Shown here: piece by piece, positions 1 through 64,000 of the stretch
How positions within the stretch are numbered: position 1 is the first letter of the stretch
Layout of the letters: each line of letters starts with the position of its first letter
NCBI RefSeq assembly: GCF_003073045.1
Contig: NC_037595.1
Span: 8,826,345 to 8,890,344, forward strand
Source: Pomacea canaliculata
Lineage: Eukaryota; Mollusca; Gastropoda; Architaenioglossa; Ampullariidae
Reading direction: 5' to 3'
Length of the DNA: 64,000 nt
Translations under genes and position numbers: made by a program
Notes under the pieces: model-generated
Told to the model about the DNA's origin: nothing
Databases searched by the model: none
What the model saw: the letters and a program-made list of their open reading frames with translations, nothing else

Positions 1-1714
1 CAAATTGGATAGAATATTATATTGTTTTCTTACACGAAACTATAAGTCATTACTTCTTAAATTAGTTCTCTAGAGCCTGTGGCTACTGATCCAGTTCATA
101 CAAGTTTTTCCAGTCACACAAGTTGGAATGGCATCTATAGAAGTATTTTATCTCGGTCCTCTGGATACCTTTCAGCATGTTGAGGATTCTTGTTTGTTTT
201 TTTTTCAGTCAGTGGCTTTCCCTCCTGGCGTTTACATCTGTTCACTGCTCACTCATGCGCACACTGATAACCGGCTATTGCCTGTATGAAACATGATTAT
301 TAAATGCAGTTCGCCGACTGTTTGCTTAGGAACTGCTTGTACAAGCTCAGTCAATTTAGTCGTAAAAAAAAAAAGGCAATCTAGTGATGAAAAAATATGC
401 CCAGGCTCTTCAAAGGTATTTCGCGATAAATTATCGGCATAAACGAGAAAAAAGGGCAAACAAATCGGAATGACGGCTTTATGGAAAGGAGAGGTCGTAT
501 TTCTTTGACATGAGTGCCCTCGCAAAGAATTCCGTTTTTGGTCCGTTGATACCCAGAGGAGTGAACGCAGTCGTTTCCATGCATCATTTCCCTCTGCGTC
601 TGAGCTGTGCAATGGGCGAGCTGACAAACAAGGAATGGCTCCAGGCTCGCAGAAATCTTCTTACAGCACATGAAAGATCACACGTGATTATTCAAATGTT
701 TGCCAGGCTCTGATACTTTTACTTGCTGTGGAGAAACTATCTCTCTTTCCCAAAACCGTCAGGTGTCATTGTTGATGCATCGTTGTCTCCTGCATCTCAC
801 ATCATTGCAGTCTGAAAGTCCACCTCTTCGAAGATTCTCCGCCATCAATGTCCTTTCTAAATTTCTTGTGTGGGGTGTAGATTACCAATATTTCGTGTCG
901 ATCTCTCTAACCATTAATGGGACAAACTTCAAAGGGTTCAGAGTAATGTCATTGGTATTGTCTTCCGCAGGCGAAAAGCAGACCATATCACGCCCCTCCT
1001 CCGCTCGTTTCACCGGCTGACGGAGATCACCGATCTTGTAATTATCCTGCCATGTTTTTCAACCTTGTCCAAGTTTGAACTACTGCCTACCTACTGTCTG
1101 AGTCAGTCTCTTTGATCTGTTATTGTTTATGTTGCTATCTATCGGATAAACAGTTCGAATCTTTCAAGTCCTGCCTCCAGATCCACCTCTTAAGGAAAAA
1201 TCTTTTATATTCCAGCAAACTCTTTCATTCACTCTTCAGTTTCTTACTCTTCAATCTTGGGTAAGATTCTCTTCAAGTTCATCCTTGTACTTCACTTTTG
1301 TTTGCCACGGTTTTATCCATTTTATCTCTCTTGCGGGTATGTGTGTGGTTCGTTCCTAATCTTTCAAGCACAGCTCACCGTTGGCCGCCAAACAAGGAAA
1401 TGCTTTTTCACAAAGTCAGCTCATGATTATTATAATTATTTAAATCTATCTGTAACTGTCCCATTATCTCAAGCGCATTCCGGTTTCATAAAGGAGTCTA
1501 AGGGATTTTGTACGCACACACACACACAAACACACACTTGCATAAACGTGTTTATGTAACATGATGCCGGCTGAAATCGCGATATAAACTGCTCCACTTC
1601 TTTATGTAAAGTTTAGTAACTCGAAATAAATTCTCATTTCGTGCTTGAAAATATACAGGCAGTATTCGTATGTGTGTAATTTCGCCTTAGTTTCATTTAC
1701 TTTTTTTCTTTCAG
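1..1714. other. Stretch with no supported gene
   Basis: Only short open frames without splice context or recognisable domains are present. A short CA run lies near 1515-1535. I see no RNA gene or mobile element here. Confidence 0.5.
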
Positions 1715-1822
1715 AAGGGAAATTGCGATGTCCGCCCGAAGCTGTGCACGCGACACCATGGAAACACTGTTCGTCCGGAGTCGTACTTTCACCAACCGTC
1801 GCTGCTTTGATCTACCCGAAAG
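1715..1822 (+). CDS. Possible 5' coding exon, unidentified
   Basis: A pyrimidine-rich tract ending in TTTCAG precedes position 1715, and a strong donor (AAAG then gtgagt) follows 1822. Inside, an ATG at 1728 opens 31 codons plus two bases, starting MSARSCARDTMETLFVRSR. The GC content is higher than in the flanks. The exon ends in phase 2. It does not join in frame to the next strong plus-strand exon (11313), which is open in phase 0, so at least one intermediate exon would be needed and I did not find one. It could be the first coding exon of the gene at 11.3 kb, an exon of another gene, or chance. I recognise no family. Confidence 0.3.
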
Positions 1823-2475
1823 GTGAGTGGAATGAAACTAATGGAAATTCAACATAGGGTAGGGAGGGGAAGTACACTCTCCAACACTCGTGTGGGAAGA
1901 AGAGGACTTGACCATAGCAGTCGTCGTACTGACGAAGCTGAGAGTCGATTAACATTTGTACCGATGTGACATCTGCATAGCTTGTTATTTTCCTTCCAAA
2001 GATTAAAAATGGTAGTTCACATTAGAATTCAATACACACATGTGTGTGAGAGAGAGAGGTCGAAAAATCATTATGCGTCATGACAAGGCAGCAAAGAGAC
2101 AAAAATAAAAACAAACGAAATATTGAAAAAACATAAAAACTTAAAGCATATAAAATATCAGCAGCTTAGCAAACCATTAACATCCAACTAGAGCAACTGT
2201 GCACCCGGACTCCAAATAACATAAATAATATTTAAAAAAAATTTTTTTTTTATTTTTCCGTTTCCCTGAGAGCAGACAACAGCAGGTCACATTTCTCACC
2301 GCCACCACACGGTCGAGTATTTACTCGCATCCTTGACAACCTATGGCAGCCTTGTGGTCAATATGGTCTACCTGTGCTCAGATATGTAAACAGACAACTT
2401 TCCCTGCCCACCCAGCAAGTGCTGTAGTAGCAAAGACATTGTCATTTACTAGGGTAGGTAAGCCATGCCCTAGAC

Positions 2476-2935
2476 CAGGGGTGGGCAAAGTTTTCTTTTT
2501 AGCGGGCAGGTCTCAGAATTCTAAGCTGTGGGGCCGGTAACATACGAAACACCCAGGTGAGTACATAACAAATCTAGTGATAATGGAATAGACAACAAAT
2601 AAGTTCATAATGATTTATACTTACCGAATATATTGTGTAAAGTGAAGCTGTGTGAATTCATTCACGATAAAACTTTAAAACCAACCTTTCCTTTGAAGGC
2701 AGCTGCCTCCGATGCTCTTTAATGATTCCATCAGACATGTCAGCTGTTATTTGTTATCTTTTGTACTTTGTTAGAATGTTACGGGCTGGCGATTTCTGAT
2801 GCTGTTGTACTTGATAAATAAATTTTTAGTCAAATTAACATATTCCGAATAAAAGACATGAAAACCAGAACACTTCATATTTTGGCAGACGGACCGGTCC
2901 AAAGTTGTCCACGGGCTGTAGTTTGCCCACCCTTG
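2476..2935. mobile_element. Non-autonomous hAT-type DNA transposon (MITE)
   Basis: The left end reads CAGGGGTGGGCAAAG. The right end, read on the opposite strand, is CAAGGGTGGGCAAAC, so 13 of 15 terminal bases match as an inverted repeat. The flanks carry an 8-base direct repeat: ccctagac at 2468-2475 and tcctagac at 2936-2943 (7 of 8 identical), as expected for hAT insertion. CAGGGGTGGGCAAA ends are a well-known hAT terminal motif. The 460-bp interior has no transposase frame, so it would be mobilised in trans. The near-perfect target duplication suggests a fairly recent insertion. Confidence 0.8.
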
Positions 2936-2943
2936 TCCTAGAC

Positions 2944-5900
2944 ACAGTGGACCACGGTTATTGCTCCCACACCTTCTCGACTATTAAATCTTTTGCTTTT
3001 TAGTGAAAAGACTGTAGGGTGGGACACCAAAGAATGCTATTGACTGGAAAAAGAAAACGGATTTTTAAAGCAACTCAGCCGGCGTATGACATCCTTTAGT
3101 TCACTTTTATTTAAATGGTGAACCGAGACTACACTATCGAGTCTGAAAGTATGTATCCCTGTTCTACTGAGTTCCTTCTGCGAAGCGTTAAACGGTCGTT
3201 TTGGCCTTTGAAAGCAAAAGCAATGTATTAATCTTTCTCTCAATTTCACTGTCTTTCACATAATCTTTTCCCACCTCCCCCAACACACACAAGGAGGAGG
3301 AGGAGGAGGAAGAGAGAGAAAAGAAAGAGATAAGTAAAGAATTTTTGCTCTAATACTCTCTGGAAAATTACTTTCTCAAACAGCTTTCACGGGTCTGTGT
3401 TGTCGTTTTCGTCTGAATGCCTGGAACCGTCCGTGCTCACGGATCAACACTTTCATGTAGCTTGTCAAGAACCAAGTATATTCACGTTTTCTTATTGAAG
3501 CTGAACTTATGTTCAGGTCAACGATACTCGCATAAAGAGCCAACCAAAAGTTATAAACTGACATTTCTAAGCCGCGCACTCCAGTCCCCCGGCTGTTTTT
3601 TCTTTCCCAAGTGCAGCACTCGAGAAAGAGGGCAAAGGTCACAATACATAATACTTTTTCGATGGCGCGATCAGTTGAACGCGCAGAGAAAGAAAAAAAG
3701 AAAAAGAAAAGGCATAGCCTTGGATCACAAGTAATGAAAGTGTTGAAAGGGTCCTCTTACTGAAAGAGCCGTAAATCTCAACAGTCAGCTTCGGACGTAT
3801 ATCTCTACACCGCTGGCTGTCTGCCGAAAACAAGTCTTAACATTCCGGTAAGTCGTAAACTGTCAGGTATCGGCGAACCATTGAACAGTTTTACATCCAG
3901 AACCGCGATAAAATTCAACAATAGACTTGAATAAATTGGTTACTTATCCATTTTTCATTTCTTTCTTCTTTGACAAAAGCCCTTGTACTTTCACTTACTT
4001 GAGCCAATAAATCGAAAATTTAACAGACCATAGAAGTTAAGCTTTTGTGCCTCTGTCAACACGAGAGTTCGCATTGCCTGCTCTTCATGATGTTGATAGT
4101 TAAACCGGAAACGAATTTGTGTTTTGGCCTCGTTCTAGAAGTTAACAAGGGAAAGGACGCACGTTCCGTACATAAACTATAACCTTAGATCACGTGCCTT
4201 TATTTCTGATAATTCTTATATACTTCTTTTTAACACATATCTTTCATTTTCACTTTCATGCACCGAGCCACAAAAGGTTTTGATTGATCTGTCATTTCGC
4301 TAAAAGCTGTCGAAAAATACACGAATCTGTTTACACCATCTGCTGGTGTTTGTGAAATTCATGAGACATCCGGGTTATTCGAGATGAATGAATATTACAG
4401 GAGAGTATGTTTGGGCAAGATTTGCTCGCTTAACAACGAGTAGGTCGTCACAAAAAAAAAATAGGAGACAGTTGCTTGTAGTATTTGCTACTCCATCATG
4501 GTGTTAGTACCACAGATATTCTAGCAATACGTAAGCTGTCACCTAGCTATTATTATAAGACACGCTTTCCAATGGCACCTCACCAAAAGTCAAGAGATGT
4601 TGGGGTAATTAACTGCGACTCAGGAGGTAAAATGATGACAGGGACAGTTAGTTTCGACCCCAGAGGTAAATCAACATCGGGGACAGTACTTTATGATCTC
4701 ATAGGTCGATATTACATTTTAAAACCTGTTTCTGTAGTTGTCATTTCTTCGTTTCCGAAGATCAGTTATTACCTGCGCACTGCGAAGATTTTAAGATTGA
4801 GATTATATCTTCATTTACTTTTCGGAAGTTTCAGCACAGCTGTAAAGCTCGTAGGTATCGTACGTGTTCGAAGATTTGAAGCTCCTAATTCTCAGTTAAA
4901 GAGTTAAAGCTCAGCTGATTTCTCTTCTCTTCGTCCTTCTCCACAAGCCAGTCATCCGTCACACACCTGAGATCTCCCTTTCGATCATTTGACATGACAC
5001 AGGGATCGGGTATCATGATATCCTTCTTGTCTGAGTCGTCGGCACCCTTGTATCGCCCCATTGATCATGCAGCAATTCCACCGCTCCACACCCTCCCTCC
5101 TCGCCCCACTTCCCACCCGTCCCACCACGTTTTTACAACAGACATTCTCTTTGTCTCTCTCGAGGGTTTGGCATGACTGATATCCACGCAGCCAGATTTT
5201 CCTGGCGGTCGCTTGGAGAAGGTGAAACCTCAGTCCTTTGCCTTTATCAAACAGACAAAAAGCTGTTAGTGACAGGGTCAAGAACCCAATTCTCATAAAA
5301 GACTCCTTAACCGGGTGGTGAGGTCGGTTGCTGTCTGATTAATCTGCAAGACATCTCATGCCGAGGCAGTTGTGAGTACGACCGCCTTCAACAATTTTTG
5401 TGTGGGTGATGTTTAGAGAGAGAGAGAGAAAAAAAAAGAAGAAAATATTTAATTAATTCAAGGGACTCCATATAAAAATGACAACAAAGTGCATCAAGCA
5501 GTCGGTCGAAATCGCCAACGACAGATGGATTCATCCTTGGAAGGAGAAATTCTTTTTGGTGTAAGTAGAAGTTTTATCATTCATGACATCGAATCCTAGC
5601 ATCAATATGGGCATGGATGTGTATAGGTGGACTGTTGTCTGTCTGCCGAGACCAACGCTTAGTCTCTTGCGAAGTTCTCCGCTGTTAGTCTTGGCGAGCC
5701 TAAACAAAGAATGTGACTAAACCGGAAGCTTTGAATACACCAGCCTCGTTTTAGTAGTTAAATGGGGGAAAAAGAATCGTCTGCCAGCAATCCAGTAATA
5801 CAAGTTCGTGATACGGGTGAACGAAATAACTTCCGGGAGTGAGCTGGACCGAAGAACAAACAACAGCCAACTAAACTGCTCGTATTTTGCTACGCTAGAG

Positions 5901-6227
5901 AGAAAAACAGGTAAACACCTTAGCTTCAAAAACAAAATGATTAGAAAATCGATGAAAACCATGATTACATCTAACAGAAACAGTAATCAGCTAAATGTAT
6001 TTGTATAAGCCATAGATTGTGGTAAAATATGTCGATAAAAGCCTGAAGTTATAATAATTGATAATAGAAAGGCATCACCATTACGATAAAATTATTGTAG
6101 TAGAGACCAGCTATCGGCGTTCGAACAAGGGTAAATCTTCCTGGGTGGGTGATATCAGCTGTAGATAAAGCACAATCATCTGCTGTGTTGTGTTTATAGT
6201 CAATCCAATTTCCTGGCACGCGCACGC
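2944..6227. other. Gene-poor stretch
   Basis: The stretch contains a purine-rich GGA tract near 3290-3330 and several AT-rich frames. The longest open frame (4485-4907) has no recognisable domain. I support no gene here. Confidence 0.4.
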
Positions 6228-6372
6228 GCAAAACACACACAGAGTAATGCACACAGTCACACACAGACACGCACCCACGGTCACACACACACACAGAGAA
6301 TCACATACACGGAGTCACACACACACAGTCTCACACACACAGGCACGCACCAACAGTCACACACAGTCACTG
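6228..6372. repeat. CA-rich degenerate satellite
   Basis: Runs of CA are interspersed with CAGTCACACA-like and CACGCACC-like variants. Frames translated from it are histidine/threonine or cysteine/valine rich artefacts and are not reported as genes. Confidence 0.8.
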
Positions 6373-7740
6373 CCCACTGACTTCTTCCGCTTGTGGTGAT
6401 GTTTGTAAATTTGCATTTCTAGAACCGAGGTGGAAAAGAGGTGGGGAGGGGGATTGTTAGTCGCTCAAATTTGGGGAAAGAGTATGTGATAGCAGCGCCA
6501 TCTGCACAGAGAGAGAAAAAAAGAAAGAAATAGTGGCACGCTGATTGTTTCCGCCTCCAGTGAATGTCGCAACGGTCACTGGAGCGTTGGCGGGTCACCT
6601 CAAGATAACCCCATCAAGTTCTGCACCCCATCCTTTCGCTCCCCCGCCCCCACACTCACCGCGCGACGTAATCATTTATATTTTCACCAGCACACACACA
6701 CTTTCTATCATTTCTCTCTCACACACACACACGCCAGCAGCATGAACTGCTGTTTCAGAACCCCGCCCTCACCTTAACGACTGCTCTTTCTTTTCACGAA
6801 ATCTGTCCAGCTTAGTCGTTAAAAAAGTAAAGAAACCGCTTTGGACACTTCCTACCTCCACCATCCAAAAATGAGAAGCCGTTCAATAATGCATAGACTT
6901 CGCTGAGTGCCCTGTCCCTCCACGGACGACAATCGAAGGTGGTGCCGTCTGTGCCCTGTTGGTACAAGGCTGACGTGCTGCTGCTCGTGCTGCTGCTGCT
7001 GCTGCCAGACTTGCGCTGCTGCAGGCCTGGAAAACGACCGAGGCATTCTTTGTGCTTTAGTTGTTTTCTTGTGAACATGTAAACATGTTGTCATGGCTGC
7101 AAATGAGCCGCGTGAGATGTGCTGCTCGTTAGACGTTTAGGTTTCACTGTGAATGTAACGGTTCACGATGTTTCAAGCGAGGAAAGCGCACAGAGTTCTC
7201 TCCCTTTGCCAGGCTCCTGGTGGATCAGGTATGACAACTTATTGTTCAGGTTCGGGTGGCACAGCCTTCGGATTATTTTTAAAGTGAATGCAAATTTGTA
7301 GATTTTGAAATCTCTTTGTGTATGTGTCACTGAGCTAGCTGTACAACGAATAATAGCCATCGTTTCATCTGACACTATTAGAACAGCTCTCATTTAACTT
7401 TGGCAGTTCTTAGATAAAAGAATGCAATTTTTTTTTTCATCGCTTCTATAATTTTGTTATCCATTATCCTTATCTGACCGAGAGGATAAGGCTGGCGGCC
7501 TGTTTGTTAAGATGTATGCATTTTTCTGAGGAACGTTTGATAAGAAGCTTTCTCAGTGACAGTAACAGCATCAGTCACAATTTCAGTGCAGAGAAACTGT
7601 GCAGTCACGTATAATGAACACACACACACAACAAACAAATACAAAATCTGTTCACGAACACATAATGCACATCCACTCCTACACATGCATCTACACACTC
7701 ACGAGAGGTGACCTAGCTAGTATTACAGATCACACTTGCA
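6373..7740. other. Gene-poor stretch
   Basis: A CAGCAG/CTGCTG-type tract near 6975-7005 and short CA runs near 6690-6730 are visible. No supported exon. Confidence 0.4.
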
Positions 7741-7912
7741 TATTTATATGTTTATGATATAGTGGCGGGGGTAATACATACAATGTAGTATTACAATAAT
7801 GATAATAATATGTAATATAACACTGCACGTAATGTGGGATATAGTAGCGAGTGTGTCGTATCATGTATTATTTAATGGATGAAATATTAGTATATCATGT
7901 ATAATAAAGTAT
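7741..7912 (+). repeat. Diverged AT-rich direct repeat, copy 1
   Basis: Paired with 8122-8277. Shared blocks in the same order include GATATAGTGG, GTAATACAT, GATATAGTAGCGAG and TGTATTATTTAATG, ending in a CATGTATAA segment. The copies are separated by a SINE-like segment. The family is not recognised. Confidence 0.65.
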
Positions 7913-8100
7913 TAGCGCAGCAAACTTCTCCAAGTCGACCCATCTGTTTGGGAATGGGTACCGGACACCATAGACGGCATAGAGGGTTTGGGAAGGTAAG
8001 CCAGCGAAGGAGAGGAGATGGGCACCACCCAGAGAAATGTGAGGTTTCTAACACCTCATTCCCCACCCCTACCGAGCTAAAAAAAAAAAAGGGTTAAGGG
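7913..8100 (+). mobile_element. SINE fragment between two direct repeats
   Basis: The segment runs GGGAATGGGTACC ... GGGAAGGTAAGCCAGCGAAG ... GAGATGGGCACC and ends in a run of twelve A's near 8079-8090. The same body appears on the minus strand near 38700-38870 (GAATGGATACCTGACTCC then GGGGAAGGTAAAGCAACGAG) and, in part, near 44890-44950. No tRNA-like head is obvious here, so the copy is probably 5'-truncated. The A-run marks its 3' end. Confidence 0.55.
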
Positions 8101-8121
8101 ATGACCTTACTTTACCTGATA

Positions 8122-8277
8122 TATTTATACACAAACGATATAGTGGAGGGGCGTAATACATCATGTATAATAATAACGATGACCTGTGAAATTACATAGC
8201 GATAATGCTTGATATAGTAGCGAGCATGCTATGATGTATTATTTAATGTAATGTAGCATGTATAACACAATATTATG
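8122..8277 (+). repeat. Diverged AT-rich direct repeat, copy 2
   Basis: Second copy of the repeat at 7741-7912, in the same orientation and offset by about 380 bases. It shares the GATATAGTGG, GTAATACAT, GATATAGTAGCGAG and ATGTATTATTTAATG blocks. Confidence 0.65.
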
Positions 8278-10558
8278 GCCGACTACTTTATTACCCACAC
8301 AACAGCTCCGGCAGCTTAATTTCGACTAAAATAAACACATCCCCGCACTACATTCACGACTCGACTTTCCCACTTCGTTAGGTCACATAATTAAAAATAA
8401 TATTAAAAAACTCCTGGAAGGCCAGACACCCAACAGTGCAATGTGTGATCGATGTTTGTAACGGAGATGGATCACCCGGCAACGCATCCGTTGGGTGAGA
8501 TAAGTAAAGCGCGGCTGTCCGTCTCCTGCCGGGTGGCCCCAGCGCGCGACACAGAGAATCGAACGGCCTCACCTTCCAGACCTGAGGTCAGTCCTCTGCC
8601 CTCCATTGTTTTCATCTTTTGTCTCGCACACGCGCATGTTTTCTCCGCTCAGGTGTGATCGAATAGATATCGACTAACATTAGACACACTGACCTTCCAC
8701 CTCTGCGTATAGCCATTATGAACTCGGCCAGCGAGGCTTGTTTATTTATTTTATAATCAGACCATGATAACGATCACTCATGCATATTGCATACTTATAA
8801 TACCGGTTGAGGGCTTTTCTACGATAAATCCTCTCTTTATGGGGGGCGGTGGTGTATCAGAAATTTTTCATGTTATACATTTTGTAACGAGCGGTGATCC
8901 TGGCTATGGATGGAAACAGCAATTTATATTCTTTGTTTGTTCCTTCATTATTTGTGTCAATTTTATTCTAGCACTCGTTGATTTATATGGTTCGTTATTC
9001 TCCTAGTTTGTTTTAGATAGCCCTAGTAAAATAACCCTAACCTTATGTCTATACACCGAGTCACAGTCACATAAAAGCGTACATTTTGTGATAAGCCCTG
9101 GACATGTGCAAAACACACACAACACAAACAAACAAACAAAATGACAGACAATAAAGACTAAGTCATAAACTTATTGTGCGTCCATATGCTCTAATGGGGA
9201 TGAAGAGGAATAAAAAGAAGACACACATTGTAACAATGGGTAAATCAGAGCAGTCTGCAAAGACATTTCTAGGGGATAAATTAATTGAAATTTTAGAAGA
9301 AAAACAACCAACACCATTGAACAGTTGTTAGGAGGAAAAGACCTGCTTTTTAGTGCACACTTGAATTTTTTAGAATTGATTAAGTGCCGGGTACCAAGCT
9401 TCTGATGGAGGGCCATTTTTACAATTTGCTGGATGACCAAACAATTAGTTGTGCTCTGACCTGAGTTTGCAAACTTGTTTGTTTGGTGGCTGTCTGTATG
9501 TTTGTCTGTTTCTAATTCTACTATCCTCTTCAATGACCAAAATTTCTCATTTCAGAATACAGAATTGTGACTAACCTTCAAAGCGTGTGCTTCAGTTTCT
9601 ATGTGTACAAATGTTTGTCTGTGTTGTCGTCGAGAGAAGCGCAGTCTGTTCCTTGCATAATACGATTTTTATAAAGTGCCGAGTGTTCATCCAACCAATT
9701 ACAGATAAGAATAGGCATGTTCCCACCCGGCATTGTTGCATTGGGAGGGTGGTGGTGTGAGTGTATAGGTTGGGGCGATAATCGATGGCACACAATTACA
9801 AAACTTGGCAACGCAGGTTCCTGTGTCCACCCATTCGAGACTCGGTGTTGATTGATTAAACTGCACAAAGCATCGTAAACGCTTTCATGGAAACGCCTCC
9901 TCGACATTTCCCCCCAAACGATGTGTTCTTCCGTGGTACAGCAGGCAAATGGCGGGTTGGATGGCTGTCAGAGTCCCAGAACACCAAGCCGAGTTGCCCA
10001 ATGTCATTTTATTATGCTCGGACTGCGAGTATGATTGATTGAATGATTGAATTGTCATGGTTGTGACAAACCCTGATTGTTATGGTCGTACGTGTAACGG
10101 GGCCTGTCTCATAACGGTTGTAACTGTAACAACTCCGATATGAGGGTCAACTGCCGGACTTTAAACTGACCAGAGTTGCTGATGTCCGTCACCTGCTAAT
10201 AGCCTGGCAGATGCCTCGCTTGGTCGTCTGCCGAATCCTCTTTAAGACTGAATCTCTGACCGTTGAAAGGAGGCCGGGTGTATGCGGTTAGCTACACTTT
10301 GGCAGTGTGAACACTGTTTCGTGGTCTCTAAATAGTACATCTTGTCAGCCAAAGTTATATATTTTCATGACTCACAAGAACTTTGCACCCATCCTCCTGA
10401 ACAGCACTCAAACAGGAAATGTTCAACTCCTTTTATAAATATAAACGGAATCCTTTAGTAAGGCCAGTCAACTTCTTGAGTCAACTTTACAGGCACAGGT
10501 AGAAATAGCTGTTCTTCAGCTTAAAACATCAGCTCGGAAAAAAACAAATAATAACAAC
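8278..10558. other. Gene-poor stretch
   Basis: Only short AT-rich frames without splice context are present. No RNA gene or element is supported. Confidence 0.4.
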
Positions 10559-10645
10559 AATAATAATAAGAAGAAGAAGTTGATTTGTATAGCGCTTTTC
10601 CCTACCATTAAAGGCGGGCTCAAAAAGCTTTACTATAATGAAAAA
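10559..10645 (+). mobile_element. Short interspersed repeat with TATAGCGC motif
   Basis: An ATAATAATAAGAAG tract is followed by TTGATTTGTATAGCGCTTTTCC and, about 35 bases on, by CAAAAAGCTTTACTATAA. A related minus-strand segment lies at 58430-58500 (GATTTATATAGTGCCTTTCC). The TATAGCGC-CTTTCC plus A/T microsatellite arrangement is common at ends of dispersed repeats in invertebrate genomes. The element class is uncertain. Confidence 0.4.
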
Positions 10646-10696
10646 CACAAACATAATAAGAACGGATGCTGGAACCAACGCAGACGAGACACACAC

Positions 10697-10870
10697 AAAC
10701 ACTATAATTTTATATATACGCACATTCACTCACACTATATATGCACAAACTATAATTATATATATTCACACACTATACACACACTATATAATTATATATA
10801 TACTATATATGTATACACACTCTATGATTATATATACACACACATTCACTCACCCTATACACACAGACAT
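10697..10870. repeat. AT/CA imperfect satellite
   Basis: Repeats of ACTATAATTATATATA alternate with CACACACATTCACTCAC segments of roughly 30-45 bases. Low-complexity, non-coding. Confidence 0.75.
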
Positions 10871-11312
10871 GTTGTCTCTCTCACGTGCAGCAGGCGACAC
10901 GTTCTTCCAATCAATGACGCACTCAGTCTGACGTCATTCTCACTTGACGTCATGTTGTTCGCTGCCCCCTTCTTCCCTACAAGTCAGTGACGCAGTCCAT
11001 GACACTCCTTATTCCTTCGCCTCCTTTCATCGCATATTTCTGGTGACCAAGGTGATGATAGTGCATAGTTGTCACCCCATAAACAGTTTGCACGTGAAAA
11101 CGATTCACCTGCCGGGAACACCTGTTGGCATCATTGCGTCTTGGCATGAAAACTTCGCTGTTTCTGTGGATACCTACTTCTTAGTTTTCTTCTAGTTTTC
11201 TTCTTGATTCTTCGCCTTGTGCTTCCCTCCTCTCCCAGTCCGCGGAACATAAAGTTACAAATGACCATTGGAGTTCTCCATTTTTTAAAATAAACATTGC
11301 TTTCTGTTCCAG

Positions 11313-12552
11313 TGCTTTGCCGTGTTGGAAAACTACTTCGACTATCTGCGATTTTCTTCCTCTAAGTCCACTCAGGTCAAGGTCGGCCCTAGTGACCTAT
11401 GCCCCTGCTTTCCCAGCGGAAGTTACGGCATGTCGCGAAATAACGTCAGTGTCGCCCGCTTCTACGACCTGTCGGACGACAGGCAGGGCACCGCCTCGGC
11501 CTCGCACATCTACCGCGAGATGGCCGGACCAGCGGGAGGACCTCTCTCGCTGTCGGAAATCGCGACGAAAAAGGCGGATGGAGTGAAAATGTCGATGTCT
11601 AAAACTACCGCCCGGGTGACGCCAGGAAGGATGTTTCTGAGAGACAAGGGCATGTTGACGAAAGGAGAACGGGAGATCATCAAGGGCATTTGCAAAAATC
11701 GCGGCGACCTGCGGCGTGACGGCTGCTCCCAGTCGGACATGACGGTGCGACACCATCACGAGGCCTGGCAGATGGGTAAGGCAATGACTGCGAGCAAGGA
11801 TCTGCTGCGTGGCACCCTTTTAGAGATGGCCTCATCAGGGGTGGCAGGTGGAGAAGCCGTCAGTGTCAAATCATTGACGCAAATCAAGCCAAAGCTGGTG
11901 GAGAAGGTAACATCGCTCATCGTTCTCAATGTTTGATGTGTTTGAAAGAGCAAACCTGCAGCACCCGAAGCTCCGCCTTCCGACTTCTCGCCGTGATGGC
12001 GGCGGTCTGATAACACCGCCATCCACTCCAGAACCATCCAGCATCCACGGCGCCAGTTTGTCGAACAATTTTCAGCCCCATCATCACTGCCAAACCTTAG
12101 CACCACACCATCACACCATCACGCCTGCACCCAGGCTACCCCACCGACGTCAGGAAACCAGTTCCCATGAAACGATAGTTGTGACCCCTTTAAGTGCACA
12201 CACCTCTCAGGATACGGAACCCAGTGACTCTGACAGCCAGGATTCCAGAGGCAGACGGAAGATTCAGGTGAAAGTGTACTTGCCCAAAGTCGGCGCCGAT
12301 ACGGTTGATGACGACATAAAGGCTTGTATTCTACATGGAAAACCCATACTGGCCAGGGAGAGACACATAAACCAGAACGATCTCAAACACAAGAAACTGC
12401 ACAAAGACAGTTTGGAGACTACTCAAGCGTCCACATGGGAACGACTTCCGACAACAAAATACAGAGACAAACCCAGAGTAGTGACTCTTACAAACCGGCC
12501 ATTCCGTGGTGCCACAGAGGGAACAGGTACAGGTCGATTTTTACCAGCGTGA
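11313..12552 (+). CDS. Unrecognised protein, 3' coding region (about 394 residues seen)
   Basis: The acceptor TTCTGTTCCAG precedes 11313, and the frame reads CFAVLENYFDYLRF onward without a stop to 11906. A good donor (GAG AAG then gtaaca) follows, and an acceptor (cctgcag) ends at 11961. Removing these 55 bases restores an open frame from 11962 to the stop at 12552. Codon usage is GC-rich against AT-rich flanks. The first part is basic with several conserved-looking segments (GMLTKGEREIIKGICKNRG). The second is disordered, rich in His, Pro, Ser and Thr (HHHTITPAP), followed by an acidic SDSDSQDS patch and GRRKIQVKVYLPK. I recognise no domain family. Upstream exons are not identified. A single extra base could also explain the frame change instead of a tiny intron. 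A polyadenylation signal lies 236 bases downstream. Confidence 0.7.
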
Positions 12553-12787
12553 ATATGCTAGGGTGATAAAATTATGGTAAGGAATAGAGGATGAGTCTGG
12601 ACATGGTAAATAATGACTTTGGGACTTCTTTCATGTGATGTAAGTAGCTATGAAGAACATGTTCAACATCATAAGTATATTACTTCATGTGAATGTTGGA
12701 TTTTTTTTTCCGTCATATTCTTCATAGATTTCTACAGAAACAAATCTTCATTTGAACAGACTGCATTGCAAAGTAGTAGTATTGTGC

Positions 12788-12793
12788 AATAAA
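12788..12793 (+). terminator. AATAAA polyadenylation signal
   Basis: A canonical AATAAA sits 236 bases after the stop codon at 12552, the likely 3' end of the 11.3-12.6 kb gene. Confidence 0.55.
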
Positions 12794-15740
12794 GACGGTT
12801 TACAATTAAGCAGTTACTATAGAGCAACTATGATTATGTTAAAAAATATTGCTACTGTATTATTTAAGGCCACATTTTTGGACTGAAGACATAACCTGTT
12901 GCATTCAAATGCCAACATTGCATTATGGCATGTTTGTCTTGTATAAAGGCAATGTTCATGAGCATGCTTTTGTGTTTATCATGCTTTAACATGATCTTCA
13001 ATTTAAACATGTTTCCTCTGCCAGCAGTCTGTTTATGAATGTTTATGAGTGATAAATGTCATTTTAAAGTGAGTAAAAGTCACTTTTAAGTTTAATATGT
13101 GTGTGTGCAAATGTTTTGGACATTCTGCATAAAGGAGGGGAAAATGCATCCAGGTATCAAAACCTTAAGAACCCAAGGTTCTACTCTCCATTTAGATCAA
13201 AGTGCCTGAAAGTAATCTGGCTTGCACCCCTTAAGTGTTCTCCTGATGGCCAACTATAAGCACTTCTGACTACTGGTTCTTTAGTACCTTCTGAATGACA
13301 GAAACGAGCCTCAAAGCTTTCAATGTCATAAGAGAAAATATATATATATACACAGAGCAGTGCTATCAAACAAATGTGTATAGAAATTTATATCATGAGA
13401 GAACTGAAATACCAATGCCTCTGCTTTCTCCTCTGCTGAGATTCATGGATAAATCATTATGGATGGCACACACAAAAGCATTTTTCTCTTCATTTGCCAT
13501 GCACTTTAACAATATCTCTTGTTGCTACTAAACCAAACTGATTTTCCATTGTTTATTTTTAACATAAACTGTAAACATTAACCAAATCACAAAATTTGAG
13601 ACCAAAGCAGTGATGTATTCATGTCATTAACCACATATCTATACCTGCTTTGTAATGAACTTACTTGAACTGGCACTTGCAATCAAACAGCAGCATTGAC
13701 TATCAGGGAAGGAAGAAAACAGTCTGTATTACTGTCTTCCATTCCAATTAGGATCAATATGCTTACCCTTAAAAATTCATTACTAAATAAGTCATAAAGT
13801 TTAGGAAAATAAGTGTCTAAAAACAAGTAACACAAGAGCAGTGTGAAAGATTAGTGTCAACAACAACACACAAAACTGATGTCGATAATTTCGTAGTTAT
13901 CAACAAGGACCATAGTCATTTCAAATATAACAGTAAGGCATCACTCAATCCATGACAATGTATAAATCAAATGCAAAGGGTGAATATTAATGTACAAAAA
14001 CCACAAACAGTTAAAAACAAAATACTGTCAATCACTTATTAAGTACAGGAGATCATAATACGCAGTTAAGACATCAGTTAATGAATGTCTGCTGACTCTT
14101 TGACAATGTGCTCATAAAAGGCATACACTGCTATAAGCAAACATCCAAGTGGTCTTCTCATCTCACTTCCAACTTCAACCAACAACTGTAAAATGACAAG
14201 TAACAAGAAATATAATAATGCACAGATGCATGTGGACTGGAAACTTCTGTTTTGTGCCTGCTTCCTTCAGTAAACAGAATCAAACAAGTCTTGCAAACAG
14301 AATTACAAGTTAACACATACACTGCTCCATTCTAAGAAATGGTTCACAGATACAAGAAATAAAGTTGCTTTATCATTCATCCTATAGAACAAAATATGGA
14401 CAAGCTAAATATTTTGCAATACAAATGATTGCTTAGGTAAAATGTTCCCTTATGAATACCTAAAAAAGATGTGCTAACTCTGCACTTAACTATACTCTAA
14501 CTTTAGAGCAGCTACCCAACATGACTGGATATTTATGTCGCTTATTTACTACAATTAAACAAAACAGTTTAGTTAGGCTTGCAAGTTGAACTCAAGCATT
14601 AAATAACTAACATAATATTGTGCTTGCACTTATTTTTATCAGCTACCATTTATTTTGGGCAGTGTCAAATCAGCAACATAAAAGTAATTGGATATACACA
14701 CACACACATGGAAGAGTGCAAAATTTCAGGTGAAAATAAATTAAGATGTACACTCAAATCCTCAAGTCTTAAATCCAGCATGCAAATAAAATAGTATTCA
14801 CATTCTTTAACACTTCTCCATAGTAAGCCAAGACCAATGCAAAATTCAAGATTCATGAATCTTCATCAACTGTAAAATGTAAAAGATGCCAGAATAACTG
14901 TCAAGCAGGACAGTAACAGAACACTTGGCACAAAAGATATGAGTAATCCAGCATGGTGTGCAGAAACAGAACAATTGGGGCTATAAACAAGTTTAGATCT
15001 ATTTTAAAAATATAAACACACTTATTATTCCATACTCCCATTTCTTTTTCTGTCTTTTTTATTCAACCACACACTCCTAGGCAGATTGCAGATCTGCTGT
15101 GAATTTTTCAGCAAACACTTTACTCATTCTTTATTTTTTATTTTACCAATGTGTGACTCATAACAATAGATAAAACGGTAAATCATTTTTGAAACAAATA
15201 GGTGATCAAAGACATCTGTGAGAAGTTGACAGACAATTTTTGTTTCTTTTTGCAAAAATAAAATGAACTTTTTTTTTAAAAAAAGTATCAACAATTCTTT
15301 ATTTTCTAAAAAATCCATGCAGTTAACACAAAATGTTTCAAGAAAAAAAAAGCAACTGCAAAATGAATGATATCCAACATCTTTTAAAATAAAACCAGAA
15401 CAATACTTCATCACACAGATCAATTTAAATCATAATCTTTTTTAATCTTGTTAAAATAAACAATTGAAATCACTTGGGGAACATTAACATAAATCCAAGT
15501 ATGGCAGTTTTTGTGCATAAAACAGCACATAGGCAGTCTTTAGTTTTCACACAGCACCACTTACATCAAATTCCACAAAAATAAAATGATTCATTTTATC
15601 TGAGAAAAGCACCAAACCCCAAAATATTGTGGATATTTGCCTTAACTCCTTCACAAAGCGTAACACTAACTCAACTTTTAAAATAACATTAACCTAACCC
15701 AAATTTTAATCTCCATCTATTTGTCACAGTTTCCGTACAC
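12794..15740. other. AT-rich stretch without supported gene
   Basis: The plus strand is A/C rich and the minus strand T/G rich over most of 13.5-16.6 kb. It may be downstream or untranslated sequence of minus-strand transcripts. No coding exon is supported. Confidence 0.35.
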
Positions 15741-15741
15741 T

Positions 15742-15853
15742 ACCTAAGCGTGCATGAAAGCACACACAGTCAGGCAGTCCTATCTTCAGCTTAATGTGAT
15801 GTGAACCACCATTAGTATCCATGTGGTACTGCTGCTTGGTCTGCCTGCAGTAA
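15742..15853 (-). other. Exon-like island (minus), uncertain
   Basis: On the minus strand, CTATTACTGCAG precedes a GC-richer segment. One frame runs QTKQQYHMDTNGGSHHIKLK and on to a TGA near 15742. A second frame is also open for 19 codons. The stretch stands out from AT-rich surroundings. I cannot tell whether it is a terminal exon, conserved untranslated sequence or chance. Confidence 0.2.
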
Positions 15854-16145
15854 TAGGCTATGACTGGATAACTTAAGACATTTATTCTTAAAACAATGTG
15901 CTAACAATAATTCTCAAAATTAGCATTTTTTCACCTGCAAGAGTTATTATTTGAAGCAGGTAATTCTATCAAACCCAAATAATTTTTTAAAGATATCTCT
16001 TGTTTTAATATTCTTTTTCAAAATAAACCTTTAACAACACTCTGGCTTCAGATCTACTTTTGTCTATTTAGTGACTAGTAATATTTTAAATTGTATATAG
16101 CATTACAGAATACAATGTATTTACCACCAAGGGTAGACTACCTAC

Positions 16146-16260
16146 CGATCCTGCAGCAGGAGGTCCACACATACTTGGTGAAGGCAATACAGCTGGGGCT
16201 GCCTGTGTCACAGCTGCCCTTCGCAAATGTAGTTCAAACATAATCAAACATTCTGTAAAG
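16146..16260 (-). other. Exon-like island (minus), uncertain
   Basis: The minus strand reads CTCTTTACAG, then about 115 bases of higher GC, then the donor GGATCG|gtaggt. Two frames stay open: one reads MFELHLRRAAVTQAAPAVLP, another is cysteine-rich (GSCDTGSPSCIAFTKYVW). A plus-strand frame is open too. It lies about 400 bases beyond the BCL2L13 stop, so it could be an alternative or extra exon of that transcript or of a separate gene. Confidence 0.25.
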
Positions 16261-16468
16261 AGTTTATTTGCTCAAGAGTTAACATTTGACTAAAGTCTTG
16301 ATAATGGATTTAAAAAAAACAAAAATGTATTACCCTGTTCATCGCATCTTTAAGATTTTTGGAGGGAGACTTGTTTTTCCCAGTCATGAAAATGAACACA
16401 GATCACAGGTGTAGAGGATAAAGAACATTTGTGCTGATACCTTAAGTGGCACTTTTAAGCGTAATTCT

Positions 16469-16474
16469 TTTATT
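16469..16474 (-). terminator. AATAAA polyadenylation signal (minus)
   Basis: TTTATT on the plus strand reads AATAAA on the minus strand, about 184 bases beyond the BCL2L13 stop at 16658. Other T-rich matches occur further left, so the true 3' end is uncertain. Confidence 0.35.
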
Positions 16475-16657
16475 AACAAAATTGATAAAGAATGCAATCC
16501 ATGTTTGTTACACACACTGTTATGACTTTTTTCTTGTCCAAAAATACACTTTCCTTAACAAATAATTTTGAGCATCAGTTACAAAGTCCAAACAAGCATG
16601 CATGCATGAATTCCTATGCACATGCATACACACACTGCACTGAACAGGTAGTTAGTG

Positions 16658-19600
16658 TTAGTTGCGAAAAAGATTTAGCATGATTGCTGTCCCAATGGCA
16701 GCAAAACTGACAAACCCTGCACACACAGGTAACAGATGACTATGCATCAATGGTTCAGAAAGAGTGGGTGGCTTACTATTTTCAGTATCTACACCTTGAG
16801 CAGCATTGCCATGAATCCCCTCTGCTGTCATTGCCGGATCAGCAGGCATTATTTCTTTCACACTCTCACCTCCAAGGTTTGTCTCTGGCACATTAAAACC
16901 ACCATCTACAGGTCTTGATATTGCCTCAAAGAATGCCTGTTGATGTTCAGAGCTGTCTGGAGAAGGGTCACGTCTATTTCCACTGTTTGGGATGTCTAGG
17001 GGCTCAGCTTCCTGAAGCTGGTGACCTTCTACAGGTGCAGTATTAATGCCATCTGGAAAATCAGTCTCATCTGTTTGAGGCTTATCCACTCTAGCTGTTT
17101 GAGTTGGTAAAATTGAATCTATAACTGCATGAATCAAAGGTTTTGTTTCTTCTGAGGAGGAGGATGTTGCACTATAGCCTGAAGGATGAATGCCAGCCTA
17201 GATGAAAAACATACAACCACAACAAACAATAAATTTAACTTTTAAACTATGGAAAACACCAATACTTTTAAATAATAAAGAATAATAAAGAAATTTTATA
17301 ACATGTCATTTATCTACATAGGCTGAAAGCACAGAAATGAATGAAAATATATACATAGTACAAGGCACAGAATACCTTACATGACTCATGATCTAGTCCT
17401 CTGGTAAATCAAACTTTAGCCAGAAGCTTTGCCAAAAAAATTAAGCATGTCTTAATCTGCTGTTTAAAGAATGAGAGTTAGAGGAACGTGGTGGAAGAGA
17501 ATTTGAAACTTGTGGTGCCTGGTAGCAAAAGGACTGTGTACACTACAGGTTAACAGGTAAAAAAAAAACACCGGAAAGCTTTTCCCATGTTGACTTCCTT
17601 TCTAGATGAATCACAGCCTATAAGAGATAGAAAAGTTAAAAGAAAGGCTGCTGTCAAAATGATGATATGCCCTAGCTGCTCATTTGTACTCAATCCTCTC
17701 CTTCACAGGTAACCTATGCAACTATTCCAATACTAAAATACTTGTGAAGGGCAATTCTGCAGACATAATTTTGGATGAACTGAAAAATATAGCATTACAG
17801 CAGTCCAGCTGGGATTTTATGTAACAATAGTTAACCTTGAGCATCACATAGGCTAACTTAATTTGATGCAGATACTGCATCGCCTCTTTGAGGTTAGTAA
17901 TTTTTGTTTTTTTCGCACAAAATTCGAAAGCCAGATTAATGCTTGGGGAGTTAACACCAAGGAGATTAAAAGTCATTTCTTTACTTTAAAAAAACCCCAT
18001 GGAATTAAAAAGGATAAAACATAAACATTTAACATTTTCAATATTTTCCAGTGATCTTTGCCACATATCAAAGAAGTTTGGAAAAAACTGGTGTATCTAC
18101 TTCCATACCCACATGGGTTATCAGAATTATGAATAAATAGGACCAAGCAAACAGCACACATCTCATACCCATCCTCCCTGTCTGATAATAAAGCCTGCGG
18201 CTTTTTCAGCAAGCAGCCTGACTGTGCAGTCAACCACAAAATTGAGCCCCCTTAATCCTGTCTGCACCATCTGCATCGTCACATGTTGACTATACAGCAT
18301 CACAGCAGCAACCTGTTAAGCAAGACACATGAACCTGCATAGTTAAATAGGTTTATAGTTTTTACATTTATATAATTATTCATCACAGAATATTAGTTTC
18401 TGAAGAATTACGCCACCATATAATTCTTTTTTTTTTTGCAGCACTGCTTCACAATGTCCATCTCTGTATGTAGTCATATTAAATGTTTAATAGCTAAATT
18501 TCTTGTGACAAGAGAAATTGCATAAAACAACCAAACAAAACCAAAACCAGAGTAGCCTCAAAATAATTTTACCTGTTGCCATCCTTCAAGATCATGTTCT
18601 AAAACTGCTGAAGCTGCTTCACGGAACTGTTCATAAGTAAACATTCCTGAAATTAGGTCAGAAACAATATATCTAGCAGCTCTTGTAAGATCACTATGAT
18701 ATCGCCGCTCAATGTCATCTCCTATGGCCATTAGGATTCGCGCAGCCTCTGTCTCAGGTGTGAGGGAACGACTATGATTGAGAGAATGGGAACTTGATGA
18801 GCTAGAAGATTGAAATTTTAGCTGCCCTGCAAAAGAAAAAATTTTTTGCACTAATAAAATAGAAGTGCCGAATCATAGGTCATGAGCAAATGTTTGTGTC
18901 TAATTTATCCATGGACACCTCCAGTTACAAGATTAATCAAAACCTTCACAGTTAGAACAAGTACTAAATGATATAATAAGGAATATTATTAAGCAACACT
19001 GTTTCACTAGAAGTGTTCTCCTAATGTCTGGTATCTCAAACTTTCATTTAAGTCAAAATTTGATATACAGTACTTTATATTATCTGAATCTAAAAGAAAA
19101 AAATCGGAAAATATGAAATGCACTTAACAAATATACATATACACACACATCCCAAACATTTAACTCTATCTCTATTAGAAACACAAACATCAAAGACTAA
19201 AAATGAATATTATTTTAGAATCAGCACTAGCCTTCAACTCCATCATCAAACTCTGATTCAAATGATGAGATCTCTTCATCCAGCTCCCTGTAGAAGGAAA
19301 GCAGATGTTGATTCAAAGGGGGTGCTTCCTGGTCACTCAGCAGATTAAGGGAGAGTCTCGATCGATCAAACCTCGGTCTGCTGCGATCACCACTGGCCCC
19401 TTCCTCAACCTCCCTTGATTCCCCCACTTCAGTTACATCTGAATCTTGGAGAGTGGTTTTTCTGCTTCTGAAAGGAATGTCTGCATCCTCATCTGACTCC
19501 TGTTGAGAAGTTATTAGCAGCACATCATCACCGTCCAATCCATCCAGGTCTCCAATTTGGAAAAGTCTGCCCCGACTCTGATAATTCCCACCTGGGTCAT

Positions 19601-21760
19601 CACGTTCAAAGCCATGCACGTTAAGTAAAGGCTTATCTTCTAGAATGATCATTTCAGGACTAATAGCATCTTCTGTTCTAGTACTTGGCACCAGTTTTCC
19701 TGTTTTCTGATTCTGTGAACAACTCTGTTCCTGAAAGGTCTACCAACTCAGCTTCACTGGGAAGTGTGGGAAGCCTCTCAGAATGTACATTGGTCAACCG
19801 GTTTTTGAAACTGATGCTTGTGACACTGCCCAATTGACTGGATTCAAAGGAAGAGTCCAGCTCATCATCTGCATCACTGTTGTAAGTGCTTGGCTCACTA
19901 CTGTCTGTATTCTGGCTGATGCTTCTCATAAAACCTTCAGTCTGAACATTTTGCAATAACTTGGGTCGAAAATCATGTGACGCTGTTGCTGGTGACTTTC
20001 GATTTGTACGTTTAGTTATAGGCATAACTCTGAAAAAATGTGCATCTTTGAGATCGGGTGAAGATTTGTTGTCTTTTGTTCTGGCAAAGTGGGTGCGGTT
20101 TGCTTCCACCAGGGGATGATGGCACCGATTGGGATTTATTATCCTGCCATCTTTGTCTGATTTTCTGAGTCTGATTCTTTATTTTCAAATGATGCTCAGA
20201 TTCTGAAATGTTTGACAAAGAAGTTTGTGAATGGCGCAGGACATTTTGTTCTGATGCTGTTTGCTGCAAAAACTGCAGGACAACATACTTCGTCTTCTTC
20301 ATGAATGTATCATCAAGGACAGGGTCTCCAATGGGCTGCGAGTCCCCTGAGCTTGGTGATTGACCACCATACTCTGGCGTAAGATTATTATCAGTCTGAT
20401 GAGCAGTGAATGTACTACCAGCGGGAATATCATTACCAGAGTCTTGAAAGGGGACCTCCTCAACATCATTTGGAAGTGTCAGGCTGACACTGACAGGAGT
20501 GTCAGAACCAGGTGCCTGACTTGTGATAAAAGCACTAGTCAGAGTTTGTGAAGCTGCTTCACCATAAGTTTGAAGCTCCCCTTCTGCATTCACAAGACTG
20601 TCACATGTCAGGCTCTGATGGATCTGACTCTGAGGTGTTAAGAAAACCCCAGAGTCACTTTGATGCATACATGTAGTCTGATCTTGAGCCAATGAACTAT
20701 CTCCAACCACATCTTTCTGACCTGGATCACTTGTATGCTTCAAGTTAAGGGCAAGACCAGGGGTTGCATTTTCTGTTGTCATGCTGGCTGGTCAGTAAAT
20801 GCACTTGTAAACTGTTGTTGTTCTTCCATGTGCCTGAAAATAATTATTTTCAAACAAAACTCAATAATGCATTCTAATCTGCATCCTAAAACACCCTTTT
20901 CAAAAGTTAATCTATTGCTGTGCAATCTAAATTCTTATGCTGAAGTGCTTTTTGTGTTTTGAAAACAATACTTCGACGTGAGAAAAGATAGAAACACAAA
21001 TTTCAACGAAAGTTTGCAAGTGCATTTTTTCATAATGATTTCTTTTTAATTTGCTAACAGTTTAATAAGGAGCGAAATATGATAATATGTTCAAGTCCTT
21101 TGTAACTTAGATTGTATACCAACATGGATTCTGATCCGTTCTTTTTTCATTGTTGTATTTCATAATTGTTTTTATGACATTTATATAAAGTTTTAAAAGC
21201 CCATTCACAATATGATTATATATAATGATTTGTGGGCCAAAGGACAATTTCTGTCCTTGACTATGCCTTGCACAGACAATAAAGATTGACTGACATAATC
21301 TTTAGATGGTAAATTTATAAATTGTTATAATTATAGTATACATTATATTCCAAACTTTTTACAACTACTGTCATAATCAGAGCACTTCATTTCCATATTA
21401 AAGAACATTATGTAACTGAGTTATACTCCATAGAGGAATCGTGTGATTGCTCATCGTTAGAGCAATATTTAGTAACTAATTGCTAATACTATACTTACTA
21501 TAATTATATAAGCGCTGCAAGCTTTCTTTCCGAAATTTCGACAAACTAAGACGCTTCGATTGTTTTACTAACATTCAAAGTTAATCTGGTTTGTATGTCA
21601 AAACTGCTTATTCTCAAACAAAAATGTCTTACTTAGGTCGCTCCAGAATCTATCGAGAATGACATCAGCAACCCAAAGTCTCTCCCAACAACAACGCTGT
21701 CCTCAAGGAAGTTAAGTTAGCAGCGAAACGAAACTTGCGCTAAACGTCACCACACTTTGT
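16658..21760 (-). CDS. BCL2L13: BCL2L13 (Bcl-rambo) homologue, mitochondrial Bcl-2 family protein
   Basis: Coding exons on the minus strand: 20782-19232 (within exon 20834-19232), 18826-18573, 18312-18169 and 17197-16658, with a non-coding first exon ending at 21633. About 828 residues. Landmarks shared with human BCL2L13, in order: TKYVVL (residues 164-169), LDEEISSFESEFDDG, a BH3-like ILMAIGDDIERRYH, FTYEQFREAASAV with GW in place of the usual BH1 NWGR, and FIIRQGGW at the BH2 position. A linker of about 150 residues and a C-terminal membrane anchor (CAGFVSFAAIGTAIM, then LNLFRN) follow. The family sits in the mitochondrial outer membrane and acts in apoptosis and mitophagy (known for vertebrates). 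The disordered N-terminal half is much longer than in human. An in-frame TGA precedes the ATG at 20782. The large exon changes frame twice (+1 each, near 20150-20030 and 19735-19680). The first intron after it is GC-AG. Confidence 0.88.
20779..20829 (-). promoter_or_regulatory. Upstream ORF overlapping the BCL2L13 start
   Basis: In the 5' part of exon 2 an ATG at 20829-20827 opens a 16-codon frame (MEEQQQFTSAFTDQPA). Its TGA (20781-20779) overlaps the main ATG (20782-20780) as ATGA. Such an overlap could allow termination-reinitiation or dampen translation of the main frame. A second uORF (MSFSIDSGAT) lies in exon 1 at 21665-21633, and its TAA forms the last three bases of that exon. Both depend on the exon 1 to exon 2 splice inferred from donor ctaa|gtaaga and acceptor attttcag. 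Confidence 0.5.
21180..21295 (+). mobile_element. Possible 3' tail of a retroelement
   Basis: GGGCCAAAGGACAATTTCTG is followed by TCCTTGACTATGCC and ACAATAAAGATTGACTGAC. The pattern GGACAATTTCTGTCC ... GACAATAAAGATTGA is a frequent 3'-end signature of invertebrate LINE/SINE copies. It lies in the first intron of the BCL2L13 homologue. No coding part is present. Confidence 0.35.
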
Positions 21761-21869
21761 GGTCACGAGACGCGTTCACTTCCGGTGTTGTCGTACGTGG
21801 AGAAATTAGTGACAAAAGTACCTTCCTTCTGCCGGTGCACACCTACTCCTGCTAGCCTTATCCACGAAA
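21634..21869. promoter_or_regulatory. Bidirectional promoter, BCL2L13 / ATP6V1E
   Basis: The interval lies between the minus-strand exon 1 donor (21633) and the plus-strand ATP6V1E start codon (21870), and contains both 5' UTRs. An ETS-type site, CACTTCCGGT, lies at 21777-21786. There is no TATA box at a useful distance. GC content is raised compared with the flanks. Exact start sites are not visible from sequence. Confidence 0.65.
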
Positions 21870-24800
21870 ATGGCTCTAAGCGACCAGGATGTTCAGCGGC
21901 AGGTAAAAACTTGATCACTAAGTGCTACGTATTCCTGGTAGAAAATTCTTTCAAATTATATGATTTCCCAGTGTGGGTGGTTTCGTTTAGCATCAGTCAT
22001 CAAATGTCCACATCCTGCAGTTATCGTCGTCACCTGATCATATGACTGCTGATTACTTTTTCAAGCACTGCATTTTGAGTATTAAAGGGAGAATGTTAAA
22101 AAACCCAAAGAATTTATCTGATTATTTCATATTAAAACGTGGAGTTCTTTCTTTTTCTTCTCATGCTTTACAGCGAACCGCAGTTTTGCCTGATAAATAA
22201 TCTTATTTATTTATCACTTCTAACAAATTTTTGTATCAAAAGAAAATTCACTTATTTAGTAAATTTATGTGGAAGGTTAGAGCAGAGATTTCTGTTCCTA
22301 ACACATTTGCCTGTTTTCGCTATGTTTGCTTCTTATAAACTCTCTCTCTCCATCCTCTTTCCAAGTTATCGGCAACTCCCATCCTGTGGGCTACCACATT
22401 AAATAATTCATTTTTGCAGTCAGTTTTCAAATTTCGACCTCTCTTCACATTACATTAAATTGCAAGGTCATATTAAACCAGCAATGTCAAATGAGTACTG
22501 AGTGATTTTTATTTCTAGGACAATAACTACAAGGTCATATTAAACTATTAATTGTCATAACAGTACTTAGAGATTTGTTATTTTTACTTGGCAGATATAA
22601 CTTTAAAATGACATCCAAAACTAACTGTGCAGCAATGTCCTTTAATTTATTGTGAAATTTTGTCATTAACATCGACAGTTAACTACTATTATTACAAATT
22701 AAGATCGGTTGTAGGACACATACAGATACTTTAACAATTTTTGTCAGCTATCTTTTTAAGTCTTTTTAAAAATTGTTGTAGCCATGTTACAAATTGCATT
22801 TTTTTTAAAGCAAGAGTCATCAAAAAAAGTTATGCATAAAAAGAAAAGTTATTTGTTAATGCCTTGTACTCTGTTGATTATAAAGGAGTTAAAGAACTGT
22901 GATGCCTGTGACATTTTCATAATAAAAATTACAAATGATACATGATTAATATAGTAATTTTTACATCATTGAAAACCATTAGATTTATTTTTAATTTTCT
23001 TTTACCTTAGTCAAGAGTTTTGCAGTGGTGATGACGTTTTGTCACTTGTGATTACAAGGGAGGTAACAAGTCTCTGACAAATATATATTCTCTCCCCTAG
23101 ATTAAGCATATGATGGCCTTCATTGAGCAGGAGGCCAATGAAAAAGCAGAGGAAATTGATGCGAAGGTAAGGTAGTTGTTATCATTATAATATTATTATT
23201 TAAATATGATGCATTCTTTGCTGATTTAAAAAGAAAACAAAACTGTTAGTGTTTGCTGATATTTTTCTAGCATTGATGTTATGACTGTCTCATCCAATCT
23301 GTATAATCTGATTTAATTGTGATGTCAATCAAATACAGGCAGAAGAAGAGTTTAACATAGAAAAGGGTCGTCTGGTGCAACAGCAGCGTGTAAAAATCAT
23401 GGAGTTCTATGAACGAAAAGAAAAGCAAGTGGAGCTTCAAAAGAAGATGTAAGTGTTCACATTTTTTTGTGTGCATGTACATATGTGACTGAATAAGAAA
23501 CATGCTCACAAATGTGCATTTCATATTCTTAGTATATTTTGATTATTTCAGCAGGTTACACAAGGGATTTTTGTTTTTAAAAAAAACTTCTTTCAGATGG
23601 TTAGAAATATGCACTTCTGGAAACAGATTTTGTCATTTCTGTGTCTTTCAGTCAAAGTTCCAATCTGTTGAATCAGGCTCGTCTGAAAACTCTAAAAGCA
23701 CGTGACGACCATATCAAGGTATGCACCCTGCATTAGACATAAGCTAACAGATTGTATGTGTGGCCTGGGTGGGGTGGGTCTATAGTCTGTGTATTTATGT
23801 GTATGTAGTTTCCTTTGTGTGTTTATTTTTACACGTAGGTGCTTAGTGTTGTGTCTTTGTGATATTTGTTTTTCTATATGTTCACATTGTACAAGGTTAG
23901 TCAAAATTATGTTAACACTTAAATGATAAAACCACATTTTACAATGCATATATAGTTCAAGATGATTCACAGGATGATCTTAACCTGTTCATCATCGTGT
24001 TCAGCTCACAAAAACCAGCGAGCAACCTTACCATTTAAAGCTGAATAGATGATACCACAGTCACTCTTGTGTTAATATAATTTTGACTAACCTGTATTTG
24101 GCAGACAATTCAGTTTGTCCAGAAAGTATTTCTCATTACCACAACTGTAACATTTTAAATCATTAAAATTTTGTGACACAATCATTTGTTTATAATGTAG
24201 TATATTATAGTACAATAGTGTTTTTTAATTTAAAATATTTTTATTAGCTATATATTCATACTTCTAAGATTTCATTATTTAGCATATTTCTGTTTCCTTT
24301 AACTGTGTGAGAGGAAGGAGTGGTTTTCTTGTATGCTGTACTAGTATTCCTTTGAAATCTTGTCCTGTAAGATCAATGTTAATCCTACACATTTCTTTTT
24401 AAATCATATTATGCATGTTATTTCACATTAGTCTGTATCATTGCTCTCTGCATACATCTTTCGCAGATTATAGTTGAAGAGGCAAGAAAGCGCCTCACAA
24501 AAGTGACAGATGACAAGCAGCAGTATAAAAATGTCCTTACTGGGTTGATTGCACAGGTAGTGCCACTTTCTGCTTTAGGATGTGTAAATAAACTGTGGAA
24601 GTTACATGTAATCTAAAATGATTTGCAGTATAATCTGCCTAACTGAGTTGATATGATAAAGTGTTGTGATTGCATCCTGCTTGAAGTTTTTTTGACAACA
24701 TGTGTTGATGTATAATTGCACAAGCATTTCTACATATTTGTTATATTGCCATATAGTAGAAACTACCAGTGACTGGATAATCTAAAGTCTGTCGTGGGTT

Positions 24801-26286
24801 AAGTTTTGTGTTTTGAGAATTTTCAAGCAAAAGCTATGTGTATTGCTTTTTTCAACTGGCTTCTTCATTAAATCATCTGTGTGTGTGTGTGCACGAATGC
24901 ATGCATGAAATGAATGTGTACATTTTTAGTGTCTATACCAATTGTTGGAGCCTAATGTAACACTGCGGTGTCGTGCCAAAGATGTAGACCTGGTTAAGGT
25001 AAGAGATTTGCCTTCATCTGAATTTGCTGTTTTATAAGTGAATGAGAATATACATATATTACTTATATCAGTTCTTAATTTGTCCTTTTTTCCACCAACC
25101 AAAACTTTCAGTCTAGGTTTCTTTTTTCTTTTTTTTCTCTTGTTTAAAGAAGTCTGTTGTGTTTTAACTTTGTGGCAATATTGAAATTTGTTGGAGTCAG
25201 CAATCTGTGGAAGTGATAGTACACTTTTCATATTAAAAATAAGGATGCTTTAGATTTTTTACCTTTCAGAAAACAAAAATATAAGCAATTGTAATACTTC
25301 AGCTGTGATCCAACTTATAAACTAAAGTGGATTTTATCTCTAGGATGCCCTAGGACCTGCCATTGAAACTACAAGAAGGCAACAAAAGGAACAAAAGAAG
25401 TAAAGGTCACCCTGGACACAGAAAACTATCTGGGTGATGACATGTACGTTCTTATTTTTAATCACTGGGCAACAGTTACTGTTGAAAGTTATACTTACAT
25501 TTACATTTTTATTATAATAACTTGGAAGTGTGCAGTCAAGATGCAAATCATCGTGTACTATGTTATGCAGTAGTTTTGGAATGTATGGTTTTAAAAAATA
25601 TCTGATTTGACATTTGTTACTAAGTGTGATACCATTTTGTCTTTGTGCATGTGCTTGTATTCTATTGTTTTCGATCTGTTCCCATTTCAGATCAGGTGGT
25701 GTTGTTTGTTCAAGTCGCAGTGAGAAAATTACAGTTTACAACACCTTGGACAGCCGGCTAGATCTCATTTGCCAGCAGGTACATTGTAGATTGTATTCTT
25801 GATCTTTAAATTTATGCATTTGTGTACTTAAGTATTATGTAATAATTGCATGAGGAATAATAGTTTTCTCTATGATTCAAATATTTTATCTGTTGCCTAA
25901 TTAGTTTAATTAGCAGGCATTTTGGTCTTGGTACAGAGCATGGGTCTAACTAATGATTGGCTTTCTTGTGTGGGTTTGTTGCCTGGAAGATATTCTACAA
26001 TAATGTTATAATAACATTTTGCACTTAAATGACTCACTGATAATTCTTTTCTAATGCACTTGCTTGTTAGTTTTCAGGCTGAAAACAAAATTATAGGACA
26101 GAGCCTTCTATATGTGTTGCTGCAGCTAAGCTTAAAAGGTTACTTGATGTTGTGAACATGGTAAAGGTCTTGACAATTGCTAAAGCAGCTTACTTCATTT
26201 CTTTTTTTTTCTTTTTTTTCCAGATGCTGCCTGAGCTGAGAGACATTCTTTTTGGCCACAACCCCAACCGGCGTTTTATGGACTAA
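21870..26286 (+). CDS. ATP6V1E: V-type proton ATPase subunit E
   Basis: Nine exons: 21870-21902, 23101-23166, 23339-23448, 23652-23718, 24467-24556, 24930-24998, 25344-25443, 25691-25778, 26224-26286. All have GT-AG borders and matching phases. The product, about 228 residues, fits the family's usual ~226. It starts [20 protein letters not shown] and has the diagnostic [44 protein letters not shown] and a C-terminal [12 protein letters not shown]. Subunit E pairs with G in the peripheral stalks joining the V1 sector to V0 for proton pumping. Exon 7 as written runs into a TAA. One more base in the AAA at 25366-25368 restores [19 protein letters not shown], which matches the family, so a one-base loss (probably an assembly error) is likely. 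The start codon is 33 bases from the first donor. Confidence 0.96.
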
Positions 26287-28395
26287 GAACTGTTGGTAGT
26301 CTGCTGATGATTATGTCTAAGCCAGTCACTTCCAGTTTAAATGATTCTACAAGCATGAAATATATGATCCAGACTAGGACCACTATGTTTACATTAGGTT
26401 ACCGTGAGAGCCTATCAAGCATTGTTGTAATTTAGGATACCCAAGGCAGAGGTCAAGAGAGGACATAGCTATTCCTGTAAATTGGAATAATCAAAAGGGA
26501 GGAAAGGTCAGTTGCTTTGTGCAAGTAAAGCTAATACCAGATGATGTGCTGACAGCAATCACGGTTGATAGTTGTGAGAGCATCAAAGTAATTGATATGG
26601 ATATGGGGTATTTTGTTTGTGCATGTATAAAAATATATGTTGATATTTTAAGAGTACTTACAAACATTTGTACAAGGTTAATTGCAACATTTTTTTAGGT
26701 GGTTTATCATTGAGAAGATTGAATATGTCTTTATCTTGACATGTCCTCTTCTTATTTATCTCATTGTCAAAAGACATGAGTTACTAGTAACTTAACTATA
26801 ATTTAGTAATAAGAAAAACTGTAAATGTCAACAGAAATTCTTTTTCACTCTAGGTCCAAAATAGGTCAAAAACTATATTAATAATTTACTTGCTGGCAAG
26901 TCTGGTGATAAACTAGATCCAAGACCAGATCCATTCCTTTTTTGTGATGTTCATAAGGTTCATGTGTGTGTGTTTGCAGTTAAAAAGTTGCAATGTTGCC
27001 AAAGATAAAAAACCTAACACTATGTAGATTTTATCTTGTGCGTAGTAAATACTGAGCAAGGAAGTAATTAGTCTTGTTTTTTTCCTTTCTTACTGTGGTG
27101 GAGTATTGTTTTTCAGGATAATATTTACCATGAAGAATTGTAATTTACATAAAAATATGACTTCACGAAGGTTCCATACATTGAAATCGCAATCTTTCTT
27201 TTAAGTAAGCTAAAACAAGGTAAACAGCAGATGCAAATATCTAGCAACTGAAAACCAGATTATTAAAATATTTACGTGATTTTCGACAAAAATTTTCTTT
27301 AGATTTTCTTTATCTTGTGCTTCTCTTCATTGATAGTGCATGGTGTATGTCTAATACATTTGTAGTTAATTTTCTCATGGATGGGAAAGAATGATACTTA
27401 ATCTGTTGACTACTATTCTCTTCCATTGTTGCTTCAAACCTACCCTAGTTTCCTGTGTAAAAGATTTCCCCAAATGTAATCTGTTAATATTTGTCTGCAT
27501 GTGTGTGTGTGTGCCTGGATTGTATACGCATATTATATCACAAAACCTGACCTGTGACACAGGTTTGTGGGTTTTGCTTCATCACCATGGCTGTGATTCT
27601 AAATAACTAGGATTCTGAGTATTTGTACTTCTTGAATTGTGTAACCAGCAGTCTTCTTTTTTTTTTTTTAACATAAAGATTTTCCGACTAACATATATCA
27701 TTTAGAGCTGACATTCTATTTTTCTTATGTAAGCAGAATATGTAGGGTAGGTTTTAGATAAATTATGTAAAACCTTTCGTACAAGAAACCTTTTTACTGG
27801 GTGGGCACTAAATGCAAATATTTAATAGCTGCAAACAGCGTGCATGATTTTGCATTATTTTCTCTTGTAACAATCTTCCAAGAGCTAGTCAGGAGTATAA
27901 ATCATTTACATGCAGGAGTTTATCTCGTATATATATATTTAAAGAGGATCTTGACGGTTTTAAATCAAGCCGCATTCTCCCCCTTACTCCCTAGAATAAA
28001 ATGTGCCATCAAATAAATCGACATGAAGGAAATTCAATCTAGAGACATCGCCTACTTCTTTAGCCATTTAAAAGGAAAGTCCATCTTAACTTTGACATTT
28101 TGCTTGATTTCTATAAAAGATATATGTATTCCATAAACTCTGATGACAGTTTGCAAGAGTGTATCCATGAAGAATGTACAGAAGTGTCCAGCTATGCCAG
28201 TTAATGAAATTTGACAGTGTTTACAGAATGCATTTGAGAGCAATTGTAACAAGTGGTATTTTCTATTAGTACACGCAAGCATTTTCTTAAATAATATTTA
28301 TGATGTAGGTTTTTTTTCTTGCAAATATGGTATGTCCTGTTGTACTCAGAATATACATGTTGTTCATTTCTGCAGTGTATTCAAGGCCAATGAAA

Positions 28396-28401
28396 AATAA
28401 A
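28396..28401 (+). terminator. AATAAA polyadenylation signal of ATP6V1E
   Basis: AATAAA with a downstream T/G-rich tract ends an AT-rich 3' UTR of about 2.1 kb that starts at 26287. The length is unusual for a housekeeping gene, so an earlier site may also be used. Confidence 0.5.
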
Positions 28402-28679
28402 CTCTTTTAGCTAGTAAAAGTTTTAGTATTATTTTCAGATTTTTTAATGAAAGAATGAAAGCTTTATGCAAAAAATAAAAATGGTGCAAAGAGATAATTT
28501 TTATTGCAAGTGACTATGACACATGAGATTTCCTCAAATAAACTGCAGTTTGCTGATGACTGCAATTCTTATGAGCTTGGGCACCAAACTTGTCAACCAC
28601 TTCAATGTCTGATGTAGATTGTGTATCTCTCTGTCCTTTAACTGTTTCCAGTCAGGTGGGCATCAGGAATTGCAGCAAA

Positions 28680-29580
28680 TTTGGTGTAGGCGCGCCAGTC
28701 GAGACTATTTTGTGCTCCTCCCAGTAGGTCTTCCAAATGGCGGCCTATCCACTCCTTGATCATGCTTGATGTTACTCAACCATCACTTTTTCAATTTGTT
28801 CAAGTGCTTCTACCGCCCCGGAATCCGGCTTGCTCCACCGCGAGCAGTTCTTCCCGTATCCGCGTGAGACGTTTCTGCAGCACCTTCACATGGATGATGT
28901 ATCAGACTGGACATACGGCAGTTCTGGGGCTGCCTTAGGTTCCCCTCTTTCGGCAGAGATATGAAAAGGGATTGCGTCCATTTTTTCGGCCATTACTTGG
29001 TCTTCCGAATCTTGAGAGAGAACTTGTTGAGAACCTTCACTCTCTCTTCCCACCACATTTGAGCAACTCGGTTGGGACGTTCCCATCCTTCATAGTACGA
29101 ACGACCTCCTCACCCTCTCCCTCCAAGACCTGTAGGGTCTTCGGTTTACTTGTCCGTGGTCATATCGTCTTTAAAGTTGCTCGGATTTGTCGCCAGCTCG
29201 GGGTTGCATAGAGCAGAGCAATATTTTGTCCATCGGCTAGTACAGCCTTCTGTGAGGAGATTACCAGCGCTGTCGTCGATGACAGATGCGAGACGGTTTA
29301 ACGTCGGAGGATGGAAGTGCGTCATCACGACAATGAGACAAATAATTGCATGCAAAAGGTCGCACAAGTGATTCTTCCATATTGTTTTCCCTTATCAATA
29401 GTGGAAGCTGATTGTTTCGTCAGCGGAAACATCCGGGGAGACAAAAACTCACAGACAGTTCTTGCGGTCAATAAGCATCTCAAAACAAGGGATACGCTTG
29501 CGTCGTCGATGTCGGTCCCCTCTCTCCCCTCGACAAGCCTTCCGTCAACCCCCTGAACCCTTCGTTTGTGCACTTGTAGA
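28680..29580 (-). mobile_element. Degraded, internally deleted RTE-like LINE
   Basis: Minus-strand frames carry non-LTR reverse-transcriptase landmarks in order: SRWTKYCSALCNPE and NVPTELLKCGG (linker), WPKKWTQSLFISLPKEGNLR, and KVLQKRLTRIREELL followed by EQAGFRGGRST. After that point the catalytic reverse-transcriptase core is missing. The sequence jumps to IKEWIGRHLEDLLGGAQNS, which resembles the C-terminal end of such ORF2 proteins. Several in-frame stops and frame changes are present, so the copy is dead. RTE clade is my best reading from motif style. The GC content is well above that of the flanks. Confidence 0.7.
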
Positions 29581-32500
29581 CTTTCGTTGCAACCTTCGCT
29601 AATCCTTGTTGTGCCCTCGGGCCAATACTACATAGGGGGCGTAAATTTGAACTTTAGTCCCTGTGTGGCGTTCTAATAATTTTTTTTCATCTCTTTTTAT
29701 TCTGGACACTATAATGACTTGTATGAAGCCTGCCCCAGCGTAAATACTACTTACTGTAGTGAAGAGTACATTTTTATTTTGGCAGCGTGTCACCTCGCTG
29801 TGGCTGTTTGGACACAGAGAAACTAGTCTCATGGTCAACGTCGGCCTAAGAGAGTTAACGAATCTTGACCACTGCTAGTGCTCGCTGACTTTGCTCAGGT
29901 AGTTGACATTTCAGCAGTAGGTTGTGACACCTGAATTATGGAATGCGAGCTATGGTATTAGACGAAAGGGGTTTCTTGTCGTGTCACATGGTAAATAATA
30001 CCATTGATTTTTGGAACCGAAAAGTCCTATACTCAAAAATAAAGTCCTAGTTCAAAAGCGATGCCTTAACAAAATACATGCTTTCTTCACGACTGCGAGA
30101 CAAGAACAAGACTTTGCCACTAAAGTTGTTGTGGGTACCAGTAACATGATGCCAAGTCAAAATACTTCTTTGTGACATCCAAATAAAAGACTTCAACCGT
30201 TATCTCCGTTTTCCCCCTTCATTTCAAGTGAGCTGGAATGTAGCAAAGCTGGGGTAATGTGTGAAAAAAAAGGGGGTTATTCACAAGACAACCTCTACCG
30301 ATACGCCTGCAACTGTCTGTTATGGCCGCACGAAAAACAATCTTTTAATGTCGCTTCCTCCCCTCCCCTCCTCCCTACACTCGGCGCGAAATTCCTCATG
30401 TAGAGGACAACCAGTCGTGATGTGAACAGTTAATCAATGTCTCCAAAGCTTGGCGAGGACATTGGAAGTCCTCGTGAAAACTGTGTTTTAACCCCGTGTG
30501 CGTGAAGCATCCCCACGCACAGAGCACGACCCTCACATGGAAAGCTCACGCATGCGCGTTGAAGCAGCGAGCGTTCGGGTTATACTGGCGCATCTGTTGA
30601 CCACAGATCAGCTAATAAGCATCCTCGCATGTAAGAACATTTCTGGAATGTTTCTGGATCGTTTTGGTTGCTCATTAAAGCAGCGCGAAGCAATTGTGAC
30701 ATTCAAGTACTACACTTGCAGCTTTCATCAATCTCTCTTCCTTTGTAGTCTAGAAAGATTTCAATATGATATATGAATATTGTATTGTGCTGCGTGCTTT
30801 TAGCCGACAAACACTGTGTTTTGATGATAACTGTATTGATAAAACAATATTGCCGACGCGCCAGCCTGCAAACATCCTACAAAGACAATAAGAAATACCC
30901 CGGATGTCCCATCACAGGTTAACTTTAATCACGACAAATATTAAAGTTTCAAATCTTATGCTATGAAATTAATAATGGTTTTATTAAAAAATACTAAAGT
31001 GTAAACACTAGTTGAGATGGGATATTTTATTTATTGATATAAGGAAAAACTTATTAATTATGGCGGACTGTTATTTTCTCGTTGTGCAAGAGAGTGTGTA
31101 TCGTCAGATGTGGAAATAGTGTATTTGTTATCCCAGTAGATGAACTGGTTAGCACAGCTCGAGTCCGGGAAAGAAACACCAAACAACGACCACTGCCGAC
31201 GGCACAACGACTGCAGGCTACATCGCAAAATAAATGTCGATGTTTAGTTGCTGAGAATCTCACCTCCAACAGGTGTCTACAGAAGCGCAGCCGCGACTGA
31301 GAAAGATGATAGACCGCCTGCCAGGTGGCATCGCGCCATATTTGTTATCTCCATTTCATGATCCCTTGTTGAAGTTGTCTCTTCTCCAACGATTTTCTCC
31401 GCATCCTTTTTGCTTTTTCCGTACTTTTTTTTATGTTCTGTTATTGTTTTGAACCCTTAAAATAACTCGATAACTGGTGAAACAGATTATGGGTTTGTGT
31501 TGTGCCCTTCGTGTGAGCTCTTGTTTCACTTTCGGATGATGTGGGAGCAAAAAAGAAAGAGTATTAGAGCAGTTCCTGGTATATTTCATATATATGTAAA
31601 AAAAAAAAAAAAAAAAAAAAAACGAGACGCGCTCTTCGATTTCCTTCCATCATAATACCGATGACCTTCTTTAGTCTCTCTCTCACTCACGTGTGTTAGC
31701 TAAGCTGGAAAGGTATGTCTTGTAAAGGCCAGGTTATATCCATGTTTCAAGTGTTCTGTCGAAGGACAATATGTTTGTTGTCCTTGGCCAAAATAGCCTG
31801 GATTTGGAAGCGATTTATGTTCCTTTGCAATGGAGAGAAGGCTTTGTAAAAGTGCGCTAAAGCTCACTAGAAATATGTCTGGGTATTCTTTCTTTCTCCT
31901 TCCTCTTCTCTCTAGCTTTATATCTCTCGTGTTTGTTATAGTTATAGTTTCTCTCATAATTTATGTCTGTTATAGTTCTACTTTCATAATCTCTTTCATG
32001 TCTGTTATAGTTGCATCTGTTTACAATGCTGGCTGATTTGCCCTGATGTTAGCTTTAGTTCTGATAAATCAAACACCAATTCAACCAAACTGTCAAGTGT
32101 CTGTGGGTCTATCTTTAATGATGCATTTATGAGACCTTCATTTGAATATGGATGACCACGCGCTTGTGTGTGTGTCTGAGAGAAAAGACAGAAAAGAGGA
32201 AGAAATCCTTTTGCTTCCATTGACATGGAATCACCTAAATCGCTGAAACAGCAGTACATGGACCAGGTGTATAGGCTGTTTTACTGTGTAGCACAGCTCA
32301 CTTATCAATTTGCACACAAGATCACAGGTGCAGCTAATATGTTTAGCTGCGAAATTGTTAGATTTTTAAACAAATTATAAGACATAAATTACAGCCGTTA
32401 CCTATATTTAGATGTGTGTGCTTACACTGTGTAAGTAAGAGAGAGGAAGGGAATACAACTAATGTATAACACAAACAGTTCGTTAAAGAATAACGATAAA

Positions 32501-33335
32501 CGAATACTCGAGAATAATTTTGCACCTGACAAACTCAATTTTGCTTAATAGATGTCTTTGTGCACGAGATTTATCATCTTTTTTCAATAAATAACCGTCA
32601 CTACTACCATTTCTGCTGCTGAATCATCATAATCATCGATGCGTGAAGTCGTGAACCACAGAACATGGGAGCCAAAATGTTTACCTCTTACAATTATTTC
32701 TTTCACATGCCCCTTTTCGCTGGCAGACGGCTGTCACAGACACTTGGCCATTAACTCCTGCTACTTTCTGAAATGATATGTGTCCGCCAGAAGTCGATCG
32801 TTGATCTTCGTTCAGCGGTTGGCGCCATTCTTTGTCTGGACCTGTCACGAAGCAATGCTCTGACCCTCTGGGCTCTGCCTATATCCCCCGTGCGCATCGA
32901 TGTTTCCCTTACCTGCTAGGCACAACGGACATCTGTTTGTCGGTCTGAAGTAGAAGTCAGAGAGTGTGTATGTGTGTCTGTTCCTTTCCTTCTTGGAAAG
33001 GGAGTGAGGGAGCATCCATTCATTTCGTGGGTCACGATACCTCAAGGACCTACCTGCGCAACACCTTCTTCTTTAAATAGACTCGTCCAGCGGAGGGGGT
33101 GTCGGGTTTGTAGGAACAGGTTACAGGCGGAACCCACGGCCTTGGGTCCGCGCTTCATGTGGACTCGTCCGTTGAGGCGCCATTCGGCCAGCAGACGACC
33201 GACCAGACGACAGTCGACGACCGTCAGTTTGGTTGAAGTCTTCAAGAGAAGTATTTGTAAGTTGAGTCGCCCACTCGCTGTTGACAGTTGTAAGGACCCT
33301 AAGGCCTCGGCGACACAAGTAAACCAATCTTCACC
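29581..33335. other. Intergenic stretch without supported gene
   Basis: An A-run lies at about 31599-31622. Short CA tracts and AT-rich sequence are otherwise seen. The part from about 32.8 kb on is GC-richer and probably contains the promoter and 5' UTR of the RERG-like gene. Confidence 0.4.
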
Positions 33336-36300
33336 ATGAAGACCACAACCTCCGGACTGAAGATCGTGATTCTTGGCGCTTCGAAAGTCGGAAAATCAGG
33401 TAACACTGATGACACAGGTTTAAACTGAACTAATCAGAGTTTACCGATTATCATAACTCGATATGGCTTGATTGTTTTTGACTTTCTTGAGATATATATG
33501 AGCAAGGGTATATATAAACAGATTACAAAGATGCCATAATTTGGTGGCAAAGTTTTGTTTACATACTGATAATTTTATAGATGGAAAGATATACGTTTTA
33601 AGGTGTGATTACTTCGTTGTTGCTTTTGTTTTTCTTTCGTGTACTTACTTTTGTGTTAGGTTTTCAAACTATAATGTAAAGATGCATCCTCCATTGATGA
33701 AACAGCTCGATCGTTGGTTTTCATTGACATGGCATCTGATATTAATCCATTGTAAATAGGGTATTGTCCCTAAAATACGATTTTTTCATCCAGAATCAGA
33801 AAGACTTTATTTCAGGTAATTGAGATTTATCACAAAAGCATTATTTCGAATAACTACACGAGTTTCATGCCAAGTAATGTTGAACGCCTGCTTTATCAGA
33901 CATGGGGGCGAGCTCGTGACATGCCTTTGTGATACCATAGAAATAAAATTATGAAGTAAAATAATATCTATTCATGAGAAGTAGGTAATGTTGGTTGGCA
34001 ACATATGTCCAAGTCTGTTGCCGATCCAAGTGTTGATACGGAAACATAGCTCCGCTGGTTACCTAATGGATCGTCTGACCCTTGGATGTGTTCTTAGTCA
34101 CGTGGCCATTGCTGACATTATTCTAAGTCTTGAGGTCATGTGAAAGAAACAAGGGTCTCTGTGTCACCCGTGGCCGACAGCTCGACCTTTTAGTCCAGCT
34201 GGTCAGCGACTATTTTACTCACTTCCACTGACCTGTTCTTACGCATGAACGAACAATATGTAATGCAGTCTGCAGTTAAACAAACCTTGACCTCGTCCTT
34301 CTATTTGCTCGCTCATTGTGCTCAATATAAAAACATGTGCCAAACCCTGAACCTAGAACCATCAAACCCCAAAGTTATCTTATATAGATATAGGGATGAA
34401 ACCACATACGCACGCGCGGGCGCAAGCTCTTCAATGAAGGAATAAAATGGTTAAAAAAAAGGAATGCGCCTACACTATGACTTGATAGTCTGATGTGTTC
34501 TTTATTTGAAGATAAGCTATATCTTTATTTGTAACTGCTAATTTTCATTAAAGTGTTGCTTGAAATATCGTCGTGACAGTTTTTGATGACATTCTTGATG
34601 CGTTTGCAGCTGTTGCGGTCCGGTTCTTGACGAAGCGCTTCATCGGAGAATATTGTTCTGGCTTCAGGTACGTATGTCTTGAACGTGATGAATGAGTGCC
34701 GCCGTCGTTGTCGTCGTTGTTGTTGTTTTTGTTGTTTTGGACTGTTGGGGATGGAGGAGTTGGGCGTTCTGGTGGAAGTCTTCCTGTTTTAATGGAGCAA
34801 AAAATTCGTCGGATTTTCCTGTTTTCTTCTATTTTACTGATACTTGAATCGGCTTATTTTTTATTATTATTTTTGTGAGATCTCTCTCTGAGTGTGAATG
34901 TGTGCGCTCGTGCATACTCGTAACGTTTAAAGTTATACCTACGCATAATAAACAAATAACACAATATTGAACTATAAGCAGCCTTCACTCAAAAGAGAAA
35001 AAGGGTTGCCCATTCAACAGGTGTATCCAAGAGGCAGGCAGTGCACATGGGACAAACAAAGGAGGAAGCTAGGGGTTGGTGGGGGACATATCCACACAGG
35101 ACCGAGCGCTAACAGGTGACTGTTTTTGTAACGTTCGCCTGTTCGATGCAAACAAAATGGCGAGTTTCTGACGGTCAAATATTGAGACGTCCTCAGCCCG
35201 CTCCGGTTGTGCGATGTTGCGTGTGCATACCTGATGGTTTTCCCAGCCGTTACAACGGGCGACACAAAAAAACTAAGGGACAAAGAGCGGCGGCATGTTT
35301 GGTACGTTTTGTTTTGCCCACGCTTCCTTTCTGCTCGAGGAAAAGACCTTTGAACTGTTATTGTGTTGACGCAACAAGTTGTGGCAAATGTCCCCAGGGC
35401 AATACTGTTTCCCGAAAAAGATTTTTTTCTCCCCTCTCTCTCTCTCCAGGATGCTTCTCCTTTTTTATGTTATTGTTGTCTCAAACCAACCCGATGTTTC
35501 TGAATGTGAGTAGTGGCTTGGAGAACGAATTGTGACTCGGCGTGTCCCAGCCGATCCCTAATTAGTGCACTTTATTGCCCTCGAACTGATGGACTTCTTG
35601 AACCCATTGACAAATGGCAGCAGTAAGCAGGCTGGACGTGATAAAACCGACCACTTAAGATGTGTCCCGTTCAAACTAAGAGCAATTATGTGAGCGGATT
35701 TTCTTTGGTAACACATCCCCCGCAGGACACTGGAGGTGGGGGGTATTGCGGTACAGTTGCTGCCCTACGGGTGTGACCGGTGGACTAAACAGCTGGTATC
35801 GTGTCCGACCGCCCAGCATGGCAAATTTTCTCCAGTCTCGCACGTGCGGTCGTGTCTGCTGAAGTGTGACGACAGTTTTCACCTCAACCGTTCAACTACA
35901 GTTTGGCAAAGTGTTCACATGAAAGTTATTAAAACGTTGCCACACTTGATCAAACGTTTGTCCATGTTTGTCGGGTGACTTTTAGTGAGCTATGGTTAAC
36001 TAAACAACTCACTGACAAGATAACTTCGTATAACTGTCCACACGCCTGTCAGTGTGTCTGTTTATCTGTCAATATTATCCTGTCTCAGTGACTTTGTGTG
36101 TTATCGGCTGTGACGGAACAAGAGAGAGCTAATTAATACAGAAGGTATACAGAATGAAGTCAAAGGACAATACCCCAGCATAGGTCGTTTCTTTCCCTTT
36201 TCGGTTTCATTGATCCACTGTGCCTTCCCCCGAAGGAAGTGAATTACTTGCCAGATTGTCTTCCCTTTGAACGGCGGAGTGTCCACAATCATTGCATAAT

Positions 36301-39300
36301 CCTAGCCCGGGTTTCTGAGTCGCTGCCACTTTCTGGACTGTCTAGCATACCCTTGACCCTTTTGTTTTTCGTCTGTCCAGCTGTCCGTCTAACCGTTCCG
36401 GTCTCCCACTATTCTCGCTCCATTTCTCCTCACACACACACCCCTCTCAGCTCTCTCTGTGTCGACATCTCTTTAGCTTTCAGAGAGGGAGACAACTTCA
36501 AAGGAAAAGCTCGAGCGTTGGGCCCCTCGCTCCTCGCACCATAAACGCCGATGCTACACTTTCATTGTCTTTCCCGTTACAGGCAAGGGGGTGCGGGGAG
36601 GATTGAAATCCTGTAATCTGTGTTCTGCTGCGGTTCAATGAAGCGATTTATATATTGCGGGCTTGCTCAAGTTACCTTGGCACGAGATGGACAACTTGTC
36701 ACAAGAATTGCCAGAACCAGTCGCAGGCTAATCAATGTTAGCTGTCCGGTAAAGCGCGTGCCACCTACACAGTGAAGATCGGCAGGTTGTGAATTCAACT
36801 CTCGCTTCTGGCACACATTATTTCCCTCTCCATGTGACATGTGTTAACAGAGCAATACGAGCTTCAGTAACACAATCAGTCAAAAGTTCTGCTCCTAATT
36901 GCCTTCGCGATTGAAAGCTTCAAACTTTTTGCTCGTTAACACTGCGCCTTGTAAAATTCAGTGTCCACTAATTTTATTTGTTAATGGGTTGACATAAAAA
37001 GTTTAAACTCGTGGAAACAATACACTGGGTATATCGTCTACTTAGAATTCACCCCGCTCCATATTTATCCATGTGTTTAGAGTCGGCGTATTTTAATCCT
37101 AGCTTATGTTAAACACACTCTTCCCCGTGGAGGGCTTAAATACAAGAATAAATATTTATGGTGAATAAATTGTGAAGCTCGGGTTTCTCGGACAGCACCT
37201 GGCTCGGCTGGAGAGGTTGCAGCCTCTCCAAATGACCTTACGGCGACCAGTACGTCACCGCAGCCTACAGGTTGACTTCCCTTTGAAGTCTGACAGTGGC
37301 GCCTGCCACCCCTGCTCCTCAAAGCGTCGGTGTGGCTGGTCATCAACATTCCTCCAAACATAGCATACCTGGATGAAACGTCACACCTGTGCTTGAAGAT
37401 AGAGATTATTATCCTCCTCGTCTTTCGTTTCGTGTTTAATGTAGAGGGTGAGAGTTGAAATGTTGTGAACTTTGACATTGTATTTCTTTCTCTCGTCTTG
37501 AAATGCTCGATGTTTCAGTCAGGGAAGGTTGAGGAATAGAAAGGATCAGTCATGAAAAAATTTTTTTTCCCCTAAAACAAACGAATATATTTCCACATCG
37601 TTAGCAGGAAAAGATAAGGGTTTGAATGTATGTCTTCGTGTTTTTGCGTATTCACACAGAACATTCCAGCGTGGTCAAAAAACCTCGCAAACATTCAAGT
37701 GTCAATGATGTTTGTATGATAAACATCGGAGACTGCGAGCATTGATCACAGAGCCTCTGGCTCCCACATGATCTCGCGCTTACCTTTCAACTCTTCTCCC
37801 AAGCAGACGAGAGATTTAAAGACCAATCCTTTAATTATCGCTTGTTTGTTTTGCCCTTTGTTCTCTCGATGGACACCCTGGACTTGAAGTGCATGATGAT
37901 GTTTTCGCCAAAACCGATCTGGCAGCCGGGGTTAGCAGGTCACATGCCACTAGTCAGTGTCACATTTTTACTAATACTATGGTGTCAATCATTTTTAGAG
38001 GGGAAATGTGAATACCACAGCTCGAAGAAAAACAGTTTTGTGCTATCTGATGGGAAATCCTGTAATTAGTGTCACTGTGCAGCGGCGTGTGGGCCATGAT
38101 TGTCCTTACAGCGGGTTCAAGATCTCTGATAGGTTGACCCTGGGTAGATGCTGGAGCTTGTGGCATTCGGATCAGGCAAAAATGTGTCACATTTCTTTTG
38201 TATCTACCCTGTATAACGCAGGCCCCTTACCCCAACAACATCTGTCCCCATGCTCAAAGAAAACCTGTTTACCGGGTAAACCTTTAATTAAAGAATAAAC
38301 TCCCAACCAGAATAAGAGATTGATGGCTAACTGCCAGAAGGTCACATCTACCCCATAAAAGGCTTGGTTGCTTTTTCATTGGGACACCTGGGGCCAGGAG
38401 AGGGGGTATGAAAAGAACATTCATGCAAGGTAAAATCACATGTACAGGAGTTGTGAGACTTTTGTAGTCATGTCCTGTCACAACAAACACTTCATCTCAA
38501 CATGTTTTACAATAATTCGAGAAGCTGGATTTTCTGTGGCATCTGTCGCGAATTGGTTGGATTTGTTATGAGAATACTTGAACATAAGAGTCCTTTCCGT
38601 AAGATAATTGAAAATGTCCGATTTGCAGTGAGGTAAAATTTGTCCTCTAACCTTTTCAGTCTTTGGGGAATAAATGTTAAAGACCTTCCTGTTCACGAGG
38701 CCAGCTTCCCGTGAGGGCCGTGCTTCTCTCTCCTCGTTGCTTTACCTTCCCCAGTGTAAGGAGTCAGGTATCCATTCTCGGCAGGTGGGCTGACTGAGGA
38801 AAGTTTGTGCCCTACACGAGTATCTAACCAATGCTCCCCTCAGTTTGGTTATCTGCTTCCCCAGTTATGTTCGAAACCACACTGGCACGCACTGATGGCG
38901 CTTGCCTACAGCAGATGCACACAGACCCCTTTTAGTTTAATATATTTTTAAGCTTTGAGGTAGAAAAAAGCGAAAATATCACACCTTGTTGGAATAAAAG
39001 CCGATACCTTTAAAAAAAAGCACCATGTAAATATTTATTGTTTTTTATTTAAAATTTAGAAATGACAAAATGACAGCCCTAGAAAAATCAAGTTGTTTAC
39101 AAATTTCTGTTAACTGCTGCATTAAATGAATACGTTTGAGAAACTTTTCAATATAGTCGGTTTCCTGTTTGTCATCGATTAATTCCTATTTTCGTTTTTT
39201 TTTTTTAATCGTCCATTCACATGCGGCATTGAAAGCAGAAATGCTATTCTGGTTTGTTTTTTTTTTTCTAGATTGTTCCTATCAGATGATGTTCAGATAC

Positions 39301-41215
39301 GAAGATGCTGCGGTGAAAGTGGAAATTCTAGATTGTTCACCGGGATTGGTAAGTAGCCACAAACCAGCGCACATATAATTCACTGCATGCCCCCATCATC
39401 TCTCACACAAGCACACACACACACACAGACGCGCGCGTATTACACACGTTCACCAACACGAAGGATCTGTCCTGTGAAAGGATGGAAAAAAAACACTTTT
39501 CACCTGCCTTGTTTAAAGACCATCAAAAAAACCTCACGGCGCTGGCTTAAAGACATTCGTCTTCATTTATTTTCCGTTTGCCTGAGAAATACCTGACAAA
39601 TACAAGTCCCTCCTTGGAGATTGCACGAGACCTGGCATGAGGTGATATGTTCGTGACAAGAGCCGCGAGTTGGTCTCGTGTCTCGAGCTGATATCACCTG
39701 CGCCCCTCCCACTTTCGCCGCCTTGTCAAGTGCACTCTCCTCGGCCTGAACTGACCGAGGGTTGACCGCATCGCAGAGTAGCTTTGCTGAGCGATCAGTC
39801 ACGCGCGTTCGCCCCACCCCTACCACTACCTCAGCCACTGGTTTACTCTGTGTGTACGTGCGTGTGTGTGTCTGTGTGTGTTAGATTCAATGAACTTTAT
39901 TCATTAGGACATTGGCCCATTTCAAGTGATTAGTGGATTTACACATATATAAAGAGATAAGCTTTGAGCCATAAATAGCCAAGAATCACAACAAGCGAAT
40001 ACTTTACAAACTGCTAACAACTGCATTTACGACTCTATCTTACAGTCCAGTTTACATTACTCCCATTCATAAAACACTTACGAATTTCAAATGCCATAAA
40101 AACAAATAGCCCTGTGTTGGCCAGGATTTTAGCCCTGTGGTAATAAATAATGTTGCTAACTTATACACGGCCATCTACAAAACTTGATGAGAATGATTTT
40201 TGCTCGAGTACTTGCATATGCCACACACACACAAAGTGGCTGACTTCTCGATGTTTATGGCAGAATGGGCAGTTACAATCCGTAAAAACAAGGCTAACTA
40301 AATGAGATTTTAAATGTGAGACGGTTAATCACAAGAGAGAGAGAGGGGAGGGGAGCGAAGATGTGTTGGTCTCAAAGGAAGGAGAAAATAAGGACTCATT
40401 TAACAATCATCACCCCTAACTTCTCTTGGATGAACAAGAAGTGTTGTATCGGAATCAATTTGGGTAGGAATAGTTTAGGAAAATGAAAATATTGACCTTT
40501 AAATATTTTTTTTCTTCAAAACAATAACTTTGTTGCTTTCTTCTGTGGTGTTGCTCGAAAACTATGGCGAAGTATCTTACCCAATTGATTAAGTGAATTT
40601 ATGCAAAGCAATCTTGTGAAACATAAATGAGATCTTACTTTAGTTAGACAGGTAACTTTCTAGCGCTTGTCACCTCAAAACAAATCGAAGTTTGTTGCAT
40701 GTTAACCGCTGTACATCCGTTATCTCGCTGCATGGTGTGTCCCACAGGATTCCAGCAACTGTCGGCATCTGGAGGTGGCTGACGCCTTAGTGATCGTCTA
40801 CAGCATCGTGGACCGCGACTCCTTGAAGGCCGCAAAGACGGTCTTGGAGCACCTGAACAAGCGCGTGCACGGCGCCATCCCTGTTCTGCTGCTGGGCAAC
40901 AAAACGGACCTGGAGCACGCCCGGCAGGTGGCGCGCGATGACGTCACGCTGCTGGCGCACCAGTTCAAGTGCAGCCACTGCGAGGTGTCGGCCGCGGAGA
41001 GCTTCAGTCCCGTCAACTCCATCATGCAGCAGTTGCTGGAGGACGGCATCCAGTTCCGGCGGACAAGGGTCGGGCAGGTTAAGAGAAGGAAAAGCATCTT
41101 TGAGAACGTTTCCCGCAGACTGGGAAGCGTCTTCAGGAGGAAGAGCCTGGAAGGATCTCCTCCCAAACGCAAAGCTCCTCACGTGACCAATAACATTAAC
41201 AGAAGATCCGTGTGA
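33336..41215 (+). CDS. RERG-like small GTPase with degenerate switch regions
   Basis: Four coding exons: 33336-33399, 34610-34667, 39272 (or 39297)-39348 and 40748-41215. The start MKTTTSGLKIVILGASKVGKSA gives an intact P-loop (GASKVGKS). VRFLTKRFIGEY is almost identical to human RERG. NKTD of GNKTDL supports guanine binding. The usual DTAGQ becomes DCSPG with no obvious catalytic Gln, and the switch I threonine is not evident. The C-terminus is strongly basic (VKRRKSIFENVSRRLGSVFR) and has no CaaX box, as in RERG. So binding of GTP is likely, and hydrolysis is doubtful (inference). The exon 2/3 junction is odd: the strong acceptor at 39271 needs phase 1 but exon 2 ends in phase 2. Either there is one extra G at 34667/34668, or the in-frame acceptor at 39296 is used, which deletes part of switch I. 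Confidence 0.85.
36730..36830 (+). mobile_element. tRNA-derived SINE head, degenerate
   Basis: GTCCGGTAAAGCGCGTGCC ... ACAGTGAAGATCGGCAGG, then TTGTGAATTCAACTCTCGC and CTTCTGGCACACATTATTTC, resemble a tRNA body with a decayed B box. A similar arrangement occurs at 49220-49320. No poly-A tail is clear. Confidence 0.4.
38700..38870 (-). mobile_element. SINE copy (minus)
   Basis: Read on the minus strand: GAATGGATACCTGACTCC, then ACACTGGGGAAGGTAAAGC and AACGAGGAGAGAAG. This is the same body as the copies at 7913-8100 and near 44890. The tRNA-like head is weak or missing. Confidence 0.5.
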
Positions 41216-44200
41216 TTAAAAATAAGACATATCGATAAGTTTGACTTCATATACATATATATAAAAAAGCGTTTGGGACTAATTTTTTCTATTCTTATAA
41301 ATATTATTCACATCAAGAACTGTCTCCGTATATTTATTTTTATAATTACACCAAGAGACGATATCTCCTCACAGAAATTGTACAAGTGACCATCTCTTAG
41401 CGGGTTGTGCTCGAGAAGGACAATGCTCATCGAAGCAACACCGAGTGTTTCGTGGCTCTATACTCGTCTTGCTGTGATAAGAGAATCCCATCAGTCCAGC
41501 TTCATGCGTCTTCAGCAACGAACTGGTGTGGCTCCTCCTCTTCCTCGTCCCCCCTCTCCACCTATATTAGTTTCGCTCGGAGAATCAGTGACGTCTGTTG
41601 CCCTCGCCAGCCTTCTCAATTTCTTCTTCCTCTCCAGTTTGACTCCGATTGCGTGAGTTTTTATGTAATTGTTGCCGTTTATATGAATTATGCGTGTGCT
41701 CATGAGTTATTATAATGTGAGTGATAAAGGTTGAATGGACAATCTGCCGCTGACCCCGTTATGTCATATTTGTTCCATACCTTTGTGTGAAATTCTAAAT
41801 TTAATTCAAGTAATTGAAATTATCTTGGATCAATGAAAAGACTTTGAGAAAAAAAATAGTGTGCAACTGCAATGAACCTCACAAATTTTATTGCAGAAGA
41901 TGAAGGATCGCATCAGGATGTCCATAAAAAGTGACAGGTCTGGGTGAAGATAAGTCTACTCTAAGGTATACAAACCTTTTTCGTCTCACACAGGTACTCT
42001 CTTCCTTCCACTACCGCATACCATTTCTAGTTGTGTGTGGCTGTCTTCACTGATTCTCTCTCCAATGGCTGGTCCGCAGACTTGTTTGATCACTCACTTC
42101 TTCGCTGTATAGACACATATATGCATATCTTTTGTTAGATAAAATCGAACTTATCCGTTCCTTACATTCGTCCTTCTGGCAGTTCCATTTTTCGTGTGTG
42201 CTTGTGTGTTTGAGAGACAAACGAAGATATAAACTAAAATTAACTCTCTCCTCACTCTCTGCCTATCACAGCTGATAGGAATGGCTGGCACGAGTGATGT
42301 CAACTGATGAAGAGATTCGTGGAATGTCGCACCGCTGTGATTGGTGTCCCTCGTTATCAAGACACCTACCAGTGCAGCCGAGCGTCCAGCGAGGACAACA
42401 AAAAACGAGCAGCTGACAAGCGGACACCATGTAGAGTGCGAGCCCGATGCTGATCTCTAGTATCGTTTGTTACTTTTTTTTTTTTCCTTTGTGCTGAGGT
42501 ACCAAGGGCATGTTGGTGTAGATTCTCAAAAAAAAAAAAAAAAGCAAACAAACAAATGAACTTATTTTTGTGATGAAATCTCGCTGTTACGAGACCAATA
42601 CGAGTATTTGCCGACTTGTGTACGTGAAATCCGTTGCTATCACTCTTGGAAACGAAGAGCGTTTAAGTGGAATTATGTTCGTGTCAGGCTGACAGCAAGA
42701 CATTTCAGTAGTTTCAATTTTACTGTTAAGTGCCATAAGACCTGTCTACTTCGTGTAGATAATACAAGACAATTTCAATTTACTGTCTCACTTCAGAACT
42801 GCCTGAATTGTAAATAAATGTGTATACATAATACCTTGGTCTTATCTGTTAAGATGGCTAGAAAGTAGAAAGAATGAGCGTCATCCACACGACACAAGGG
42901 AGGTCACAATGCTTTTACTCCTGATAAACAAGTAAATAAATTAAAGCCGCTTTCGTAAATACATTAATCATATGTTATTCTAAGAGATGTAAAATGTTCA
43001 CTCCTTTGTTCTAAAGGAAACTGCAAAATAGTTTTCGCATTATCAGAGCTTGTACAGTTACAGGTTCTTTGTGTTTTCTCACCATCGCCCATAGCAACAG
43101 GGTCGTAGGCCACGTAGGTTATTAATGATAATAGCTCGCTACTTTACAAACAAAAGGCGTGTACAGATACGAGAGTCCACCTGCCACAACCTGCATCGTT
43201 CACACTGACAACCTGCTTTTCCCACAGCTTGTCTCCTACAGACTCGGAGAGAGATGGAAAACCTAAAGACGGAAACAGTCCTTGCTTACTGCGGGCGTGA
43301 TGGACGATATGCCAGTAGTCCGGTCACACCTACACCTCATGTTTGCGGGTCACCCACCTGCAGTTGAACGCCAGCGACTATAACTGATTTTTCACCTGAA
43401 CACGTGTTGGTTCAAAGGCTCTGAGGACAGTGGACATTTTCTATCCGAGTGTCGCATACTCTTTCAAACATTTGCCTCCCTTTCTCTCTCTCTCTTGTCC
43501 CGTCCGCTTCTCTTTCTCTCTCTCTCTTGAAAATGCCATAAGAAATGAACCCAGAGAACTCAAAAACGCAAAATTTGCAGTCCTCCTCCCCTTATCCCAC
43601 TCCTGTGAAATGTTTCTTTGAGTACTTGTCTACATGGTTGTTTCCCCTTCCTTCTTTCGTATGCTGTCCATGTTTTTTTCTTGAGGGTGATCATGCACCA
43701 CATAAAGCACACGTTTATTATTCTGATTATTCTTAAACGTATGCAGCACACAAACACACACACACACACACACTAAAATAAAGGGCAAACCAATTTCAGT
43801 GCTGAAGTTAACAAAATGACATGCCTCTCCAGAAAAAGGAAGTCATTCTTTTAACAACAGGGGAACACTTGTACCCGTGGTTAAATTCCAAAAGCCCCTT
43901 ACCCACCCCGTGTGTTCCTTCTCTCTCAGCGCGCGCGCGAACGCACACACGCACACGCATACACATGAAAGCGAAAAGCAGTTTATCGTCGGTACACACG
44001 TGCACCTAAGTCTTGTATCAACATTACTCGAACTTGAAAATTTGTCTTTTTAAGGCCGCTTAATCTCTCCTCGATATTTCGTGCCAAGCCCTTTTAATCC
44101 ATCCTGGATATTGTGTATTCAAGCCACCTGCTTCGAGGCTCCATAGAGCTTGAGTCGCTAAACACTACACGCCCTCCATTCCACAGGAGAGATTTGTTTT

Positions 44201-44869
44201 GGCCACATATTGAACATTAAAGTGCATGTACCAATGTTTCTGGACTTGGCCAATGCCTTAAAAAACAACTTTCCGTATTGTTTCATTGGTTACAGTGTAT
44301 CATTCGCACATACCTTCTATAGGATGTCTTAGAATGAGTTGAAAAAGATTGTGTCTGAAGCAATTTAGCTTCAGGATTGGACATCAAATTTCTGCTCCTT
44401 TGGTTCATGTAATGCACGCACACACGCACGCGCACACACAGAGAGAGGCAAAACCAAGACTGATCTTCAAAAACCGACCGTTTTTTGGTCCTTTGGTGTC
44501 TTCATTTCTTTATACAAAAATTGTTTTTCTTAGCGCTAGTCAAAATAAGTTGAAAAAATACGATTCCTCAAGTTACACTGGCTCTTTTCCGAATCCAAAT
44601 GCTAAAATAATTCTTTCAAATCCAAACATTCAGCTTTCTGTTGTCACATAATGCATATAGAAAATAAATCATCAGGTTATATGATAAACCGTCGTCGTTA
44701 CATTCAACTGTTGAAGAGAGATATTTTAAAGATCTAGTTGGGTGCAATATTTGAAAAAAAAATTACGAACTCAATGTCACTGTTAGCTAAGTTAAAGGTA
44801 AAAGTCATTCACTAAAATTTTAGATCGTTAAAGAGTGAGGTGTTGGAGACCTTATTTTTCTCAGGGTAC
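41216..44869. other. Intergenic stretch without supported gene
   Basis: CA and CT microsatellites occur near 43490-43530, 43752-43772 and 43930-43965. T and A runs occur near 42473-42486 and 42529-42543. I see no exon with convincing splice sites. Confidence 0.4.
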
Positions 44870-45020
44870 CCATCTACTCTCCCTTTAACAACCCTCCATG
44901 GAATCAGGTACCCATTACCGACAGCTGGGAGGACTGAGGGAAATATTAGGCGCTGCATGGGTATCGAACCAGAATGCTTGTCGATTCGGTCGCCAAAGCT
45001 CTAACAACTCCGCTTTCCAT
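44870..45020 (-). mobile_element. tRNA-derived SINE with B box (minus)
   Basis: The minus strand reads GCGGAGTTGTTAGAGC ... CATTCT, then GGTTCGATACC (44970-44960). That is a full RNA polymerase III B-box consensus in tRNA-like spacing from a weak A box. The SINE body follows: CCTCAGTCCTCCCAGCTG and GGTAATGGGTACCTGATTCC. This is the most complete of the copies in the window. Confidence 0.6.
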
Positions 45021-45401
45021 AAACAAGATATCATTTCCACAAATCTTAGTGTAACCTCTCTTCTGTTCTCCAGATGCACGCCTACAAAGATCCCCTCGCA
45101 CAATGAAAGGTCAATGAGAGGGGTCATGATTAAACATGGATGGGTCTACGTCGTCAAGGCGTCAACCAATGGGAGAAGTGTGACCATTTGTTAATTAAGT
45201 GTATCTGTGTATCGTGACCGCGAGTTTGACCTCTTTCTGTGTGTGGTCATTTTTTTAATGTAGGCGGGTATCTGCAGAGCAGTGTAAAAAAAAAAAAAAA
45301 ATTGCACCCCACTAGAACCTTAAGAAATATCCAAGTAGTTTGAAATAAATTACATCAACTGAGTTTATCGCCAGAAAGTTCCTTGTTTTCAAACAATGGC
45401 A

Positions 45402-47670
45402 TCATTCCAGTGTTCTTTTCGAAAGACAGAAAGGCTCCAGAGTTTGGTAAAACTGTTCTATCCTCGCTCTCAGCACCGGATGTACGGCTCCACGATCCGC
45501 TGTCCGTAACGGGCGATGGTTCTGCTCCACCAGCCGCTGTAGAAGTCGTTGCCGAGCATGCTTAGGGAAGATCACCGCCACCTTCACTTGCTTGCGCGAG
45601 TCGCCCATGGCAACAGGGGTCTCCATGGACAGCCTCTGTAGCAATCTCTCGCGGCGTGAGGTGTAGAAGGGGTCAGCTTTGTACCGGTCCTGTGGCCGCA
45701 CGTAGTTGAAGATTTTGTGGCCTCGGAACAGTGTGCAGTCGTCTGAGTCGACGGAGTCTCTCCTGATGTACGTGCGGTGTCCAGATCGAGCAGAGGGCGA
45801 AACTACTTCGTTATCGTTGTCGTCGTCAGCAACAGCAACAGGCTGCTCAGGCTGTTTAGGTGACATTTCCGTGTTTTCTGTCTTGATGAGTTTTGTGTCC
45901 ATGTCTTTATTCAGTTTCGAAGATGATGAAGTTGTTAACCCATCTGTGTCAGAAGGGTTGATCGAGGTGTTAACTTCAGAAATCACAGCAATGGCGGGAT
46001 ATTTTTCTGTGTCTGCAAGACGATGCATTCTCTGTTCCTGAGGTCTTGTCTCTGGATGGCGGGTCTTTCTGGCACGATCAAAAATATCTTTCTTGGATTC
46101 TGCTTCACGAGATTTCTTAATATCTGCACTCGACAGTTTTGATGAGCTCTTCAGCCCAGTCTGGTCAGATGACTGGTCAGTTCCATCAAGACTGGGTGTT
46201 TTGGAGTCAGTGTAAGTGACTAACAACATGCCTAGGGACGTTTGAGCGCTGGGGTCAACATTCACCTCTTGCAAGTTTTTCTCTGTCTTACCCGACACCT
46301 CGGCAGGAACTGACTCAGGTATGACTGACAGCTCATCTGGGTCATTCTCCATGAAGTTTCCTTCACGGCTGCGCGGTTGTCTTTTAATCTTGTCTGCAAG
46401 AATCATCAAAGGCGTTTCGGTAAGGGAATTCTCTAATATACCAGAATACTGAGGAGAACGAGGACATTATCAGCTATTTTATCTTCTCTTGACCCATTTT
46501 CACGTCCTAGTGGAGAATCTTTGGTAGAAGCATCTCCTGGTCTATCAAAGCTGGTTGCGCGGTATGGAAGGTATGCATATTCATTGTCTTCTGTCAGATG
46601 TTGCTGTGTATCCAGGTCCTGTATGTTATAGTTATTTTCAGAAGCATGCAACTCCAAATGTTCGCGTGCTGGTATGTCCCGCTCGGCTATTGTCTCTGTC
46701 AGAGTCCGTTCTTGCCCGTCACTAGCATCTGTTTTTGCCGAGTCCAAATTGTTCGCTTTGAAGTCCGGCAAGAAACTATCGCCGACCGAATTCTCGCGAG
46801 TTTCATCACGTGACAGAGGTAGCAGCTGATCTGCACTCACTTCCTGCTGAGTTAGTGTAATGTCAGAAATCCCAGAACTTTTGAAGAAGTCCCCGTAAGA
46901 ACTACGCTTTGCACAGCCGTGTACCGTTGAGGGTCGAAGAGAAGTTTCTTGGCCTCGAGTCACGAGCATCGATGTTCGAGGTCGATTTTCTGGACCCTTT
47001 TTGCTGCTGACCACGGCTCGAAAACGGACGCGAGGAAGCCCCTTGGAACTCGAGTGGCTCGAGCGGCACCCGTCGCTGGTTCGCCGCGCATGGCTGGAAG
47101 AGGTTACGCGGCCGCCAGGCTGACCTTTATCCTCGCCTTCGCTGATGTCCGAGGCGGACCGCGACCTGTCAGTGACGTAGCGGAGGAACAACGTGGCGGC
47201 CTGGCTGCGAGCAGCTTGTGCTGCTTCGTTGTACAGGGAATTGTGGGACGTCTCGGAATACGCGTAGGCCCAGGGTTTCTGCAAGCGAGTCAGCGCCTCG
47301 TTGTGAAAGCTGGACGAGCGTGCCAGTTCCGTGGCCGAGAGGGATCTTGCTTGGGGCGACCCTCGTGACACCGGGTAGCCTCGGATGCCACGACCTTGAC
47401 CACAAGACGGGAAAAGAGAGGCGACGAGATGGAATCTTCTTCGTCCGGATGCTCGTTCAGGGTGGACCAGCCGGACGTCTTGGCGCTCGCGCGGCAGAAG
47501 GAGTGCCACTGGGTGATCTCCCTGTAGTGTCTGTCTCTCGCGGACTGTGCCTCCAGGTTGATCTGGCGCATGCGTGTGTCTAGCTTCCGGTCTGCATAAC
47601 GGTTTCGCGAGTAGGCCTGCATCTCGCTGTCGCTTAGAGTACGCTTGGTTTTGACTTCTGCAGCAGGCAT
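45402..47670 (-). CDS. Unrecognised protein of about 756 residues, single large exon
   Basis: The minus-strand start ATG at 47670 is preceded by an in-frame TAG eight codons upstream. The frame begins MPAAEVKTKRTLSDSEMQAY, followed by a charged segment (KLDTRMRQINLEAQSARDR). It changes frame near 47450-47400 and again near 46470-46440, each time as if one base were missing. With both counted, the length is exactly 757 codons including the stop at 45402. Middle parts are Ser/Arg/Asp rich and probably disordered. The C-terminal third has LFRGHKIFNYVRPQDRYKAD and a basic ERLLQRL...RKQVKVAVIFPK...RQRLLQRLVEQ segment that repeats RLLQRL. I recognise no family, signal peptide or membrane segment. 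GC-rich codon use against AT-rich flanks supports a real gene. Confidence 0.75.
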
Positions 47671-48543
47671 TTGAATCTTGTTTCTTAGAGACTATATATA
47701 TTTACATATATTAGCACAGTCACTGTGAGTACTGTGCAGTATCACCACGAAAGGTTAGGGGAAACAACTGCGAGAAAAAGTCACTCGTTGGCATGTAGGA
47801 CCTCGTTTTGCAGTGGTTGCCAACTTAAATGTTTTACGTGAAGCGTGTCTTTACTCTTTGTTGAAGATCAGACTAGTGCTGGAAATAATCAAGTACTTTT
47901 TTTCTGGCATGAACCATAATCCACTATCTGAACCATGATGGTGAAGGACTCTTGCACGACAGCAGTTCTCGCTTCTGCCTGTTGCCTTAGTAACGACTCA
48001 TTTTTTTAAACTTCTTGTTGCCCAAAAGTGAGCTCTGCTGATCTTGCTGCCCAGAGTGATCTGTAACAGAAATGTTCTGTGCTTCAGATTCTCTATTCTG
48101 TATGTTACAAATGAGTTATAAAGGTACCCACCTTAGTGTGTACACGTGTTATAAATTCAGCTTCTAACCGACTTTTTCTTTTCACGCATCACACGGTCTA
48201 AAAATTTCTTTGTGTGCAGACTTTGCATCTGTGTGAAAGACCTCTGCTGTCAAACAAAACAAGTTTTACAATACAGACTAGCAGAGAGCATTGCACTCAA
48301 GGAATCATGGGATCTGGCTTAGTGGTGTTCACAAGGGAGGACCTTCTTATCCGATCAGACCTGAAGCCGTTGATATTGTTGCTGCATTCTACACAATTGT
48401 AGTTGGCTAGCACAAAAAAGCGGCAAACATCTTCATTGTCGTCAACTGGTTAAAATGACACTCACTGAAACCCAGAAAACCTAAACATTCGATCAGTGTG
48501 ATTCCCTCGCGCATACATATATTCTTGTGCTCTCTCTCTCACA

Positions 48544-48576
<33 letters not shown>

Positions 48577-49219
48577 TCTCGAATGTCTAATGCAGTCTAA
48601 AGAAAATAAACATTCAGGCATTGCCTGGCTGAATCCCGAAGAGAAGATAAAATTCCTTTGTGAGCAGCCAGTCTTCTGCCCCTTTCAGCGGGTATAAAGT
48701 TTGGGGTGCAATGCCTGTCACTGGTATTACCAGTCTACCACACACCATCTCAGTCACGGCCCCTGTCGGACGCAATTAGACACGCTTGTTCAGTCACATG
48801 GAAATATTTCATGCGCGGTCGCATAAACTAATATTCAAGGGGATGTCACCTCGGTTCTGGTGAAGCACAGACCGGGGAAAATTTGATCCATTGCATAGTT
48901 TGTCTTTACCTTTCTCTTGTCCCTCCTCCCAAAATTTTCTGTGATAGGTTCTCTTTCTAAAGTGAGAATAGACTGAATTAATTTGAGGTTGGGGCACTTG
49001 CTCGTTGATGATACAAGAGGAGTGACTGTAGACAGGGCGAACTTACTCTGGCATTACACATGAAATATTCTTTGATATATTACATTTTAAAAGTCCTTGT
49101 TACTTCCTTGATTGACTTTAACTTTGTATTGTCCAGTAGTAAACTTCTTTACTGTCTGAATCCATGTGTGTGAGAGAGAGAGAGAGGAATAACAACAAAA
49201 GAAGGTAAGGGAAGGTGGA

Positions 49220-49320
49220 GGGCACTGAAGTCGCTTAGTGTTTAGCAATCGCTTGTCACAGTCCTGTGAAGTTTGTAAGAATGTGGTTCGGATCTCATCT
49301 CGGACCACACATTTCTTGTG
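49220..49320 (+). mobile_element. tRNA-derived SINE head, degenerate
   Basis: TCGCTTAGTGTTTAGCAATC and GCTTGTCACAG resemble a tRNA 5' half with A box. GGTTCGGATCTC is a near B box. CGGACCACACATTTC parallels GGCACACATTATTTC in the copy at 36730. Inserted in the forward orientation. Confidence 0.45.
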
Positions 49321-50956
49321 ACGAAAAAAAACCAAAAAACAGCTGGGTGTGCAGGTACTCATAATTTTTTTTGTAACTACTAAAACAAACACCCTTTATC
49401 CGTAGGAAAAATAAACAGCACAAAGTTATATAAACCCAGCCTCACAATACTTGCCGAATAATGTTGCTTACGAAAAAAAGAAATCATGCTACAAACCTGC
49501 AGTGCTACGATAGGAGACTAATCCTGCTGTTGGTCCATTTGAACAACTCCTTGTACAATGTTAGCTTTCTCGGTATTTCCCAGCAGCTTCCATATGATAA
49601 TTGACCTCTCGCACCGCCATCTTGGTCAAACAGAAGTCTTGTTTCAAGAGAGCGATTTTTCTGACCAGAGGAATTTTTATTACAGAAAGCCCGAAACAGG
49701 GGAGAAGCACCCTCTCGCCTGCAGACCAAGGCTGATAATGTCTTGGTTCTCTTACACCTACAGACGACGATACTGGTCCTCGCCTAGCCCACCTGGCCGG
49801 GTGGAAACAACACAATATTAGGGGTTCGCTGTAACACATGCTGGTGGAAAGAAAAGGGAAAGGACTGGACAACTGAATGTAATGTTTATTGCAATAATAA
49901 CACATTTTATTTTAGTATGATACTGTCCGCATTGATTTAACTGCTGTTTCTCTAAAGCTGGTGCAATAGAAGTAACGTACATTAAGAATACACCATCGCT
50001 TTCATAGGTTCGATTTCTTTTTCCTCTTAAATCAACAATTGAAATTAGAACATGCCCATTGCTGTGTAACTACTTGTAAACAGTGTTACCTCCAACACCA
50101 CCCCTTTATTATTTTCTATTGGTAACTTTCTTTTTTAATGTAGTCTCTTGGAAATTCATGTTTTTATAGATAGATGAATGTAGAGCAAAGACATTATAAT
50201 GGGTCAGGTCCTCGGCAGGGTAATTATAATTAGTCTCAAACAACTGTTTGCGTCGTAATGGTCTCACCCTAACAAAAGTCATGACGATGAGGCCTTGTGG
50301 GCTCTGCTAGAGCACTTGCACATTACTCAGTGTGAAGTGGGAGATAGAAAAGAAACTTTCCCTGATCGGATCTTTCAAGAGCAAATTACGGCGAGATTAT
50401 GAGCGAGAGGTTTTCGTCGTTTGGTTGGCAAAACGGCACCCGCCCACCCCTTGTACTCCGTCCTGCCACTTTTATTGATCTTGTCATCAGAGATGACAAC
50501 GACATGAGTGGCTGTGCCTTCAGACATGCAGAAGACCGCGTTGACAAGATAGTTTATTTCCTTCTACACAAAAAAATCGACAAACAGCTTTGAATTTGTG
50601 ATACTTCGCTCTCACGGAGGTGGACTTCAAACTTACCTGCGAAGGGTGGTTGCACACTACAGATGTAAAATGTTAAAAAAAAATGTTTCTTGATTCCTAG
50701 TTAAAAATAAAAGTTTTGAAAACTCTGTTACCAAATTTTACAACATTTCTTTTGGGTAATATTTACATTGCAGTATATATTCACATATATATTTTATCAT
50801 TTCGAGAGAAAGGTCTCCCAGTTCTGTCTTTAGACAAACTTTTTTTTTTATTTGTCCCACCTCTTGTTTACTGCTTTTATCAAGTTAACTGTTTTATATT
50901 CTCGTCTTCGTGTCTTGATATCAGACAAGCGTAAATGAAATGCTACCACATATAAA

Positions 50957-50991
50957 TCATCATCATCATCATCATCATAAATTCATGTTCT

Positions 50992-51057
<66 letters not shown>

Positions 51058-51058
51058 G
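50957..51058. repeat. Compound CAT / CT / CA microsatellite
   Basis: A (CAT)n run at about 50957-50979 is followed, after a short spacer, by a long (CT)n block from about 50995 and an adjoining (CA)n block up to 51058. Confidence 0.9.
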
Positions 51059-51560
51059 ATGAGCGAAGAGAAAGGAATGCAGGTAAAAAAAAAAATCAGA
51101 CAAGTTTTGACACATTATGATCCTTATTTACAATGGTGTGTTTTAATTTTATTCTTGCGAGGAAATAATACGACCTGTGAAAGACAAGTGAAGAAAATGC
51201 AGGGTTAGGGTTCGCCCACCAGATAGACGCCTTAAGGAGACCATCGTTAAAACCCGATTTGTCACAACGCCGGGTCAGTTCAAACGGATTTTTTATTCTT
51301 ACAGTCCTTATCTCAGGCGGTGACAAATTGATAGATGAGATAACCTTTCAACCTCCACCGCTCATCGCCCAAGTGATAGAAACAACACTTTGACACGTCT
51401 CAACACACTCACGGGAATCAGTTCAGTGCTTGTCATGTGTGTTTTTACTTAGAAGTAATGCCGATCACGTGATAAGAATGATGACGACCCTCGACTGTGA
51501 CGACATCAGCTGTAGCATTCCATTCAGTACAGCTCTTACTGTCGACCGTTGTTCCTGCAG

Positions 51561-51995
51561 AAGGACGGTAATATGAACGCTCATTCCTTCAGTCCAGAGG
51601 ACAATCCTTGCAAGCCGGCTCTCGAGGCTGAAGATTGTCATGTGATCCTGGACTTAGACTGCGTCATGCATGGCTTTGGCGGTACGTGGATATGACGTCA
51701 TACTTTTCTGTAGATTGTTTCATGATGCCATACACTTGTTGACACTTCTTGCTTGTTATCAGTGACGTATACTGAGTTTAACGTCATACTTCTCTGTAGA
51801 TTGTTTAATGATGTCATACACTTGTTGACACTTCGTGCTTGCTATCAGTGACGTATACTGAGTTTAACGTCATACTTCTCTGTAGATTGTTTGTCATACA
51901 CTTGTTGACACTTCCTGCTGCTTAGCAGTGACATATACTGAGTTTGACGTCATCTGCATCTTTTTTTAGGCTGCGGTAGTGAAAAATGGAAGAAG
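51561..51995 (+). CDS. Two small linked exons of an unidentified gene
   Basis: Exon A, 51561-51681, follows acceptor TTGTTCCTGCAG and ends at donor gtacgt. With ATG at 51573 it reads MNAHSFSPEDNPCKPALEAE onward to DLDCVMHGFG. Exon B, 51970-51995, is a 26-base microexon between TTTTTTTAG and gtaaat that continues in frame as GCGSEKWKK. Phases match (1, then 0). The intervening intron is almost entirely a tandem repeat. The phase after exon B would also fit the segment at 52745. I recognise no family. This could be the 5' part of the short gene at 52733-53147. Confidence 0.4.
51694..51955 (+). repeat. Tandem 80-87 bp repeat, about three copies
   Basis: Copies begin with ACGTCATACTT at 51694, 51781 and 51867, and a partial copy begins at 51947. 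Each holds TGTAGATTGTTT, ACACTTGTTGACACTTC and CAGTGACRTATACTGAGTTT. The junctions carry TGACGTCA or TAACGTCA, so CRE-like octamers recur. The array lies in the intron between exons A and B. Confidence 0.9.
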
Positions 51996-52131
51996 GTAAA
52001 TTTTGACTTATGGGTCATCACGAGGTGAGACTGGGATATCGAGTGACGAAGGCAGCTTGCAGCATGGAAGTAATTTCTGGAGACTTTGGCAACTTTTTCC
52101 TTAGAGAAAATTACGTGATTTCGCAGACCTT

Positions 52132-52198
<67 letters not shown>
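52132..52198 (+). repeat. (CAA)n microsatellite
   Basis: About 22 uninterrupted CAA units. A frame through it gives a glutamine run, but the frame has no splice or start context and is judged an artefact. Confidence 0.9.
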
Positions 52199-52732
52199 GG
52201 TACATTTATATATCACAATTTCATTAAACGTGCTCATTGCCGAAACAGACACAGAATCAAACTAGCATTCAAAAATACAATATGAAATAGTTTACATGGT
52301 AACAATGTAAGAAGCTTAACAACAGACCCATAGTCATAAATATCTCATTGAAAAAAATTAGTAGAATTAAATACCTCGTGCACTGCATCGTGAAAACAAG
52401 TTTCACAGAGCGATACCTACCTCACAACAGATGCACAGGCCTCTTGCCAACAAATGCGATTCATCTTTATGACTTTTGAGAAGAGGGCGACTTCTGCAAC
52501 TTTCTCCTCCCCAGCAGTTTATTGTCCCAGAGATTCCTATTTTTAAGCATACAGAAAAATTGCGATTGCATTAGTTGGCAATAGTTTGCTGAGTATAATG
52601 ATACGCGTTCTGTATCCAAGAGCAGAATTATATCTTTTAATGTGTGCGTCTCAGAAACGCAGAATGACCTACTATGAAGAAAGTTAGTTACAAAAATTGT
52701 CAGTCGCGATCATCGTGATGAGGTAGAATTGA

Positions 52733-53147
52733 ATGCAAAAACAGGTCACCATCCAACAATTTTTTCAACGGAGACCTCCTCAGAACGTTCAAGCGGCATC
52801 TCAACCGGGTGATTCTTTCCTGTTTAAACCTGTTTCAGCACAGTCAGCCAGCACTGTCCCGCACTCCTCCCTCCCAAATCCCCCACCCCCAGAAGACCAT
52901 CAAGACGCCAAAAGAAATGACCTTTTTTTAACCTTCCTACTCCACAGGTTTGCGGCCCTATGCTCCTCGAGAAGAAGTAACAAGGAGTGAACTTACTCCA
53001 AAGGTACCGGGAAGTAATTCACTACTCTTACCCCCAACCCTTTTCCCTTCGTCTCATTTTGTCAGCAGACCTACGGAGCTCATCTTGCGACAAGTGTCTC
53101 GCGAGCTCTCTGCCCTCACTGAAAGCATGTCAAACACGTTTGCTTGA
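52733..53147 (+). CDS. Candidate short PIP-box protein, 91 residues
   Basis: An ATG at 52733 directly follows an in-frame TGA and opens MQKQVTIQQFFQRRPPQNVQ. The donor CCGG|gtgatt at 52808 (phase 1) pairs with a good acceptor (cctactccacag, exon start 52948), where GLRPYAPREEVTRSELTPK continues in frame to a TGA at 53147. Total 92 codons, both exons closing exactly. QVTIQQFF fits the PCNA-interacting consensus Q-x-x-I/L/M-x-x-F/Y-F/Y, followed by basic residues, and lies at the extreme N-terminus as in DNA ligase I or UNG2. The rest is not recognised. The start at 52733 could instead be replaced by splicing from exon B (51995) to 52745, also in frame. No expression evidence. Confidence 0.4.
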
Positions 53148-55471
53148 ATAACTTTTATTACACCTCCATGGACCTCCTCAAAGTAAGTTTTAAGAGAGTA
53201 CACAAAGGGTATTAAGAAAGCCAAGATAAGACGAAAGTACAGATTATTGCAGAGAGAAAAATGTCTGTTCCCTCAAAAGAGAATATTTGGATCGACTTGT
53301 GATGGGATTGGCTTGATTAGTTTAGGTATCTACCCACGCCAAATGTGACAGTCTCGACATTTAAAGAACTCATCACTTTGCTGACGAGCTCTGCAAGGAG
53401 CAGATTCCTATCATCTTGGATGAAAAATTGCATGCTGTGTGTTTTGAAACATTAAAAAAAAGAAAAAAAAAGAAACAATCTTAATGGAACCTAACGCTCT
53501 TTTCAACAAGACTATATGAAGAAAGGCAATAATATTACAAAGGAAGCTTCTTAACCCTTCTCTTTTTTCTTCATCGTTCAAACATTTGTATATCATTGGT
53601 TTACACTGGGGTATCAATGTTTCTGCTTAACTGGATGCAATTTGTTCTACGCATTTTATCCGGGCAGCTTGAGGTGATAAAAAAAAGCCGGAATGACAAA
53701 AGTTTCTGCGTCTGTCTTCTCTTGGCTGTAGCAGCTAACATGCACGTGTAAATCAAGATTCATTAGCTGCCTCATCATCATAATCATATGGTTGTATACA
53801 TTGAAGACATATTGATCTGGTAAGAAATAAGCCTCTCAAGAAAATTCAAATTTGTTAAATATAGGGCACTGCAGTTAATGAAAAAATTAATTTTTTTTTA
53901 AAATCCTGTCGTCAAAAAAACCTTATTTTGAATGTTAAAGAAAAGCCAAGAGAAAATTGCATTTAAATTAGCATGGCGTAATATCTATACATGCATGGCG
54001 GCCGCTCAATGATAAATGTCAATTAACAGAAATTGAAAATGGTCGACGTTTTTATGTGCCACTTGATCGAACAGATTGTCAGACCACCCCTTCTCCATTA
54101 AATGCTGTTGTGAATGAGTGGTTCTGAATATGAGAAAAATCGCATGCTATCTGACACAAACGAAAAGCTATCGGGGTCAAGATTACGGGTAGCATTCGTT
54201 TGGCAGGTGCAGTTTGGCATGTCGTCGAAGAGCCTTCTAACTTCTTGTTATTCTTTGAGTATTATTATTCATATGCTCATGACGGTTTGAGAAAGGGCAT
54301 TGAGTTTGTCCTGGTGTCCTCAAAATCTTCATATAAAATACTGTCTCTGGTGTCCTTTACCACAATTTAGTTCATTCCTACGTCCGTGTTCATTTTAATC
54401 GACAGATATTTTTATACAGATGCCTAGAGATATACTAGGATGATGGCTATTTTTAATATCTAGATAAGGTAACACATATCAGGTGATAGGTGTAGAACTG
54501 CACTTACAGATAGATACAAATTGTGTAAATAAACGTTTGCAACGCATATGCCTATTGTGTGTGCATGTGTGTGTGTGAGAGAGAGTCCCAAAGAATTCTT
54601 GAAGCTGTGTACGTTTTGTCCTCGTTTGAATGACTGAAAATAAAAAGGACTTCTTTGACGAATGGAGCTTGTCTCCTCGATTAGCGCAACTTTAAATCCA
54701 AGAGGACACAGTACGATACACGCGAGTCGGCAACAAACCGAGAGAAGAATCCGGATGCTGGTAAAATAGCTGAAAATAACTTTTGTCGCTGCTAGCAGGG
54801 GGACAGTATGATTTCATGGCAAAAATAAACCGCAGATGAAGAAAAATCTCCCCCTTCACAAAAAAAAAACCCTTATAAAATTACAAACTTTAATGCGAAG
54901 AATACTTACGTGCCACAGTGAGGTGACGAATGAGTAAATACAGTGCATATTTGTCGCTTTTTATATTTTATAAGTTTTATCAACTTTTTGAAATGGTTTA
55001 CGGTTTGTAAGCTTACTATACTTCACGGAGGTTCAACGTGTATCGGTGTATAGTGGAAAGCATTGGAGCGGAAGGTTGGTTCACACAAGGGAGGTAAATA
55101 CAAAGAGACTTTGTCAATGAATGAAAATGATAGTTGTCTCTCTTGTCATGCTCATGTCTGGAGGACACTACTTGTAACCATCAAGGATTACATAACTTTG
55201 GGATTTTTAGCATCTAGCCCTCGCTCTTAAAGTGAAAAGCATATTAAAAGAGAGGGGGAGAGAGGGATATTAACTGCTATTTCTACACCCTTGATAATGA
55301 CAGTGAAGGAATCTGAAGAATGATAAACTGATTAGAAATGTAATCAACCCTGATGTACAAAATGTAAGCTATTTCTTCCTAAATTCTTAGAGATAACGAT
55401 TAAAAATGTATAAACCTCAAGGACGATCACAAACACATGAACCTTACTAACACAAAAGAAAACAATAATAT
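53148..55471. other. Intergenic stretch without supported gene
   Basis: AT-rich, with short A and T runs and a small CA/GA tract near 54560-54585. I see no exon, RNA gene or element. Confidence 0.45.
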
Positions 55472-55544
55472 TGGTTCGGCTGGGGGTCGAACCCAGGACC
55501 TCTCGCGTGTGAGGCGAGCGTGATAACCACTACACTACCGAACC
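55472..55544 (-). tRNA. trnV-CAC: tRNA-Val (anticodon CAC)
   Basis: On the minus strand a full cloverleaf of 73 bases including discriminator A can be drawn. The acceptor stem GGTTCGG pairs with CCGAACC. TAGTGTAGTGG gives the A box and D arm. The anticodon stem CTCGC/GCGAG encloses loop CTCACAC with anticodon CAC. GGTTCGACCCC forms the B box and T arm. No intron. A T-rich run (GTTTTC, then TTTT) follows as polymerase III terminator near 55455. The sequence closely resembles animal tRNA-Val(CAC). It sits 170 bases from the SMG9 start codon and is transcribed away from it. Confidence 0.96.
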
Positions 55545-55713
55545 AGTTGAGTGTAGGGTCGAAATAAATCTACATAACTGTGATTACCATTAGCTTGTCT
55601 CCTCTCCTCCCCTCAAATACTCTTCAATGTGGAAACAACAAGAAAGGTATCATGCTTTGATTCTATGTGGTTGTCATTCAAGTGTACACTGTCCAGTCGC
55701 TTATGATTCTACC

Positions 55714-57231
55714 ATGTCTGATACGCAAGATGGAACCTATCGATGGCAAAGAAGAGAAAGGATGGGACGAGGAGGTAAGGACAAAGATTCTTCGCCAACA
55801 CCAGCTTCAAAACCTCCAGCTCCTATTATCCTGGGATTAGCACGTCCTTCAGCATCGCAGAGCCCTGACCATCAACCATTGACGAGTTCGCAGCAACCGC
55901 AGGCAACCCACGGGGACACTACACACGGTCCCTCCGATGGAAGTTACGGTGGTGCAGCCAGCGGTGGGTCAGTGGTTGGCAGCGCTACAAGCATAAACTC
56001 GCCTCAGATCCACAGAATTGCAGATAAACCTATCGTAGTGCTTAAGTCAAGAGATGACACTCGTGTCTTGCCAGCGTCCGCTTCCGCTCAAGCGCCTGCG
56101 GCGCCACAAGATATCCCACATCCCACCCCTCACCTGCCAAGCTATCCTGTGCAGCAGCAGAGACACAGCCTTTCATCCCAGCAAAATCTGGAGTCAGGTA
56201 TCGTAAATCGCCTTGCCCCGCCACCAGAAATGAAACATAGCGTTAAACTGATTGATGAAAATTTTCGATGGGTGGACGCGGGCATCGACGAACTCGTGGA
56301 ACAAAGTGATTACCTGGTTGTTGGGACTCTTGGTTTACAAGGAACAGGGAAATCAACAATTCTGTCCTTGCTAGGAGGCAATACCCCGCAAGATGCTTAC
56401 AGAAACTACATCTTTCAACCTCAGACGAAGGAGACGAGGGAGGAGGGCTCACATCAGAGCGTTGGCGTGGATATGTTTGCAACACCTGAGCGCATCATTC
56501 TGCTTGACTCACAGCCAGTCCTCAGCCCCTCCATCCTCGACTGTATGATCCGGCATGAAAAAAAGTATCCTGCTGACTACACCTCAACGGAGAATTGGAT
56601 TGAAATGCAGTCCCTGCAGATTGCAACTTTCTTAATGACAGTGTGTCATGTTATTATTGTAACACAAGACTGGTTCACAGATCTCAACTTTTTAAAATTT
56701 TTGACGACGGCAGAAATGCTGAAGCCGCAGATGCACTCAACAAGTCATGAAAGCAGCCAGGAAGATTCCACTGAGTTTTATCCAACCATTGTGTTTGTTA
56801 TGAACAAAGCAGGGTCTGATGACTTCACTCCAGAGACATATGCGAACATGCAAGTAGTTCTTGACCAGATGTTTCACTCCTCCAAGCTTAAGTATAAAGG
56901 TGCTGTCTCAATGAAAAAAGACAATATCATATCTGTGTTAAAAGCTAAGGAAGGTGGACTAGAGACAGATGTCAATCTGTTCTTGCTTCCAGTGATGGAA
57001 TATTACAAGACAGAGCCAGAATCTATTCTGAGCTACCTACCAGAGTATCGAGGCTGCCCTAGCTTTGCTTACTTGCTGCGGTCATTTCGCAACCAGGTCT
57101 ATTCAATGCCAAAAACTATGATAACACAGTCACAACTGTCTGAAAGAAACTGGTTCCATTTTGCTGCTCGCATGTGGGAAGCTGTCAAAAAGTCACAACT
57201 TTTGGCCGAGTATAACCGCCTGCTACCTTAA
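55714..57231 (+). CDS. SMG9: SMG9, nonsense-mediated mRNA decay factor
   Basis: A single uninterrupted frame gives 505 residues from the ATG at 55714 (MSDTQDGTYRWQRRERMGRG). An in-frame ATG at 55627 would add 29 residues that look unrelated to the family, so I prefer 55714. Residues 1-170 are low-complexity and Pro/Ser/Gln rich. MKHSVKLIDENFRWVDAGID begins the conserved part. GLQGTGKST (207-215) is the P-loop. QSLQIATFLMTVCHVIIV and QDWFTDLNFLKFL match human SMG9 closely, as does the C-terminal NWFHFAARMWEAVKKSQLLA. SMG9 binds SMG8 and restrains the kinase SMG1, which phosphorylates UPF1. Human SMG9 has many introns and here there are none. A tRNA-Val gene lies divergently upstream. Confidence 0.97.
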   Translation: MSDTQDGTYRWQRRERMGRGGKDKDSSPTPASKPPAPIILGLARPSASQSPDHQPLTSSQQPQATHGDTTHGPSDGSYGGAASGGSVVGSATSINSPQIHRIADKPIVVLKSRDDTRVLPASASAQAPAAPQDIPHPTPHLPSYPVQQQRHSLSSQQNLESGIVNRLAPPPEMKHSVKLIDENFRWVDAGIDELVEQSDYLVVGTLGLQGTGKSTILSLLGGNTPQDAYRNYIFQPQTKETREEGSHQSVGVDMFATPERIILLDSQPVLSPSILDCMIRHEKKYPADYTSTENWIEMQSLQIATFLMTVCHVIIVTQDWFTDLNFLKFLTTAEMLKPQMHSTSHESSQEDSTEFYPTIVFVMNKAGSDDFTPETYANMQVVLDQMFHSSKLKYKGAVSMKKDNIISVLKAKEGGLETDVNLFLLPVMEYYKTEPESILSYLPEYRGCPSFAYLLRSFRNQVYSMPKTMITQSQLSERNWFHFAARMWEAVKKSQLLAEYNRLLP

Positions 57232-59138
57232 AGTTTGACTATTTCACTCACTTTTTTTTTAACTTTAACCTTCTTAATACTAACCCTGAATGTTATTCTG
57301 GCCATTCTATAATGCTGGGTTGCTTTAGATTAAACAATCATCAGCACAGTAATTATTTAGATGCTAGTGTTAGTCATGAAAACATTGTTAAATGTTAAAA
57401 ATGTTTAGCATTCTGTCTAGCCTGAATCATTTCATACTCTGAACTCTTTGGTTGAAAACTGTGAGCGTAACGTGATATAGTAGTTAATGTGACATTATTT
57501 CAAATCCCTTCTAGATACAGTGCCTAGACTGAAAGTAAAAGTTCCGATTTTATTTTTAGGACTGACATTTTCCACCCATGTGGCAGATGAGATAAACTTC
57601 ATTTATTTTCTTGTCATCATTCTGCTTTTGTAACTTTTGTCTAGCTGGTCATTGCCTGGAATGGATACAACCAGCAGCTGACAGAGTTCACTGCAGTGTC
57701 CTTTGTTGTATGGTATAAAATAAGTCCAGCACATGAAGGTCAAAGGTCAGTCCAATCATTGCTGTTTGTCAGCCAGTACTTCTGCTGACATCTACATCAA
57801 GCTTGGGTGTAGTTTATCATGTCAAGCTACATGGCCAGACCACACTAACTTTCCCTTTTTCAATGGTTGTCAGAAAGGGTTCCTATAGGTGATTTTTTTC
57901 ACCCCACAACTGCTGGTCTTGTGGTCACAGTGGAAAATTAGAAGCCGTTTCCTCAACCAGTTTGTCTTAAAGTACCCAAATCTTTTTCTCTGAATTGGCA
58001 TTGTGAGTGGAAAACCTGGTCAGTAGAACATAGATGACATGTCTCTGATAGATGATTGATGCCAGAATAACCCATAACATGCACAAATTTCTGGGCAGAC
58101 TTTATGAAAAAAGAGGGGAGGGAGTGTTATGAGTAAATATTTGACCTTATAAAAGCCAGCAACACCTGACAGAAACAATGGTGCTAGTGGAAATCAGTAA
58201 AAGGGGTGATGACCCCTGACATTAGCAGTTACAAAACATGGGGGCAGGATGCCAAATTCAAAACTTCCTATTACACTCATTTTTATTCTGAGAGATCAGA
58301 ACCAACTAATATAGTCTGAGCAGCAATAGTTGAAAATTAAACAAGATTTGAATGTAATTTGTACCAACAATATTTTTTTAAAGAAAGGCTAAAACCATAG
58401 AACAAGCATGATTGCTGATGATCTAGTCTATGTATGACTTATATAAAGTGCAATAATCAAATCTTTGGAAAGGCACTATATAAATCCTCATTATTATCTA
58501 CTATTAAAATAACAATGCTTAACTGATTAAAATATCTAGAAAAATGGTACCAGTTATTGGTGAAACCACAACAGATCAGTAAAATAGAAAATGACAGTGT
58601 AGTTTTTGAGTATTAAGGAATTTATGTTTATTGATAGGTATGAAAAGCTTTAGTGGCAGGCCTATTTGAGTTTGCATCACCAGAATGTGTATTTTTCAGT
58701 GAATAATTTTTTTTTAATGAAATGTCTGCTTGCATTTTTAAAGCCCAGAAATAAATCAGTGTTAACTGTTGTTAATTTGTTGTTCAATATGTGTAGTGAA
58801 AGATAGAGATGGGCTGCAGCAAAGATCCACATCCGCCAATTGTTACTTTACCAATTTCCCAACTGTTGTTGACATTTTCAACATGTGTTTTCTTTTTTAA
58901 AAGACAGCTTTCTCTAATATTCAGAAGATTAAAAAAAAAAATCACAACATTGAACACCACATGCAACAATATATGCTTGAAACGCACACTACGTTTAAGT
59001 AAGTATCCGTGTGCTTTTGGAACTGTTAACGATTCTCATGACGTACCAAGATTCTGTTTATTGTGATCTTTTTCTAATTAAGAGACAAAGGTCGCAAAAT
59101 AAAAGAACTAAACCCTGTGCACCATACAATCATAGCAA
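57232..59138. other. SMG9 3' UTR and intergenic DNA
   Basis: AT-rich. A candidate AATAAA for SMG9 is at 58750-58755, about 1.5 kb after the stop. A repeat fragment lies at 58430-58500. No further exon is supported. Confidence 0.45.
58430..58500 (-). mobile_element. Short interspersed repeat (minus), related to 10559
   Basis: The minus strand reads AATAATGAGGATTTATATAG, then TGCCTTTCCAAAGA and GCACTTTATATAAG. This matches the A/T tract plus ATTTRTATAGYGCYTTTCC pattern at 10570-10605. Confidence 0.4.
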
Positions 59139-59400
59139 AAGCTTGACCTCCCGAACGTCTTATGTCCGGACCACGAACTTATATCCCCTTATATTAAATA
59201 TTATATTATGTTATATATATTAAATACAAGTCCATGGTCCGGACAGAATTGAATGGTATCGTCCCTGCGAAGGAAGGTAGGAGTACACGCGGTGCGGACT
59301 GCTAGCGTCTCCAATTACTACCCGGACAGGGTAAACATCACAGGCCTGTACGATCACAGTAAAATGAAAAAAGCTCGACCTCTCGAACCATGTGATATGT
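59139..59400. repeat. Inverted and direct repeats upstream of CTP synthase
   Basis: An 83-bp segment, 59163-59245, has imperfect 18-base inverted ends (TGTCCGGACCACGAACTT / AAGTCCATGGTCCGGACA) around an AT-rich core and could form a hairpin. In addition, TACAATCATAG...GCTTGACCTCCCGAAC (about 59117-59156) recurs as TACGATCACAG...GCTCGACCTCTCGAAC near 59348-59388. No target duplication is seen. Confidence 0.6.
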
Positions 59401-59439
59401 AAATTTAGCGGGGCGAGAGAACTTTACGGGGAGATCACT

Positions 59440-59542
59440 GTCGGTGAGAGACCGCACTGCTTTTGTGTCTGATAAACGAGGGAGGGAAAAACAATTTCTG
59501 TGGACCAGCTTAAAGTCGTCTATCTCTTGCAGACTTTAACAG
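59440..59542 (+). promoter_or_regulatory. Likely non-coding first exon of CTP synthase
   Basis: The donor CAG|gtaagt after 59542 is nearly perfect. The matching acceptor is CATCTTCCAG ending at 60908, which leaves 18 untranslated bases before the CTPS start codon. The start of this exon is a guess, and I see no TATA box. Confidence 0.45.
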
Positions 59543-60926
59543 GTAAGTCTTCGCCTGTATAATTTTTGAAAAACACACATTTGTTTTCGTTCATTCATTG
59601 CCACTAAGCGGTGACTACTGATCGTTTTATTTAAGTGAAATAAAGAAAAATAACAATGACATTTGTCGGTCCTCTGCTCGCGACGGACTGAATTAGGCGA
59701 GCACGTGCACACATCGTGGGAATTTAGGATAAATAATTTCACACGCCTACGCACAGTGTTTCGATGAGCGACGTTTACAATAAAAGCAAAAACTGTACAC
59801 AGGGTCTAACATAAATCAGTGTTTACCTGCGCCTGTGGGTCCCCTACTCCTTCCCAGGAAAAAATTTAAGGAGGAATAAAGTACGTTAAAAGCCAGTAAA
59901 ACACTCTGCTGTATAATGTATGGTTAAGATTTTGATTTGTATATCTGGTGGACTGACCATCTTATATAGCCTATTATTATAGTTATTATTCCTAACATTA
60001 TTTCAAAGAAATTAAAATTTTATGTACCACGGATTTTCATTTCATTTTGAAGGCTATTATAGGTAGTTAATCCAAATCAACAGGTGATTTAACTGCTAGT
60101 AACCATACTGAACAAGCATAGCGTTTATAATTAAATGATGTGTTTTATAACCAAGGACCAATGAATGACTGTCATACTAATTACCCGCTTAAACACCTTT
60201 GATTTTGCAAAAAAAAAAAACTTTCAGTTTTGTTGTCAGCATAAACAGGAAAAGCAGATGATATACATTTTTATTTTGATGGAGGTCTAAGATTTGAGAT
60301 TTTATGGCTTGTTGGGATTTTGATTTATCGGCCTTAATGAAGTGATGGATAGATGTCAACAGCTTTTGCCAGTACTATAAAAAAAAGTAACTAAGTAACA
60401 AACTGAGTTAAGCATACTGTTGGCAATAATAATTTTTATGCCGTCCTTCACTTGCTGTTTCTGTGAACATTGATTTTCAAAGGACTTGCTGAGGCTTGGC
60501 TGATGAACACTTAGTATGAGGTTAAGCATTTGCAGACTGCCAGCAGTTCATGTTCATAGAAAAATTATTCACTCATTCAATAGAGGTGTATTGAACTATA
60601 GCTAAGAAGATTCATGGGTGCGAACTGTAAAGGAAGAGTTAAAAATTATAGAAAAATCTTACACAGAATACAGGAGTAAAGAAATGTCTATAAAATTAAA
60701 GCATGAATTACTTGCTATGTATACTTTTGAAATGTGTATTGCATGTAGTGACATGCAAGTTGAACGGACTTAACATCATGTAAAAAAGCACTGCTTATCA
60801 TACATGGCTGTGATTAGAATCTCTCAAGATGTTTTAGCTGGTTATTTTTTAAGAATCTAGTAAACTCTGCATGTCCTTGTAACTTGTCTCTAATTTAACA
60901 TCTTCCAGACCAGCTGCTCACTCAAG

Positions 60927-63900
60927 ATGAAGTACATCCTTGTTACTGGTGGTGTCATCAGTGGAGTTGGTAAAGGTGTCATAGCAAGCAGCATTGGAAC
61001 AATCCTACGTTCCTGTGGAATTCGAGTGACTGCCATCAAGATAGACCCATATATCAACATTGATGCTGGCACCTTTTCACCATATGAACATGGTTGTGTT
61101 TCGTTTTTATTTTTGCTCTTAATTGTTTATCATCCTATGTTTTAGTCTGATTTTAATAATTTTCAAACATGTTTCCAAAATGACACCATCATTTTTAGGA
61201 AAGCATATCAGCGCCTTTTCCTGCTGAGACAACTGAAGAATTGCAGGGTCAGCATCTCTGTCTTTAACTCTTTCTCTCCTATAGGCTAAAGGCGGTCAGA
61301 CCCATCTGTACACATGAATTTACCTCTATTTCAAAAAATTATTAAAAAATAAGTAAACAAGGTAGAAGAACAATTCAAATTGAAAATGACAGCTCAAAAT
61401 GTGTAGAAATGGATCAGTCTTACCTGAATCTCGCTTAAGAACTCACTTTCATGATAATCCAGCCAAAATTAGGTATATGAAGTTGAGTTTTGAAAAAAAA
61501 ATTTCACTCATTTCAAACATGGCTTTGCCAGAAATTCGGGAGCAGATGAAAACCATTTTTACACCATTCATGGTCAAAGTCTCCTTCATCTGAAGCAGGA
61601 ATATCCTCTGGGATGTTCTTTCTGTTGTTATTCGGCATTTCAGATGCATGATCAGGGCTTCTGCTAAGGCTAAATTCTTTGGGGTCCCAGGGACCCCTTC
61701 TTCAGATTTTTAAGGGGTCCCTGTTTTTCGCCGAAATTTGAAGGGGTCCTCCGAACTTTTAATGCCCACTGTACGCAATTTTTTGCGTAAGCAGAAGCCC
61801 TGATGATGTTCACGATCGTTGCAGGCTGCAACATTGTCTTGCCAGTCGCCTCGCCATGTTTACAATCGAAAAGGACAGGTAGTGTAGAATATCGTCAAGA
61901 CTTCCGTTCAAACGTACTTGCTTCGTCATGTAAGGAGATAATTGTGTTCAGAAATGCCTAAACCATCTTATTTATTAAGTTTTTCTTCTAAACTGCGAGC
62001 TGTATGGGCCTTTAAAAAAAATCACAACAATACTTCACAAGTAGTGCGTAGTGCGACGTGCAGACAAGCGAGCGGCGCCTTTAGCCTACCAAATTCAACA
62101 CGGAGTGAAAGAGTTAAGTCAGTATATCACACCCTGATTGAAAGCATTTCTATAAATCTTGCTTGATGAAGGTGGTCAAGACTGCCAGCAGGATCATTGG
62201 CTTTCCACTAAGATCATTAGATGATATATACACCATGGCATTGAGGTTAAAAGCTTAATGCATTATCACAGACCCTTTCCACATTACAATAAGATCTAGC
62301 TGCAGATGGAAACAACTTGTTACCAAGAAGTGTTTTTGCCAAGTTCTTACCAACTGCAGTAACACTCTTGAACAGGCCTGACAAATGTACCATAGTTTTC
62401 TTATGCAGCACTAATTATGGTGCGTCTGAAAACTATGGTTGAGTGTAAGTGTAACTGTGCATGGAACTGAAGGAGACAGTATTTTTTCTTATAGTTTATT
62501 ACTTATGAGAGCTCACAACAAAGAAAATTTTCTGTCACTGTTGAGGACAGAAATACACAATAGAGACTTATTGTTTACCAAATATGTGTACTTGATGGCA
62601 TGTTAATGTTGCTCCTTGCAATGCAAATGAGATTACTTTTTGAAGGCATTGTTAGATAAAATGTGGTCAGTATAAACATTTCTTTCCCAGGTGAAGTTTT
62701 TGTGTTGGACGATGGTGGGGAAGTGGACCTTGATTTGGGAAACTATGAACGATTTTTGGACGTGACACTACATCGTGACAACAATATCACAACTGGCAAG
62801 ATATATCAACAGGTTATTAACCGTGAGCGCCGTGGTGATTACCTTGGGAAAACTGTTCAAGGTATATATTAGACATGTGAAACAGCGTGTTTACAGTCCT
62901 TATAGGTTTGTAGATTTGAGGGTGGACAAAATAAGGACTTAGAAGTCAGTTTGAATCTCATTATAAGACAGGGAAAAGAGAGTTACTAGTTTGCTTAATA
63001 GCTCCACTTCGTCCTTATAAAGGTGTCATAAATATAAGCTCTTGATGGTCACAATGATTAAAATCTTCTATAATTCTGTGAAGGTTTTATTTTAGGTTTT
63101 ACATTTTGCTTTTTCAGTTGTTCCTCACATTACTGATGCGATACAGGAATGGGTCATGAGAGTGTCAAAGATTCCTGTTGATGGAGATAACAAAGTCCCT
63201 GAAGTTTGCTTAATAGAGGTATGCAGAGTTGTTGTCTTGTAATGGGTCCTATAAATTTCTTTTTTGTTTTTTTTTTTTTTTTTTGTTTTTTTTTTTTTGG
63301 CCGAGTTTGTATTTCTCTTGGTAGAAGGCGTCATCAAATTTAATAATTTTGCATTTGATTTTATTGCTTAAGTTATTAATTTATGAGATAATGCAGTTAC
63401 GGTAGCCTCTTTGACATTGTAATATTTTTTATACTCTATATGTGTTTAGCAAACGCTGACTTACAGTATTTATGCATGTTAGCATGCAGATACTGAAACT
63501 CAAACATGCAGTCATTCTCACAGACACCCTCAACTCTTCAGGGAATAAGGTGCCATCAGTATAATTAGCACAAACTCTTTCATCATTATAGCTGACAAAT
63601 TTCTAGGTTCGCTGACTGTTCAGCTTATTTATTCAAGAGATGTTTAAAATGGAAGAGTAACATTGTGTAACCAATACGTTTTCTTAAAAAGTCCTTTTAT
63701 ATAAACTGACTAGTAATTACCTATTATAGGGGATGTACCAAGACATTTGAAACTGTTTACACAATACAAGATTTAAATGTATTTTATGCCTGTCCTATAT
63801 GGTCTTTTCCTCTTTTGCAGCTTGGGGGTGTAATTGGAGACATCGAAGGCATGCCATTTGTGGAAGCTTTCAGGCAATTTCAGTTTCGTGTAAAACGAGA

Positions 63901-63937
63901 AAACATAATCTGTGTTCATGTTAGCCTTATTCCTCAG
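60927..63937 (+). CDS. CTPS1: CTP synthase, N-terminal part (gene continues past right edge)
   Basis: Coding exons 60927-61092, 62691-62861, 63118-63218 and 63821-63937 give 185 codons with matching phases. The start [20 protein letters not shown] holds the P-loop-like nucleotide site of the amidoligase domain. [20 protein letters not shown] and [20 protein letters not shown] are nearly invariant. [17 protein letters not shown], then [20 protein letters not shown], follow. The enzyme makes CTP from UTP, ATP and glutamine, a rate-limiting step of pyrimidine nucleotide synthesis. Only the start of the synthase domain is in the window. The glutaminase half is not. The first coding donor (G|gttgtg) is weak. 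Intron 2 carries a MITE. The paralogue (CTPS1 or CTPS2) cannot be assigned for an invertebrate, and the symbol is by general similarity. Confidence 0.95.
61653..61802. mobile_element. 150-bp MITE with 5-bp target duplication
   Basis: The ends CAGGGCTTCTGCTAAGGC and GCGTAAGCAGAAGCCCTG form an inverted repeat (13 terminal bases CAGGGCTTCTGCT exact). The direct repeat ATGAT flanks both sides (61648-61652 and 61803-61807). The interior has a further palindrome-like GGGGTCCCAGGGACCCC and GGGGTCCCTG. No coding capacity. It lies in CTP synthase intron 2. A 5-base duplication does not fit hAT (8), so the superfamily is left open. Confidence 0.8.
63262..63298 (+). repeat. Long T run in CTP synthase intron 3
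   Basis: A nearly uninterrupted T homopolymer with three G interruptions, just inside the donor side of intron 3. It is prone to length error in sequencing. Confidence 0.9.
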
Positions 63938-64000
63938 GTAAATTGAATAATAACTTATCACCACTTGTCTTGTGCTGTGTTGCTACTTTGCATCTTGTCA

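Follow-up and report, generated by a model that had tools for sequence, protein, structure and literature searches.

A head-to-head pair of ATP6V1E and a likely BCL2L13 orthologue in the gastropod Pomacea canaliculata, with a candidate shared promoter

When two divergent genes share a promoter, one open stretch of DNA serves transcription both ways. We take human ATP6V1E1 and BCL2L13 to be divergent, head-to-head neighbours on 22q11, about 0.1 kb apart; metazoan microsynteny in general is reportedly treated by Irimia et al. 2012. Three papers put BCL2L13 and ATP6V1E1 together in one part of chromosome 22, and another terms the pair convergent, in a passage that carries no coordinates, which contradicts the orientation we assume. 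The initial annotation of the present locus had described the human genes as adjacent and divergent; their location in one region accords with these sources, and their divergence is our assumption. Of 1447 human head-to-head pairs, only 14 are counted as conserved across mouse, chicken and fugu, and neither fishes nor non-vertebrate animals are reported to be enriched for short divergent spacing. In amphioxus, 372 bidirectional promoters have been described as putatively ancestral, with enrichment for housekeeping functions (PMC6292497).

BCL2L13 itself is described as a mitophagy receptor (PMC9800997, section 7), whose human form carries the LIR WQQI in its BHNo tail (PMC9800997). BCL2L13-type genes outside vertebrates are already known: a coral gene of this type exists, the over-expression of which did not kill mammalian cells (PMC4715348), and a squid transcript has been given the name (PMC9389742). 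We analysed a 64,000-nucleotide stretch of the P. canaliculata genome (the window; C6:8826345-8890344), in which, as in the human and tetrapod 22q11 neighbourhood (cat eye critical region), the same two genes stand beside each other. They are adjacent and divergent, with splice sites and translations on opposite strands, in the orientation that had been proposed for them.

The plus-strand gene (21870..26286) encodes V-ATPase subunit E, confirming its earlier assignment. It comprises nine exons with GT-AG borders (21870-21902, 23101-23166, 23339-23448, 23652-23718, 24467-24556, 24930-24998, 25344-25443, 25691-25778 and 26224-26286), beginning with an ATG at 21870 and with a stop that ends at 26286. 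The vATP-synt_E domain spans the translation in two pieces, covering PF01991 positions 1-144 (8.6e-49) and 148-199 (3.1e-13) of 199, and subunit E1 chains in the PDB match at 2.3e-60. The spliced length of 686 nt implies one frame break, located in exon 7, and the reading frame is thus not uninterrupted. When the first 164 residues were used in a six-frame search of the snail's own genome (440,159,624 bases on 24 contigs), a search that scores best candidates only, all six matches fell at the window locus. Stray animal V1E DNA was also looked for in viral and prokaryote contigs; the 18 and 89 pattern matches, respectively, included no relative.

The minus-strand gene (16658..20833), which we call BCL2L13-like, has exons, from 5′ to 3′, at 20833-19232, 18826-18573, 18312-18169 and 17197-16658, as judged by splice sites; its main frame has a first ATG at 20782, and the stop of the gene is at 16658. 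The border 19232/18826 is GC-AG, and, starting at the end of the first exon, the frame is continuous across all the joins. Within that large first exon there are two frame breaks, giving overlapping frames at 20012-20791, 19678-20178 and 19227-19739. Because both genes carry breaks and the assembly is built from long reads, these are likely assembly errors; gene decay would be the alternative and is unlikely for V-ATPase subunit E, which has a single locus. The published assembly (440,071,717 bases, 14 large scaffolds) is described as built from PacBio reads with smartdenovo and treated with Pilon for single-base errors (PMC6129957). A 16-codon upstream frame is also present at 20779-20829 (minus strand), and its TGA overlaps the main-frame ATG; it may be either a uORF or another assembly frame break.

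The two coding starts lie 1,087 bp apart (ATG 21870 versus ATG 20782), just outside the usual 1-kb definition of a bidirectional pair unless the BCL2L13-like gene does have a putative first exon that is non-coding. An acceptor-like site directly upstream of the coding exon suggests such an upstream exon. Its candidate donor is at 21631..21633 on the minus strand (last exon base 21633, then GT), which ranks second of 64 interval GTs under a simple splice matrix that places 21499 first; a score this high is reached by 3.0% of the minus-strand GTs in the window. The exon is a candidate drawn from sequence alone. Where the initial annotation had the genes starting within about 240 bases, the figure matches the 236 bp from the ATP6V1E ATG to this candidate donor, through the predicted exon, and does not hold for the coding starts.

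Base composition divides the interval into an AT-rich part (20834-21635, GC 0.29) and a 234-bp stretch beside ATP6V1E (21636..21869, GC 0.49, CpG o/e 1.09), which we regard as the candidate bidirectional promoter, including any 5′ leaders. Its CpG content is unexceptional, with 15 CpGs, a number reached by 6.1% of same-size windows. The ETS-like site reported between the genes was recovered as an exact ETS/GABP-type octamer, CCGGAAGT, at 21778-21785 on the minus strand, one of two exact occurrences in 64 kb; it has modest weight because 14 motif words, including three ETS versions, were tried in the interval. In its section on BCL2L13 transcription, a review lists ZIC, FOXO, RUNX and others, with no ETS factor among them (PMC9800997, section 18). 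A TFEB/CLEAR link was considered separately and set aside: the closest word, GTCACGAGAC at 21762, lacks an intact CACGTG core, and four words in the 64 kb, this one included, come within one mismatch.

We consider it very probable that ATP6V1E and BCL2L13 were inherited as a divergent pair from an ancestor shared by molluscs and vertebrates, given the human orientation assumed above, and fairly probable that they were inherited together with a shared promoter. Both genes would then be transcribed outward from one short promoter at about 21.6-21.87 kb, which an ETS factor of the GABP class would probably help to open through the candidate site. An alternative that shares the descent part of this explanation holds that the pair has separate promoters: BCL2L13 would start closer to its coding exon, and the two genes would be neighbours only passively. 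The 1,087-bp distance between the coding starts and the top-scoring donor at 21499, rather than 21633, are in its favour; yet the region in which BCL2L13 transcription would have to begin is the AT-rich one (GC 0.29 in 20834-21635), the GC-richer stretch is 21636-21869, and the acceptor-like site before the coding exon points to an exon further upstream. We regard separate promoters as unlikely. Under the favoured arrangement of one shared promoter, the pair would have been kept most likely because a break would leave one gene without its promoter, rather than through any joint function of the two proteins.

BCL2L13, as a receptor, and the V-ATPase, which brings about acidification, could meet in mitophagy. 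The initial annotation had suggested that shared expression ties the mitochondrial Bcl-2 protein to vacuolar acidification. It is quite doubtful that a bidirectional promoter of bilaterian or older age co-regulates the BCL2L13 mitophagy receptor with the V-ATPase stalk subunit, and that this explains a pair never separated. If such co-regulation were true, mitochondrial delivery to lysosomes and lysosomal acidification would rise and fall together. Should the pair be seen in more phyla, it would serve as a marker of how genomes were organised in the distant past and would offer a small promoter open to testing.

The case for descent depends on the identity of the minus-strand gene. Its C-terminal piece matches PF00452 with 41.1 bits against a cut-off of 31.4. 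Against seven human Bcl-2-family proteins, the snail core scored highest with BCL2L13 (35.0 bits), followed by BAK (30.6), BAX (16.2), BOK (15.2), BCL2L1 (10.6), BCL2 (4.5) and MCL1 (3.8). In the reverse direction, human BCL2L13 gave 31.7 bits with the window gene, against 14.4 for the best of seven other snail Bcl-2 sequences. The margins are thus 4.4 bits over BAK in the first direction and 17.3 bits over the runner-up in the second. An N-terminal stretch, TKYVVLQFL (codons at 20267..20293, minus strand), is common to the window gene and human BCL2L13; the score of the alignment containing TKYVVL was reached by 5 of 5000 shuffles, and control N-termini of five other human proteins gave 14, 24, 39, 219 and 343 of 500.

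The C-terminal half of the comparison agrees. Where other Bcl-2 proteins have NWGR, the window gene has GWQQ and human BCL2L13 GWNK, and the two have [YF]II-QGGW in common. After QGGW the snail protein continues for 179 residues, made up of a linker of about 155 residues and then a terminal hydrophobic segment (19 residues with a mean hydropathy of 2.0, at 338-356 of the 361-residue piece). The gene therefore has the Bcl-2 core, TKYVVL N-terminus, long tail and terminal hydrophobic segment of BCL2L13/Bcl-rambo. It differs from it in having about 160 residues before TKYVVL, in the distance from TKYVVL to the core (about 370 residues when the two frame breaks are bridged) and in the tail, from which the human-form WQQI LIR is absent: the only [WFY]xx[LIV] matches there are FEAI and, inside the hydrophobic segment, FAAI. 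A gastropod BCL2L13-type gene with a BH4-like N-terminus is of use in asking which of the two roles, mitophagy or apoptosis, is the older.

A Pfam Bcl-2 search of the snail's own genome at E 0.1 gave ten matches, and the window gene, with a domain divided among several exons, was for that reason not one of these ten. Merging neighbouring exons and using one of a tandem pair at C6:3.41/3.44 Mb reduced them to seven sequences for a tree. In it, snail counterparts paired with human BAK (99/90), BAX (80.1/72), BOK (99.7/99) and BCL2/BCL-XL (94.7/81), and weakly with MCL1 (76.4/52). The window gene joined human BCL2L13 only with low support (17.7/53), and together with the C6:3.4-Mb gene the two formed a 92/86 group. 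On these sequence comparisons, BCL2L13 is the best name for the window gene, which is likely the orthologue of the human gene, because the scores both ways, the TKYVVL stretch, the tail with its hydrophobic segment and the separate snail relatives are taken together; the homologue named in the initial annotation is upheld. The C6 tandem pair consists of two very similar, divergent Bcl-2-family exons (C6:3405753-3405980 and 3436906-3437133), about 31 kb apart, grouping near BCL2L13.

Structural matches might instead suggest that the minus-strand gene is BAK or another Bcl-2 relative, with a likeness to 22q11 that is superficial. The 17 best PDB chains for the window gene are all BAK (best 4.7e-7), its BH3 stretch, IGDDIERRY, resembles IGDDINRRY of BAK, and human BAK falls only 4.4 bits behind human BCL2L13. 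The 37 PDB matches include no BCL2L13 chain, however, so the PDB search could not choose between the two. A separate and clear snail BAK, with NWGR and GGW, is found elsewhere in the genome, at C6:23.14 Mb, and is the sequence that pairs with human BAK (99/90). GWQQ, [YF]II-QGGW, TKYVVL, the long tail and the terminal hydrophobic segment likewise speak against BAK for the window gene, and we rejected that identity; a reading in terms of BAK or another relative is very unlikely.

With BCL2L13 as the likely identity, the simplest reading of the snail order beside the assumed human order is that both descend from the bilaterian ancestor. For P. canaliculata, the published annotation gives 21,533 gene models (PMC6129957), and by arithmetic on that number one given gene would by chance stand divergent at the 5′ end of another given gene about once in 43,000; over the 1447 human head-to-head pairs, about 0.03 coincidences would be expected per genome. 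That the identities are right and the human and snail pairs arose independently through rearrangement is highly improbable: no SLC25A18-type carrier or BID domain was reported among the window's scanned frames and Pex26 matches lie on C9 rather than near the pair, which would favour such an origin, but about 0.03 expected coincidences stand against it. The suggestion that a bidirectional promoter may date from the bilaterian ancestor keeps its identities, its divergent order and, as the simplest reading, its descent, and joint use of the promoter is what we infer.

The snail pair differs from the human and tetrapod 22q11 neighbourhood in what surrounds it. Scans of 220 out of the 236 ORFs listed for the window at a length of 62 aa or above reported neither an SLC25A18-type carrier nor a BID domain; BID gave no match in the snail's own genome at E 0.1, in a search run without a positive control, and the genome's two Pex26 matches are on another contig, C9. 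Because Pex26 lies on C9 and BID is without a match, the pair looks like an isolated relic. A bat study describes the surrounding synteny as common to chicken and Xenopus and not apparent in zebrafish; if confirmed, inheritance from the bilaterian ancestor would push this tetrapod-level dating of the block, as that passage gives it, further back for the pair.

As in the putatively ancestral bidirectional promoters of amphioxus, the snail locus combines, by its sequence, divergent orthologous neighbours, a housekeeping gene and a short interval. On our reading it would be one more of a known class, that of ancestral-looking bidirectional promoters. In the open-licence literature naming both genes, no invertebrate BCL2L13/ATP6V1E1 pair appeared in titles or abstract openings, and the two names were absent from the main texts searched on head-to-head pairs and microsynteny.

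Other features of the window lie downstream of ATP6V1E. A Ras-family GTPase fragment is found at 40706-41212 (plus strand), nearest in PDB to REM2 and Ras-like 12. Two long overlapping frames follow on the minus strand (45405-46466 and 46436-47701), which have no Pfam match; for the longer of them, the PDB gave nothing at E 1 either. At 55594-57228 (plus strand), an uninterrupted 545-aa frame, apparently intronless, matches SMG9 over residues 140-544 (PDB, 8.2e-111) and is possibly a retrogene; a tRNA-Val(CAC) lies about 50 bases before it, at 55471-55545 on the minus strand. From about 60936 onward, the plus strand carries the N-terminal exons of a CTP synthase gene (PF06418, 5e-30).
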